Assembly: GCA_012524025.1 (NCBI GenBank)
Contig: JAAYSC010000017.1
Location: 1-64,000 of the forward strand
From: Clostridiales bacterium
GTDB taxonomy: Bacteria > Bacillota > Clostridia > Oscillospirales > Acutalibacteraceae
Direction of reading: 5' to 3'
Length of the DNA: 64,000 nt
This document shows positions 1 to 64,000 of this stretch, piece after piece. Within the stretch, counting starts at the first letter, position 1. Each line of letters starts with the position of its first letter. Made by a program: the position numbers and the translations under genes. The notes beneath the pieces were generated by a model, which was given only the letters and a program-made list of their open reading frames with translations, had not been told where the DNA came from and made no database searches.

Positions 1-2
1 CC

Positions 3-86
3 GCGCTTAACAACCATACTCCTGCTCAGGTCGCAGGTTTGAACCTTGTAAAAAAACAAAAGCGGAGGTATCTGATTGTCGCTTGA
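3..86 (+). other. C-terminal fragment of a possible integrase-core transposase (truncated by window edge)
   Basis: Frame 3 reads ALNNHTPAQVAGLNLVKKQKRRYLIVA*; the 'xTPAxxAGL' tail resembles C-termini of DDE integrase-core transposases. Confidence 0.3.
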
Positions 87-135
87 TTTTGTGCCCATTC
101 TTTCATTTTAACTTTACAGAGCCAAAATAATAAAA

Positions 136-579
136 TCAATTTGAATCTTGGTTTGACCTTTCAACGATAAGCTTGGCACCCTCAATTGCAATAACTGTAA
201 TTAAGGTGCCTTCTTCTATAATTTCCCCGTCTTTGGAACGGGCGGTCCAGTTCATGGAATTGACAGAAACCTGCCCAAGCGCGGCAATGTTATTTATGGT
301 TTCTGTGACAATACCTTGAGCACCGATGTTTCTGTCGGCATTTGTGGGCTGTATTTTGTTTTTAGTAAATTTTTTGACCAAGGGTCTGGTAGTAAGCAAG
401 CTGATCAAAGACACCGATATAAAAACAAGCCACTGGTAGCCGGGGGCAAGATTGAAAAGGCAGGCGACCAAGGCCGACAAAGAGCCCAGAGCAAACCAAA
501 CGGTTACCAACTGGACAGTTGCAGCCTCAATTGCGATCAAAACAACCGTAAAGAAAACCCAAAAGAATAAGATAAGCAT
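136..579 (-). CDS. NfeD-like membrane protein
   Basis: Hydrophobic N-terminus then OB-fold-like domain (GAQGIVTETINNIAALGQVSVNSMNWTARS); internal ATG at 579 preceded by AAGGAAGG, so the ORF-track start at 666 is probably too long. Confidence 0.8.
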   Translation of the reverse strand: MLILFFWVFFTVVLIAIEAATVQLVTVWFALGSLSALVACLFNLAPGYQWLVFISVSLISLLTTRPLVKKFTKNKIQPTNADRNIGAQGIVTETINNIAALGQVSVNSMNWTARSKDGEIIEEGTLITVIAIEGAKLIVERSNQDSN

Positions 580-722
580 CACCTTCCTTAAACAGCTAAA
601 TAATAACACAAAGCTAAAGTTTTCACAATGCTTCACACCCCTAATATATGACAAGTTAGCTTCCAAACTTTAAAATTTGTAAATATCCCTTTTAAAAGCT
701 TTATTTTGTCCTCCTTTTTATA

Positions 723-728
723 TATAAT
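723..728 (+). promoter_or_regulatory. Putative -10 element (TATAAT) for the GH27 gene
   Basis: TATAAT at 723-728; a -35 is only weakly matched (TTTATT, 16 nt upstream spacer). Confidence 0.35.
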
Positions 729-797
729 AGTACCGTGCGTTTTTATTGGTCAAATTTATATCAAAATATTAATACTGTTTTGAAAGGAAGTGCGATT

Positions 798-2528
798 GTG
801 GGTAAAAAAATATCTCGTATTTTTAAGCTAACCGGTCTTGCGGCAGGGGCGGCGGCCTTGGGCTATGCAATTAAGAAAAAGAGGGTGGAGCCGGTCAGCC
901 TAGCCAAGAAGACGGTTCGTGCAACAAAAGTCAGCTTGCCTGACAAGCCGGACTATGAAAACGGGTCTGCCCTGACCCCACCAATGGGGTGGTCCAGCTG
1001 GAACACTTTCAGCAACAACATTGATGAAAATTTAATCTATGACACAGCACTTGCAATGAAAAAAAGCGGCTTGGCCGATGCCGGCTATAACTTTGTTAAC
1101 CTGGATGACTGCTGGCAGTCATCGCTTAGAGATGAAAACAACTGTTTGCAAGGCGATTTGGTAAGATTCAAAAGCGGTATTAAAGGTCTTGTTGAAAAAA
1201 TAAATGAGTTAGGTCTCAAAGTAGGCATATACTCATCAAACGGCAGCCTGACTTGTGAGGATTTGCCGGCAAGTTTGGGCAATGAAGCAATTGATGCCCT
1301 AACCTTTGCCCGTTGGGGTGTTGAGTATTTTAAATATGATTTTTGCTACAATGTACCAATCCCGGCTCGTGCCCCCTTCATAGCTCAAATAAGCATTAGC
1401 AAGGCGGGGGAAGACGAACAAGTCTTTGAAGCCAAAGATGCTGTTTTAGACGGCGAAGCACGCTTTGTCGAAGACGAAAAACTCGATAACGGCCTTTACA
1501 TTGCCGGCTTGTCCGCCGGTGGGGGGAGTGCGGTTTTTGAAAACATAGTAGTTGAAGAAGCCGGCGAATATGTTTTAACTTTAGTGGTTCGCAAAAAGAG
1601 CAACAGCTTTAAATATTGTGAAATTGAAGTCAACGGCCAAGAGCTTTATACATCGACCTTCCCGCCGACCAAAGCTTGGAACGCTCAAGGTAGGCAACAG
1701 TTGCTTATAAAACTCAAAAAGGGCGAAAACAGTATAAAACTTTATAATCCCGTGGCATCACGCATGGACAGTTCTGCCCTTCAGTACATAAACATGGGGC
1801 AAGAGCTTAAAAAGGCTACCGCCTTGGTTGCCAAAGAAAGCGGTCAACCCGAAAAGCCCATAACCTATTCGATTTGTGAATGGGGCCTCAATATGCCCTG
1901 GAAATGGGGGCGCAAAGCCGGGAACCTCTGGCGAACCACCCCTGACATTAAAGCCTTCTGGCTTTCAATTGTGGGTATATATGAAGTGAATGTCTTATTG
2001 CACAAACATGCAAAACCGGGTTCTTGGAATGATCCTGACATGCTGGAAGTCGGCAACGGCAATCTCAGCAATGATGAAAACATTGCGCACTTCAGCCTTT
2101 GGTGTATGATGGCTGCTCCTTTAATTCTGGGCAATGATATCAGGAAGTTTTTAAAAGATGACGGCAGTGTTGACGAAGACAACTATACACTTAAGGTTGT
2201 GTCCAACAAAGATATGATTGCGGTTAATCAAGATGAATTGGGCCTTCAATGCCGCAGGATAAAAACCACCGGCTTTTGTGACACCTTGCTAAAACCCCTA
2301 AAAGGTGAGGAAGTAGCCCTGTGTTTCTTTAATAAAAGCAGTGAAGAAAAAGTGTTTGAGCAAAAGATTCAAGAACTTGCGGCTCAAATGTTTGTTGACC
2401 TACCATATGCCGATTCTTATGAAGTCTATGATCTTTGGGACAAAACGAAGGAAGAACTGTCGCACACAATATTTGCTTGTGTCCCGCCGCATGGTGTGAA
2501 GGTTTATAGGATAAAAGCCAAGCAATAA
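798..2528 (+). CDS. GH27-family alpha-galactosidase-like protein with inserted beta-rich domain and N-terminal hydrophobic segment
   Basis: LTPPMGWSSWNTF, YNFVNLDDCW, YFKYDFCY, SICEWG, GSWNDPDMLEVGNG motifs; GTG at 798 preceded by AAGGAAG; ORF track starts at 735. Confidence 0.88.
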   Translation: MGKKISRIFKLTGLAAGAAALGYAIKKKRVEPVSLAKKTVRATKVSLPDKPDYENGSALTPPMGWSSWNTFSNNIDENLIYDTALAMKKSGLADAGYNFVNLDDCWQSSLRDENNCLQGDLVRFKSGIKGLVEKINELGLKVGIYSSNGSLTCEDLPASLGNEAIDALTFARWGVEYFKYDFCYNVPIPARAPFIAQISISKAGEDEQVFEAKDAVLDGEARFVEDEKLDNGLYIAGLSAGGGSAVFENIVVEEAGEYVLTLVVRKKSNSFKYCEIEVNGQELYTSTFPPTKAWNAQGRQQLLIKLKKGENSIKLYNPVASRMDSSALQYINMGQELKKATALVAKESGQPEKPITYSICEWGLNMPWKWGRKAGNLWRTTPDIKAFWLSIVGIYEVNVLLHKHAKPGSWNDPDMLEVGNGNLSNDENIAHFSLWCMMAAPLILGNDIRKFLKDDGSVDEDNYTLKVVSNKDMIAVNQDELGLQCRRIKTTGFCDTLLKPLKGEEVALCFFNKSSEEKVFEQKIQELAAQMFVDLPYADSYEVYDLWDKTKEELSHTIFACVPPHGVKVYRIKAKQ

Positions 2529-2568
2529 CCTTTAATCAATAGGTTTAGAAAATTTTAAGGAAGTATAT

Positions 2569-3486
2569 ATGCATTACATAATCATGGACCTGGAATGGAA
2601 CTATGCTTATGCCCACAAATTAAAAGGGTTTATTAACGAAATCATTGAAATCGGCGCGGTTAAGTTAAATGAAGAGTTAGAAATTGTTGATACCTTCTCA
2701 AGTTTTATAAAGGTGCAAATCGGTAAAAAACTGAAAGGAAAGGTTAAGAGAATTACAAACATCACAGCCCAAGACCTTGAGTCAGGCAAACCTTTCACCC
2801 AAGCTTTGGCCGAATTTAGGCATTGGGTGGGTGAAGGGGATTGTCTCACCTTAACCTGGGGTGATGGTGATATAAGGGTTTTAATTGACAACTATAAGTA
2901 TCTAAATGGTATAAGTTTCATACCTTTTCTGAAAAAATATGCGGACTTACAAGCCTTTTTCCACAAGGCTCACAAACTACCCACGACCACTCAGATAGGG
3001 CTTTCTACAGCAGCCGAAAAACTTGAAATTGATGTCAGCGCCTTTGACATTCACAGAGCCTTGGGGGACAGTCTCTTATCCGCAGAAATTTTTTCAAAAA
3101 GCTTCGATGCAGAACTTCTTGAAGAATTGACATTGGACTGTGATCAAAAATTTTATGACAGATTGTCTTTCAAGGCATATATCATTTCACGCCTGGATGA
3201 TCCGGATATTAAAAGCGAAGCCATGTATTGTGTTTGCAAAATATGCAAAATAAGGGCGGAGCAAGTCGATGAGTGGGCTTATAAAAACAAATATTTTCAT
3301 TCTGAGTTTCACTGCAAGGAGTGCGGTACGGACTACGAAGTGAGGATTAGATTTAAAAAACATTTTGACAAAGTAACCGTCCACAAGCGATATCGGACTA
3401 AAGTAGCCCCCGATGAATCTGCTCAAGATGATGCACTTGCTTCGCGCGAAGTCGGCGAAGCGCCGGAAGCACCGGCTAATATATAA
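2569..3486 (+). CDS. DEDDh 3'-5' exonuclease (ERI1/KapD-like) with C-terminal zinc-ribbon-like region
   Basis: IIMDLEWNYAY, FINEIIEIGAVKLN, FDIHRALGDSLLSAEIF; C-terminal CKIC...CKEC pairs. Confidence 0.75.
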   Translation: MHYIIMDLEWNYAYAHKLKGFINEIIEIGAVKLNEELEIVDTFSSFIKVQIGKKLKGKVKRITNITAQDLESGKPFTQALAEFRHWVGEGDCLTLTWGDGDIRVLIDNYKYLNGISFIPFLKKYADLQAFFHKAHKLPTTTQIGLSTAAEKLEIDVSAFDIHRALGDSLLSAEIFSKSFDAELLEELTLDCDQKFYDRLSFKAYIISRLDDPDIKSEAMYCVCKICKIRAEQVDEWAYKNKYFHSEFHCKECGTDYEVRIRFKKHFDKVTVHKRYRTKVAPDESAQDDALASREVGEAPEAPANI

Positions 3487-3501
3487 GCGAGGCATTTAGT
3501 A

Positions 3502-6500
3502 ATGCAACTCAAAACCAAGAAAAAATTAATAATAATCGTAGCAACCGCTTTGATGCTGAGCTTGACTTTGTTGGGCTTAACTTTAAGCGGTTTGTTGCCG
3601 GACTTTTTAAGGTTTGGGCCGGAAGAATCTACAAGCCAAACCGAAGACACGAGTTTGGTTGAAAGTACTGAAGAAGAACGAGTGGAGAGAGAGAAAACTT
3701 CCCAACCCGAAAAAATCAAAGGGATTTATTTTTTGAGCGGCTCAGACTTCAACTTAGACGAAGATGCCGATCAAGACGGTAAGGTCTTGGAAGAAGCTAA
3801 AGACAGGTTGCTTGAAGTGAAAGCAATGGGCTTTAACTGTGTCATTTTTGCCGGGCTTGACGAAGAAAAAAATCCATATGATGAAGATGACTTCTTTGCA
3901 GAACTCTTGGATTTTTCACGAAAAAACGATCTCTACACAATTGTTGACTTTGGTTTGAATCCACAGGCAAGAAAAAACGGCGAGAGCCTTACGGTAAAAC
4001 TTACAAAAAAATATAATTTTGACAGCGCAGTTGAAAGTATAGATGCTGACGAACTTTTCACTGACCATGAGTCAGTAGAAAAAAACTTAGAAAAATTAGA
4101 AAAGGAAATAAATAAAAAGCTGGACCAAGCCAATCAAGTTGATGACAGGCTTAAGTTGTGGTTTGGCTACGATGACAATCTTTTAGAATTATGCTTCTCG
4201 CAAACAGAAGAAAACCAATCAAATCCCAAGAGTATTTTCCTTAAGATGGATTCAAAGCTTAGCGATGAAAATGAAACTTTCGCTAAACACTTGAGCAAGA
4301 TTAGTGAGAAAAATTCAAGCTCGGCAAGTGAGTATCTATTGGCAGTGGGCCCTGCAATAAACATAAAAAGCGAGAAGCTTTACTACGAAAACATGTTGAC
4401 GGCACTCTTGTTTGCTGAACAAAACGAGGCGTTTAAAGGTGGCGTTTATACAAACTATTCAAGCTTGAAAAATTCACAAGGCAAAGAAAAAGATTCTTTT
4501 TTACTAAAGCTCAGCGACCTGTCCAAGGATGAAAAAGATATAGAACTTAGGGTTTTAAGCCCTGAAAAGACTGATTTTGTTACAAATGAATCCACGGTAA
4601 GTTTTGCCGGTACCTCAAGCCCTGCCTTCCCCTTATTATGTAATGGGGAAAAAATTGAAACCGATGAGCTTGGTGATTTTCTTGTGACCAAGAATCTGGA
4701 AATCGGTAAAAATAATTTTGTCTTTGAACAAAATGGTAAGAAGATAAGCTATAACATTTCCTACGATGTTAAAATCCTAAAGTCTGTCAGCCCGACAGGC
4801 AGTCTCACGGCACCCGGCGGAACAGAGCTTGAACTTTCCGCGGTAGCTCTAAAAGGGGCGGTGGTTCATGCCAAGATAGGCAGTTCAAGCATTAAAATGA
4901 CCCAGGGAAAAACGCTGGATACCCACGATGAAGAAAAGGCTTCTGTTAATAATTCAGACTTTGTAAGTTTTTATGCCAATTATAAACTGCCGGCATCAAA
5001 AACACAGGCACAAAATTTAGGCAATATTAAATTCAGTGCCAGTTATAGGGGATTGAGTAAAAGCTTAAACGGAGCCGCTGTTAAAGTCACAGCTAAACCG
5101 CCACCCGCTCCAATAATCCCTGAAACAATTTCCACAACAGTCACAAGCACATCACAGACTCAAACCCAACCCCCGCAAGAGTCTTCCGCGACAAATGATG
5201 TGACTGCTGATATCTCCGCTTCCGACGACATCGACAGTAGCGGCAGTCTGTCAACCACAAGCACGACAAAAATTACTACCACAAGCCAAACCACTTTGAC
5301 ACAGCAAGGAAAGCTTTTGAATCCACGGGTCTACAACGGGGTCTCCGGGCGTTCAAGAATGTGTGAAGTTAAAAAAGAACACTGTGGAACCATGGCCTTA
5401 TCGCCCTTTAATGATAGGTCCAATCCTTTTACGACACCTTTGTCCAAAGGAACCTTTGACTATATTGACGGTGAATCTTCTTACGAGGGTAATTTATATT
5501 ATAATTTGCGCAGCGGCAAGCGTGTTTATAGGGAAGATGTTGAGGTCATACTAAATGCTTACAACATGCCTTCAAATGAAATAGGGCTAATAAACTGTGT
5601 AAATGGGAAAACTACGGACATAACCCTATCCATGCTTTGGAAAGTTCCGATAAATTCCCTTGTGAGAGGGCAGAGTTACGCTAAGATTTATAATGACAGA
5701 GAGTTTGGAGTTAAAAGCTTTACCGGCAATTCAATTGACTTTGTCTTCTCCCATACAAACAAGGCTGTCGGAACCCCCAATGTATCGGCCTCAAATATTT
5801 TCAGTCGGGCTGAATGGATAAGCAATAAGTCAAACAACACCCAAACCTTGAGGCTTCATTTCAGGCGCGCAGGCATATACTACGGCTATAATATAGCTTA
5901 TAACTCCAACGGCAGTCTTACAATTTCGCTTAAAAACAAACCGGCTTCGCTTTCTGGCCATACCATCATGTTGGACCCGGGCCACGGCGGTAATGATCCC
6001 GGCGCCATATGTGTCGTGAAGGACAAGGCAGACATGCAATATGAAAGCCAAATAAATCTGGCCATAGCCTTGGAAATCCGAAAAGAATTACAGGCTAAAG
6101 GGGCCAAAGTGATAATGACCCGTGACAAAAATGTCAGGGTTGAACTTGCAGACAGAAGGCTCTTAACCTACTCGAAAAAACCGGACCTATTTATCAGTAT
6201 CCATTGCGATGCCGCAACCTCCGCCGGTGCCAAAGGAGTCAGCACTTTTTACTATTACGCCCAATCACAGCCCTTGGCAAATGCCATAAGAGAGCGTATT
6301 CTGACTTCTTACGCTAAGGAGATAAAGCATACAACCAACAACCGAAACACTGTTTTTTACCCCTTCCATGTTACGCGTACTGAAGTTTGCCCGGCTATTT
6401 TGATAGAGTATGGCTTTATTAGCAATGTGGCCGAGTGTAGAGTTTTACAAAATGCAACAAACCAGAAAAGGTTGGCAAAAGCCACGGTTGACGGAATAAT

Positions 6501-6519
6501 TGATTATATAGGGCGGTAA
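3502..6519 (+). CDS. N-acetylmuramoyl-L-alanine amidase (Amidase_3 family) with large N-terminal region and Thr/Ser-rich linker
   Basis: C-terminal GHTIMLDPGHGGNDPGA...ISIHCDA...ILIEYGFISN; N-terminal signal/TM; Ser/Thr-rich linker. Confidence 0.85.
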   Translation: MQLKTKKKLIIIVATALMLSLTLLGLTLSGLLPDFLRFGPEESTSQTEDTSLVESTEEERVEREKTSQPEKIKGIYFLSGSDFNLDEDADQDGKVLEEAKDRLLEVKAMGFNCVIFAGLDEEKNPYDEDDFFAELLDFSRKNDLYTIVDFGLNPQARKNGESLTVKLTKKYNFDSAVESIDADELFTDHESVEKNLEKLEKEINKKLDQANQVDDRLKLWFGYDDNLLELCFSQTEENQSNPKSIFLKMDSKLSDENETFAKHLSKISEKNSSSASEYLLAVGPAINIKSEKLYYENMLTALLFAEQNEAFKGGVYTNYSSLKNSQGKEKDSFLLKLSDLSKDEKDIELRVLSPEKTDFVTNESTVSFAGTSSPAFPLLCNGEKIETDELGDFLVTKNLEIGKNNFVFEQNGKKISYNISYDVKILKSVSPTGSLTAPGGTELELSAVALKGAVVHAKIGSSSIKMTQGKTLDTHDEEKASVNNSDFVSFYANYKLPASKTQAQNLGNIKFSASYRGLSKSLNGAAVKVTAKPPPAPIIPETISTTVTSTSQTQTQPPQESSATNDVTADISASDDIDSSGSLSTTSTTKITTTSQTTLTQQGKLLNPRVYNGVSGRSRMCEVKKEHCGTMALSPFNDRSNPFTTPLSKGTFDYIDGESSYEGNLYYNLRSGKRVYREDVEVILNAYNMPSNEIGLINCVNGKTTDITLSMLWKVPINSLVRGQSYAKIYNDREFGVKSFTGNSIDFVFSHTNKAVGTPNVSASNIFSRAEWISNKSNNTQTLRLHFRRAGIYYGYNIAYNSNGSLTISLKNKPASLSGHTIMLDPGHGGNDPGAICVVKDKADMQYESQINLAIALEIRKELQAKGAKVIMTRDKNVRVELADRRLLTYSKKPDLFISIHCDAATSAGAKGVSTFYYYAQSQPLANAIRERILTSYAKEIKHTTNNRNTVFYPFHVTRTEVCPAILIEYGFISNVAECRVLQNATNQKRLAKATVDGIIDYIGR

Positions 6520-6534
6520 AGAAATTTAAATTGT

Positions 6535-6567
6535 AAAAGCGTCGGTAGCGAAGACCGACGCTTTTTT
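6535..6567. terminator. Rho-independent terminator between the convergent amidase and epimerase genes
   Basis: AAAAGCGTCGGT-agcgaag-ACCGACGCTTTTTT, perfect stem with T-tract. Confidence 0.9.
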
Positions 6568-6590
6568 ATAAAACAAACCGTTTTTAAAAT

Positions 6591-7454
6591 TTAAATTTCT
6601 TCGAAACTCAATTTCCAAGAAAAACTGAAAACACCGCCCGCCGGCAGGGATTCGATAGCAGGCTTGTTTGCCAACTCGCCGTAGTCTTCTGGTGAATCAT
6701 TTATCCCATACCAAGGTTCTATACAAACATAGGGGGCGGCCGGCTTTGCCCATAAGCCCAAAAAACTCGGCCGGCCGAAATCAAACTTCAAGGATTGCCC
6801 CTTTTCTTGTCTTCTTAACCAAACAGACTGTGATTTCAGGCCTTCAAATATCAGGGCATCTTCTTCAAAGGTGTCTCTTTTTATTTCTATAATTTCGCTA
6901 TTGTTCAAGATAGGCTTTCTGATTTTTGTGAGCAGTGCATGGTTCGGATCTATCTGCAAGGAGGAAAGGGTTTCAGCCAATTCGAATTCCAAGAGATCAC
7001 CCATTGAGCAATTAAAACCCGGATGGGCACCGATTGAAAAATACATAATGTCTGTCTGGCTTAAGTTGTATACGAAGTGTGATACCACCAGGGCATGGCC
7101 TTCAAGTCGGTGGGATACAAGCAATTTAAACTTAAAGGGGTAAAGCTTGAGCGTTTCTGGGCTAAATTTTAACTCAAGGTCAAGTTTGTCGGGAGAGTGG
7201 GCCTTGACTTTAAAGTAGCTATTGCGTGCAAAACCATGTTTGGGCAGCTCATAACTTTTTCCGCAGTGCCTGTACTTGCCGTCCTTAAGTTGGCCGACGA
7301 TGGGGAATAAAATGGGGGCGCGCCCGCTCCAAACATCGGCATTGCCCTGCCAAAGATATTCATGATGATTATTTTTAGATTCTACACTGTGCAATTGAGC
7401 ACCATGGCTCTCGACTTGAACCGTCAAAAACTCATTTTCGATTTTATAGACCAT
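6591..7454 (-). CDS. Aldose 1-epimerase family protein (galactose mutarotase-like)
   Basis: Epimerase-like motifs: NEFLTVQVESHGAQLHSV, LFPIVGQLKDGKY, LPKHGFAR, GAHPGFNC; start chosen at internal ATG with AAGGA upstream (track start 7493). Confidence 0.8.
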   Translation of the reverse strand: MVYKIENEFLTVQVESHGAQLHSVESKNNHHEYLWQGNADVWSGRAPILFPIVGQLKDGKYRHCGKSYELPKHGFARNSYFKVKAHSPDKLDLELKFSPETLKLYPFKFKLLVSHRLEGHALVVSHFVYNLSQTDIMYFSIGAHPGFNCSMGDLLEFELAETLSSLQIDPNHALLTKIRKPILNNSEIIEIKRDTFEEDALIFEGLKSQSVWLRRQEKGQSLKFDFGRPSFLGLWAKPAAPYVCIEPWYGINDSPEDYGELANKPAIESLPAGGVFSFSWKLSFEEI

Positions 7455-7550
7455 CCGATACCACATCCTTGTTTTTGATTGACATTGTAGCAATTTAAAT
7501 AAGTTTTTTCAATTCTTATCGGACTATGGTGAAAAGACGGAGCTTACAGC

Positions 7551-7579
7551 TTGAATGTGTGATTTTATAGTGATATCAT
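7551..7579 (+). promoter_or_regulatory. Putative sigma-A type promoter for recJ
   Basis: TTGAAT-N17-TATCAT just upstream of recJ. Confidence 0.5.
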
Positions 7580-7594
7580 ATACTAATCGAAAGG

Positions 7595-9640
7595 GTGAAG
7601 TTTTTGACTAAAAAGCTCTGGAAAGTTTCCGCTTATGATAAAAATATAGCTGCCGATTTGGCGGACGAATGCGGTATTGACCCTTTTGCGGCTCTTTTGG
7701 CTACTGCTCGCGGTTTGACTAAACCCGAAGATATAGCTGATTTCTTTGAAGACTCTTTGGATAATTTGGAAGACCCTTTTAACTTACCGGATATGGATAA
7801 GGCCGTGAGTCGGATAGAAGAAGCAATCACCAAGGGTGAGAAAATCATGATTTTCGGTGACTATGATGCCGACGGTATCACCGCTACTGCCATGTTGCAA
7901 ATGTATCTGGAAGCACAAGGTGCACTTGTTGAAAGTTATATACCCGACAGAATAACCGAAGGCTACGGCCTCAATTTTGAAAGCACCCAAGCAATAATTG
8001 ATGCGGGCGTTGACTTGTTGATAACGGTGGACAATGGCATCAGTGCCATAGAAGAAGCTGCTTTTTTGGCTGAAAACGGTGTGGAGATGATAATAACCGA
8101 CCACCACAAGCCCATGGAAGAATTACCCGGGGCAGTGGCCGTGGTCGACCCCCACCGTGAGGACTCAAAAACAATTTTCAAAGAATATTCGGGTGTGGGT
8201 GTTGTCTTCAATCTGATATGTGCCGTTGAAGGCGGAGTAGAAGAATTTTTGTTTGAAGAATTCGGTGATCTTCTGGCAATTGGCACCGTTGGCGATGTTG
8301 TGCCCCTGGTAGCACAAAACAGAACTTTAGTCAGGGCGGGCCTGCAAGCGCTTAACAGAAACAAGCGTGTCGGCATAGCGGCTCTTTTGAAGGTCGCCGA
8401 AGTTGAGAAAAACTTTTTAAACTCAAGGGATCTGGCTTTTAGCTTGGTTCCGCGCATAAATGCAGTGGGTAGGTTGGGCTGCCCAAAACGGGCCCTGGAT
8501 CTTTTATTGACAGACGACGAGGCAGAGGCTCAAAGGCTTGCAAGTGAAATTGAAGAGGATAATAAGAGACGAAAAGAAATAGAAAACGAAATATCCGACC
8601 AAATTAAAAAAATGATAAGGGAAAACCCCACAATAGTCTATGACAGAGTTATGGTAATCAGTGGGGAGGGTTGGCAAACGGGTGTTTTAGGGATTTTAGC
8701 TTCAAGGCTTGCCGAAAAGTACGGGCGCCCTTGCTTGGTAATGTCACAAGAAGGTGATCAAGCCAGAGGTTCGGGGCGCAGTATTGAAGGCTTTTCGCTT
8801 TTTGATGCCTTAAATGCCGTGTCCGATTGCCTAAGCCATTTTGGCGGTCATACCCTTGCAGCCGGCTTTGCACTTCCGGTGAAAGACATAGATCTTTTTC
8901 GCCGGCAAATTAATGAATATGCCGCAAGTGTGGAGATGCCATTCCAGGTTGAAGAAATTGATATTAAACTCAATCCCGGCGCGGTGAGCTTGGATTTACT
9001 GGAAGCACTGGAAATGTTTGAGCCCGTCGGCGCCGGTAACCCAGGGGCGGTATTTGGTTTATTTGGTGTGAAAATAAGCGGTATAACACCGCTGTCACAA
9101 GGCCGCCACACCAAAATTAAAGTGGAAAGAGCCGGTATGGCCTTAGATGCCTTAATCTTTAATAAAACAAGGGAATGCTTTGAATATGATTTAGGTGACA
9201 AGGTTGATTTGGCGGTAGAACTTTCATTAAATGTTTTTCGCAATGTTAAATCCGTGACCGTAAGGGTGAAGAATATACGCTTGAGCATGATGGACGACTT
9301 AAAACTATTGAGCTCAATCAGACTTTATGAAAGATTTACTCGCGGTGAAAGTTTAGAGCCGAGTCAAGCAAACTCAATTTATCCAAAGCGTGAGTTGTTC
9401 GTAAGCCTTTACCGATACTTGGCCTCAAGAGAAGGGCAAGCAGTGAATTTGGTAAAGTTGTGTAGTGATTTGGGCGATGAAGGTGAAATGTTTGCAGCCT
9501 TAAAGCTTGCACTTGATGCCTTGGTTGAGTTAGAACTTGTATCTGTGGAAAATGACTGCTTTGTCTCTTTACATCGGGAAAAGGAAAAAGTTGAACTTCA
9601 AAATGCTCCATCTCTGAAGAGGCTTGTTAAGTTTCTTTAG
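7595..9640 (+). CDS. recJ: Single-stranded-DNA-specific exonuclease RecJ
   Basis: FGDYDADGITATAM, DHH motif ITDHHKP, GxGR-type region; start is GTG 7595 or TTG 7604. Confidence 0.93.
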   Translation: MKFLTKKLWKVSAYDKNIAADLADECGIDPFAALLATARGLTKPEDIADFFEDSLDNLEDPFNLPDMDKAVSRIEEAITKGEKIMIFGDYDADGITATAMLQMYLEAQGALVESYIPDRITEGYGLNFESTQAIIDAGVDLLITVDNGISAIEEAAFLAENGVEMIITDHHKPMEELPGAVAVVDPHREDSKTIFKEYSGVGVVFNLICAVEGGVEEFLFEEFGDLLAIGTVGDVVPLVAQNRTLVRAGLQALNRNKRVGIAALLKVAEVEKNFLNSRDLAFSLVPRINAVGRLGCPKRALDLLLTDDEAEAQRLASEIEEDNKRRKEIENEISDQIKKMIRENPTIVYDRVMVISGEGWQTGVLGILASRLAEKYGRPCLVMSQEGDQARGSGRSIEGFSLFDALNAVSDCLSHFGGHTLAAGFALPVKDIDLFRRQINEYAASVEMPFQVEEIDIKLNPGAVSLDLLEALEMFEPVGAGNPGAVFGLFGVKISGITPLSQGRHTKIKVERAGMALDALIFNKTRECFEYDLGDKVDLAVELSLNVFRNVKSVTVRVKNIRLSMMDDLKLLSSIRLYERFTRGESLEPSQANSIYPKRELFVSLYRYLASREGQAVNLVKLCSDLGDEGEMFAALKLALDALVELELVSVENDCFVSLHREKEKVELQNAPSLKRLVKFL

Positions 9641-9679
9641 TAAAACAATCATTAAAAAAACGAAAGAAAGGGGAAGAAA

Positions 9680-11908
9680 ATGCAAAACATTGACATCAAT
9701 GACGACGGCTACAGCTCATTTAAAGAGAGTATAAAATCCGTCTATAACGAGAAAGAAAGAGCTTTGATTGAAAAAGCTTATAAATTTGCTGCCAAGGCCC
9801 ATAAAGGCCAACTTCGCCTTTCGGGTCAGCCTTTTGTCAGCCACCCCATAGCTGTCGCACAAATATTAGCTAAAATTAACCTTGATTGTGTCACTGTGGT
9901 GGCTGCGCTTTTACATGATACAGTTGAAGACACGAGTGTAAGCAAAGAAGAAGTAAAAAGAATTTTTGGTGAAGGCATAGCAGCCTTGGTAGACGGTGTA
10001 ACAAAACTGGGGCAAGTGCCTATACAGCCCAAAGATACCGACTGGGAAACGGAAAAGGAAGAAGAGCAAGCAGAAAACATACGCAAAATGCTCTTGGCCA
10101 TGTCCGAAGATATGAGAGTAATATTAATAAAACTCGCCGATCGCCTACATAATATGCGAACAATAAGCTTTATGCCGGAACAAAAAAGGCGTGACAAGGC
10201 CCTTGAAACAATTCAAATCTATGCACCCATTGCCCATCGACTGGGTATCAGGGCAATAAAAGAAGAACTTGAAGATCTGGCTATTCATGAACTTGATGCT
10301 TACGGATATGAAGAAATAAAAAAAGCCCTTGAACAGCAAAGTGAAAGCCGCAATGAGTTTTTAGAAAACATAAAAAAACAAATAAGCCAACGCATTAAAA
10401 CTGTTGTTCCCGACGCAATAGTTGACGGAAGAATCAAGAGTGTTCACGGTATTTACAGAAAAATGTTTATGCAAGAAAAGCATAAAGATTTTGATGAAAT
10501 CTATGATATCTATGCTGTGAGAATCATTGTTGACACAGAAATGAATTGTTATAACTGTTTGGGCTACATTCATGATATGTACCATCCGATTCATGGGCGT
10601 TTTAAGGATTACATATCCACCCCCAAGCCCAATATGTATCAATCACTGCACACAACGGTGATAGGCAATGACGGTATACCCTTTGAGGTACAGATCAGAA
10701 CTCAAGAAATGCATGATACAGCCGAATTTGGTATTGCCGCCCACTGGAAGTATAAGACAGGCAAAAAAGGCAAGGCGAAGTTTACCGAAAGCTTGGCCTG
10801 GGTGTCCAAGATAATTGAATTGCAAAACGAATCCGATGACAGTAAGGAAATTTTGCGCACCATAAAAAGTGATTTAACCCAGGAAGAAGTATATGTCTTC
10901 ACACCCAGAGGTGAAGTTAAAAGTCTTCCCGGCGGCTCAACGGTCATAGATTTTGCCTATTCCATACATTCGGAAGTTGGCAATAAAATGGTTGGCGCCA
11001 AAGTTGATGGACGCATAGTTCCCATAGACTATAAGATAAAAAACGGCGAGATTATTGAGGTGCTCACTACATCGCAACAAGGAAAAGGGCCAAGCAGAGA
11101 TTGGCTCAAAATTGTAAGAACAAGTGAAGCGCGCAATAAAATAAGAGCTTGGTATAAAAAAGAAAGAAGAGACGAAAACATCGTTCAAGGTAAGATTGAG
11201 TTGGAGCGCGAGTTCAGGCGCAACAGAATCCGCTTATCCGACGACGATCAAGCTCAAGAGTTTATTTTTGATATAGCAAAACGCCTGCATTTTAACAGTA
11301 TCGAAGATTTTTATGCGGCAATCGGCTATGGCGGTATAGCCCTCAGCCGCCAAATGCCCAGAATCCGCGACGAATATCTTAAAAAGATAAAGTCAAAAAC
11401 ACTGACCGTAGATCAGGTTGTGACCGTTCCCGAAAAGAAGAGGCGAAAAAGTAACGACGGTGTTATTGTTGAGGGCATGGATAGCATACTTGTTAAGTTT
11501 TCTAAATGTTGCAACCCCTTACCGGGTGATGAAATTATCGGCTATATAACACGCGGGCACGGGGTGTCTATACACAAAACCGACTGCAATAATGTCCCCA
11601 AATCAATCCTTACGGTAGATGAACCCGAACGCTGGGTCAAAGCTTATTGGGACAGAAACATAAAGTTCGATTTTCAGTCTACAATTTTGATTACCTGCCT
11701 TAACAGAGTAGGAATGTTGGCAGATGTCACCGGTCAGTTGGCCGGGATGAGCGTTATGATTCATGATGTTAACACGCGCCATACAAAAGACGGCAGAAGC
11801 TCTTTTACAATGACCATAAGTGTGAACGGACTGGAACACATGAAAAGTGTCATAGCAAAACTTGAAAAAGTGAACGGGGTTTTGAGTGTTGAAAGAACAG
11901 GCACATGA
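9680..11908 (+). CDS. relA: RelA/SpoT bifunctional (p)ppGpp synthetase/hydrolase
   Basis: HD motif LLHDTVEDT, synthetase domain, TGS (VFTPRGEVKSLPGGSTVIDFAYSIH), C-terminal ACT. Confidence 0.96.
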   Translation: MQNIDINDDGYSSFKESIKSVYNEKERALIEKAYKFAAKAHKGQLRLSGQPFVSHPIAVAQILAKINLDCVTVVAALLHDTVEDTSVSKEEVKRIFGEGIAALVDGVTKLGQVPIQPKDTDWETEKEEEQAENIRKMLLAMSEDMRVILIKLADRLHNMRTISFMPEQKRRDKALETIQIYAPIAHRLGIRAIKEELEDLAIHELDAYGYEEIKKALEQQSESRNEFLENIKKQISQRIKTVVPDAIVDGRIKSVHGIYRKMFMQEKHKDFDEIYDIYAVRIIVDTEMNCYNCLGYIHDMYHPIHGRFKDYISTPKPNMYQSLHTTVIGNDGIPFEVQIRTQEMHDTAEFGIAAHWKYKTGKKGKAKFTESLAWVSKIIELQNESDDSKEILRTIKSDLTQEEVYVFTPRGEVKSLPGGSTVIDFAYSIHSEVGNKMVGAKVDGRIVPIDYKIKNGEIIEVLTTSQQGKGPSRDWLKIVRTSEARNKIRAWYKKERRDENIVQGKIELEREFRRNRIRLSDDDQAQEFIFDIAKRLHFNSIEDFYAAIGYGGIALSRQMPRIRDEYLKKIKSKTLTVDQVVTVPEKKRRKSNDGVIVEGMDSILVKFSKCCNPLPGDEIIGYITRGHGVSIHKTDCNNVPKSILTVDEPERWVKAYWDRNIKFDFQSTILITCLNRVGMLADVTGQLAGMSVMIHDVNTRHTKDGRSSFTMTISVNGLEHMKSVIAKLEKVNGVLSVERTGT

Positions 11909-11928
11909 GATTTTAAGGAGTTATTAAA

Positions 11929-12387
11929 GTGAAAGCTGTTATACAAAGAGTCAGTGAGTCTTCTGTTTTGGTTGACAATAAAGTCGTTGGTGAAATAAAG
12001 CAAGGTCTGACGGTTTTATTGGGGGTTTATCAAGGGGATGATGAGCGACACGCCGATATCTTAGCTGCCAAAATAGCGCGCTTGCGCATTTTTTCGGATG
12101 AAAATGACAAAATGAATCTGTCTGTAACCGATGTGAATGGAGCTGTTCTGGTTATTTCACAGTTTACCCTTTGTGCCGATTTAAAAAAGGGGAACAGGCC
12201 GTCTTTTACACCATCCGCCCCGCCGGAAAGAGCAAATGAGCTTTATGAGCATTTTATAGCCTGCTTGAAATCATACGGGGTTGAAAATATATCCACCGGG
12301 GTTTTTGCGGCAAAAATGCAAGTTAATATTGTTAACGAAGGGCCGGTAACCATCCTTATGGATTCCAAAACCTGGCTAAAAGACTAA
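11929..12387 (+). CDS. dtd: D-aminoacyl-tRNA deacylase
   Basis: MKAVIQRVSESSVLV, LLGV, SQFTL, NEGPVTILMDS. Confidence 0.95.
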   Translation: MKAVIQRVSESSVLVDNKVVGEIKQGLTVLLGVYQGDDERHADILAAKIARLRIFSDENDKMNLSVTDVNGAVLVISQFTLCADLKKGNRPSFTPSAPPERANELYEHFIACLKSYGVENISTGVFAAKMQVNIVNEGPVTILMDSKTWLKD

Positions 12388-12405
12388 ACACAAAGAGGGG
12401 AAACA

Positions 12406-13041
12406 ATGATTATTAAACAAGTAAAATTGACCATGTTTTTAACAAATTGCTATATTCTGATTGATGAACAAAGCGGAAAGACCCTTGTAATAGATCCGGG
12501 TAAATTTAATGATCGTTTAATCGAAGAGCTTAAAAGCCCGCAGATTGGTTCAATTGAAGCTATTTTACTGACCCATGGCCATTATGATCACATAGGCGGG
12601 GTAAAAAAGCTAAAGGATTATTGCGCAGCCGATGTTTATATTCACGGTGAAGACGCCCAAAGCTTGCAAAGTGCACAGGTGAGCCTGGCCACACAGTTGA
12701 AGAATGCTCCCTTTGAAAAAACGAAAGCCGATAAACTCTTACAAGACGGGGATCTATTAAGTTTTGGTGCCATAGAACTACAAGTTATGCACACTCCCGG
12801 CCACTCACCGGGCAGTGTCTGCTTTTTGAGCCCTTCCACGGGCGATCTTTTTACCGGTGACACACTTTTTAAGCTGACTATAGGAAGGACGGACTTCCCC
12901 GGCAGTGACTGGGGTCAAATGCAAAAGTCCTTGAAAAAAATTGCAGCACTTGAAAGCGATTACAAAATTTACCCGGGCCATGAAGAACTTTCAAACCTGG
13001 CTTTTGAAAAAGCAAATAACCATTATTTGAGGTCTCTTTGA
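12406..13041 (+). CDS. MBL-fold metallo-hydrolase (glyoxalase II-like)
   Basis: LLTHGHYDHIGG, HTPGHSPGSVCFL, FTGDTLF, YPGHEE. Confidence 0.9.
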   Translation: MIIKQVKLTMFLTNCYILIDEQSGKTLVIDPGKFNDRLIEELKSPQIGSIEAILLTHGHYDHIGGVKKLKDYCAADVYIHGEDAQSLQSAQVSLATQLKNAPFEKTKADKLLQDGDLLSFGAIELQVMHTPGHSPGSVCFLSPSTGDLFTGDTLFKLTIGRTDFPGSDWGQMQKSLKKIAALESDYKIYPGHEELSNLAFEKANNHYLRSL

Positions 13042-14513
13042 TGTTTTTGGTTATTGAAGGCCACAGCTTTGCTTATGAAATGGAAAGTCTCTGTAGGATT
13101 TTCTTTCCGCAAAAAAAGATTAAGGTCCTTAAAAATAATTTTGAGAGCCTTCAAGATGATTTTGTTTTATGTAAAATGCTTGAGCTTGAGCATGAATATA
13201 AAATATGGGTTTCGGCAGCTATAGATTCAAAGAAAGCAAAGTCAGTTGAGAAGGTCTTTAAAAGCGAATCAATGCAAGAGGCCGAGTGCGAACTAAAAAT
13301 GGCACAAGCTCTCTTTAAAGTCTTATCAGAGCTTACCGCCTATAGACCGCCTTGGGGGATTTTGACAGGTGTCAGACCGGCCAAACTTATGCTAAAGCTT
13401 ATTGAGGAGCTGGGCCCTAAGGGTGCAGAAGCGTATTTTAGGGACCACTTGCTTGTCAAGGAAGATAAAACAGCACTGGCTCAAGAAGTGGCCCTGTCTG
13501 AAAGCTCCTTAATTAAAAAAATCGATAAAAAAGCATTCAGTCTTTATGTTGCAATACCTTTTTGCCCAAGCCGGTGTGGATACTGTTCATTCGTATCACA
13601 CTCAATAGCCGGGCCTAAGGCGAAAAAATCGGTTGAGATCTACATAGAAAATTTGATTGAGGAACTGGAATATCTGGGCAAAACAGCCTGTGCACTGGGC
13701 ATGAAGGCGCAGAGTGTTTATTTCGGCGGCGGAACCCCAACCAGCTTGAGCGCAAATCAGCTTGAAAAATTATTTTCTACTCTTGAGGCCTCATTCGATC
13801 TATCTCAAGTAAAAGAGTACAGTGTGGAAGCCGGTAGGCCGGAAACCATTGACCAAGAAAAACTGAATTTGTTTAAAAAATATGAAGTTGACAGAATAAG
13901 TATTAATCCGCAAAGCTTTAACGACAAAGTTTTGCAAGATGTAAAAAGGGGCCACACCGCCGACTCCACATTGGCTGCTTACAGTTTAGCCCGAAAAGTC
14001 GGCTTTAAAACTATAAACATGGATTTAATTGCGGGCTTACCGGGCGATAGTATCGAAAGCTTTGAGCGCTCGGTCGAGCAAACTTTAGCGTTAGAGCCTG
14101 AAAACATAACAATTCACACATTGGCACTAAAAAGGGCAGCCGATATGCAGGCCAAAGAATTTGTTGGAGCAAAATCAGAAAATGTTTCACAAATGCTTAA
14201 CACCGCCTATGGTAAATTAAGAGGTAAATCTTATTTGCCATATTATATGTACAGGCAAAGCCTGACCTTGGGTAATTTAGAAAACACGGGCTGGTCAAAA
14301 GAAGGGCACGAATGTCTTTATAATATTATTATGATGGAAGAATGTCAGAGCGTTTTTGCAGCCGGCGCAGGGGCGGTTACAAAGCTTATAAAACCGGAAA
14401 AAAAGGGGCTTGAGAGGGTTTTTAATTTTAAGTATCCCTATGAGTATAATTCAAGGTTTTCCGAAATCTTGAAGCGCAAGGATGAAATAATAAGATTTTT
14501 TGAAAGTGCTTAA
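13038..14513 (+). CDS. hemZ: Coproporphyrinogen dehydrogenase HemZ-like radical SAM protein
   Basis: CPSRCGYCSF radical SAM motif, VYFGGGTPTSL, AYRPPWGILTGVRPAKL; overlaps upstream gene by 4 nt. Confidence 0.88.
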   Translation: MMFLVIEGHSFAYEMESLCRIFFPQKKIKVLKNNFESLQDDFVLCKMLELEHEYKIWVSAAIDSKKAKSVEKVFKSESMQEAECELKMAQALFKVLSELTAYRPPWGILTGVRPAKLMLKLIEELGPKGAEAYFRDHLLVKEDKTALAQEVALSESSLIKKIDKKAFSLYVAIPFCPSRCGYCSFVSHSIAGPKAKKSVEIYIENLIEELEYLGKTACALGMKAQSVYFGGGTPTSLSANQLEKLFSTLEASFDLSQVKEYSVEAGRPETIDQEKLNLFKKYEVDRISINPQSFNDKVLQDVKRGHTADSTLAAYSLARKVGFKTINMDLIAGLPGDSIESFERSVEQTLALEPENITIHTLALKRAADMQAKEFVGAKSENVSQMLNTAYGKLRGKSYLPYYMYRQSLTLGNLENTGWSKEGHECLYNIIMMEECQSVFAAGAGAVTKLIKPEKKGLERVFNFKYPYEYNSRFSEILKRKDEIIRFFESA

Positions 14514-14522
14514 GCATACAAA

Positions 14523-14551
14523 TTGCCATTTGAATTCTATGATGATATAAT
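14523..14551 (+). promoter_or_regulatory. Putative sigma-A type promoter
   Basis: TTGCCA-N17-TATAAT upstream of the 99-aa ORF. Confidence 0.65.
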
Positions 14552-14588
14552 CACACAGATTTGAAAAAATGCAGGAGGGCAGGAATTT

Positions 14589-14888
14589 ATGAGTTTTTTT
14601 GATGATGCACTGATAACTGCCAAGGCAGTCGGGGAGACTGTAGGCAAAAAAGCGGAAGGCCTATTAATAATCTCTAAAAAGAAACTTGAAATTATTGAAA
14701 CTGAAAACAGACTTTCAAAGAACTTCGAAAAGTTAGGTAGACTTTATTTTGATTCTTTAAACTTTGATACGAGCAACCTGACTGACGATGTGGATAAGGA
14801 CAATCTTGTTGATGAAACGACAGTTTTATCAGAAAAGCTTTCACGGCTTAAAGAAGAGCTAAAAGACATAATTGAAAGCAAGGAATAA
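14589..14888 (+). CDS. Small hypothetical protein, predicted helical
   Basis: ORF of 99 aa with RBS (caggagggcagg) and its own promoter. Confidence 0.75.
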   Translation: MSFFDDALITAKAVGETVGKKAEGLLIISKKKLEIIETENRLSKNFEKLGRLYFDSLNFDTSNLTDDVDKDNLVDETTVLSEKLSRLKEELKDIIESKE

Positions 14889-14910
14889 TTATTAAAACAG
14901 GAGTATTTAT

Positions 14911-16740
14911 TTGTCACAAAGAAAAAATCAGACAATGCTAAACGGCGCATTGATTTTGTCACTCGCTGTCCTTATTGTGAAGATAATCGGTGCCGTTTAC
15001 AAAATACCCTTAACCTCGCTTATCGGTGGGGTGGGTAGGGGCTATTATAATTCGGCCTATGAAATCTATTTACCAATTTACGCTATCTCGATGGCCGGTT
15101 TACCCGTAGCCGTATCACGCTTGGTTTCCGAAAATGTAGCACTTAAACGCTATAGGGAAGCCGAAAGTATTTTTAAGACCGCACTTAAGATGTTTATTCT
15201 TATCGGAGTGGTGGGCAGCCTACTGATTGTAGCTGTTGCTTTCCCTTACACAAAGTTTATCGCAGGGGCAAAGAATCTTCCGGCCGTTCTTGCTATTGCG
15301 CCTTCTTTGTTTTTTTGCTGTGTTATGGCAGCCTACAGGGGTTATTACGAAGGCTTGCGCAATATGAAGCCTACCGCAATCTCACAGGTTTTAGAGGCCA
15401 TTGCAAAGCTGGGTATAGGTCTTGGTTTGGCATATTTTGCGGTGTCAATCGGTTTAAAACAATATGATACGGGCCTGGCCTTGTTAGAAAAAGCGGTTGC
15501 TGCCGGCTTAGATGAGTTGCCTCAAATATATGTTTTCGGTCAAGCGGTTAAGGACCTTCCCGAAGCCCATAGCGTTATATACCCTATTTCTGCCGCCGGT
15601 GCGATTTTGGGCGTGACTTCCGGCACTTTTTTTGGTGCTATCTACCTTTCTTTAAAACATAGATTTACCGGCTCTGCTTTTTCAAAAGAAGAGCTTGCCT
15701 TGTCGCCTGTGCCTTCAGCCGGCAAAGATATAGCCAAGAATCTTTTAAAAGTTGCAACACCCATTATTATGTCTTCGCTGGTATTAAGCATAACAAACTT
15801 GATAGATACTTTGACCATTCAAGCCCGTCTGGCTTATGCCTTGGGCAAAAACGCACAAATTATTAAAGAGATGTACGCCACATCCTTTTCAGCAGCTAAA
15901 ATTTTAGACAGTGATATAGTGAAATATCTGTGGGGGGTTCACGGCTCGGCAACCGACTTTAAAAACTTGATTCCCACGCTGATTATATCTTTGGGTGTAA
16001 GTGCTCTGCCGGCCATGGCGGCAGCCTGGGTAGTAAAAGACAAAAGCACTATAAAATCAACGACGGAAACTGTTATAAGAATAACTATGCTTGTAGCCTT
16101 GCCGGCGGGTATAGGCATAGGCGTTATGGCAAGGCCTATCCTAACTCTGATATACGGCAGTGGCTCAAGTGCGGATATTATTCCCGTCGCAGTACCTTTA
16201 GTTGCAGCTTACGGTTATTCCACAGCCTTGTTTTCAGTTTCAACACCCATCACAAACATGTTACAAGCTATCGGGCGAGCAGATATCCCCTTAAAGTCAC
16301 TGGCCTTGGGCGCGGGTGCTAAGATTCTTATAAATTATTTCTTGGTGGGAAACCCCCAAGTTAACATTATGGGCGCACCCATTGCTTCAATTGTTTGCTA
16401 CATAATCATAGTGGCTATAAATTTGATTTATTTGATTAAATTGACTCAAGTAAAGTTGAGCTTTTCTTCTATTTTTGTAAAACCGCTTGTTGCCGCTCTT
16501 CTTTGTGGGCTCACGGCCAAAATCAGCTATAGTGGGCTTTTAGAAATCTTAACAAGGCAGGGGGGGCAAGAAGGCCTAAAAGTCACAATTCTTGCAACGG
16601 CAGTTGCTGTTTCTTTAGCGGTCTTGGTCTTTGCTGTTTGCATTTTATCCTTAAAAGGTTTAGTTAAGGAAGATGTGATATCGCTGCCCAAGGGGGAAAA
16701 AATAGCGAAAGTCCTTGAAAAATATAGACTTTTAGGGTAG
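14911..16740 (+). CDS. Polysaccharide/lipid II flippase family protein (SpoVB/MurJ-like, MATE superfamily)
   Basis: Multi-TM; AVYKIPLTSLIGGVGRGYYNSAYEIYLPIYAISMAGLPVAVSRLVSE; TTG start with RBS AGGAG. Confidence 0.9.
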   Translation: MSQRKNQTMLNGALILSLAVLIVKIIGAVYKIPLTSLIGGVGRGYYNSAYEIYLPIYAISMAGLPVAVSRLVSENVALKRYREAESIFKTALKMFILIGVVGSLLIVAVAFPYTKFIAGAKNLPAVLAIAPSLFFCCVMAAYRGYYEGLRNMKPTAISQVLEAIAKLGIGLGLAYFAVSIGLKQYDTGLALLEKAVAAGLDELPQIYVFGQAVKDLPEAHSVIYPISAAGAILGVTSGTFFGAIYLSLKHRFTGSAFSKEELALSPVPSAGKDIAKNLLKVATPIIMSSLVLSITNLIDTLTIQARLAYALGKNAQIIKEMYATSFSAAKILDSDIVKYLWGVHGSATDFKNLIPTLIISLGVSALPAMAAAWVVKDKSTIKSTTETVIRITMLVALPAGIGIGVMARPILTLIYGSGSSADIIPVAVPLVAAYGYSTALFSVSTPITNMLQAIGRADIPLKSLALGAGAKILINYFLVGNPQVNIMGAPIASIVCYIIIVAINLIYLIKLTQVKLSFSSIFVKPLVAALLCGLTAKISYSGLLEILTRQGGQEGLKVTILATAVAVSLAVLVFAVCILSLKGLVKEDVISLPKGEKIAKVLEKYRLLG

Positions 16741-16758
16741 AATCTCATATGAGAATGA

Positions 16759-17574
16759 TTGAGGGTGCAAAACTTGCTTGATTTTGAGCAAAAAAAAGAA
16801 TACAAATTTGCCGATTTGGTAAAAATTATATCAATTCTCAGGGCACCCGACGGTTGCCCTTGGGACGCCCAACAAACACATGAGAGCATTAAGAAAAACC
16901 TTATAGAAGAAACTTACGAAGTTATCGAGGCTATCAACAAGGCTGACGCCGACATGTTACGCGAAGAATTGGGTGACCTTCTTATGCAGGTCGTTTTCCA
17001 TGCAGATATGGCATCTGACGACGGTAAGTTTGATATCGATGATGTAGCAGATGAAGTTTGCAAAAAACTGATAGTAAGGCATCCACACATTTTTTCCGAT
17101 ATCCCGGTGGGTGGGGTTGATGATGTTTTAACCAACTGGGAAGATATAAAGAAGAAAACAAAAGGTCATTCGAGCGCTAACCAATCAATGCGCTCGGTCG
17201 CACGCGAGCTACCGGCTCTTATGCGTGCATCCAAGGTGCAAAAGAGGGCAGCAGATGTCGGCTTTGACTGGCCCAATGCTTCCCATGCCTTAGAAAAACT
17301 TGAAGAGGAAGTCGGCGAATTAAAAAACGCTTTAAAACAAAATTCAAGCCAATCTGTTATGGAAGAGTTGGGCGATGTTTTGTTTTCAGCTGTTAATGTT
17401 ACAAGGCTTTATGATCTTGATGCTGAAGAAATGCTCACCATGGCTACCGAAAAATTTATAAGAAGATTTACATTGGTTGAAGAAAAGGCAATGGAATCAA
17501 ACTTAAAACTTAAGAATTTAACGCTTGATGACTTAAATCTTCTCTGGGATGAGGCCAAGAAAACCGAAGAATGA
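16759..17574 (+). CDS. mazG: Nucleoside triphosphate pyrophosphohydrolase MazG
   Basis: [43 protein letters not shown], second MazG repeat; start ambiguous (TTG 16759, GTG 16765, TTG 16774). Confidence 0.93.
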
Positions 17575-17617
17575 TACACCATGTGTGTTTCATAATATAT
17601 TTAACGGAGGAATAAAA

Positions 17618-17887
17618 ATGAATAAGACGGATCTTATCAAGGTTGTTGAGGAACAAGGGCTCTCTAAGAAGGACGCTGCACTGGCCGTAAACACTGTTTT
17701 TGAAGCGATAGGCGACGCACTCGCAAGCGGCGACAAAGTTCAACTTATCGGCTTTGGAACCTTTGAAGTGCGTAACCGTGCTGCCAGACAAGGTCAGAAC
17801 CCCAAAACCGGCGAAAAAATCCAAATCCCCGCAAGCAAGGCACCGGCATTTAAAGCAGGCAAAGCTTTGAAAGAAAAAGTTAACTAA
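17618..17887 (+). CDS. hup: HU family DNA-binding protein
   Basis: [60 protein letters not shown] 17618 with ACGGAGG RBS (track start 17549 too long). Confidence 0.96.
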
Positions 17888-17904
17888 AAACATAAGCTTT
17901 AAAC

Positions 17905-17930
17905 ATCAGGGGCACATCAGTGCCCCTGAT
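17905..17930 (+). terminator. Hairpin terminator after HU gene
   Basis: ATCAGGGGCAC-atca-GTGCCCCTGAT, perfect 11-bp stem; U-tract weak (agtttatt). Confidence 0.7.
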
Positions 17931-17953
17931 AGTTTATTGAACGGAGTTTTTAA

Positions 17954-18193
17954 ATGAGGTTAGACAAATTTTTAAAAGTTTCAAGGCTCATAAAACGCCG
18001 CACAGTTGCCAATGAAGTTTGCGACGCGGGTCAAGTGAGTGTTAATGAGAAAATAGCTCGTGCTTCCCACAAGGTCAAGCTTGGCGATATAGTTGAAATT
18101 CATGAAGGCCCCTTCAGTGTAAAAGTGAAAATAATCGGCTTGCATGAGCACGCGACCAAAGAAAATGCAAGTAATATGTACCAAAAAATTTAA
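17954..18193 (+). CDS. rqcP: S4-domain RNA-binding protein RqcP (YabO-like)
   Basis: MRLDKFLKVSRLIKRRTVANEVCDAGQVSVNEKIARASHKVKLGDIVEI. Confidence 0.9.
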   Translation: MRLDKFLKVSRLIKRRTVANEVCDAGQVSVNEKIARASHKVKLGDIVEIHEGPFSVKVKIIGLHEHATKENASNMYQKI

Positions 18194-18260
18194 ATTTACC
18201 GAAAAAGAAGACGAATTATCAAAAAAACAATAAGAAATCGAGAAAAATCTCCTTTTACTA

Positions 18261-18289
18261 TTGAAAATCATTGTAATTTTTAGTACAAT
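18261..18289 (+). promoter_or_regulatory. Putative sigma-A type promoter for the divIC-like gene
   Basis: TTGAAA-N17-TACAAT. Confidence 0.65.
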
Positions 18290-18323
18290 CTCATAGAGTG
18301 AGTTAGGTGGGGAGGGGTCATTT

Positions 18324-18662
18324 TTGAGCAAATCCGAAAAAAAGGAAAAACCAAAACGCAGCTACATATTAATGGCCGCTTTATCCATAATGGTTATCTT
18401 TACCCTGATTTCAAGCTTCAACTCATATCTTGAGGCAGAAGAATGCCGGCTTGAGTGTGAAAGTTATGTGCAGGCCAACAGAGCATTAGAGGCCGCCATA
18501 CAAAAAGATCAAGATTTGCTTGACGGCAGGGCTGAGGGTGAAAACCAAGATCCTGATACCATTAAGAGGTTTGACGAACTTCTTGAGTTAAAGGCTCGTC
18601 AGGAAGGCTATGCTTATCCCGATGAACATATTTATTTTTTCCAGAGAGTGGAAAACAATTAA
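18324..18662 (+). CDS. divIC: FtsB/DivIC family septum formation initiator
   Basis: Short basic N-terminus, single TM, coiled coil, ARQEGYAYPDEHIYF; TTG start with GGGGAGGGG RBS. Confidence 0.75.
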   Translation: MSKSEKKEKPKRSYILMAALSIMVIFTLISSFNSYLEAEECRLECESYVQANRALEAAIQKDQDLLDGRAEGENQDPDTIKRFDELLELKARQEGYAYPDEHIYFFQRVENN

Positions 18663-18680
18663 GGAGGATATTTCTTTTTT

Positions 18681-19139
18681 ATGCAGGTAGAGGTTGGAAC
18701 AATTGTCGAAGGCAAAGTTACCGGGCTTACAAATTACGGTGCATTTGTTGAGCTTGAATGCGGTTCCACGGGTATGGTGCACATATCCGAGGTTGCAAAT
18801 ACTTATGTTACCGACATAAAAGATCATTTAACAATGGAGCAAGAAGTTAAGGTTAAAGTTATAAGTGTTGATGATGATGGCAAAATTGGGCTGTCAATCA
18901 AAAAAGCAGACGATAACCCCGAAGCTAAAGAAGAAAGGCGCTCGCGCCCACCCCTTAAGAAAAGGCCGGCCCCTATAGTCTGGCAAGGCCCAAAAAAGGC
19001 ACAGGCAGATGAGCCTCAAAGTTTTGAAGACATGATGTCGAAATTTAAGAAGGTCAGCGAAGAAAAAATGACTGACTTAAAACATTCCAACGAAGCAAAA
19101 CACGGTGGCGGTTATTCAAGGCGCGGCGGTCGGCGGTAA
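18681..19139 (+). CDS. S1 RNA-binding domain protein (YabR-like)
   Basis: VGTIVEGKVTGLTNYGAFVELECGSTGMVHISEVANTYV; basic Gly/Arg tail. Confidence 0.9.
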   Translation: MQVEVGTIVEGKVTGLTNYGAFVELECGSTGMVHISEVANTYVTDIKDHLTMEQEVKVKVISVDDDGKIGLSIKKADDNPEAKEERRSRPPLKKRPAPIVWQGPKKAQADEPQSFEDMMSKFKKVSEEKMTDLKHSNEAKHGGGYSRRGGRR

Positions 19140-19157
19140 TTTAAATAGTTTGATCAG

Positions 19158-19191
19158 TCGGGGGCGGGTAAACCGTTCCCGATTCTTGTTT
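19158..19191 (+). terminator. Probable terminator after S1-domain gene
   Basis: TCGGGGGCGG-gtaaa-CCGTTCCCGA with G-T pairs, followed by TTCTTGTTT. Confidence 0.65.
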
Positions 19192-19205
19192 AAGGAGAAT
19201 GTTAA

Positions 19206-20336
19206 ATGAAAATTATAAATGCAAAAATTTTCACAATGGCAGACGGTGTAATTGAAAACGGGTTTGTGGAATTCACAAACAAGATTGAAGCGGTCGGCTC
19301 TATGAAAAACTGCCAACCCAAAGCGGGGGATTTGGATGCCAAGGGTGCAATGCTTTACCCGGGTTTTATAGACGCACACACTCACTTGGGTATTTTAGAA
19401 GATTCATTGGGCTTTGAAGGTGACGATTGCAACGAAACCACCAACCCCTGTACGCCCAATTTGCGTGCCGTAGATGCTGTGAACAATTTAGATTATTGTT
19501 TTGAAGAAGCGGTCGCGGCAGGTGTGACCACGGTGGTTACGGGTCCGGGCAGTGCAAACCCCGTGGCCGGAACATCGCTTGCTTTAAAAACAAAAGGGGA
19601 CTGTCTTGACAGCATGATTATCAAAGACCCTTTGGCTATGAAATTTGCCTTGGGCGAAAACCCTAAAAGAGTCTACGGGCAGAAAAAGACAACTCCTAAC
19701 ACCCGTATGGCGACAGCGGCCTTGATACGAGAGCAGCTTTATAAAGCCAAAGACTATTATGAGAAGCAGATGCAAGGCGAAAAGATAGAAAAGGATTTAA
19801 ATTTAGAAGCTCTCAGTCTTCTGTTTAAAGAAGACTTGCCGGCTCATTTCCACGCCCACAGAGTTGATGATATTTTTACCGCAATTAGAATCGCAGAAGA
19901 ATTTAATCTCAACTTTGCAATAATCCACGGCACACAAGGTCACAAAACAGCAGATATTTTGGCAAAAACAGATGCGGTTGTTATGAGCGGCCCCTTGTTT
20001 TCCGATCGAAGCAAACCGGAACTTAAAGACGCCACACCGGCCACACCCGGTATTTTGAGCAAGGCCGGGGTAACTACAGCAATAATTACAGATCACCCTA
20101 TTATTCCCATACAGTACTTGGCCCTATGTGCAGGCTTGGCGGTGAGAGAGGGCATGGATTACAATAAAGCGCTTGAAGCCATAACATGCTTGCCGGCAAA
20201 AATATGTGGAATTTTCGATAGAGTGGGTTCGATTGAAGTGGGTAAAGACGCCGACTTGCTCTTGTTTGACCAAGATCCTTTGACCTTGGCAGCCAAACCC
20301 AAAAAAGTTTTTATCGATGGGCTTTCTGCCTTATAA
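19206..20336 (+). CDS. Amidohydrolase family protein
   Basis: YPGFIDAHTHLGI, HFHAHRVDDI, AIIHGTQGH, ITDHPIIP, GKDADLLLFD. Confidence 0.9.
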   Translation: MKIINAKIFTMADGVIENGFVEFTNKIEAVGSMKNCQPKAGDLDAKGAMLYPGFIDAHTHLGILEDSLGFEGDDCNETTNPCTPNLRAVDAVNNLDYCFEEAVAAGVTTVVTGPGSANPVAGTSLALKTKGDCLDSMIIKDPLAMKFALGENPKRVYGQKKTTPNTRMATAALIREQLYKAKDYYEKQMQGEKIEKDLNLEALSLLFKEDLPAHFHAHRVDDIFTAIRIAEEFNLNFAIIHGTQGHKTADILAKTDAVVMSGPLFSDRSKPELKDATPATPGILSKAGVTTAIITDHPIIPIQYLALCAGLAVREGMDYNKALEAITCLPAKICGIFDRVGSIEVGKDADLLLFDQDPLTLAAKPKKVFIDGLSAL

Positions 20337-20352
20337 GAGAAGGTGTGTCAGA

Positions 20353-21195
20353 GTGAGAAAAATTGATCTGAACATAGTTAAAGACACTGTAAGGGATCTT
20401 TGTATCAAGGCTAATATAAGCTTGCCAAAAGGCCTGGAAAGTGCTTTAGCGACTGCCGCCGAAAACGAAGAGCTTCCTTCGGCAAGGGGAATTCTTGGGG
20501 ATTTGCAAGAAAACCTTTCAGCCGCAAAAGAGTTAAACATTCCGATTTGTCAGGACACGGGCATGACCCTTGTTTTTATCGAACTCGGTCAGGAAGTTTG
20601 CTTTACCGGCGGAAATTTTGAAGAGGCTATAAACCTTGGTGTTGCAGAAGGCTACCAAAAGGGGTTTTTGAGAACATCCATTGTCGCCGACCCCTTGAGA
20701 CGGGTTAATACCGGTGATAATACCCCCGCATTGATTTATACAAAGATTGTGCCCGGCGATAAGCTTAAAATCACCGTTGCGCCCAAGGGCTTTGGCAGTG
20801 AAAACAAAAGCCGTTTAAAAATGCTAAACCCTTCCGACGGCAAAGCTGAAATAGCACAATTTGTTATCGAAACCGTTGAACTGGCAGGAAGCAGCGCCTG
20901 CCCACCCTTTGTGATAGGTGTGGGTATCGGCGGTAATTTTGAGTATTGTGCCTTCCTTGCCAAAAAAGCTCTTTGTCGCCCACTTGACCAAAAAAATTCA
21001 GATGACTTCTATGCGAATTTTGAGGAAGAGCTTTTAGAAAGAGTGAACAAGTTGAATATTGGTCCCCAAGGTTTCGGGGGCAGCACTACGGCCCTGGCCT
21101 TGGCTGTTGAGCAAGCACCTACCCATATAGCAGGCCTTCCTTTGGCAGTGAATATCGGATGCCATGCTACTCGTCACGCATCAAAACTAATATAA
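20353..21195 (+). CDS. Fumarate hydratase / L(+)-tartrate dehydratase alpha-type subunit (class I, Fe-S)
   Basis: PICQDTGMTLVFIELG, GVGIGGNFEYCAFLAKKAL, GPQGFGG, NIGCHATRHASKLI; GTG 20353 is the likely start. Confidence 0.88.
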   Translation: MRKIDLNIVKDTVRDLCIKANISLPKGLESALATAAENEELPSARGILGDLQENLSAAKELNIPICQDTGMTLVFIELGQEVCFTGGNFEEAINLGVAEGYQKGFLRTSIVADPLRRVNTGDNTPALIYTKIVPGDKLKITVAPKGFGSENKSRLKMLNPSDGKAEIAQFVIETVELAGSSACPPFVIGVGIGGNFEYCAFLAKKALCRPLDQKNSDDFYANFEEELLERVNKLNIGPQGFGGSTTALALAVEQAPTHIAGLPLAVNIGCHATRHASKLI

Positions 21196-21299
21196 AAGCT
21201 GCAAATTACTGTGAAGTCGGCCTTTATAAATTTGTGTTTTTATGCTATCATTTATCTACAATCCCGATGGACGGGAATAATAATAAAGGGGATGACATT

Positions 21300-21827
21300 A
21301 TGAAAATTACTATTACGGGAAGAAAATGCTCACCCAGGGATTCTTTTAAAGAACGGGTTCAAAAAAAACTAACTAAAATCGAAAAGTTTTTCGGTGAAGG
21401 TGTTGAGGCAAAAGTAACCGTAACGGTTGAAAAAGCCGAGCAGATAGTTGAAATAACTCTAAAAAACAGAGGCCTTATTTTCAGAGCCGAAGAAAGTGCT
21501 GAAAACATGAACGATGCCTTTGATAAATGTGTTAATTCCTTAATTCGCCAGATAAGAAAAAACAAAACCAGGGTAGAAAAAAGATTAAGAAGCGGTTCAT
21601 TGGATGACCTTGTCGGCGCTTCAAACGAAAATGAAGAAGCAAGCTTTGACCTGGTGCGTTCAAAAACAATCAGACTTAAACCCGAGGATATTGACGAAGC
21701 TATTTTACAGATGAATATGTTGGGTCATCAGTTTTATATGTTTCTAAATGCTCAAACCAATGCAATAAATGTTGTTTATTTAAGAAAAGACGGCGGCTAC
21801 GGCTTGTTGGAGCCGGGCGAGGAATAA
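21300..21827 (+). CDS. hpf: Ribosome hibernation-promoting factor, long form
   Basis: MKITITGRKCSPRDSFKERVQKKLTKIEKFFG...FDLVRSKTIRLKPEDIDEAILQMNMLGHQFYMFLNAQTNAINVVYLRKDGGYGLLEP; track start 21159 too long. Confidence 0.95.
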   Translation: MKITITGRKCSPRDSFKERVQKKLTKIEKFFGEGVEAKVTVTVEKAEQIVEITLKNRGLIFRAEESAENMNDAFDKCVNSLIRQIRKNKTRVEKRLRSGSLDDLVGASNENEEASFDLVRSKTIRLKPEDIDEAILQMNMLGHQFYMFLNAQTNAINVVYLRKDGGYGLLEPGEE

Positions 21828-21838
21828 GAAATTGATTT

Positions 21839-21870
21839 TCAGGGCGAACTTTAAGTTTGCCCTGATTTTG
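21839..21870 (+). terminator. Terminator-like hairpin after hpf
   Basis: TCAGGGCGAACT-tta-AGTTTGCCCTGA followed by TTTTG. Confidence 0.75.
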
Positions 21871-21881
21871 AAAGGGTAGAA

Positions 21882-22997
21882 ATGGAAATAAATCTTACGG
21901 TCCCTTGCCTTTTGGGTGTTGAAAGTTTAGTGGCTAATGAATTAAAAGAACTTGGGGCCGGTAATGTCAAATCTGAAAACGGCAGAGTCTTCTTTACGGG
22001 TGACTGCCATATTTTAGCCAGAGCAAATATTAATTCAAGGTTTGCCGAACGAATACAAGTTTTGGTCGGCAGCTTTAAAGCAGAAAGCTTTGTTGAGCTT
22101 TTTGATCAAGTGAAGGCTTTGCCTTGGGAGGAGTGGATAGGCGAGGCCGATTCCTTCCCGGTTAAAGGCTATTCTAAGGACTCAACCCTTTTTTCTGTCA
22201 GCGACTGCCAATCAATTATAAAAAAAGCAATTGTTGAAAGATTGAAACAAAAATATAAACTTGAATGGTTTGATGAAACGGGGCCCTTACACCAAGTTCA
22301 ATTTTCAATTATTAAAGACAGGGTATTGATCTTGCTTGACACTACGGGCACCGGCCTACACAAGAGAGGCTATCGCCTGGAAGCTACTCAAGCGCCCATC
22401 AAAGAAACACTTGCGGCGGCCTTATGTCAAATTTCAAGGCTTCGCCCTTATCATACACTTTATGACCCTTTGTGCGGTTCGGGTACGATTTTGATAGAAG
22501 GGGCCATGATGGCTCTTAACAAAGCTCCGGGCCTCAACCGCAACTTCAGTGCTGTAAGATGGGGAAAGATAAACCAAGAGGTTTGGGTGCAAGAGAGGGA
22601 TCGAGCTCGGTCGCTTGAACAAAAAGCAGATGACTTTTTTGCCTATGGCTCCGACATGGATGAGACCGCTCTAAATTATGCGAAAGAAAACGCTAAAAGA
22701 GCCGGTGTGAAAAATCAAATCGAGTTTGGTTTGTTAAAATTATCTGATTTTAAGCCTAAAAGTGAGCGCGGGACTCTTATTTGCAACCCTCCCTATGGTG
22801 AACGCTTGCTTGATATGGAGCAGAGCGAGGCTCTATACAAGGAAATGGGGCAAATTTTTGAAAGAAAAAGGGGTTGGTCCTACACTATCATTAGCTCTTC
22901 TGAAACTTTTGAAGATTCTTTTGGGAGAAAGGCAGATAAAAGGCGAAAACTTTATAACGGTATGATCAAATGTCAAGCATTTATGTACTTTAAGTAG
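21882..22997 (+). CDS. THUMP-domain class I SAM-dependent RNA methyltransferase (RlmL/YpsC family)
   Basis: DPLCGSGTILIEGAM, FAYGSDMDETAL, LICNPPYGERL. Confidence 0.92.
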   Translation: MEINLTVPCLLGVESLVANELKELGAGNVKSENGRVFFTGDCHILARANINSRFAERIQVLVGSFKAESFVELFDQVKALPWEEWIGEADSFPVKGYSKDSTLFSVSDCQSIIKKAIVERLKQKYKLEWFDETGPLHQVQFSIIKDRVLILLDTTGTGLHKRGYRLEATQAPIKETLAAALCQISRLRPYHTLYDPLCGSGTILIEGAMMALNKAPGLNRNFSAVRWGKINQEVWVQERDRARSLEQKADDFFAYGSDMDETALNYAKENAKRAGVKNQIEFGLLKLSDFKPKSERGTLICNPPYGERLLDMEQSEALYKEMGQIFERKRGWSYTIISSSETFEDSFGRKADKRRKLYNGMIKCQAFMYFK

Positions 22998-23008
22998 GAG
23001 GATGCCAG

Positions 23009-23941
23009 ATGAAGCATATCTTTATTATCAACCCGGCAGCGGGAAAAAACAAAGCAGCTTGTGACATGATACCAAAGATAAAGTCTTTTGGTGAGACCAA
23101 GAAGTTAGATTTTGAAATTTATGAAACAAAAGGGCCGGGGGATGCGACCGAATATATTAAATCCTTACCCGAAAGTGAGACTATCACAAGGTTTTATGCT
23201 TGCGGAGGGGACGGTACGGTTTTTGAAGTCGTAAACGGAGCTTATGGCAGAGAAAACACTCAAATTGCAGTAATCCCATTGGGTTCGGGGAATGACTTTA
23301 TCAGGCTTTTTGGGAAAAAAGAAGATTTGTTGGATTTAGATATCCATCTAAACGGTAAGCCGACAGAATTAGATTTGATTAAATGCGGCGATATCTATGC
23401 TATAAACCAATGCTCCATGGGCTTGGATGCAGAGGTAAACGCGAAGCAATCCTACTTCAAAAAAGTGCCTTTTATGACGGGCGAAACCGCTTATGTTGCT
23501 TCAGTTTTATATTGTTTCCTGAAAAAAGTAAACAATACTTTTACCATTCAAATAGACGACGGAGAACCATACACGCAAGACACTGTTTTCTGTGTAGCCG
23601 CCAACGGCAGATGGTATGGCGGAGGCTTTATGGCAGCACCGCTTGCTATTCCTGACGACGGTCTCTTGGACTTTATAATTGTAAAGAAAAACATGAGTCG
23701 GGCCAAGCTGCTTTCGCTGATGGGTAAGTATAAGGCCGGCAAACATTTAGACTGGGATTGTACTACCTTTGTTCGCGGCAAAAAAATAAAACTGCACTGC
23801 GACGAAGTCGCGGCAGTTAATTGTGACGGCGAGAAGAAATATGTAAATGACATTACCTTTGAATTGGCAGAAAAGCGAATTACCTTTGTCGTTCCATCAA
23901 ACTCATCTTATTTTGAAAATAAGTCTTCAGAAAAAAAATAA
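23009..23941 (+). CDS. Diacylglycerol kinase family lipid kinase
   Basis: FIINPAAGKNKA, ACGGDGTVFEVVNG, IPLGSGNDFIRLF. Confidence 0.93.
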   Translation: MKHIFIINPAAGKNKAACDMIPKIKSFGETKKLDFEIYETKGPGDATEYIKSLPESETITRFYACGGDGTVFEVVNGAYGRENTQIAVIPLGSGNDFIRLFGKKEDLLDLDIHLNGKPTELDLIKCGDIYAINQCSMGLDAEVNAKQSYFKKVPFMTGETAYVASVLYCFLKKVNNTFTIQIDDGEPYTQDTVFCVAANGRWYGGGFMAAPLAIPDDGLLDFIIVKKNMSRAKLLSLMGKYKAGKHLDWDCTTFVRGKKIKLHCDEVAAVNCDGEKKYVNDITFELAEKRITFVVPSNSSYFENKSSEKK

Positions 23942-23945
23942 AGGG

Positions 23946-24611
23946 CTACAGCCTCAAAGAATATTCTCTACTGCGCAGGGCTTTAACAAGCTCTGCGTTG
24001 GTATTTATAGGGTTTTTAAACAGTATACCACCGGGCTTCATACGAAAATAATAATGAAAGTCAGTGCCGGATGTTTCTATGAGATTATATTCTTGAGCCC
24101 AGGCTTTAGCTATATTATTTGACGAGTTATGGCCGGAATTACCATTGTAAACTTCAATTCCATCCAATAAAGAAGGATTTACTATGCGCATATTTTTTCT
24201 GAAAGGGTGTGCTTGAACCAGTAAATAATTATTTTCACGCACTAAATCAGACAAGTGCTTTATATCTAAAGAACATAAATTTTTGTTTTTGTGCAAAAAT
24301 TCTTCTTCCACGCCAAAAATCAGATAGTCGTTGGGGTCACCGTCAAGTGAAATTTCAAGCCCTAAAAAGACTTTCATCTTGTTGCCGGCATAGGCCTTGG
24401 CAGCCCTGTAACCTGACAGGTATTTGTCCACTTGCTCCTTATAATTTAAATGACTGTTTCTTTTGAAAAAATGAAGATGGAAGTGGTCGGTTATTACGAT
24501 AGCGTCATAGCCTTCATCAATATAAGAATCAATCACTTGATTTGAATAAAGGTTGCCGCAAGAACTGACTTCGGCTGTATGGGCGTGGGTTTCAAGCAGA
24601 AAAACAGACAT
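23946..24611 (-). CDS. PHP-domain metal-dependent phosphoesterase
   Basis: LLETHAHTAEVS, AIVITDHFH, VQAHPFR, TSGTDFHY; ATG 24611 with AAAGGTGAC RBS. Confidence 0.85.
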   Translation of the reverse strand: MSVFLLETHAHTAEVSSCGNLYSNQVIDSYIDEGYDAIVITDHFHLHFFKRNSHLNYKEQVDKYLSGYRAAKAYAGNKMKVFLGLEISLDGDPNDYLIFGVEEEFLHKNKNLCSLDIKHLSDLVRENNYLLVQAHPFRKNMRIVNPSLLDGIEVYNGNSGHNSSNNIAKAWAQEYNLIETSGTDFHYYFRMKPGGILFKNPINTNAELVKALRSREYSLRL

Positions 24612-24777
24612 TTTGTCACCTTTCAAAATTTTAATTATGGATACAATGGGACAATATTACAATGTTAAAATATGTATATCAAATAGGCTCAATCAATTGC
24701 GGGCAAAATTCACACTGCGTTAATTGTTTTAGCTTACATATGCTATAGAATATAGAGTGGTCGGTAGGTGGTGTTAA

Positions 24778-25641
24778 ATGCTTGGTTATGTTAAAATTTA
24801 TAAGCCTCAATTAAAAATGTACGAGTATGAGACATACAAGGGGTTTTATTGCTCGCTTTGTAAGGAATTGGGTCGCTCATATTCTCATTTGGCACCTATT
24901 TTGCTTAATTATGATTATGTATTCTTATTACTCTTGAAACACTCACTTAAAGAGCAAGCGCCGGCATTTAGCCCCGGGCGCTGTTCATACAATCCCTTTG
25001 TTAAGTGCTCACGCTTTAAAGATGAAGAATTTTTAAAAAAGTGCTCGGACCTGATAATAATTATATCCTACTATAGCTTAAAAGACAATTTGTCTGACGA
25101 GGGTGGCCTTAAAAAACTTTCTTATTTGATTTTTTATCCTGTTTTGCGGCTTATGTGGCGCAAAGCTCGGAAAAGGGCAGGCCAATATGATAGAATAGTT
25201 GCCGATGCCATGCGAGAACAAGCAGAACTTGAAAAACAAAGTGGGCCGAGTATTGATGCCGTCTCGCACCCAACCGCACACGCCTTGGGTCAAATTTTCT
25301 CCGCCGATGAAACAAAGAGTGAACAGAAAAAAATACTTTACACTTTGGGTTACATGTTGGGGCGCTGGGTTTACTTTGCAGATGCAGTGGATGATATAGA
25401 AGACGATATCAAACAAAAAAATTTCAACCCCTTTATGGACCAATTTCTTAAAGATGAAAATAAAGACAAAAGTGAATTCTCCGATTACGCTCTATGTGTT
25501 TTACGCCAAAGTGCAGGTGAAGCAACCTTGGCATTTGAATTGTTAAATGTAAAGCGATACAAAGGTGTATTAGAAAATATTCTCTATGAAGGTTTGGAAG
25601 AAGTGGAAGCCGAAATCTTAAATAAGAGGGGAAAAGATTAG
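24778..25641 (+). CDS. DUF5685-like protein
   Basis: MLGYVKIYKPQLKMYEYETYKGFYCSLCKELGRSYS N-terminus; GRWVYFADAVDDIEDDIKQKNFNPF. Confidence 0.7.
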   Translation: MLGYVKIYKPQLKMYEYETYKGFYCSLCKELGRSYSHLAPILLNYDYVFLLLLKHSLKEQAPAFSPGRCSYNPFVKCSRFKDEEFLKKCSDLIIIISYYSLKDNLSDEGGLKKLSYLIFYPVLRLMWRKARKRAGQYDRIVADAMREQAELEKQSGPSIDAVSHPTAHALGQIFSADETKSEQKKILYTLGYMLGRWVYFADAVDDIEDDIKQKNFNPFMDQFLKDENKDKSEFSDYALCVLRQSAGEATLAFELLNVKRYKGVLENILYEGLEEVEAEILNKRGKD

Positions 25642-25642
25642 C

Positions 25643-26266
25643 GTGAAAACACCGTATCAAATTTTAGGGATTCCCGAACAAGCCGATGCGCAGACTGTAA
25701 AAAACGCTTACAGAGAACTTGCGCGAAAATTCAGCGGTGAAAACTATTCGGCAGGCCCTCTTGACGAGATTGCTCAAACCAGGATGAAAGAAATTGACCA
25801 AGCTTATGATGCAATCGTCCAAGCACGCCCTGCGGATTTTCAAGCCGACACAAACTACGGCAAAGCGTCAGGCAGCCGAACCGGAACCTATGCCCGTGAT
25901 TACTCCGATTTGGATGATATCAGAGCAAAACTGCAGGCTGGAAGACTTGATGATGTTCAAATTTTGCTGGATGGCATACCACCTTCAAAAAGAAAGGCTG
26001 AATGGTATTTCTTGAAGGGCACGGTTCATCACCGCAGGGGCTGGCTTGAGGAAGCCTTCAATAATTACAGCAAAGCTTACAATATGGAACCCGGTAATCC
26101 TGAATACAGAAACGCCTATAACAATCTGTCGGCATCTCGCCAAGGGGCACATCGGCAGAGGAGAAGGGCTAAGCGGGGTTGCACGGGTTGCGATATTTGC
26201 ACCGCATTAATATGTGCGGATTTTTGTTGTGAATGTATGGGTTCTGACTTAATCAGGTGTTGTTAA
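25643..26266 (+). CDS. J-domain-like protein with TPR-like segment and Cys-rich tail
   Basis: TPYQILGIPEQADAQTVKNAYRELARKFSGENYSAGPLDEIAQTRMKEIDQAYDAI; tail GCTGCDICTALICADFCCECMGSDLIRCC. Confidence 0.8.
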   Translation: MKTPYQILGIPEQADAQTVKNAYRELARKFSGENYSAGPLDEIAQTRMKEIDQAYDAIVQARPADFQADTNYGKASGSRTGTYARDYSDLDDIRAKLQAGRLDDVQILLDGIPPSKRKAEWYFLKGTVHHRRGWLEEAFNNYSKAYNMEPGNPEYRNAYNNLSASRQGAHRQRRRAKRGCTGCDICTALICADFCCECMGSDLIRCC

Positions 26267-26278
26267 GTGGGGGTGACT

Positions 26279-26815
26279 ATGAAAAACAGCTCTAAAACCG
26301 CCTTGGGCGGTATCATTGCAGCCTTGTCCTTGACACTTTTGTTTTCTGTATCGATTGTTCCTTTTTTCACATATGCTCTACCGGCAGCTGCGGCGACACT
26401 TTTGATACCGCTTGTTATTGAAGTCAATAAAAGATGGGCTCTGGGGGTGTATGCCGGGGTCAGCCTGCTTAGTTTTTTCATTGTTCCCGACAAAGAAGTT
26501 GCGGTTATGTATGCCGCATTTTTCGGTTATTATGTAATATTGAAATTTTCACTTGAAAGCAAATTCAATAAAGTTATATCTTGGTTGTTTAAATGTGCTT
26601 TGTTTAATATTTCGGCCCTAATCTCTTATTTTTTGATGATTCGCTTTATGGGGATTGAGCTCGATGAGCTTGAAAAATTTGGTATGGTAGCAATTCCCAT
26701 TCTACTTGCTTTGGGCACTTTTGCATTTGTCCTTTATGACATTGCCTTAACAAGGGTAATTTACTACTATCTTGCGAGATGGAGAAAACACATACTAAAG
26801 CTTATAAAATTCTAA
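26279..26815 (+). CDS. Multi-TM membrane protein of unknown function
   Basis: Several hydrophobic segments; ATG 26279 preceded by GGGGGTG (track start 26267). Confidence 0.75.
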   Translation: MKNSSKTALGGIIAALSLTLLFSVSIVPFFTYALPAAAATLLIPLVIEVNKRWALGVYAGVSLLSFFIVPDKEVAVMYAAFFGYYVILKFSLESKFNKVISWLFKCALFNISALISYFLMIRFMGIELDELEKFGMVAIPILLALGTFAFVLYDIALTRVIYYYLARWRKHILKLIKF

Positions 26816-26842
26816 AAAATCTCCGATCTCTCTTCCGGCTTC

Positions 26843-26871
26843 TTGTACAGCAACTGCGTTTGGTTTATAAT
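26843..26871 (+). promoter_or_regulatory. Putative sigma-A type promoter for the GH109/kinase/GH4 operon
   Basis: TTGTAC-N17-TATAAT. Confidence 0.65.
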
Positions 26872-26900
26872 GTTAAAAACTTTTTATGGAGATGTGTCTT

Positions 26901-28139
26901 ATGGCTAAAGAAAAAACAAATTTTGCAATTATCGGTTTAAGTGGTCGAGGGCTGGGTATGCTTTCAGAATTTGTCAGCATTGAAGGTGTTCAAGTAACCG
27001 CTGTTTGCGATATATATGAAGACCGGGTTGAAAAAGGGGCTAAAATTGTTGAGGAAAAGGCCGGCAACACACCGGACAAATACCTGGATTACAAAGAACT
27101 CTTAAAAAGAGACGATATTGCCGCTGTCTTGTGTTGTACAACATGGATTACACATGCGCGCATTGCCGTTGATTCTATGCGGGCGGGCAAGCATGTTGCA
27201 ATTGAAGTAGGGGGCGCAGCTTCTCTTGAAGAATGTTGGCAAATGGTAAGAGCATCGGAAGAAACCGGTAAGTTTTGTATGCTGTTGGAAAATTGTTGTT
27301 ATGACCGAAATGAGTTGGCGCTTTTCAACATGCAACGCCAGGGCTTATTTGGTGAAATGATACATGCACAGGGCGGTTATTTACATGACTTGCGTGAAGA
27401 AATATTGCAAGGCCGAGAAAACCGCCATGGAAGATTGGTAAACTTTATGAATAGAAACGGTGATGTTTACCCCACCCATCAACTTGGACCCATAGCAAAA
27501 ATGTTTAATATAAACAGGGGTAACAGGCTCTTGACTCTTACCTCAATGGCCAGCAAGGCCAGGGGACTCAATGAAAGAATAAAAAACACCAGGCCTGCGG
27601 ATTATGACCTAAGGGATTTTGCCTTCGCACAAGGCGATATTGTAACAACCATGATTAAATGTGCCCATGGCGAAACCATCTTGCTTACACACGCCTGTAC
27701 TTTACCACGCCCTTATTCCAGGGATTACAGAATCCAGGGCACTAAAGGGATCTGGATGGAAGACGGTAATCTTATTCATCTTGAAGATTTTAGTCCGGAA
27801 GAAAAATGGGAACCTTTTGAAACTTACAGGGAAAAATATGAGCATCCCTTGTGGCGACAATATGAAAAGGATGGTATAAGAACGAGTGGGCACGGCGGCA
27901 TGGACTATTTGGTTCTCTGTGCCTTTGCGGAAAGTGCCATAAAAGATTCAAAACCCCCAATCGATGTTTATGATACAGCCCTTTGGATGTCAATTACATG
28001 TTTGTCAGAACAATCGGTTGCGTTGGGCAGTGCACCTGTTGCAATCCCTGATTTTACCAATGGCGCTTGGATAGAGCGTGAGCCCTTTAGAAGGGGAATA
28101 TATTGCCTGGAAGAAGTATGTGAAGAATTTTTTGAATAA
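26901..28139 (+). CDS. Gfo/Idh/MocA family protein resembling GH109 (NAD-dependent alpha-N-acetylgalactosaminidase-like)
   Basis: FAIIGLSGRGLGML Rossmann motif; GRLVNFMNRNGDVYPTHQLGPIAKMFNINRGNRLLTLTSMASKARGL is GH109-like. Confidence 0.8.
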   Translation: MAKEKTNFAIIGLSGRGLGMLSEFVSIEGVQVTAVCDIYEDRVEKGAKIVEEKAGNTPDKYLDYKELLKRDDIAAVLCCTTWITHARIAVDSMRAGKHVAIEVGGAASLEECWQMVRASEETGKFCMLLENCCYDRNELALFNMQRQGLFGEMIHAQGGYLHDLREEILQGRENRHGRLVNFMNRNGDVYPTHQLGPIAKMFNINRGNRLLTLTSMASKARGLNERIKNTRPADYDLRDFAFAQGDIVTTMIKCAHGETILLTHACTLPRPYSRDYRIQGTKGIWMEDGNLIHLEDFSPEEKWEPFETYREKYEHPLWRQYEKDGIRTSGHGGMDYLVLCAFAESAIKDSKPPIDVYDTALWMSITCLSEQSVALGSAPVAIPDFTNGAWIEREPFRRGIYCLEEVCEEFFE

Positions 28140-28158
28140 TAAGCGGAGGTAGTTGAAG

Positions 28159-29100
28159 ATGAAATATTTTATTGGCGTTGACGGTGGCGGGACCAAAACA
28201 GAGTTTACCCTTTACGATGAAAACAAGAATGCCTTGGCCACAGTTCTGGGGCCGGGCAGCAATCATGAAAATTATGAAGAAGCTTTTGACAAAGCGGCAG
28301 AAATTATTTGGGACGGATTGACCCGACTTGTTGAAAAGATGAATATTGACATTAAAGATGTCAGCTTTACCTTAATGGGCTTGGCCGGCATAGACCATAG
28401 CTTCCAATATGACGCAATGTGTGAAATCTTACGCAAAAAGGGTCTGGAAAGGTTCGAAATTTTTAACGACGGTTTTATTGTAGTTAAAGCCGGCTCAAAA
28501 AGCGGCGCAGCAATCGGTTTGAATTGTGGCACCGGTACTTGCTGCAATGCCATCGACTCCAAGGGTAAGATGTTGCAGTTGGCGGGTTTGGGTGATTTTT
28601 CAGGTGATGTTGGCAACGGGCAATGGATCGCACTTAAAACTTTTAAGACGATCTATGATCAATTATACTTATTTTTAGACGAAAGCTTGCTGACAAAACT
28701 TTTATTTGAAAAGTTAAATCTCAAAAATCGTGAAGAATTTCTGGGTTTATTGGAAAAACTGGAAAGCGACGAAGCCAATGAACTTATTATGCTGCTTATC
28801 TCTATATTTTTTGAAGCTGCTAACGCAGGGGATAAAGTTACACTTGCTTTGGTTGATGAGATGGCTCTTCGCGGTGCCCAATTGATTGCCGCCCATTGCG
28901 CACAGTTGGATTTTGATTCAGATCCGGTTGAAGTAATACTGTCTGGCTCCATCCACACTAAACTACCCTCGGATGTCTATATTGAAAGACTGATCGAAAA
29001 AACTAAAGAATTGGCCAAGAGGGAGTTTGATTTTATCAAACTGGATAAACCACCCGTTTATGGTTGCATAAATTGGATTTTGCAATCATATAACAAATAA
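28159..29100 (+). CDS. BadF/BadG/BcrA/BcrD-family ATPase, amino-sugar (GlcNAc/MurNAc-type) kinase-like
   Basis: YFIGVDGGGTKTEFTLYD, GAAIGLNCGTGTCCNAID, GDFSGDVGNGQWIALK. Confidence 0.85.
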   Translation: MKYFIGVDGGGTKTEFTLYDENKNALATVLGPGSNHENYEEAFDKAAEIIWDGLTRLVEKMNIDIKDVSFTLMGLAGIDHSFQYDAMCEILRKKGLERFEIFNDGFIVVKAGSKSGAAIGLNCGTGTCCNAIDSKGKMLQLAGLGDFSGDVGNGQWIALKTFKTIYDQLYLFLDESLLTKLLFEKLNLKNREEFLGLLEKLESDEANELIMLLISIFFEAANAGDKVTLALVDEMALRGAQLIAAHCAQLDFDSDPVEVILSGSIHTKLPSDVYIERLIEKTKELAKREFDFIKLDKPPVYGCINWILQSYNK

Positions 29101-29130
29101 CCAATTAAAACCTTGGAAAGGTGAAATGAA

Positions 29131-30414
29131 ATGAAAGAAATTAATGTAGCTGTTATAGGTTCCGGTAGCACATATTGTCCGGAGCTGATCGATGGATTTA
29201 TAAAGGCGCAAGACAGCCTTAAGCTTAAGAAATTAGCCTTGATGGATATAGATCAACGAAAGAGAGATATAGTAGGCAATCTATGTGTGCGCATGCTCGA
29301 TGAAGCCGATATAGATTGTGAAGTGCTTATGACCGATGATTTGGCCTTGGCCTTGCAAGGGGCAGACTTTGTTGTAACACAAATCAGAGTAGGCAAGTTG
29401 CCGGCAAGGCATCTTGACGAGACCATCCCCTTAAAACATGGCCTAATCGGTCAAGAGACTACGGGAATAGGGGGCTTTTTTAAAGCTCTCAGAACCATTC
29501 CGGTTATGAAAGACATATGCGATAAAATCGAAAAGATTTGTCCCGATGCTTGGTTAATTAATTTCACTAACCCATCAGGCATAATCACTGAATATGTTTT
29601 GAATCATACCAATGTCAAATGCATGGGTTTGTGTAATGTTCCCATAAATATGGTTGACGACACTAAAGAGGTAAGCGGTGAAGACAGCGATATTGTTTAT
29701 CTTGGTTTAAACCATCTCAGCTGGATCACATCTGTAAAAAAAGACGGTGAAGAAATGCTTACCAAGCTATTAGATGAGGGTTTTTCCACAAAAGTAATGG
29801 AAAACATAAAAGATGATGGCTTTTCACTTGAAGCTTTGGCGACTATCGAAGCAATTCCTTCTTCCTATCTTCAGTACTTCTATGGCAGACAAAAAAAGCT
29901 TGACAGTTTGATAGAAGCGCAACAAAGCAGGGCGCAAGAGTGCATTGACATTGAAGAAAGCTTATTAGAACTATATTCGGACGAAAGCATTACAAAAAAG
30001 CCGGACTTGCTCGATAAGCGGGGAGGGCATAAGTATTCTTTGGCAGCTGTATCACTAATAGATGCAATTGCAAATGATACGCAAGCCATTAACATTGTAA
30101 ACATTAAAAACAAGGGTGCCTTGCCTTTCATGGAAGATAATGATGTGGTAGAAGTAGCTGCCTATGTTGGCAAGGACGGTGCGCAAGCGGTTGAAATTCC
30201 GGTATGTGATAACCGCCATATAGTCGGTTTAATGCGCATAGTTAAAGATTATGAAAAGTTCACAGTCCAAGCCGGTGCAAACGGTGATGATAAGGCTGCC
30301 ATGAATGCTCTTATTATCCACCCCTTGATTGGTGACTGGGACAAGGCCGATGCTTGCTACAAGGAAATGAAAGAAGCTCACAAAAGTTTCTTACCACAGT
30401 TTTTCAACAAATAA
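29131..30414 (+). CDS. GH4 family glycosidase (6-phospho-beta-glucosidase-like)
   Basis: VAVIGSGSTYCPELIDGF, GLIGQETTGIGGFFKALRTIPV, LINFTNPSGIITEYV, GLCNVP, LGLNHLSW. Confidence 0.92.
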   Translation: MKEINVAVIGSGSTYCPELIDGFIKAQDSLKLKKLALMDIDQRKRDIVGNLCVRMLDEADIDCEVLMTDDLALALQGADFVVTQIRVGKLPARHLDETIPLKHGLIGQETTGIGGFFKALRTIPVMKDICDKIEKICPDAWLINFTNPSGIITEYVLNHTNVKCMGLCNVPINMVDDTKEVSGEDSDIVYLGLNHLSWITSVKKDGEEMLTKLLDEGFSTKVMENIKDDGFSLEALATIEAIPSSYLQYFYGRQKKLDSLIEAQQSRAQECIDIEESLLELYSDESITKKPDLLDKRGGHKYSLAAVSLIDAIANDTQAINIVNIKNKGALPFMEDNDVVEVAAYVGKDGAQAVEIPVCDNRHIVGLMRIVKDYEKFTVQAGANGDDKAAMNALIIHPLIGDWDKADACYKEMKEAHKSFLPQFFNK

Positions 30415-30431
30415 ATGGTTCATATTCTAAT

Positions 30432-30462
30432 AAAAAAGGCCGCCTTTTGAGGCGGCTTTTTT
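30432..30462. terminator. Bidirectional Rho-independent terminator between convergent GH4 and GH2 genes
   Basis: AAAAAAG-GCCGCC-ttttga-GGCGGC-TTTTTT. Confidence 0.9.
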
Positions 30463-30482
30463 ATTCAAAACAGTTAAATTTT

Positions 30483-33512
<3,030 letters not shown>

Positions 33513-33515
33513 TTA

Positions 33516-34907
33516 TTATTTTACTTTATCTATCATTATTTGCGCAACCTTATAGACATCGCCGCACCCCAGCGTTATAACGAGATCACCGCTTTGTGCC
33601 TTTTCGACAACATGTGCGGCTACTTTTTCAAAAGTGTCAAACCAAACGCTGCCCTCTATTTTTTCGGCAAGATGATAAGTATAAATGTGGTAGGTGTTTA
33701 CTTCCCTTGACCCCATTACCTCCGTCATTACAACCTTATCTGCAAGGCTTAAGGCTTCTGCAAACTCATTTAAAAGTAAGGATGTGCGCGAGAAGGTAAA
33801 GGGTTGAAAAACCGCCCAAACTCTTTTGTAACCCATTTGCAAAGCGGCTTTGAGGGTGGCTTCAATTTCCTTTGGATGGTGAGCATAATCATCTGCAAAG
33901 GTGATGCCTTTGTAGCTGCCTAAAAGTTCAAAGCGTCTGCCGGCGCCTCTGAATTCAGCCAAAGAATTTTTGCAAACTTCAAAGTCGACTCCGACTTCCA
34001 AGGCCAGCAAGCAAGTAACAAGTGCATTTAAAATATTGTGTTCACCCGGTACGGCTAAATCTAAACGCCCGATAAAGCTCTCGCCCTTATATACATCAAA
34101 AGAGGGAAAACCCCTTTCGATAATAGTGTTTCTTGCACTGTAATCATTACCGAGGCTATGGCCAAAAGTTATAGTTTTCCGGTTCTTTAGCGATGCGGTG
34201 GCCTTTAATACCTTAGGGTCATCGCCGTTAAAAACAATTAAATTACTTGCCTTTGCCGCAAACTTTTTAAAAGATGCTATAAGGTTTTCAACCGTTTTAA
34301 AATAATCAAGGTGATCGGCGCCTATATTCAAAATGACAGAAATATCGGGGAAAAGCTCCAAAAATGTGTCTTCAAACTCGCAAGCTTCACAAATTAGGTG
34401 GTCACTGTCGCCTAATACGGAGTTGGTTTGTGTTGACATGAGCTTGCCGCCGATAATAGCCGATGGTGAAAAATCAGCATCGAGCAAAACCTGGGTCAAC
34501 ATTGAAGAAACAGTGGTTTTCCCGTGTGTACCGCTTATACCAATGCAGTTTTTATAACGACGGGTAATTTCACCAAGAAGTTTGGCACGCCCGAAAGTCG
34601 GTATACCCGACGATTTTGCGGCAAGTAGTTCGGGATTGTCCGGCAAAAGGGCTGCCGTATATATTATTAAATCGGCGCCGACAATATTTTCCGGCCTTTG
34701 GCCTATGCTTACATCAAATCCCAGGGATTTTATGCGGTCAAAGGTTTCACTTTCATTATTGTCGGAACCGCTTACCCTATAACCTAAATTATGCATGATT
34801 TCAGCCAATGGCGCCATTCCGGCACCACCAATCCCGATAAAATGCACTCTTTTGACAGTTTTAAGAAGTTGGGGGAGGGAAGCTTGCAAGAAAAACACTC
34901 CAATCAA
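33516..34907 (-). CDS. murC: UDP-N-acetylmuramate--L-alanine ligase
   Basis: VHFIGIGGAGMAPLAEIM, GISGTHGKTTVSSM, FADDYAHHPKEIEATL; true start may be TTG at 34889 with GGAG upstream. Confidence 0.95.
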   Translation of the reverse strand: MIGVFFLQASLPQLLKTVKRVHFIGIGGAGMAPLAEIMHNLGYRVSGSDNNESETFDRIKSLGFDVSIGQRPENIVGADLIIYTAALLPDNPELLAAKSSGIPTFGRAKLLGEITRRYKNCIGISGTHGKTTVSSMLTQVLLDADFSPSAIIGGKLMSTQTNSVLGDSDHLICEACEFEDTFLELFPDISVILNIGADHLDYFKTVENLIASFKKFAAKASNLIVFNGDDPKVLKATASLKNRKTITFGHSLGNDYSARNTIIERGFPSFDVYKGESFIGRLDLAVPGEHNILNALVTCLLALEVGVDFEVCKNSLAEFRGAGRRFELLGSYKGITFADDYAHHPKEIEATLKAALQMGYKRVWAVFQPFTFSRTSLLLNEFAEALSLADKVVMTEVMGSREVNTYHIYTYHLAEKIEGSVWFDTFEKVAAHVVEKAQSGDLVITLGCGDVYKVAQIMIDKVK

Positions 34908-35022
34908 TCAAAGAATCAACATAAACCTAATATAGTATATATCACAAGCCCTCAAAAAGGAATAGATAAAAGGACTTTCTTAAATAACAAAAAGAAAAGC
35001 TGAAAACTTGTATGCCTAACAG

Positions 35023-35051
35023 TTAACTTAAGTTGAAATTTGTGATATAAT
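35023..35051 (+). promoter_or_regulatory. Putative sigma-A type promoter for radC
   Basis: TTAACT-N17-TATAAT. Confidence 0.5.
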
Positions 35052-35086
35052 TTCCTTTGTTTAATTCATATAACAAGGGGATTCAT

Positions 35087-35788
35087 ATGCGAGCTAACGA
35101 TTCAGCCAAGCATAATCATCATGGTCACAGGGACAGGTTGAGAAAAAAATTTATTAACAACCCTTCTTCCTTGGAAGAACATGAACTTTTGGAAATACTT
35201 CTGTTTTATGCCATACCCAGAAAAAATACAAACGAAATTGCTAAAAAGATGATTGCGACTTATGGTTCCCTGCAAGAAGTGTTGGCGGAAAATCCGCTGG
35301 ACCTGTCCAATACAATGAAGATTTCAGAAAACACAGCAGTACTCTTATCTCTGACCAACTTTATCTCTATAAGCAATAAGCAGGCAAAACTTAAAAAAGA
35401 AAGTAAAAATACAAGCGTCTTGACTAAAAGCGAACTTGCAAAAGAATATGCCAAAAGCCTTTTTTTATCGGTGGCTTATGAGCGTTTCTATTTGATTTGC
35501 TTAAACTCGCAAAAAAAGATCCTAAAATCCGTCCTGGTAAAAGAAGGCACATTAGATGAAGTACCCGTATATGCTCGTGAGGTTCTGGAACTGGTATTGC
35601 GCCATAAAGCTCACAGTGTTATTTTGGCCCACAATCATCCGGGTGGCTCTCTATCCCCATCACAGGCAGATTTGGCCCTGACAAACAATATTTCAAAAGC
35701 TCTGGAGCCCATTGGGGTAGTTGTTAATGACCATATAATTGTGGCAGGTGAAAAGACGATGAGCTTTAGAGAAGAAGGCTATATATAA
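35087..35788 (+). CDS. radC: RadC family (JAB/MPN domain) protein
   Basis: HNHPGGSLSPSQADLALT JAB motif, N-terminal HxH region; ATG 35087 with AAGGGG RBS. Confidence 0.93.
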   Translation: MRANDSAKHNHHGHRDRLRKKFINNPSSLEEHELLEILLFYAIPRKNTNEIAKKMIATYGSLQEVLAENPLDLSNTMKISENTAVLLSLTNFISISNKQAKLKKESKNTSVLTKSELAKEYAKSLFLSVAYERFYLICLNSQKKILKSVLVKEGTLDEVPVYAREVLELVLRHKAHSVILAHNHPGGSLSPSQADLALTNNISKALEPIGVVVNDHIIVAGEKTMSFREEGYI

Positions 35789-35813
35789 AGTAAACCTTGC
35801 CCAAGCCCGCATA

Positions 35814-35843
35814 TTGAAGTTATTCAACCTCTTATGCTACAAT
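35814..35843 (+). promoter_or_regulatory. Putative promoter for the tmk-like gene cluster
   Basis: TTGAAG-N18-TACAAT. Confidence 0.45.
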
Positions 35844-35907
35844 GTGTGTAGTTTGGGAAATTTTGTGATTAGTATAATTTTCTCTGCGCCGGGAGGCTTG
35901 TGATTTG

Positions 35908-36588
35908 ATGGGTAAACTTTTTGTGATTGAAGGTCTGGACGGAAGCGGTAAGACCACTCAGTTAAATTTACTGGATAAAAACATAAAAAAAATGGGTTAT
36001 TCCACCCGACAAATCAAGCTGCCAAATTATGAAGACCCTTCCAGCGAACTGGTTAAAATGTATCTTCAAGGTCGCTTTGGTACAAGGCCCCAAGATGTAA
36101 ATATATTTGCGGCCTCATCTTTTTTTGCGGTTGACAGATATGTCAGTTACAACTGTTACTGGAAGGAAGATTATTCTCAAGGCAAGTTGATTTTGGCTGA
36201 TCGCTATACTACTTCAAACGCTTATCATCAAATGATTAAAGTACCGAAAAACAGCTGGAATGACTATCTTGAGTGGCTTGAAGATTATGAATATAATAAA
36301 CTGGGCATACCCAGGCCCGATACGGTCATTTATCTTGATGTGCCGGTTGAAGTGTCACAAAATCTTTTGACCGAGAGATACAAAGGCGATGAAATAAAGA
36401 AAGATATACATGAGAAAAATGTCTCTTATCTTTTAGAATGCAGGCAGGCAGCACTTTTTGCTTGCGAAAAGTTGAAATGGCACAGAATTGACTGTGTCCA
36501 AGGGCAGGGGATTAAAACAATCCAAGCCATTGCCCAAGAAGTTTTTTCTATTATTTTAAAGGAGTTAAACATAGATGCTGGAATTTAG
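35908..36588 (+). CDS. tmk: Thymidylate kinase family protein
   Basis: MGKLFVIEGLDGSGKTTQL P-loop, LADRYTTSNAYHQ, DTVIYLDVPVEV. Confidence 0.85.
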   Translation: MGKLFVIEGLDGSGKTTQLNLLDKNIKKMGYSTRQIKLPNYEDPSSELVKMYLQGRFGTRPQDVNIFAASSFFAVDRYVSYNCYWKEDYSQGKLILADRYTTSNAYHQMIKVPKNSWNDYLEWLEDYEYNKLGIPRPDTVIYLDVPVEVSQNLLTERYKGDEIKKDIHEKNVSYLLECRQAALFACEKLKWHRIDCVQGQGIKTIQAIAQEVFSIILKELNIDAGI

Positions 36589-37480
36589 GTATCCGGAAAT
36601 GTCAGACAAACAATGGGCGGAAGAAATGCTGGAGCACTCACAATATATGGGTAGCGAATATTCATTCGGTAACATCTTCATGTGGAGCCGTTCATATAAA
36701 ACAAAAATAACAAAGCACAAAAACAGCCTTATAACAAAAAGTAGCGGGGAAAAGCCCTCATACTGTTGCCCTGCAGGCAGTGACAGTTTTGAAGAAATTT
36801 TGCCCGATTTGCTTGAAGATGCCAAAAGTTGCGGTCATCCCTTTAAAATGCACGGGATTACTCGCGAATGTACGGTTGAATTAAAAAAACTTTTTCCGGG
36901 TCGTTTTAAATTTAGGGAAGAAAGAAATACCTTTGATTATATCTACCTGACAGAAGACTTAATAAATTTGTCAGGAAGAAAATTTAGGGATAAACGCAAT
37001 CATATTTCTGCTTTTAAGCGTGAAAACAAATGGTCTTTTGAAGTTATTGATGCCGGCAATTTGGAAGAGTGCATTGCTTTAAACGAAGCCTGGGATGAGC
37101 AAAAACGCGCAAGCGACCCTGATTCCATCTATAAAGAACAAGATGCCATAGCCAGGGGGTTTGATAAGTTTTTTGAACTCGGTATGGAGGGCGGGCTTAT
37201 AAGAAGTAGTGGCCAAGCAGTTGCTTTCACAATAGGGGAAAGGCTTAATATAAACACCTTTTGTGTCCACTATGAAAAAGCTTTTGCCGAAGTCAGAGGG
37301 GCTTACCCTATGATTAACAGGGAATTTGCAGATAATTGTTTAAGGGACTATTTATATGTAAACAGAGAAGAGGATGTCGGCGACCCGGGTTTGCGCAAGG
37401 CCAAGCTCTCATACAACCCCGTAATACTGCTTGAAAAATATTCTGTTCTGCTTAAAGATGAGTTTTCATATAAACTATAA
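36575..37480 (+). CDS. DUF2156-like (phosphatidylglycerol lysyltransferase C-terminal-type) protein
   Basis: Overall pattern [76 protein letters not shown]. Confidence 0.75.
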   Translation: [301 protein letters not shown]

Positions 37481-37504
37481 AATCGGATGCGGGAAGGTAA
37501 AACA

Positions 37505-38383
37505 ATGATACGATTTGGAAAAGAATCAGATTTTTCCTCGATAAAAACACTGTGGCAAGCCTGTTTCGGCGATGACATAGATTATATAGAAAACTTTTTG
37601 CAAGAAATTTTCAAACCCGATAACTGCCTGATTTATGAAGAAGAAGGTGAGGTTCTTTCCTTCCTATTTATACTAAATGCCGAGCTCAAGGCAGGCGAGA
37701 GAGTTTTATCGGCAGGCTACATTTATGCTGCTTGTACAAGAGAAGACCGCAGAAGGCAAGGTCATATGTCTGCTCTCATGGCGAAATCAAGAGAACATGC
37801 CCGTGAGCTTAATTTAGACTTGTTGTTTTTGGTGCCTGCCAAGAAAGAGCTTTTTAATTATTATGAAAAATTCGGATTTAAAAAAGCGTTTAAAAGAAAA
37901 GAGTTTATCCTGGACCGTGAAATAATGACAATATTAGCCGACTCCGAGAGTAGTCAAGGGGAATTTGACCTTGAAAAACTTCATGACATAAGGCGTGCAA
38001 CCCTGCTCAAGCAAGCTGGAATTATCTGGCCCAAAGATATTTTCTCTTACTCTTTCAGTGAAAATGAACTTGCCGGCGGTGAAAATATATACGCATCCTT
38101 AAAAGGCCAACTTGTGGGCTATGCTCAAGCTTATTCGAAAGATGACAAATGTTACATAAAAGAGTTCTGTGCCCAAAGCAAGGGGCCGGGGGCACTGATT
38201 AAGCAAATATTAGATCGTTTTACTCTTGCCGAGTCTTTTGAATTTAGCCTTGCTATGGACTTTCCCTTTTCCTGCGATGATTTTGTTATAATCGAGAATG
38301 CGATGGCTCTGCCCCTGACCGACGAAGCAAAAAACAGACTTGACGAAAATAAAAACGCTTATATGGGTTTGACACTTGGTTGA
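37505..38383 (+). CDS. GNAT family N-acetyltransferase
   Basis: MIRFGKESDFSSIKTLWQACFGDD, AACTREDRRRQGHMSALM, LFLVPAKKELFNYYEKFGF. Confidence 0.88.
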   Translation: MIRFGKESDFSSIKTLWQACFGDDIDYIENFLQEIFKPDNCLIYEEEGEVLSFLFILNAELKAGERVLSAGYIYAACTREDRRRQGHMSALMAKSREHARELNLDLLFLVPAKKELFNYYEKFGFKKAFKRKEFILDREIMTILADSESSQGEFDLEKLHDIRRATLLKQAGIIWPKDIFSYSFSENELAGGENIYASLKGQLVGYAQAYSKDDKCYIKEFCAQSKGPGALIKQILDRFTLAESFEFSLAMDFPFSCDDFVIIENAMALPLTDEAKNRLDENKNAYMGLTLG

Positions 38384-38402
38384 AAACACAGGAGGTTTTA
38401 AT

Positions 38403-38945
38403 ATGGTATTGGTTTTATTGGCAGATGGCTTTGAAGAAATTGAAGCCCTGGCTGTTGTGGACATTTTGAGAAGGGTAGACCTTGATGTAAAGACTGTTGG
38501 TGTCGGTAACAAAAAAATTGTGGGTTCGCATGATATTGCAATTGAGTGTGACTTACTCTTAACGGATGAACTTTTGCAGGCAGATCTTGAAGCCCTTGTT
38601 TTACCCGGTGGGATGCCCGGCACACTCAACCTTGAAAGATCGGAAAAAGTTATAAAACTCATTAAAAAAGCCTATGAAAATGAGATTTTATTGGCTGCCA
38701 TATGTGCCGCGCCAATGGTTTTGGGTAAACTCGGACTCTTAAAAGGTTTAGAAGCGACCTGCTATCCCGGCTTTGAAGAGCACCTTACAGGCGCGACTAT
38801 CAGTGAAAAAAGTGTGGTCAAAAGCGGCAATATAATCACCGGAAAAGGTATGGGCTGTTCCATCGAATTCGCCTTGAAGATACTTGAAAGCCTTACTACA
38901 GCGGGGGAAGCCGCTGTAATGAGAGAGAGCTTGCAATGCATGTAA
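38403..38945 (+). CDS. DJ-1/PfpI family protein (YajL/ThiJ-like)
   Basis: MVLVLLADGFEEIEALAVVDILRR, ALVLPGGMPGT, LLAAICAAPMVLG. Confidence 0.92.
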   Translation: MVLVLLADGFEEIEALAVVDILRRVDLDVKTVGVGNKKIVGSHDIAIECDLLLTDELLQADLEALVLPGGMPGTLNLERSEKVIKLIKKAYENEILLAAICAAPMVLGKLGLLKGLEATCYPGFEEHLTGATISEKSVVKSGNIITGKGMGCSIEFALKILESLTTAGEAAVMRESLQCM

Positions 38946-39541
38946 AAAAATTCACCGATATACGGGTTCAGAAGAACTTGCTTCGTGAAAAATCGAAAGC
39001 CTATAGGGAAAACTTAAATCCGGATGAAAAAGAAAGATTGGACAGAAAAATTTCCAATAGGTTTTTGAATCTTTGGCACTACAGGGAAGCTGACTTAATC
39101 TTAATTTTTGTTTCGACCGAAGTTGAGGTAGACACTTACCTAATAATGGCAGATGCCTTGCAAAAAGGCAAAAGAGTGGCCGTTCCGCGTTGTGTGGAAG
39201 GAACAAGAAATATTGAATATTATCTGATTGACAGTCCGGATGATTTAGAACCCGGGACCTTTGGCGTTCCGGAGCCCAATCCACAAAAAAACTTAAAACT
39301 AACCGAATTTGACGGGGCAGTCTGTGTTGTACCTGCTTTGGTTTATGATAAATCAGGCTTTCGCATAGGCTTTGGCAAAGGCTATTTTGATCGCTTCTTA
39401 TCAAGCGTGCAATTAAAAACCATCGGTTTAATATACGATGCTTGTTTATTGGACAGTGTGCCAAGAGGAAAATACGACAAAAGAATAGACATGATTGTTA
39501 CGGAAAGCAAGATACTTGATTTCTCCGGCAAGCATGTTTAG
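38936..39541 (+). CDS. 5-formyltetrahydrofolate cyclo-ligase
   Basis: VQKNLLREKSKAYRENL, FGVPEPNP, VVPALVYDKSGFRIGFGKGYFDRFLS. Confidence 0.93.
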   Translation: MHVKKFTDIRVQKNLLREKSKAYRENLNPDEKERLDRKISNRFLNLWHYREADLILIFVSTEVEVDTYLIMADALQKGKRVAVPRCVEGTRNIEYYLIDSPDDLEPGTFGVPEPNPQKNLKLTEFDGAVCVVPALVYDKSGFRIGFGKGYFDRFLSSVQLKTIGLIYDACLLDSVPRGKYDKRIDMIVTESKILDFSGKHV

Positions 39542-39551
39542 AGGTGAAAGA

Positions 39552-40793
39552 ATGGCAAATAAATTTTATAAGGGCAAAAGTAAACAGTCCCAAAATTCAG
39601 GGACAGATGAGCCTTATTATAGAGGTGAAGTTTACTTTTCAAATCCACCCCAAGCCTATCATGAGGCGCAAAAGCAACCTGATGTGGCCAAAGATTCAAA
39701 CTTTGAAAAACTAAAAAAACAGATTAGGCAAAAAAATAAAAAGTTGCTGGCCCTTATTTTGGCTGTTGTGCTAACTTCAGCTGCCTTGTCCTATGTTGCT
39801 ATTTCAAGCATAAACGATGTTTTGGCATTGAGAAGAAAAGATACGGTAATCAGTGTAAATATTCCGGAGGGTGCCAATACAAATGAGATTATTAATATTT
39901 TGCATGATGCGGGGCTTATAAAACAAAAAACGTTCTGTAAAGTCTTTATGAAATTTATTGGCAGTGTAATGGAGGACTCAAATCCCAAGTATCTTGGGGG
40001 AGTATATTATTTGAACAAAAATTCCGGGCTTGAGAGCATGCTCAATGAAGTCAAATCCGTACAAACGGCCGCAAAAACCGTAAAACTCGTATTCCCCGAA
40101 GGTTGGTCACTATACCAAATAATTTCAAAACTTGATGAGTACAAAGTCTGCAAGGAAGATTATCTATATACGGCCCTGAAAGAATCGGGTTTTAATTTCA
40201 CTTTCGTTGCCGAAATTGAGACAAATGAAAAAAGAACACAGAAGCTTGAAGGCTATCTTTTTCCCGATACCTATGATTTTTTCTTAAACGAAAATGCAAA
40301 TAGTGTCATAAACAGGTTGCTTGAAAACTTTCAAGCAAAATGGACAGATAAATATGATGACAGGGCCAAAGAGCTTGGTTTGTCTATTGATGAAATTATT
40401 AACATAGCTTCAATTATACAAAAAGAAGCGGCAAATTCAGACCAAATGGCCTTGGTTTCTTCGGTTTTACACAATAGACTAAACAAAGTCAATGTTTTTC
40501 CTGCCTTGGAATGTAATGCCACCAAAGATTATATAACAAGGTTTGTAAGGCCCGTGATTGGTGAAGCCTATGCCGCCGGTTATTATGAAGCTTACAATAC
40601 TTATAAGGCTTTTGGTTTGCCGCCGGGCCCAATCTGCAACCCCGGCCTTAATGCCATTGAAGCTGCCTTGTATCCGAAAGAAACCAATTATTACTATTTC
40701 CAACATGACAAGAACGGTAAAATATATATGGCCAGAACTTTCAACGAACATAATGCCAACACCTTGGAAGTTTTGAGAGTAAACAACAAATGA
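39552..40793 (+). CDS. mltG: Endolytic transglycosylase MltG
   Basis: TM segment, ISVNIPEGANTNEIINILHDAGLI, LEGYLFPDTYDF, IASIIQKEAANSDQMALVSSVLHNRL, GLPPGPICNPGLNAIEAALYP. Confidence 0.93.
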   Translation: MANKFYKGKSKQSQNSGTDEPYYRGEVYFSNPPQAYHEAQKQPDVAKDSNFEKLKKQIRQKNKKLLALILAVVLTSAALSYVAISSINDVLALRRKDTVISVNIPEGANTNEIINILHDAGLIKQKTFCKVFMKFIGSVMEDSNPKYLGGVYYLNKNSGLESMLNEVKSVQTAAKTVKLVFPEGWSLYQIISKLDEYKVCKEDYLYTALKESGFNFTFVAEIETNEKRTQKLEGYLFPDTYDFFLNENANSVINRLLENFQAKWTDKYDDRAKELGLSIDEIINIASIIQKEAANSDQMALVSSVLHNRLNKVNVFPALECNATKDYITRFVRPVIGEAYAAGYYEAYNTYKAFGLPPGPICNPGLNAIEAALYPKETNYYYFQHDKNGKIYMARTFNEHNANTLEVLRVNNK

Positions 40794-42064
40794 GCAAGAA
40801 AGTACACTCAAGTATCAAAAAACCGGAATTGCTTTCACCGGCAGGTTCACTTGAAAGTTTGGATTTCGCCATAAGATATGGGGCAGATGCCGTTTATTTG
40901 GGTACTAACGAGTACAGTATGCGCTCTGTTTCAAAAGGATTTACAAGTGAAAATCTCTCGGAAGGTGTTAGAAAAGCACATGATGCGGGCCTTTGTGTTT
41001 ACTTGGCTTGCAATATTATTGCCCACAATTTTGATTTGCTCGGGCTTGACAATTTTCTTTTGAGTGCGGCCGCTGCCGGAGTGGATGCCCTAATCGTTTC
41101 TGATTTAGGTCTAATGTCAAGGGCAAAAAAACTGTTACCGCAAATGGAAATTCACATCTCAACCCAACTGGGCGTGACAAATTACGAAACGGCGCGTGTT
41201 TTATACGAGATGGGGGCCAAAAGGGTTGTGTTGGCAAGGGAGCTGGGCTTGGAAGAAATCGCCGAGATCAGAGATAAAACGCCCACGGACCTGGAAATAG
41301 AATGTTTTGTACATGGGGCTATGTGCGTGTCTTTTTCCGGGCGTTGCCTTTTGTCAAATTTGTTGACAGGGCGTGACGCAAACAGAGGAAACTGCGCTCA
41401 ACCCTGCAGATGGAATTATGCCCTTATGGAAGAAAAGAGACCGGGCGAATTTATCCCGGTTTTCCAAGATGAAAAGGGAACTTTTGTCTTAAACTCAAAA
41501 GATCTAAACTTGCTAGAACATTTGGATTTGCTGGCAGCAGCGGGAATAAGCAGTTTTAAAATAGAGGGAAGGGCTAAAAACGCCTATTACACCGGGGTCG
41601 TTACAAATGCCTATAGAATCGCAACCGATTTATTGACGAGCAGTGCGGAAGATAAAACGAGGCTACAACCTTGGGTTATTGAAGAACTTGAAAAAATAAG
41701 CCATCGCCCTTATTCTACCGGTTTTTATTTTGACAAGCCTAAAGAAAATGCGCAAGTTTCATTCAAGGGTGGTTATATAAGGCAGTGGGCTTGGGTCGCA
41801 ACCGTTTCGGGGCATTCAAACGGATTCCTACACTTGGTTCAAAGAAATCGTTTCTTTAACGGTGATTGCTTGGAAATACTGGAACCGGGTAAAAAGCCTT
41901 ATACTGTTTTGGCATATGGGCTCACCGATGATGAAGGAACACCTATTGAAAGTGCACGGCATCCTTTAATGAAAGTTAAATTTCCTTGCGAAAAAAAGCC
42001 CCAAATCGGAAGTATTGTGCGCTTAAAAAGATCTGACAGGTTTGACAAAGCGACAAATCAATAA
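40790..42064 (+). CDS. U32 family peptidase
   Basis: PELLSPAGSLESLDFAIRYGADAVYLGT, CFVHGAMCVSFSGRCLLSNLLTGRDANRGNCAQPCRW, SFKIEGRAKN. Confidence 0.95.
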   Translation: MSKKVHSSIKKPELLSPAGSLESLDFAIRYGADAVYLGTNEYSMRSVSKGFTSENLSEGVRKAHDAGLCVYLACNIIAHNFDLLGLDNFLLSAAAAGVDALIVSDLGLMSRAKKLLPQMEIHISTQLGVTNYETARVLYEMGAKRVVLARELGLEEIAEIRDKTPTDLEIECFVHGAMCVSFSGRCLLSNLLTGRDANRGNCAQPCRWNYALMEEKRPGEFIPVFQDEKGTFVLNSKDLNLLEHLDLLAAAGISSFKIEGRAKNAYYTGVVTNAYRIATDLLTSSAEDKTRLQPWVIEELEKISHRPYSTGFYFDKPKENAQVSFKGGYIRQWAWVATVSGHSNGFLHLVQRNRFFNGDCLEILEPGKKPYTVLAYGLTDDEGTPIESARHPLMKVKFPCEKKPQIGSIVRLKRSDRFDKATNQ

Positions 42065-42076
42065 TATAATTTAATT

Positions 42077-42325
42077 GCTTGAAATCAGGCCGAGCAGTTC
42101 AAACAGAGAGGGGAACACTCGCTGTTAGCGTTGGTTGTAATGTTCCCTTTGAAAACACTCGGTTCAGCCGTTTCGATGTCAGTTTTAACTGACGCTACAA
42201 GCACCGCTGTGACGAATAGCGGCGTTGCCTGCGTTAAGGGTTTAAAGCGATGCGTTTGCATAACTTGGGTGGTACCGCGGATTTTCCGCCCCAAGGTGTC
42301 GAAGGCATCTTCTTTTTATTTTACA
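42077..42325 (+). promoter_or_regulatory. T-box leader (tRNA-Ala-responsive) of alaS
   Basis: T-box core AACTTGGGTGGTACCGCGG at 42262-42280, antiterminator CTTGGG-TGGTACC-GCGG-attt-CCGC-CCCAAG, stem-I-like GGGAACA/TGTTCCC, downstream TTCTTTTTATTTT; immediately upstream of alaS. Confidence 0.9.
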
Positions 42326-42337
42326 GAGGTGAAAGTT

Positions 42338-44959
42338 ATGAAAAAAACAGGACTAAATCAACTGCGCGAAATGTTTTTAAGTTATTTTGAAGCAAAGGGT
42401 CACAAGAGATTGCCGAGCTTTTCGCTTGTTCCCGAAGCGGATAAAAGCTTGCTTTTGGTCAATGCCGGCATGGCACCAATGAAAAAATATTTTACAGGCG
42501 AAGCAAAGCCGCCAAGCTTAAGGGTTACGACTTGTCAAAAATGCATAAGAACGCCCGACATTGAAATTGTGGGTAAAACTTCCAGGCATGCCACTTATTT
42601 TGAAATGTTAGGTAACTTTTCTTTCGGTGATTATTTTAAGCGTGAAGCTATTGAATGGGCTTGGGATTTTTCTGTAAACACAGTAGGCCTTTCACCCGAT
42701 GAAATATATATAAGTGTTTATGAAGAAGATGATGAAACTTACGATATCTGGAAAAACAAGATTGGAATAGCAAAAGAAAAAATTGTCCGCTTGGGTAAGG
42801 AAGACAACTTTTGGGAGTTAGGCCCGGGGCCATGCGGACCTTGCACTGAAATGTACCATGATAAGGGTGTAGAATATGGCTGCGGTTCCGAAGACTGCAT
42901 GCCCGGCTGTGAATGTGACCGTTTTGTTGAGTACTGGAACTTGGTTTTCACACAATTTGAAAGTGACGGCAAGGGTAACTATACAGAGCTCAAGAAGAAA
43001 AATATTGACACAGGTATGGGCTTGGAGCGACTGGCTTGCATTATTCAAGGCGTGGGCAATATTTTTGAAGTTGACACAGTGCAAAATATAATGCAAAAGA
43101 TAAGCGATCTGACGGGAAAAAAATATGGCCAAGATGAAGAGGTTGATACCTCCTTGCGTGTTATAACAGACCATATTCGAAGCACAAGTTTTCTGATAGC
43201 AGACGGCGTTTTGCCTTCAAATGAAGGAAGGGGCTATGTTCTTAGGCGATTGATAAGGCGTGCGGCACGGCATGGAAGGCTTTTGGGTGTAACCAAACCT
43301 TTTCTTTTTCAAGTATGTGATTGTGTTATAGATGAAAATTTGAGTGCCTATCCTTACCTTGAAGAAAAGCGTGACCTTGTCAAAAGAGTAATGAAAAATG
43401 AAGAAGAAAACTTTGAGAGAACAATTGATAAAGGGCTTGAACTTTTAGGGCAAATAATGGATGCCTCAAAAGATAAGAGCATCAGTGGTGAAGAGGCTTT
43501 CAAGCTTGCTGATACTTTTGGCTTCCCGCTTGAGTTAACGATCGAAATTGCAGAAGAAGAAGGGTTTTATGTTGATCAAAAAACTTTTTCGGAACTTATG
43601 GCCCAACAGCGCCAAAGAGCTCGCGAGGCGCGAAAAAATGCAGGCGAAGACGGCTGGGAAAAATCTTATGACGAGTTAACAACCTTTCCACCGACAAAGA
43701 AAACCGCTTATTCGGTTTTAGAGACAGAAACTGTTATCAAAGCGGTTTTTGAAGATGAAGACGATGCTATGAGCCTTCAACTCGTCCCGGAAGAAAGCCC
43801 CTTTTATGTTGAGAGCGGTGGTCAGCTGGGCGATGAAGGAAGAATTTTTAACGACAGCTTTGACTTTCATGTTGAGTTTGTCGCAAGCTCACCAAATGAT
43901 GTTCTTATTCATGGCGGGCGCCTCCTTCAAGGTAGCTTACCTAAAGTGGGTGACAAGGTTAAAATAGTGGTTGACAAAGACTTACGCGAAGCAACCGCGA
44001 AAAATCACACAAGCGCTCATCTGCTTCATGCCGCACTCAGGGAAGTCTTAGGTGACCATGTGAGTCAAGCGGGGCAAGAGGTGGGGGCAGATTTAATGCG
44101 CCTTGATTTCACTCACTTTGCCGCCCTAAATGAAGAAGAAATATCAGCCGTAGAAGATTTGGTTAATAATACAATAATGGAAGCCCTACCTGTAAGTGAG
44201 GAATTTATGAGCCTTGAAGCAGCAAAAGCTTCGGGGGCGGTGGCGCTTTTTGACGAAAAATACGGTGAGGATGTCAGGGTAATACGCACAGGTGGTTTTT
44301 CAGCAGAGCTTTGCGGTGGCACTCATGTAGAAAACACCGGTAATATAGGTTTGTTTAAAATTACAAGTGAATCTTCGGTTGCGGCGGGTGTAAGGCGCAT
44401 TGAGGCAGTGACAGGCTTTAATGCAATCGGTCACCTTCGCATGACTGAAAATAAAATCAAAAACATTGCACAACTCGTAAAGGGGAATGTGAATGATCCG
44501 GAAAAACGAATCCAATCGATTTTAGCAAAGCTTAAAGAAGAAGAAAATAAAAACTCAGCCTTAAGCTCCAAATTACTAAAATACGATGCAGAACAACTAA
44601 TCAAAAATGCTAAAGACTACCGTGGCCTTAAGTTAGTTACGGCTAAAAAGCAAATGGCCAACCCGAAGGATATCAGACAGTTGTGCGATGATATAAAAGC
44701 GACCGACGAATTAATGCTTGTTGTTTTGGCCGGAGTCAGTGAAGATAAATCCAGCCTGTCTTTTTGTGCGGCTGCCGGCAAGGGGGCTGTTTCCCTTGGA
44801 GTCCATTGCGGTAATCTTGTAAGAGAAGTTGCTAAACTCGCCGGGGGTTCCGGCGGTGGTAGGCCTGATAGTGCCATGGCAGGTGCCAAAGATATTTCAA
44901 AGGTCGACAAAGCCTTGAAAGCGGTAGAAAGCTTAATAAACTCACAACTTGAAAAATAA
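42338..44959 (+). CDS. alaS: Alanyl-tRNA synthetase
   Basis: TGLNQLREMFLSYFEAKGHKRLPSFSLVP, NHTSAHLLHAALREVLGDHVSQAGQEV, AELCGGTHVENTGNIG; ATG 42338 with AGAGGTGA RBS (track start 42131 lies in the T-box). Confidence 0.97.
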   Translation: MKKTGLNQLREMFLSYFEAKGHKRLPSFSLVPEADKSLLLVNAGMAPMKKYFTGEAKPPSLRVTTCQKCIRTPDIEIVGKTSRHATYFEMLGNFSFGDYFKREAIEWAWDFSVNTVGLSPDEIYISVYEEDDETYDIWKNKIGIAKEKIVRLGKEDNFWELGPGPCGPCTEMYHDKGVEYGCGSEDCMPGCECDRFVEYWNLVFTQFESDGKGNYTELKKKNIDTGMGLERLACIIQGVGNIFEVDTVQNIMQKISDLTGKKYGQDEEVDTSLRVITDHIRSTSFLIADGVLPSNEGRGYVLRRLIRRAARHGRLLGVTKPFLFQVCDCVIDENLSAYPYLEEKRDLVKRVMKNEEENFERTIDKGLELLGQIMDASKDKSISGEEAFKLADTFGFPLELTIEIAEEEGFYVDQKTFSELMAQQRQRAREARKNAGEDGWEKSYDELTTFPPTKKTAYSVLETETVIKAVFEDEDDAMSLQLVPEESPFYVESGGQLGDEGRIFNDSFDFHVEFVASSPNDVLIHGGRLLQGSLPKVGDKVKIVVDKDLREATAKNHTSAHLLHAALREVLGDHVSQAGQEVGADLMRLDFTHFAALNEEEISAVEDLVNNTIMEALPVSEEFMSLEAAKASGAVALFDEKYGEDVRVIRTGGFSAELCGGTHVENTGNIGLFKITSESSVAAGVRRIEAVTGFNAIGHLRMTENKIKNIAQLVKGNVNDPEKRIQSILAKLKEEENKNSALSSKLLKYDAEQLIKNAKDYRGLKLVTAKKQMANPKDIRQLCDDIKATDELMLVVLAGVSEDKSSLSFCAAAGKGAVSLGVHCGNLVREVAKLAGGSGGGRPDSAMAGAKDISKVDKALKAVESLINSQLEK

Positions 44960-44974
44960 TACAGGAGGTATTTT

Positions 44975-45313
44975 ATGAGTTGTATTTTTTGTAAAATTGT
45001 TAAAGGCGAAATTCCTTGTTCAAAGGTTTATGAAGATGACCTTGTTTTAGTTTTTAATGACATAGATCCGCAAGCACCTAAACATATGCTTGTTATACCA
45101 AAAGAACATATTGGCGGAGCTGCCGATATCAATAAAGGCAACAGCCATGTGGTTGCAAGAATTTTTGAGGTTATTGCGGACTTGTCAAAGTCTGAAGGCA
45201 TGCTTGAGGGCTTTAGAGTGGTAACCAACAACGGAAAAGACGCAGGTCAAAGTGTGGATCACCTTCATTTTCACCTTATGGGCGGAAGAAAATTTTCATG
45301 GCCGGCCGGCTGA
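44975..45313 (+). CDS. HIT family protein
   Basis: CIFCKIVKGEIPCSKVYEDD, DHLHFHLMGGR. Confidence 0.95.
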   Translation: MSCIFCKIVKGEIPCSKVYEDDLVLVFNDIDPQAPKHMLVIPKEHIGGAADINKGNSHVVARIFEVIADLSKSEGMLEGFRVVTNNGKDAGQSVDHLHFHLMGGRKFSWPAG

Positions 45314-45343
45314 AAGAACTAAAAAATAAAGGATAGTGATTCA

Positions 45344-47587
45344 ATGCCGCGCCCTTTTGCCATTATCGGAACTGTGTTTTTCACAAGCTTGATAATTCTG
45401 ACCTTTTTAGGGTTTGAGTTTGCGTGGCTTTGTCTTGGCTTGGCACTGGCTGTCTTCATTCTTGTTCTTTCTTTGGAGCGCTTTAAATCACCTATGATTT
45501 TTACTTACTCAAGCTTTACCGTCTTGATTGCTTGTTTGCTTTTTGTCTCCTTCATTGAAATTTCTTATAAGCCCGTGATTGCACAGGCAAAAAAATATGA
45601 ACAGGCAAGTGTTAATGGGCAGGTAATTCAAATTGAACAAACAGCTAACGGCAAAACCGCATGTATAATAAAGGGCAAGAGTTTAGAAGGGGAAAAACAT
45701 AGTTTTTCAGTGAGGTTATATTTCGAAAGCTACCCTGAATTTGAAATTTACGACCGGCTTGAGTTTAGAACAAAATTGTCCCCAATTAATTCGACTGATA
45801 AAACTCTTCAACATAATTATTTGTCTAAAAACATTTTTTTCAGCGGTTCGGGGGACGATGTTAACTTCAAAATACTGAAGCGAACTTCGACTATGAATCC
45901 ACTCAAAGCAACCTTTCTTGCCAGGCAAAAACTTACCGGTGCCCTTAAGAACGCCTTACCGTCGGAAAACGGCTCTTTGGTGGTTGCCTTTATATTCGGT
46001 GATACTTCCCATTTAACACCGGGAACCATTGAGGGGTTCAGAAGTGTAGGGGCCGCACATTTAGTGGCCGTGTCGGGTTTGCATTTCTCTGTTTTTTTGC
46101 ACTCATTAGCAATTTTTTTAAAAAGGATTAGGCTGGGAAATAAATTAAGTAGCCTTGTAATCCTGGTCTTTGCTTTTTTCTTCATGGCCTTGGCTTCTTT
46201 TACGCCTTCGGTTATTAGGGCTGGTCTAATGTTTTTCATTTCAAGGTTAGCCTTGCTTTTTCACAGGCGAAGTGATGCCTTCAACTCTTTGGGTATTGCG
46301 GTGACCATAATTTGCCTCTTGAAGCCCATGGTGTGGGCAAATGTAGGTTTACAATTATCTTTTTTTGCAAGTTTGGGTGTAATCAGCGCAAACAATCTTT
46401 ACGAGAAAAATTTTAAAGATAAACTTTTACGGGTAAAAAACACCTTTTATCAAAAAATATTGACTATAGTCACACAAAGTGTCCTAATGTCTTTCGTTGT
46501 CGGCGCCTTTACACTCCCGATACTTATGGTGAGCTTTGGCAAGGTTTCTATCTTATCTGCTTTCACAAATCTCTTTATTACCTTTTTGGCGGCTCCCACA
46601 ATGATTTTCGGTGCTTTGGCTGCAGTTCTCACTCTTGTTCCTGGCATGAGCTTCGCGACCAATCCTCTTTACTTGATCAGCGGTGGCTTATCCAAATACA
46701 TCTTATGGTTTTCAGCTAAACTTGCCGGGTTACCGATAAGCACAATTGTTCTCAAGCACAGGTTTTTGGCGATATGGTTGGCGGCGGTTCTTTTGCTTTT
46801 TGCTTTGGCTGCCATCCTGTCAAAAAAGAGTAAAAAAAGTTATATAATAACAAACTTGAGCCTTTCAATCGGGCTTTTGCTTGTGGTAGGCATATCAAAC
46901 TATTTTTTAAATCAAAACACAGTAAGTATCAGAGTACTGGATAACTATAACCAAAGTTTTATAATATTGAACAATAATAAGAAGGCGGCGGTCTTAAGTT
47001 GTGGGGGCAACAGCTTTACTGCTTCAAAGGCAAAAAAACATCTTGACATGGCGGGTGCAAAAAAGCTGGATCTGCTCCTTTTGCCGCAAAAAGATTCCTA
47101 TTCCACAGGTGCAGCTCCTTACTTGTTGAGGGACTATGAGCCTGAAAAAATCATTTTGAATGATGATGATTTTCAATTTAGCTTTTTAAGTGAATTTGCA
47201 AATATTGAAACCGAGCAGGAATACGAAGGTTTTTTGTGGGATAAAGTAGCCCTAAAGGCTGTAAATAACAAGGGCTCAAGCTATTGTTTGATTGATATAA
47301 TGGGCACGCGTGTTTTACTTGTGCATAAAATTACAAAACATGCTGTGGAAGATTTACGCCCCCTGATCTTAAATGCCGATCTTGTAATAACAAGAGTAAA
47401 TTTAACCTTTAAAGAAAATGAATATTCCGATAAAACAGTAATTTTTATCAGGAAAAACGAATTTACATTGCAGGAAAAAAATGAGTACGCAAAGCAAAAC
47501 ATAAAGTTCCTTACGACTGCCGGGCAGGGTGATATTATTGTAAAAACTCGCGGCAATAAAGCTTTTAGCCTTGAGAGGGGATATTGA
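45344..47587 (+). CDS. comEC: ComEC/Rec2-family DNA internalization protein
   Basis: DUF4131-like N-terminus, AHLVAVSGLHFSVF in a multi-TM competence domain, C-terminal MBL-like region. Confidence 0.88.
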   Translation: MPRPFAIIGTVFFTSLIILTFLGFEFAWLCLGLALAVFILVLSLERFKSPMIFTYSSFTVLIACLLFVSFIEISYKPVIAQAKKYEQASVNGQVIQIEQTANGKTACIIKGKSLEGEKHSFSVRLYFESYPEFEIYDRLEFRTKLSPINSTDKTLQHNYLSKNIFFSGSGDDVNFKILKRTSTMNPLKATFLARQKLTGALKNALPSENGSLVVAFIFGDTSHLTPGTIEGFRSVGAAHLVAVSGLHFSVFLHSLAIFLKRIRLGNKLSSLVILVFAFFFMALASFTPSVIRAGLMFFISRLALLFHRRSDAFNSLGIAVTIICLLKPMVWANVGLQLSFFASLGVISANNLYEKNFKDKLLRVKNTFYQKILTIVTQSVLMSFVVGAFTLPILMVSFGKVSILSAFTNLFITFLAAPTMIFGALAAVLTLVPGMSFATNPLYLISGGLSKYILWFSAKLAGLPISTIVLKHRFLAIWLAAVLLLFALAAILSKKSKKSYIITNLSLSIGLLLVVGISNYFLNQNTVSIRVLDNYNQSFIILNNNKKAAVLSCGGNSFTASKAKKHLDMAGAKKLDLLLLPQKDSYSTGAAPYLLRDYEPEKIILNDDDFQFSFLSEFANIETEQEYEGFLWDKVALKAVNNKGSSYCLIDIMGTRVLLVHKITKHAVEDLRPLILNADLVITRVNLTFKENEYSDKTVIFIRKNEFTLQEKNEYAKQNIKFLTTAGQGDIIVKTRGNKAFSLERGY

Positions 47588-48669
47588 TGTCATATTACAA
47601 TAAAAAACGAAATAAGGGTGAAAGTGAGTTAGCTGCCCACTTAAGAAAAGAAAAACTTAAGGGGCCCTACCTAATTTTCGGTGACGACAGCTTCTTAAAA
47701 GTTTATTATGCCAATGAAATTGTAAAAAAGGCTGTTAATGGTCAATTCACCGATTTCAATCTAAAGAAAATAGACGGTACAAACGCAAGCATTGAGCTGA
47801 TAAGGGATGCGGTTGAAGCGGTGCCGATGTTTTCAGAAAGTACCGGGGTATTGGTTACGGATTTACCTATAAATGATTTAAGCGCAAATGACTTTGAAAA
47901 TTTGTTGTTAATCATAGAAAACATGCCAGATACTTGTGCCTTGGTTTTTTTGATGCAGACCGTTGAGTCTAAAAGCAGTTCGAAAAAACCCTCAAACGCT
48001 AATTTAAGAAAGAACAGTTGGAAGGACTTCAAAGCAGCCATAGAGCAAAGGGGTCTTGTGTTTGAATTAGGTCACAGAGCAGCGTCAAGGCTTGTAAACC
48101 TACTTATAAAAGGGGCGAGCGAAAGGGGTAAAACGCTGGATACAAATCTTGCACACTATATGGTTGAAAACCTGGGCAATGACATTAATATGTTAAGAAA
48201 TGAATTAGATAAAGTTTGCAACTTTGCAAGAGAAGATAAGATCAAAAAAACAGACATTGACGGCGTTACCATCAAAACTCTTGAAGCCAATATTTTTCAT
48301 TTAGCGGATAAGGTGCTCTTAAAAGAGTCAGACGAAGCCTTTGAAATTTTGAGAATATTATTGGAACAAAGGGCCGAGCCTATAATGATAGTTGCTACAC
48401 TGATCGCTCCTTTTGTTGACCTTTATAGGGTCAGAGCAGCCTTAAAGGCCGGATATTCGGCGGAAGATGCAGCCAAACATTATGATTATAGAAATAAGGG
48501 TTTTCGCCTGACAAAAATAAGAAGCCAAGCCGGTAAGCTTTCAACACAAAAAATAGTAGCTTGCCTTGATTGTTTGGACGAGGCAGATGAAGCCTTAAAG
48601 AGTCGTTCTTTCATTGATGAAGATTTGGTTTTGGAAAAAACAGTTGCTAAATTAATAAGCATAATATAA
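47587..48669 (+). CDS. holA: DNA polymerase III subunit delta
   Basis: GPYLIFGDDSFLKVYYANEIVKKA, LEANIFHLADKVL, typical placement after comEC; ATG 47587. Confidence 0.9.
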   Translation: MSYYNKKRNKGESELAAHLRKEKLKGPYLIFGDDSFLKVYYANEIVKKAVNGQFTDFNLKKIDGTNASIELIRDAVEAVPMFSESTGVLVTDLPINDLSANDFENLLLIIENMPDTCALVFLMQTVESKSSSKKPSNANLRKNSWKDFKAAIEQRGLVFELGHRAASRLVNLLIKGASERGKTLDTNLAHYMVENLGNDINMLRNELDKVCNFAREDKIKKTDIDGVTIKTLEANIFHLADKVLLKESDEAFEILRILLEQRAEPIMIVATLIAPFVDLYRVRAALKAGYSAEDAAKHYDYRNKGFRLTKIRSQAGKLSTQKIVACLDCLDEADEALKSRSFIDEDLVLEKTVAKLISII

Positions 48670-48688
48670 GTGTATCGGATGAGTTAAA

Positions 48689-49303
48689 ATGATAAAAATA
48701 AAACAGACTGTAATAGTCGAAGGCAAATATGATAAAATAAAGCTCTCATCTTTTTTAGACGCCCTAATCATAGAAACAGACGGTTTCAAAATATTTAAAA
48801 ACAAACAAAAGCAAGAAATGATAAGGAAGCTTGCAAATAAAAACGGCCTTGTAATATTCACGGACAGTGATAGGGCGGGCTTTAAAATCAGAGCTTTCAT
48901 AAAGAGTTTTTGTGATTGTGAAGATGTTTATCATGCCTATATCCCGGACATTAATGGTAAAGAAAAGCGCAAGAATCTCCCCTCCAAAGAGGGGAAGATC
49001 GGCCTTGAAGGTATGACAAAAGAGGTGATCTTAAATGCATTAGAGAGGGCAGGTGTTTTATTTGAAGAAGACTTCAAAGCAGAGCCGGAAAGACCCATTA
49101 CCATTGTCGACTTATTTAATGACGGTTTGAGCGGTCAGAGGAACAGCAAGCAAAAGAAAAACAAGTTGCTCAAACATCTGGACCTACCTTCCGCACTTTC
49201 AACAAAATCTTTCTTGCAAATTATTAATCTTTTTTTGACCTACGATAAGTACAAAGAAACTTTAAACTATTTGGGTTTAACCCATACGGAAGCAGGGGAT
49301 TGA
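48689..49303 (+). CDS. rnmV: Ribonuclease M5-like TOPRIM/DUF4093 protein
   Basis: [50 protein letters not shown]. Confidence 0.82.
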
Positions 49304-49304
49304 T

Positions 49305-49787
49305 ATGATTAGAGTTGGGCAAGGCTATGATGTCCATCGCCTTGAAGAAGGCAGAAAACTTATTGTCGGTGGCCTTGAAATACCCTTTGAAAAGGGCTTG
49401 CAAGGGCATTCAGACGCCGATGTCTTGCTACATGCCATTACCGATTCGCTTTTGGGTGCGGCAGCCTTGGGGGATATAGGCAGTCACTTTCCCGACAATG
49501 ATGAAAAATACAAAAATGCCGACAGCATGAAGCTCTTGAGCCTTGCGGTGAAACTTTTGCACAATGATTCTTGGAAGATAATTAATATCGACTCTACCAT
49601 AATAGCTCAAAAGCCAAAGTTTAAACCGTATATAGAGCGGATGAGGCAAAACATAGCAGATGCTTGTATAATGGAAATTGAAAATGTTAGCGTCAAAGCC
49701 ACCACCGAAGAGGGCTTGGGCTTCACGGGCAGCGGATTGGGGATGGCCGCAAGGGCAGTTTCTTTAATAAAAAAAGAATCGGATTAA
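49305..49787 (+). CDS. ispF: 2-C-methyl-D-erythritol 2,4-cyclodiphosphate synthase
   Basis: [59 protein letters not shown]. Confidence 0.97.
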
Positions 49788-49896
49788 TATTGTGTTAATT
49801 TTTTGAAAATTAAATCGAATATAGATGCGTTTTAATCTGATTAGTGTTATTATATGAATGGATATTTTTAGTCCATAATTAAAAAAGGATGTCATT

Positions 49897-50781
49897 ATGA
49901 CCGCAATTGAAAGTATTATTATGTTTTGGAGTCGGGTTACCACAATTTTTTCCGGTTTTAGGTTTGTTGACTTACTGGATATTTTGCTTGTGGCCTTGGT
50001 GCTCTATAACCTAATCAAGTTGATAAGAGAAACGCGGGCCTTTCAACTGGCCAAGGGTTTCGCTTTATTGGGTATTGCATACATAATAATTCTAACCCTT
50101 AAGATGCAGGCCAGTGCTTTTATATTTCAAAGGCTCATTTCGGACTTTATTATTTTGATTATAATTCTGTTTCAACCTGAAATTCGTCACGCTCTGGAAA
50201 GTGTCGGTGGCAGCAGCCTCTCTAAAGTCGGTTCTTTGGGGTTTCGCAGTTCCGACACCGATCTGCTTGAAGCTACAAAAATGTCAATAAATGAAGCCTG
50301 CAGAGCATGCACGGAATTAAGCTCAAGCAAAACCGGGGCAATAATTGTTTTCGAAAACAAAACTCCTCTTGGTGACCATATTTCAACGGGTACACCGATT
50401 GACGCAAAAACCAGTAAAGAATTGATTGGTAATATATTCTTTCCCATGTCACCCTTGCATGACGGTGCCGTTATCGTCAAGGAAGGTCGGGTCAGTGCGG
50501 CAGGTTGTATTCTACCCTTAAGTCAAAACGGGGATATAAGCCGTGAACTTGGGACCAGGCACCGCGCCGCTATCGGTTTGAGCGAACACAGTGATGCGGC
50601 AATTGTGGTTGTATCCGAAGAAACCGGTCATATATCACTGGCCTATAAAGGGCAGTTGGAAAGGAAGCTTTCACCATCGGTTGTTAAAGAACGACTGCTT
50701 GAGATTCTTGTTTCGCCAAACGAGGCAGACAATTTAAACGGAAACTTCCTTAAGCGTATCTTTGGGGGCCTTAAAAAATGA
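49897..50781 (+). CDS. cdaA: Diadenylate cyclase CdaA
   Basis: DAC domain: FFPMSPLHDGAVIVKEGRVSAAGCILPLS, LGTRHRAAIGLSEHSDA. Confidence 0.95.
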   Translation: MTAIESIIMFWSRVTTIFSGFRFVDLLDILLVALVLYNLIKLIRETRAFQLAKGFALLGIAYIIILTLKMQASAFIFQRLISDFIILIIILFQPEIRHALESVGGSSLSKVGSLGFRSSDTDLLEATKMSINEACRACTELSSSKTGAIIVFENKTPLGDHISTGTPIDAKTSKELIGNIFFPMSPLHDGAVIVKEGRVSAAGCILPLSQNGDISRELGTRHRAAIGLSEHSDAAIVVVSEETGHISLAYKGQLERKLSPSVVKERLLEILVSPNEADNLNGNFLKRIFGGLKK

Positions 50782-52058
50782 AAAGAAAAAAAATATCATT
50801 GGACAAGTTATTTTACGACAATAAATTTGCTCTTTTGTTTTCGCTCTTGCTTTCACTGATTTTGTGGCTTACGGTGGCCATCGAGTTCAGTCCGCTGGAA
50901 GAACGAATTGTTAAAGATGTGCCGGTTAAAATAGAAAACTCCCAAAGCGTGCAGGCTTTTGATCTTAATATTTTCGGTAACGAGAATTTTTTTGTCGATA
51001 TAACGGTGAAGGGTAAAAGATTTGTTGTAGCTCAAAGGGCTTTGACGGCGGATGACATTATTGTCACAGCTTCGACAAACTATGTTGATTCAGCGGGGAA
51101 ATATTCCCTCAAGCTTGATGTCAGGAAGAAAAACGAGTCTGCCGATTTTGAGATAATTAAGCTTTCAGAAGAACATATCGATGTTTATTATGATGTCTAT
51201 AAAGAAATTGAATTTCCGCTCACAATCGATATAAAATCAGATACAAGCCTTATTCCAAAAGGCTATTACAAAGATGATGAGATTCTTTCCGAAAAATCTG
51301 TTCTTATCGCCGGCCCCGCCACTGAAGTGAATAAAGTGAAAAAAGTTTACGCTCGAGTTAAGCTTGAAAATGAGTTGACGGCAACCCAAACATTTGAAGC
51401 GAAAATTGTGCCCGTTGATGAATATGCGGCATCGCCTCGCTTTTTAACCATTAATAACGATAATGTTGACATCAGCTTGACTATTCCGGTTTACAAGCAG
51501 GCACAACTGCCGGTAGAGCTTGCTTTTAAAAATGCTCCCTTGCTTTATTTAGAAAATCCGCCAACTTACAGCGTCACTCCTGGTTTTGCCTTATTTGGCA
51601 TTGAAGAAAACATATTGGAAGACATGACGGCCGTTGATATCGGAACAGTCGATTTCAGCGAGCTCAAGCCCGGCGAAAATAAATTCAATTTTAAGAGTAG
51701 TGATGTTAAAGAAGCAAAGGTTTTGGACAAAACAGAACAATTCACGGTTGTCATAAAACTTGAAAAAAATAATGAAAAAACATTAGATTTTAAAAAGTCT
51801 AATGTTTCAATACTTCGATTGACTGAAAATGCTAAAGCTGAGCCGATAAAAATGAACTTTTCGGAGATTACCGTTTACGGTTCGTCAGAGTCTTTGGAAA
51901 ACATTACAAGGGACGACATATTTGCCGAGGTTGACTTTAATAACGAAGAGATTGGTCCCGGCTTAATGACAAAGCCGGTAAAAATCTTTGCAAAGGGTTA
52001 TGATGATTGTTGGGTTTACGGAAAATACGAAATTACTTACGATATAAAAATAGACTAA
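50778..52058 (+). CDS. cdaR: YbbR-repeat protein CdaR
   Basis: N-terminal TM; several YbbR-like repeats; overlaps cdaA by 4 nt. Confidence 0.88.
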   Translation: MKRKKISLDKLFYDNKFALLFSLLLSLILWLTVAIEFSPLEERIVKDVPVKIENSQSVQAFDLNIFGNENFFVDITVKGKRFVVAQRALTADDIIVTASTNYVDSAGKYSLKLDVRKKNESADFEIIKLSEEHIDVYYDVYKEIEFPLTIDIKSDTSLIPKGYYKDDEILSEKSVLIAGPATEVNKVKKVYARVKLENELTATQTFEAKIVPVDEYAASPRFLTINNDNVDISLTIPVYKQAQLPVELAFKNAPLLYLENPPTYSVTPGFALFGIEENILEDMTAVDIGTVDFSELKPGENKFNFKSSDVKEAKVLDKTEQFTVVIKLEKNNEKTLDFKKSNVSILRLTENAKAEPIKMNFSEITVYGSSESLENITRDDIFAEVDFNNEEIGPGLMTKPVKIFAKGYDDCWVYGKYEITYDIKID

Positions 52059-52113
52059 AATTCTTTTGCACACACATATTGCTAACGCTTTTTTGGCGGG
52101 AGTGGAGATACCT

Positions 52114-53136
52114 ATGAAGAAAAAGACAAAGAAAAAACAAACATTTGCTTCAGTCGGCGGGCAAGCACTGATGGAAGGTATCCTCATGCGTGGCCCTGCC
52201 GGCACTTCCATGGCCTTGCGTTTACCCGATGGTTCAATAGAGACCAGCAAGAAAACAGTCCGACAGTTAAAAGATAAATATAAGCTTTTGGGTTGGCCCT
52301 TTGTAAGGGGAATAGTGGGTTTTATTGAAACCATGTCGCTGGGTTATAAAAGCCTCATGGAATCGGCAGAAAAAACCACTTTAAATTCAGAAGAATTTGA
52401 AGCCGAATCAAAGTTCGAAAAATGGCTTTCGAAATATTTCGGCCCTAAATTGATGGAAATTGTAGGCTTTATATCAGCTTTGTTGGGCATGGCCTTGGCT
52501 TTTTTGCTGTTTTTTTACCTGCCCACCTTTTTATTTAATCTGATTAATCACAATGATGCACTTGTCATGTGGAAGACTGTTGTAGAAGGTCTTATAAGGA
52601 TTGTAATATTTTTAGTCTACATGGTCTTAGTTGCACAAATGAAGGATATTAAGCGCCTCTATATGTACCATGGCGCCGAACATAAGGCTATTTTTTGTTA
52701 TGAAAATTCAGAAGAATTAACGGTTGAAAATGTTCGCAAACAAAGCCGGTTTCACCCCAGGTGCGGCACCAGCTTTATGTTTGTTATGATAATATTGAGT
52801 ATTTTGATTTCCTCTTTAATTTACTATATTTTTCCGCAGCTAAAAGATATGACCTTGGTTTGGATGCTGGTCAAACTGTCTATTATGCCGATTATTTTAG
52901 GCTTGGGTTATGAATTTATAAAATATGCCGGTTGCCATCAAAATCTTTTTGTAAAAGTTTTGTCGGCTCCGGGTCTATGGATGCAGAGAATTACAACCAA
53001 AGAACCCACGGATGATATAATAGAAGTCGCCATTGCCGCATTAAAAGCCGTCCTGCCTGAATATGCCCATATAATGGCAGAAGAAAAAACACAAGAAGAC
53101 ATTTCAGATCCGGCTAACACAAATTTAGATGACTAA
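52114..53136 (+). CDS. DUF1385 family membrane protein
   Basis: VGGQALMEGILMRGPAGTSMALRLPDG, RPFVRGI-like WPFVRGIVGFIE, YHGAEHKAIFCYE, FHPRCGTSF. Confidence 0.9.
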   Translation: MKKKTKKKQTFASVGGQALMEGILMRGPAGTSMALRLPDGSIETSKKTVRQLKDKYKLLGWPFVRGIVGFIETMSLGYKSLMESAEKTTLNSEEFEAESKFEKWLSKYFGPKLMEIVGFISALLGMALAFLLFFYLPTFLFNLINHNDALVMWKTVVEGLIRIVIFLVYMVLVAQMKDIKRLYMYHGAEHKAIFCYENSEELTVENVRKQSRFHPRCGTSFMFVMIILSILISSLIYYIFPQLKDMTLVWMLVKLSIMPIILGLGYEFIKYAGCHQNLFVKVLSAPGLWMQRITTKEPTDDIIEVAIAALKAVLPEYAHIMAEEKTQEDISDPANTNLDD

Positions 53137-54022
53137 TCTTGAGCTTATAAAAAAAGCGACCTTGCTTTTGCAAAAAAGAGGCTTTGAAAATTCCGACTTT
53201 GAAGTTGCTTGCATCCTATGCCACTTGAGTGCACTTGATAAAAGCCATTTGGTTCTTGAATATGGAAAGCCTGTAAACGAAAATCTTGCCAATGAGCTTT
53301 TTGAAGCTCTTGAGCGCCGCATAGCAGGGGAACCCTTGCAATACATCTTGGGTGAATGGTCTTTTATGGGCCTGGATTTTAATCTGGGCCCCGGTGTTTT
53401 AATACCAAGGCGTGAAACTGAAACATTGGTAGAAAAAGTTTTACAAAAAGCAAAATCCTTTGAGTCGCCTATAATTTTCGACTTGTGTGCAGGCACCGGT
53501 TGTATCGGAATCAGTATAGCTTTAAAACGCCCCGATGCTACACTTTATTTGCTTGAAAAATCCGAACAAGCTTACCCTTATATGTTGGAAAACATCAGAA
53601 GATATAATCTGTCTAATATCAAGCCGGTCAAGGGCGATTTGTTTTCCGGCTTTAGCAATTTCGATCTGCCAAGACCGGACATTATCGTTTCAAACCCGCC
53701 TTATATCAAAAGCTGTCGAATAAATGACCTTCAGTCAGAAGTTAAGCATGAACCTTATCTTGCCTTGGATGGTGGGGAAGATGGCTTGGATTTCTACAGA
53801 GCTTTATTTGAAAAGTGGTTTCCGTGTTTAAGGCACGGGGGTTTTATGGCTTTGGAATGTGCGGATGACCAAGCCGATACTATAAGCAAAATTTTTTCAG
53901 ATCCTAAACAAGAAATCTTGATTGAAAAGGATCTTTTTAATATTGAACGCTTTGTTTTTATAAGAAAACAGCAAGAATGGATGCAAATATTATGTCGGAA
54001 TGGAGAAAACAATGTTAATTGA
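53129..54022 (+). CDS. prmC: Release factor glutamine methyltransferase PrmC
   Basis: EPLQYILGEWSFMGLDFNLGPGVLIPRRETE, DLCAGTGCIGISIA, IIVSNPPYI. Confidence 0.95.
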   Translation: MTNLELIKKATLLLQKRGFENSDFEVACILCHLSALDKSHLVLEYGKPVNENLANELFEALERRIAGEPLQYILGEWSFMGLDFNLGPGVLIPRRETETLVEKVLQKAKSFESPIIFDLCAGTGCIGISIALKRPDATLYLLEKSEQAYPYMLENIRRYNLSNIKPVKGDLFSGFSNFDLPRPDIIVSNPPYIKSCRINDLQSEVKHEPYLALDGGEDGLDFYRALFEKWFPCLRHGGFMALECADDQADTISKIFSDPKQEILIEKDLFNIERFVFIRKQQEWMQILCRNGENNVN

Positions 54023-54680
54023 TTTTATCAGGCACGGCTTTAGCCTACAACTTTTTATATTATTCGCAACTCGACTTTTTGTGGTTTTTTGCATACTGCC
54101 TGTTCACGAGTTTGCGCATGCGCTGATAGCGACAAAGTTAGGTGACCCTACTCCAAAGCAAAACGGTCGCCTCACCCTAAACCCCTTAGCTCACATTGAC
54201 CCTATTGGCGGTTTAATGATATTCCTTGCCGGTGTAGGTTACGCTAAAGCTGTTCCGGTGAATACTTATTATTTTAAGGATAAGAAAAAAGGTATGGCAC
54301 TAACTGCCCTTGCAGGGCCGCTCTCAAATTTGATTTTGGCCTTTATATCTGTTGTTTTTTTGTTTTTATCGCAAATGCTTTTTAAAGACACCTTGGGAAG
54401 TGTTATCTATTGGTTTTTATATTATGTTGCCTTTATCAATATAAGCTTGGCGGTTTTCAATTTGCTTCCGATTCCGCCGCTTGACGGGTCACGCTTGGCC
54501 GCAGTGATTTTACCGGACAGATATTATTACAAGCTTGTTGAATATGAACGCTATTTGATGTACCTTGTCTTGATTTTGGCCATAACCGGTTTTATTTCGA
54601 AACCCATTATGTTTCTGTCCGAAAACATCATGAGATTATTCTTTAATATGGTCGGGTTTTTCTTTACTTTTGGAAGGTAG
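54012..54680 (+). CDS. Site-2 protease family (M50-like) membrane protein
   Basis: HEFAH motif, LTLNPLAHIDPIGGLMIF, NLLPIPPLDGSR. Confidence 0.93.
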   Translation: MLIDFIRHGFSLQLFILFATRLFVVFCILPVHEFAHALIATKLGDPTPKQNGRLTLNPLAHIDPIGGLMIFLAGVGYAKAVPVNTYYFKDKKKGMALTALAGPLSNLILAFISVVFLFLSQMLFKDTLGSVIYWFLYYVAFINISLAVFNLLPIPPLDGSRLAAVILPDRYYYKLVEYERYLMYLVLILAITGFISKPIMFLSENIMRLFFNMVGFFFTFGR

Positions 54681-54690
54681 TTGGTGAGTT

Positions 54691-55416
54691 TTGCAAAAAC
54701 TACAATTTAAACTTGAAGTTTTTGAAGGTCCCATGGATCTTCTGTTGCATCTGATCAGTAAGCACAAGCTCAGCATCAGTGATGTTCCTATACTCTTGCT
54801 TGTTGAGCAATATTTGGAATATGTTGAGCAAATGCAAAGTGAAAACTTAGAAATTGCAAGTGAATTTCTTGAAATGGCTGCAAGGTTGGTATATATAAAA
54901 ACAGTTTTTCTTTTGCCTACCCACGAAGAGGCCGAAAAACTTGCGGAAGAGTTAAAAGGTGAATTAACAGAGTATTGGGATTGTCAGATTGTTGCGGGTA
55001 AGTTACAAAACCTGTCTTCCGGTTTTAATCTGTTTGCTCGCTTGCCGGAAGAATTTGAAATAGACCCAACCTATACAAGATTACACGAGCCGCTTGAACT
55101 TTTGAGAGCTTACGATGATGCAATAGGTAAAGGCAAGCGAAAGCTACCACCGCCCATAGAGGCCTTTAGCGGAATCGTGAGCGGGAAAATTGTTTCGGTT
55201 TCTTCAAGAATTAGTTTTATATTCAGGTCGTTTTTTGGAAGAAGTAAAAAAAAGTTTCTATCTTTTTTTGAGACCGCTGAATCAAAATCAGAAATGGTGG
55301 CAACATTTTTGGCTTTCCTTACGCTGGCAAAAGCTAAAAGAGTAGCCTTTGACGGTGAAGGGGAAGAGGTAGAAGTTTTATTGCTGAAGAAGGGGAAGGG
55401 GGCAAATGAAGAGTGA
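54691..55416 (+). CDS. scpA: Segregation and condensation protein A
   Basis: FKLEVFEGPMDLLLHLISKHKLSISDVPI; TTG start. Confidence 0.95.
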   Translation: MQKLQFKLEVFEGPMDLLLHLISKHKLSISDVPILLLVEQYLEYVEQMQSENLEIASEFLEMAARLVYIKTVFLLPTHEEAEKLAEELKGELTEYWDCQIVAGKLQNLSSGFNLFARLPEEFEIDPTYTRLHEPLELLRAYDDAIGKGKRKLPPPIEAFSGIVSGKIVSVSSRISFIFRSFFGRSKKKFLSFFETAESKSEMVATFLAFLTLAKAKRVAFDGEGEEVEVLLLKKGKGANEE

Positions 55417-56003
55417 ATACATTCAATTCGGGTGCTCTTATAGAAGCAGTGCTTTTTGCCTCGGGTGAACCGCTTGAAATTGCCAGAATTGCCGAAGCCT
55501 TAGATGCTGACATAGAGGCCACACGCGTTTTGTTGGCAGATTTTTCAAGAGACTTAGATGAAAGAGGCAGTGGGATACGCCTTGTAAAGATGGAAGATAA
55601 ATATCAACTCACAACAAGAGCTGAATATGCCGATACGGTGAGGAATATTTTAGAAATTAAAAGGAATACGCCCTTGTCCCAAGCGGCATTTGAAGTTTTA
55701 GCCGTTGTGGCTTATAATCAACCGATCACCAAAGCTTATGTTGAACAAGTCAGGGGAGTTGATTGTTCCGGTGTTATTGCAACCTTGAGCCAAAGAGGAT
55801 TGATTGAGGAAAAAGGGCGTTTAGACTTACCGGGAAGACCTCTTTTGTATGGTACCACGGCAGAGTTTTTAAAATGTTTTGGTTTAACCACATTAAACGA
55901 TTTACCCGACCTACCGCAGAGAGAAGCTGTGCAAGACGGTGAACAACAGCTTACCTTTGCACAAGATGAGTCCGACCCGACAAAAGAGGAAGAGGAGCAG
56001 TAG
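55413..56003 (+). CDS. scpB: Segregation and condensation protein B
   Basis: ALIEAVLFASGEPLEIARIAEAL, LSQAAFEVLAVVAYNQPITKAYVEQVRGVDCSGVIATL. Confidence 0.95.
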   Translation: MNTFNSGALIEAVLFASGEPLEIARIAEALDADIEATRVLLADFSRDLDERGSGIRLVKMEDKYQLTTRAEYADTVRNILEIKRNTPLSQAAFEVLAVVAYNQPITKAYVEQVRGVDCSGVIATLSQRGLIEEKGRLDLPGRPLLYGTTAEFLKCFGLTTLNDLPDLPQREAVQDGEQQLTFAQDESDPTKEEEEQ

Positions 56004-56004
56004 A

Positions 56005-56676
56005 TTGCCTTTTTTATATTCAATTTTAATTGTTTTTTTCATTCTTTTCTTACTACTGTGCATAAAGTTTAAGTTAGTCCTTGTCTATGCAGAAGAAGTA
56101 AGGTTTGAAGTTCGTTGGCTGTTTATTAAATATACTGTTTATCCGGCCAAAGCCAAAGTGAAAAAGACAAAAGAAAAAGAAAAAAAAGAAAAGGTCAAAG
56201 AAGAAAAAACAGAAGAGAAGAAAGAAAAGAAGCCCAACATTCTAACAAAGTTTTATAACAACCAAGGTGTGCCGGGTTTATTGGATTTACTTTCGGAATT
56301 ATTGGCAGTACTCGGCAGACTTTCCAAACGGCTCTTGTCTGCACTTGTTTTTGATAAGTTTGATTTGGCAATCAATGTCGGAGGGGATGATGCGGCAGCG
56401 GTTGCCTTAAGATACGGTAAGGTGTGTTCTGTTTTATATCCGGTTTTAGGTCAAATCTTTTCATTGGTGAAGGTTAAAAAGAGCGACATAGATGTTAAAG
56501 CAAACTTTACAAGTGAAGAAAGCGAAGCTTCTTTTCATATTGTGCTTGCCTTGTTTCCAATAATTCTTCTTTATGCTATCATAATATTATTGATAGAACT
56601 TTTATTTAAAGTGCTTTTAAAATTATTGCAAGGCAGTAGGGTAAAAACCAAAGAAAGAAAGGCGGAAGAAAAATGA
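56005..56676 (+). CDS. DUF2953-like protein
   Basis: N-terminal TM, Lys/Glu-rich linker, position upstream of gerW; TTG 56005 with AGAGGAG RBS (track start 55939). Confidence 0.75.
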   Translation: MPFLYSILIVFFILFLLLCIKFKLVLVYAEEVRFEVRWLFIKYTVYPAKAKVKKTKEKEKKEKVKEEKTEEKKEKKPNILTKFYNNQGVPGLLDLLSELLAVLGRLSKRLLSALVFDKFDLAINVGGDDAAAVALRYGKVCSVLYPVLGQIFSLVKVKKSDIDVKANFTSEESEASFHIVLALFPIILLYAIIILLIELLFKVLLKLLQGSRVKTKERKAEEK

Positions 56677-57077
56677 AAGAAAAATCAGCGGCAGGTTTAC
56701 TGGGAACTGCAGTCGAAAAAATCAGAGATCTTGTGAATGTGAGTACGATTATCGGTGACCCGATTTTTGTAGGCGAAGGCGTCTCCATAATCCCGGTTTC
56801 TAAAGTAACCTATGGGTTTGCTTCAGGCGGGACCGACTTCCCATCTAAGAGCAATGCGGAACTTTTTGGCGGTGGCGGCGGAGCAGGCATAACCATAAAC
56901 CCGGTAGCTTTTTTGGTCGTAAATAACGGTGAGGTAACCATAAAGCATATTTCTACCGGTGAAAATTCTGCTGAACGCATTGTCGGTATGGTACCCGAAG
57001 TTGTAGAAAAGGTATCGGATGTTGTAAATATGTTTATTAACAAGGGTGACAAAGAGGACACCGAGAGCCAAGATTAG
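56673..57077 (+). CDS. gerW: GerW family sporulation protein (YtfJ-like)
   Basis: STIIGDPIFVGEGVSIIPVSKVTYGFASGGTDF, GGGGGAGITINPVAFLVVNNGEV. Confidence 0.92.
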   Translation: MKEKSAAGLLGTAVEKIRDLVNVSTIIGDPIFVGEGVSIIPVSKVTYGFASGGTDFPSKSNAELFGGGGGAGITINPVAFLVVNNGEVTIKHISTGENSAERIVGMVPEVVEKVSDVVNMFINKGDKEDTESQD

Positions 57078-57126
57078 TTAAAGTCCGTAAGTATTGTTAT
57101 AGGATGTTTTATTGAAAGAAAATTTT

Positions 57127-57831
57127 ATGAGAGTGCAAAAATATATTTCAAACTGCGGCTTCACTTCACGCCGCAAAGCAGAAGCACTTATTCTCGAAGG
57201 CAAAGTTCTTATAAATGACAAAACAGCACAGATAGGTGACAAAATAAACCCCGAAACAGACCAGGTAAGAGTTTCGGGCAAGCTTATAAAGCCGCTTAAA
57301 AGTAGGCACTACATCGCGCTCTACAAGCCGCGCGGCTACCTCACAACTATGAGTGACGACCGCGGTCGTAAATGTGTTACAGACCTTGTAAAAGAGCTGG
57401 ACAAGCGCATATACCCCATAGGCCGTTTGGACAAGGATTCAGAAGGCCTACTCTTATTGACTGATGACGGTGACTTTCATAATTATGTTGAACACCCAAA
57501 ATTTTCCGTGCCAAAGGTTTATCGTGTCACCGTAAACTCCGGAGTGACGGAAGAGCAAATTACAGAAATGATGACTCAATCCGGCATGGATTCTAAAAGT
57601 GATATCCCGGTCAAAATAAATCCTTTGGTAGAGGGGGATGAAAGGTCAGTTTTGGAATTCATTCTCCTTGAAGGCAAAAACAGGCAAATCAGAAAACTCT
57701 GCCAAAGCGTAGGTCTTGAAGTAATGCGCCTTAAAAGAGTGGCGGTGGGCCCTGTAAGATTAGGTCGTTTGGGTGTAGGGAAGTGGAGGGAACTGACAGC
57801 ACAAGAGATTGCATCGCTTTATAAGAAGTGA
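57127..57831 (+). CDS. rluB: Pseudouridine synthase (RsuA/RluB family)
   Basis: MRVQKYISNCGFTSRRKAEALILEGKVLIN, YPIGRLDKDSEGLLLLTDDG, EGKNRQIRKL. Confidence 0.95.
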   Translation: MRVQKYISNCGFTSRRKAEALILEGKVLINDKTAQIGDKINPETDQVRVSGKLIKPLKSRHYIALYKPRGYLTTMSDDRGRKCVTDLVKELDKRIYPIGRLDKDSEGLLLLTDDGDFHNYVEHPKFSVPKVYRVTVNSGVTEEQITEMMTQSGMDSKSDIPVKINPLVEGDERSVLEFILLEGKNRQIRKLCQSVGLEVMRLKRVAVGPVRLGRLGVGKWRELTAQEIASLYKK

Positions 57832-57876
57832 TGTGATTAGTGCGGGTGTCGGTCCGTTTTGTTTGGAGGATTATTT

Positions 57877-58755
57877 ATGATAAGGAGCATGACCGGCTTT
57901 GGGCGTGCAAATGAAAAGATAGAAGGCTTCGATGTCACTTTCGAGATTAAAAGTGTTAATCATCGCTATTTTGAGTTTTACTCCAGGTTGCCCAGAAATT
58001 ACAGTTTTTTAGAAGAAAAAATTAAGTCGCTGGTAAAAGAACAAGTTTCGCGCGGCAAGATAGAGTGTCAAGTACAAATTGATACGGGGGAGAGGGAGAA
58101 AACTCAAGTAAAGCTTAACGGAGCATTGGTGGATGGCTATTTACGAGCTTTAGACAGTCTGGAAAAATTATATGGTGTTGAAAATGATGTGAGAGCGTCC
58201 GACATGATAGGCCTTAATGATTTTTTCACTCTTGAAAAAGAAAAAGATGATGAAGCCGAAGTTGAACAAGCAGTTATAAGCGTTGCACAAAAAGCCTTGG
58301 AAAACTTTCTCTTGATGCGTCATCATGAAGGCGAAAAACTTAAGAAAGATATTTTGTCCAGAGTTAAACAAATTAAATTTAACTTAGGTTTTATAGAAAA
58401 AAAATCCCCGGAAACATTAAAACAATACGAAGCAAAACTTTTATCGAAAATACAAGAATTATTGGAAGACGCTGAAATAGACAGACAACGCTTGCTTACT
58501 GAAACGGCTATCTTTGCCGATAAAATCGCAGTCGCGGAAGAAACCGTTCGCTTACACAGCCATTTGACTCAACTTGAAGAATTGTTGGCATCCGGCGGAG
58601 TCGTCGGCAGGAAGATGGACTTTCTGCTACAAGAACTTAACAGAGAAGTTAATACGATTGGGTCAAAAGCCCAAGATCTTGAAATAGCCAAGCTCGTCGT
58701 AGACATGAAGGCGGATATTGAAAAGATCAGAGAGCAAGTGCAGAATATAGAATAG
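57877..58755 (+). CDS. YicC family protein
   Basis: MIRSMTGFGRANEKIEGFDVTFEIKSVNHRYFEFYSRLPRNY, DFLLQELNREVNTIGSKAQD. Confidence 0.95.
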   Translation: MIRSMTGFGRANEKIEGFDVTFEIKSVNHRYFEFYSRLPRNYSFLEEKIKSLVKEQVSRGKIECQVQIDTGEREKTQVKLNGALVDGYLRALDSLEKLYGVENDVRASDMIGLNDFFTLEKEKDDEAEVEQAVISVAQKALENFLLMRHHEGEKLKKDILSRVKQIKFNLGFIEKKSPETLKQYEAKLLSKIQELLEDAEIDRQRLLTETAIFADKIAVAEETVRLHSHLTQLEELLASGGVVGRKMDFLLQELNREVNTIGSKAQDLEIAKLVVDMKADIEKIREQVQNIE

Positions 58756-58780
58756 TTAACATACAAATTTGGGGGAAAAC

Positions 58781-59062
58781 ATGAAGCTTGTTAATATAGG
58801 TTTTGGAAATCTCATTAACGCTGACAGACTGGTTGCCATAGTCAGCCCGGAGCCTGCACCGATAAAGCGCATTATTCAAGAGAGTAAAGAAGAAGGCAAT
58901 CTTATCGATGCAACGCACGGTAGGCGAACACGGGCAGTCTTGATCACAGACAGTGGCCATATAATACTGACTTACCTTCAAAGCGAGACCGTGGCCGGTC
59001 GTTTAAATGATGAGAATTACAATGTCGCAGATGATTTTGAGGAGGAGCGGGAAAATGAATGA
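58781..59062 (+). CDS. remA: RemA/DUF370 family protein
   Basis: [61 protein letters not shown]. Confidence 0.95.
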
Positions 59063-59666
59063 AAAAGGCCTTTTACTTGTCTTGTCCGGCCCTTCCGGCT
59101 CCGGCAAAGATACCATATTAACAGAACTTGAAAAAAGGGAATCTAATGTAAAAATTTCGATTTCCATGACAACAAGAAAACCCAGGGAATGGGAAATTGA
59201 CGGTGTTCATTATTATTTTGTTACCGAAGCCTATTTCATGCGCCAGTTGGAAAGCGGTCAAGTGCTTGAACACGCTCAATATGGTGGAAATTATTACGGA
59301 ACACCTAAAAATCCGGTAGATACCTGGCTTAATGAAGGCAAGACGGTTATTTTAAAAATAGAAGTTCAAGGTGCGGAAAAAATTCGTAACCTTTATCCAA
59401 GTTCTGTAAGCGTATTTTTAATGCCCCCATCATTAAAAGTTTTGGAAGAGCGTTTAAGAAAAAGAGAAAGTGAAGAAGAAGAAGAAATTTCAAGAAGGAT
59501 ACTAACGGCCATTGGTGAAATAAAACGGTCGATAGATTATGACTATTATATTATTAACGACATAGTAAACTATGCAGTAAGTGATATTTGTGCTATAATA
59601 CAGGCCGAAAAACAAAAAACAAGTAGAATGAAAAATATTATTAGTGAGGTAATAAACAATGCTTAA
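59055..59666 (+). CDS. gmk: Guanylate kinase
   Basis: [38 protein letters not shown]. Confidence 0.96.
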
Positions 59667-59868
59667 CCCTGATTTGAGGCCTATTTTGAAAAACCGTTTG
59701 AGCAGGTATTCTTTAGTAACCGCTACTGCCAAGCGAGCCCGTGAAATATCAGACAAAATGGAAGAAAAAAAGATAGTTCTGACCGAAAAGCCTGTTAGTA
59801 TGGCACTGGAAGAACTGTTAGACGGCATTTATGAAATTGTTGAACCCGAAGAAATTAGGAATATATAA
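59659..59868 (+). CDS. rpoZ: RNA polymerase omega subunit
   Basis: NRLSRYSLVTATAKRAREISDKME...KPVSMALEELLDGIYEI. Confidence 0.92.
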   Translation: MLNPDLRPILKNRLSRYSLVTATAKRAREISDKMEEKKIVLTEKPVSMALEELLDGIYEIVEPEEIRNI

Positions 59869-59895
59869 AATATAATTTATTCTTTTGGTGAATCG

Positions 59896-62370
59896 ATGAA
59901 AACAGAAATTGCAAATGTCGTTGTTGACAAGGCGACTTATAGCTACGACAAAGAGTATGCTTATTTGGTTCCCGCACACCTGAAAGATTTAGCTCAAGTT
60001 GGGTGTCGCGTGCTGGTTGGATTTGGTCGTGGGCACCAAAAGCGAGTTGGGTTGATTACCGGATTTGGCAACTTAAACGATCTTAAAACTCAAAAACTCA
60101 AGTCGATTGAAGCGGTGCTTGATAAAGCGCCGCTTTTTAACGATGAAATGCTTTCTTTAATCCACTGGATGAAAGAGCTGACTTTTTGCACGGCTTATGA
60201 GGCCGCAAAAGCGATTTTGCCACCGGGTATAAACTTAAAAAAGATAAAATATTACAGCCTGTCACAAGTAGCAGACGGTTGTGATTTGACACAATTATCC
60301 GCAACATCAATCCAAGTGTTGGAACTGCTCAAAAAAACGCAAAAGCCCTTACACGAGAAAAGTATTTCAAATCGATTGCAAATATCTGAAATAGCTGGCC
60401 ATTTGGAAGAGCTGGAAGACAAAGGATTATTGCAATCCCACAGTGAAGTCAAACAAAAAGTTGGCGATTTAACTCAAAAAATGGCAAGGTTGTCCGAGGG
60501 AATTGACAGGGAAGACTTTGACAGTTTTAAATTAACACCAAAGCAAAGCGCTCTTGCTGATATTTTAGCGGATGTGGGTACAGCAGCGGTAAAAGAACTT
60601 TGCTATTTAACCGGGGTAACTCAATCCGTTGTATCAGCCTTAAGTAAAAAGAAAGTAATTGAAGTTTTCGAAATGCCGGTTATGCGAAGTCCTGCCGTAA
60701 AGAAAAGCCAAGGTGATTTTTATAATAAAAAAATCAACCTTACCGCTGAACAAAATAAAGCTTACACAGAGCTTGAAGCTTTATTGGAATCAGAAAATTT
60801 TGAAACTTCTTTATTGTTTGGTGTAACCGGCAGCGGTAAAACTTTAGTTTATTTAAAGCTGATTGACCGTGCCATATCAGTTGGTGACGGCGTTATTGTG
60901 ATGGTGCCGGAAATCGCCTTAACCCCGCAATTATTACAAATCTTTAAGTCAAGATATGGTGAAAAAGTTGCCATTTTTCACAGTGCCCTTCCCTTGGGTG
61001 AAAGGGCTGACGAGTGGAAGCGAGTTAAAAATGGCTTGGCTAAAATTGTCGTGGGCACCCGGTCTGCTGTTTTTGCCCCTTTGGAAAATATCGGCTTAAT
61101 CATAATTGACGAAGAGCAGGAATCCACTTATAAGTCTGACATGTCGCCACGATATCATACTCATGACCTAGCACGCTTCAGATCTGCCTACCATAAAGCC
61201 TTGCTCCTTCTGGCGTCTGCCACACCCAGTATTGAAAGCTATACCGCGGCGCTCCAAGGTAAATATAAGTTAAGTGTTTTAAATGAACGCTATGGCAAAG
61301 CCCAATTACCGGAAGTCATAACCGTTGATATGAGGCAAGAGCTTATTGAAGGCCAAACCTCGGAAATTAGCAGCGTTTTGCGCTCGGCTCTTGAAGAAAA
61401 TCTTGAAAATGGCTTTCAGTCTATACTCATGATAAACAGAAGGGGCTATAACACCTTGGCAACCTGCACCGCCTGCGGGTCTGTGGTAACTTGCCCCCAT
61501 TGCAGCATATCATTAAGATACCACAGTGCAAACAATAGGTTGATGTGCCATTATTGCGGGTATTCAAAGCCCTTTAGCAACACTTGCGATGAGTGTCAAA
61601 AACAAAGCATAAGATATACCGGTTTCGGTACACAAAAAATTGAGGAAGAGTTAAAAAAAATCTTGCCCGGGGCGCGTATAATGCGAATGGACACCGACTC
61701 CACCATGACACGCTACTCACATGAAAACAAACTGGATGATTTCAGGCAAAAGAAATTTGATATTATGTTAGGGACGCAAATGGTTGCCAAGGGCTTAGAC
61801 TTTGAAAATGTCACTCTCGTTGGTGTTGTCTCTATTGATCAACAGCTTTATAACGACGACTTCAGGAGTATGGAAAGTACATTTTCGCTCTTAACCCAAG
61901 TTGTCGGCAGGTCGGGGCGCGGTAAACACCCCGGCAAGGCAATAATACAAACATTTGCACCAAGTAATGATGTTATAAATTTAGCGGCAAAACAAGATTA
62001 CGAAGCCTTTTATGAAAAAGAAATAGAAATCAGGCGCCTCCTTATTTACCCGCCCTATTGTGATTTGTGCCAAGTTTCATTGTCCTCAACAGATGAGGCA
62101 CTTTCAAAAACAAGCGCAGATGAATTCTTGAAAATTTTAAAAAGTTTGTCAGTAAAAAAATATCCGGAGCAAAAAATCATAGTTTTAGGGCCTGTTCAGG
62201 CACGCATTGCCAAGATAAGCAATAAATACCGCTATAGGCTAATTATTAAATGTAAAAACACACGAACCTTTAGGCAGATGGTGTCTGATGCCGTGATAGA
62301 ATTTGCCGGTTTGAATAAGTACAAGCGTGTTACCTTGCATGTTGACATAAATCCCTCCGGTATTGTATGA
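59896..62370 (+). CDS. priA: Primosomal protein N' (PriA helicase)
   Basis: LLFGVTGSGKTLVYLKLI, IIDEEQE (DEEH-type), zinc cysteines CTACGSVVTCPHCSISL...CHYCGYSKPFSNTCDEC. Confidence 0.96.
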   Translation: MKTEIANVVVDKATYSYDKEYAYLVPAHLKDLAQVGCRVLVGFGRGHQKRVGLITGFGNLNDLKTQKLKSIEAVLDKAPLFNDEMLSLIHWMKELTFCTAYEAAKAILPPGINLKKIKYYSLSQVADGCDLTQLSATSIQVLELLKKTQKPLHEKSISNRLQISEIAGHLEELEDKGLLQSHSEVKQKVGDLTQKMARLSEGIDREDFDSFKLTPKQSALADILADVGTAAVKELCYLTGVTQSVVSALSKKKVIEVFEMPVMRSPAVKKSQGDFYNKKINLTAEQNKAYTELEALLESENFETSLLFGVTGSGKTLVYLKLIDRAISVGDGVIVMVPEIALTPQLLQIFKSRYGEKVAIFHSALPLGERADEWKRVKNGLAKIVVGTRSAVFAPLENIGLIIIDEEQESTYKSDMSPRYHTHDLARFRSAYHKALLLLASATPSIESYTAALQGKYKLSVLNERYGKAQLPEVITVDMRQELIEGQTSEISSVLRSALEENLENGFQSILMINRRGYNTLATCTACGSVVTCPHCSISLRYHSANNRLMCHYCGYSKPFSNTCDECQKQSIRYTGFGTQKIEEELKKILPGARIMRMDTDSTMTRYSHENKLDDFRQKKFDIMLGTQMVAKGLDFENVTLVGVVSIDQQLYNDDFRSMESTFSLLTQVVGRSGRGKHPGKAIIQTFAPSNDVINLAAKQDYEAFYEKEIEIRRLLIYPPYCDLCQVSLSSTDEALSKTSADEFLKILKSLSVKKYPEQKIIVLGPVQARIAKISNKYRYRLIIKCKNTRTFRQMVSDAVIEFAGLNKYKRVTLHVDINPSGIV

Positions 62371-62409
62371 TATAAATAGGAAAACTTGATTATATAAGAG
62401 GTGAGCACT

Positions 62410-62874
62410 ATGGCTTTAAGAAATATTGTTAAAGAAGGGGACCCTATATTGTTGAAAAAAAGCAGAGTGGTTGACAAGTTTGACCGTCGCTTAGCTACTT
62501 TGCTTGATGATATGGCCGAAACAATGTATGCAAATGAAGGTCTTGGCTTGGCGGCCGTTCAGGTTGGCGTTTTAAAGCGAGCTTTTGTTGCAGATACCGG
62601 GGATGGACTAAAAGAGTTCGTTAACCCGGAAATTATTGATACACAAGGCCAACAAAATGAGCTTGAAGGCTGTCTATCACTTCCGGGTCGTTCGGGAACA
62701 ACACAAAGGCCGGAAACTGTAAAAATAAAAGCACAAGATCGTCACGGCAAATGGCATATTTTTAAAGCACAGGGCCTGAAAGCGCGTTGCTACTGCCACG
62801 AAAATGACCATTTGGATGGTATTTTATTTACCGAAAGAATAGTTAACACGGTGCCCGATCTCAAAGAAGAATAG
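62410..62874 (+). CDS. def: Peptide deformylase
   Basis: NEGLGLAAVQVG, EGCLSLPG, CHENDHLDGILF. Confidence 0.96.
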   Translation: MALRNIVKEGDPILLKKSRVVDKFDRRLATLLDDMAETMYANEGLGLAAVQVGVLKRAFVADTGDGLKEFVNPEIIDTQGQQNELEGCLSLPGRSGTTQRPETVKIKAQDRHGKWHIFKAQGLKARCYCHENDHLDGILFTERIVNTVPDLKEE

Positions 62875-62882
62875 GTGAAAAT

Positions 62883-63812
62883 ATGAAGATTCTTTTTATG
62901 GGGACACCGGATTTTGCCGTAAAATCTTTAGCGAAACTACATGAAGACGGATACGAAATCTCGGCTGTTTTCACTCAAGAAGACAGAATCAGAGGGCGTG
63001 GAAACAAATTATCGCCTTCGCCTGTCAAAACTATGAGCAATGAACTTGGCTTGAAGGTGTATCACCCAAGGTCTCTAAAGAGCGATGAAACGATAGAACT
63101 TGTTAAAAAAATCAATCCGGACATTATTGTTGTTGTTGCCTATGGGAAAATTTTGCCCAAAGAAATCTTAGATATACCGCCTCATGGCTGTGTCAACATC
63201 CATGCATCTTTACTTCCGAAATATAGGGGAGCCGCACCTATCCAATGGGCGATAATAAACGGTGAAAAAGAAACCGGTGTAACATCAATGCTTATGGATG
63301 TCGGAATGGATACCGGTGACATTCTTTTGAGCCGTAAAACCCCAATAGCCGAAGACGAAACATCTGCTGATCTTTTTATAAGATTGGCAGATCTTGGCGC
63401 AGATTTATTAATCGAAACCATCAAAGCGATGCAGAAAGGTGTGCTTGAGCCTAAAATTCAAGATGAAAGTCAAGCGACCTATGCCCCAATGTTGGACAAA
63501 TCAATGTGTGAAATTGACTGGGAAATGTCAGCTCAACAAATTAATAACCTCATAAGAGGGCTCTCACCCTTTTTTTGCGCTTGCAGTAAACTTGATGGGA
63601 AAAGGGTTAGGTTTATTGAGTCGGAAGTTTCTGAATCCGCTTGTGATTTGGATGCGGGTGAGATTATCTGTAAAGACGGCTCTCTGATTGTTGCCTGCGG
63701 CAATGATAGCGCCTTGGAAATTAAAATGTTGCAAGCCGAGGGTAAAAAGGCCATGGATTCAGAGGCATATTTATTGGGCAACAAAATTGAAGAAGGTAAT
63801 AAGTTTGAATAG
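62883..63812 (+). CDS. fmt: Methionyl-tRNA formyltransferase
   Basis: MKILFMGTPDFAVKSLAKL, VNIHASLLPKYRGAAPIQWAIINGEKETGVTSMLMDVGMDTGDIL. Confidence 0.96.
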   Translation: MKILFMGTPDFAVKSLAKLHEDGYEISAVFTQEDRIRGRGNKLSPSPVKTMSNELGLKVYHPRSLKSDETIELVKKINPDIIVVVAYGKILPKEILDIPPHGCVNIHASLLPKYRGAAPIQWAIINGEKETGVTSMLMDVGMDTGDILLSRKTPIAEDETSADLFIRLADLGADLLIETIKAMQKGVLEPKIQDESQATYAPMLDKSMCEIDWEMSAQQINNLIRGLSPFFCACSKLDGKRVRFIESEVSESACDLDAGEIICKDGSLIVACGNDSALEIKMLQAEGKKAMDSEAYLLGNKIEEGNKFE

Positions 63813-63826
63813 GAGGCTTTTAAAAA

Positions 63827-64000
63827 ATGGGCTTGTTTTATGATTATTATTATATAGTGCTTGTTTTGCCGGCAATGTTAATTGCTGTGGCAGCTCAAAT
63901 CTACTTAAAATCAATATACAAAAAGATGTCAAATGTAAACAGTCTTCGCGGTTTGACAGGCGCACAGGCAGCATATCAAGTGTTGGCTCACTATGGAATT
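63827..64000 (+). CDS. Zinc metallopeptidase YugP-like (truncated by window end)
   Basis: ATG 63827 with AGGAGG RBS; MGLFYDYYYIVLVLPAMLIAVAAQIYLKSIYKKMSNVNSLRGLTGAQAAYQVLAHYGI. Confidence 0.8.
   Translation, partial: MGLFYDYYYIVLVLPAMLIAVAAQIYLKSIYKKMSNVNSLRGLTGAQAAYQVLAHYGI

Follow-up and report, generated by a model that had tools for sequence, protein, structure and literature searches.

Natural J domains need the His-Pro-Asp (HPD) triad for stimulation of Hsp70. The window analysed here, a stretch of 64,000 nucleotides from a gut bacterium of the Clostridiales (contig JAAYSC010000017.1), contains a gene whose product resembles a J-domain protein with Ser-Gly-Glu (SGE) in the place of that triad. 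This raises the question of what such a protein does, and whether its J-like domain is a co-chaperone, a decaying remnant or a module put to another use.

The gene and its predicted product

The features of the locus that are referred to below are these:

24778–25641, + strand: gene for a DUF5685 protein with a predicted isoprenoid-synthase fold (PF18937, 250.5 bits; structural model; Foldseek)
25643–26266, + strand: gene for the J-like/TPR/Cys-tail protein (open reading frame; 207 residues plus stop)
25652–25828, + strand: J-like domain, residues 4–62 (Pfam DnaJ at residues 4–57; AlphaFold2 helices; Foldseek)
25733–25741, + strand: SGE in place of HPD, residues 31–33 (sequence; alignment of 165 orthologues)
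25904–26146, + strand: TPR-like helical region, about residues 88–168 (TPR_2 in 56 of 67 aligned family members; AlphaFold2 helices)
26174–26263, + strand: Cys-rich C-terminal tail, residues 178–207, ending in Cys-Cys (Cys counts in orthologues)
26267–26815, + strand: gene for a small membrane protein, the third of the cassette (directly downstream; alternative ATG start at 26279)

The J-like gene starts with GTG one base past the DUF5685 stop, with an SD-like AGAGGGG just upstream. Its codons 31–33, AGC GGT GAA, encode Ser-Gly-Glu and align with the HPD of relatives. The product matches the Pfam DnaJ profile (PF00226) with 32.2 bits, over the cut-off of 27.8, and was also matched by sequence to DnaJ J domains in the PDB, so that the J-domain call stands above chance; the same profile matches all 67 aligned family members. 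Pfam matches to TPR in the 207-residue protein itself are weak. The linker between the J domain and the TPR is predicted to be disordered, and the Cys tail reads CTGCDICTALICADFCCECMGSDLIRCC.

An AlphaFold2 model of the protein, built without templates from 67 rows of the family, contains J-domain helices at residues 4–8, 16–30 and 41–61, most of residues 1–62 having a pLDDT above 90, and TPR helices at residues 89–98, 102–111, 119–132, 135–148 and 153–168, with pLDDT of 94–98 over most of their length. The J domain is not packed against the TPR, the linker is again disordered, and the Cys tail has a pLDDT of about 50. Foldseek on the model retrieved TPR proteins and J domains, among the latter 6rzy_A (rmsd 1.2) and 5nro_B, the J domain of DnaJ bound to DnaK (rmsd 1.6). 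A helix II–loop–helix III J fold is thus predicted, with the caveat that HPD-bearing rows in the input alignment may have favoured it. The first-pass annotation had identified a J-like protein and proposed a structural comparison with the DnaJ J domain, and both the Pfam score and the predicted fold agree with that identification. The span that it gave, 25643–25825, covers the J domain and leaves out the TPR and also the Cys-rich tail, the module that varies least.

The genome to which the window belongs (2.13 Mb, 97% complete, assembled in 94 contigs) encodes two J proteins, the HPD-less one and a canonical DnaJ with HPD that lies elsewhere. It has one full-length DnaK; two further PF00012 matches are only partial. 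We considered a paralogue filling the HPD role and rejected it, as the SGE protein and DnaJ are the only J proteins; a second Hsp70 as a private partner was likewise rejected, as the genome has one full DnaK only.

HPD state and constraint among orthologues

We searched for the J-like protein in 60 relatives and in 250 genomes of the family and found it in most, with orthologues present in 199 of the 250 family genomes. The first-pass annotation had called SGE at 25733–25741 and had suggested aligning homologues encoded beside DUF5685 genes. Such an alignment, comprising 165 orthologues of 107 genera from the fetched loci, bears out the substitution and reveals HPD in 130 rows and a substituted triad in 35. 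The substituted rows carry 30 different triads, and Gln at the first position (H to Q) is the commonest change; H to Q in HPD abolishes stimulation of the Hsp70 ATPase (PMC8215388). By genus, 87 of the 107 have HPD in all rows, 19 lack it in all and one is mixed. Three other genomes of the window genus read GDE, SDD and SKE, none of them HPD.

It might be argued that SGE results from faulty sequencing or assembly, the draft being fragmented into 94 contigs. A base-calling error is ruled out because the replacement of HPD is common to all other same-genus genomes examined. In addition, 30 of the 32 rows in the clade described below lack HPD, each of the three codons is changed and the reading frame is unbroken. 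We therefore rejected this explanation, to which we give practically no credence.

In a tree of DUF5685, the J-like protein minus its loop and the membrane protein, 30 of the 35 non-HPD rows fall in one clade. With all J-domain columns removed, IQ-TREE recovered the clade, 32 rows in total, with support of 100/100. The J domains of its two HPD rows (L022 and L139, both from one genus, g4) resemble HPD-bearing ones generally, and their presence implies either more than one loss of HPD inside the clade or a regain. The non-HPD rows outside the clade, namely L021 (NEM), L057 (HLD), L096 with L141 (QPE and QPD) and L169 (NPQ), are changes separate from the loss in the clade. Judged from the alignment and the tree, the wider family is HPD-bearing, and the triad was lost in the well-supported clade of the window genome and separately elsewhere. 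On the same evidence, the loss is old and recurrent, with 19 all-loss genera, and is not peculiar to the window gene.

To describe constraint after the loss, we drew 200 samples of 30 HPD-bearing rows, similar in diversity to the 30 non-HPD rows of the clade, and set the latter against them. Mean column entropy was higher in the non-HPD clade than in the HPD samples for the DnaK-facing set (1.41 versus 0.42 bits), the fold core (0.56 versus 0.25 bits) and helices I–II (1.32 versus 0.82 bits), and the clade's J-domain values were reached by none of the 200 samples. The corresponding values were 1.45 and 1.47 bits for the TPR and 0.84 and 0.99 bits for the Cys tail, both of which are under as much constraint in the clade as outside it.

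K48 of DnaJ forms a salt bridge to D477 of DnaK. At this helix III contact, 12 of the 30 non-HPD clade rows have Asp or Glu; at residue 52, Asn is invariant in HPD-bearing rows and Asp is found in 19 of the 30; and K29 is down to 57% in the non-HPD clade. In the clade, positions 20, 24 and 28 of helix II are largely still basic (Lys or Arg). At the contacts corresponding to R22, K26, K48 and K51 of DnaJ, the window protein retains K20, R24 and K49 and has D52 at the K51 position. A54, Y55, Y23 and L8 of the J-like domain are invariant. Deletions in the II–III loop occur in L015, L042, L050, L126, L144 and L151.

Pairwise dN/dS of the J domain is about 0.03–0.17 in non-HPD pairs where dS was measurable, dS being saturated in several; these pairs are looser than HPD pairs, yet remain under purifying selection. 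The freed DnaK face together with purifying dN/dS indicates that the domain is neither an intact co-chaperone nor pseudogene-like. On the dN/dS values simple decay is unlikely, as the first-pass annotation had argued. Its further claim of a conserved helical framework holds in part: the fold core is mostly kept, but the DnaK-facing charges are relaxed and the core is somewhat looser. We looked in the non-HPD clade for a new conserved surface replacing the DnaK face and found none, which slow decay would equally predict. Taken together, these comparisons indicate that the DnaK-contact surface was freed after the loss of HPD, with the fold, the TPR, the Cys tail and the gene order kept.

The DUF5685 cassette and the Cys tail

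DUF5685, which the first-pass annotation had named as the neighbour, lies directly upstream of the J-like gene. It precedes the J-like gene in 164 of the 166 loci with room, and the membrane-protein gene follows directly on the same strand in 160 of 162. Among the 250 family genomes, 192 have both the J-like protein and DUF5685, three have DUF5685 only and seven have a J match only, which in most cases is weak or sits at the edge of a contig. Beside the cassette, 23009–24626 holds a YegS-like diacylglycerol-kinase gene (+) and a PHP-domain gene (−). An Rfam scan over 20000–30000 returned no match. In the PADLOC scan for defence systems the membrane protein matched SspB weakly and nothing else was found, and membership of a defence system was rejected.

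No function for DUF5685 is assigned in the literature searched, which mentions it once, in passing. Its sequence profile retrieved designed helical proteins as the best PDB matches, and a comparison of folds was therefore needed. The DUF5685 model has a pLDDT of 95.2, and its top 50 Foldseek matches are all isoprenyl-diphosphate synthases or their relatives (the prenyltransferase MoeN5, squalene synthase), the best with E of about 1e-3 and TM up to 0.66. C25, C28, C69, D103, D107, D160, D202, D206 and D210 are invariant, and they include two Asp-rich motifs, D103-x3-D107 and D202-x3-D206-x3-D210, which are invariant in 74 sequences. DUF5685 is thus predicted to adopt an all-alpha isoprenoid-synthase fold with putative metal-binding Asp motifs. 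BalTS, a relative of YtpB, carries the motifs DYLDNLxD and DY(F,L,W)IDxxED (PMC7839719). The Asp motifs of DUF5685 resemble these, and also those of DUF2600, the YtpB-type large terpene synthases (DNLxD and Y-F-x-D-x-x-[ED]-D). The likeness is suggestive, but hhalign of DUF5685 with DUF2600 gives a probability of only 3.4% (P 0.013), too weak to establish homology.

The membrane protein (26267–26815) has invariant Gly, Lys and Asp residues. Five of 36 members gave weak DUF2232 matches and no other curated family was matched; a search of the PDB found no relative.

The Cys tail is the most constant part of the J-like protein. The last 30 residues of the orthologues contain 9.8 Cys on average, against 0.46% Cys elsewhere, and 149 of the 165 end in CC, including all 35 non-HPD ones. 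Where the modules vary, the tail stays. L204 (1516–1926) belongs to a distant family of the phylum and not to the one in which the HPD-less clade was sampled. Between its DUF5685 and membrane genes it encodes a TPR and a Cys tail but no J domain, and none was found in any frame of the gap. L205 (1501–1911) and L206 (1360–1760, minus strand), likewise from the wider phylum, encode a J domain with HPD and a Cys tail and no TPR. All three retain the tail and both cassette neighbours. Because the tail is retained where the J domain (L204) or the TPR (L205 and L206) is absent, we infer that it is the core module, with the J domain and the TPR serving for docking. In L182–L185, a more distant DUF5685/J pair has J domains of HPDLNPG type and short hydrophobic Cys tails; the tail of these deeper relatives is shorter and more hydrophobic, and its Cys spacing is not fixed. 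The main cassette is also present in three of these four genomes, and L186 has a DUF5685 of the L182–L185 type with no recognisable J gene downstream.

A homologue in Pusillibacter faecalis, of the Oscillospiraceae (WP_187028544.1), annotated by NCBI only as 'J domain-containing protein', is 40% identical over 95% of the query and, like most relatives, presumably carries HPD. DUF5685 directly precedes it, as in the window, but it is followed by YicC and not by the membrane gene. The replicon that carries this pair (L240, NZ_AP023421.1, 157461–170030) is 504 kb long and was typed as a conjugative plasmid. It also has the core genes ispD, ispF, cdaA, gmk, rpoZ, priA and fmt next to the pair, and may be a chromid rather than a plasmid.

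Proposed role of the HPD-less protein and its relation to known J-like proteins

Our preferred reading, to which we assign a probability of about 0.6, is that the window protein is an HPD-less J-like ('type IV') adaptor that descends from an HPD-bearing J-protein of class C and has lost its coupling to DnaK. Its ancestor would have been an ordinary class C J-domain protein with HPD, and the HPD-less protein would no longer stimulate DnaK. It would act as the cytoplasmic adaptor of the unit formed by DUF5685, the J-TPR-Cys protein and the membrane protein, with the J-like domain and the TPR docking proteins and the Cys tail as the core part, most likely a site of membrane or lipid attachment and, as a second choice, a metal site. 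In HPD-bearing relatives, this complex would draw in DnaK as an optional helper, with which it would dispense in the HPD-less clade. The J-like domain is probably a docking piece now, because HPD has been lost in about thirty of the sampled relatives and the rest of the three-gene unit has been kept. The absence of HPD is not absolute proof of uncoupling, since stimulation of Hsp70 has been reported for a designed analogue of the J domain that has no HPD (PMC13254874).

That analogue also lends some credit to a non-canonical contact by which the J-like protein would still act on DnaK or another Hsp70, as do the largely basic positions 20, 24 and 28 of helix II. This is rather improbable, given the acidic helix III contact in 12 of 30 clade rows, K29 at 57% and a genome in which the two PF00012 matches besides DnaK are partial. 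A larger, though still minor, chance is left to the idea that the domain is a remnant under weakened selection and heading for loss, in the order HPD (often by H to Q), contact surface, pieces of the II–III loop and finally the whole domain, as in L204. The freed loop and contact positions, the somewhat looser core, the loop deletions and the J-less L204 all fit such a course. However, the domain is retained in all 165 aligned orthologues, including non-HPD rows from about 20 genera; dN/dS is far below 1, with four residues (A54, Y55, Y23 and L8) invariant; and L204 comes from a distant family, outside the sample for the HPD-less clade.

It is very improbable that the J-like domain works as Pam16 does, pairing with a true J domain, here that of DnaJ, and restraining it. 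Pam16, which binds Pam18, does carry DKE or DKS at the HPD position (PMC13254874), and the part of CJD1 that binds ARC6 takes in its J-like domain (PMC3196505), but the cassette has no dedicated second J protein, the other J protein of the genome being the housekeeping DnaJ encoded elsewhere. There is a small chance that DUF5685, as an enzyme that binds or transfers isoprenoids, prenylates the C-terminal Cys of the J/TPR/Cys protein, which would thereby be fixed to the membrane with the third product of the cassette; the J domain would then recruit DnaK in some lineages only. Such prenylation would be, in outline, a bacterial counterpart of that of Rab -CC termini.

The adaptor reading places the protein among known kinds. 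Type IV or J-like proteins have a J domain in which HPD is non-conservatively replaced and are presumed unable to stimulate Hsp70 (PMC13254874); they are known from eukaryotes and from chloroplast and cyanobacterial lineages (PMC13254874, PMC3196505, PMC6391411). The window protein falls within this definition, with a clear J domain and a non-conservative SGE, and lacks HPD, one of the hallmarks of a functional class C co-chaperone of Hsp70. Pam16, DnaJB13 and the type IV proteins of P. falciparum likewise combine a recognisable J domain with a replaced HPD. However, these are eukaryotic, whereas the present family is bacterial and carries a TPR and a Cys tail, and, unlike theirs, its HPD-bearing orthologues survive in sister genera.

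CJD1, ARC6/ZipN and CPP1 are alike in using a J-like domain for protein docking, and the J-like domain of CJD1, which lacks HPD, neither replaces E. coli DnaJ nor binds chloroplast Hsp70 (PMC3196505). In contrast to the present family, CJD1, ARC6 and CPP1 come from other phyla, have transmembrane segments and FtsZ binding, and lack such a Cys tail and a DUF5685 neighbour. We rejected membership of the CPP1/CJD1/ARC6 group, as the Pfam CPP1-like family matched weakly in 2 of 67 family members and the TPR and Cys tail replace the transmembrane segments. CSP/DNAJC5 also joins a J domain to a Cys-rich segment; in this eukaryotic protein the segment is modified with palmitate and directs it to membranes (PMC4447612). 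The analogy is one of layout only: CSP/DNAJC5 keeps HPD and has its Cys string in a different context.

J domains that lack HPD have precedents, but the literature searched contains no description of this bacterial family, of its repeated losses or of its partner. A 2026 review calls it 'enigmatic' whether departures from HPD are evolutionary accidents or were selected (PMC13254874). The family offers a natural experiment in bacteria, as HPD and non-HPD orthologues occur in the same operon, with several independent losses, the textbook change of H to Q and a measurable freeing of mainly the DnaK surface, the remainder of the protein being still constrained. The cassette is widespread and uncharacterised in gut Clostridia, and the tie of a J/TPR/Cys protein to a DUF with an apparent isoprenoid-synthase fold suggests a function that can be tested.
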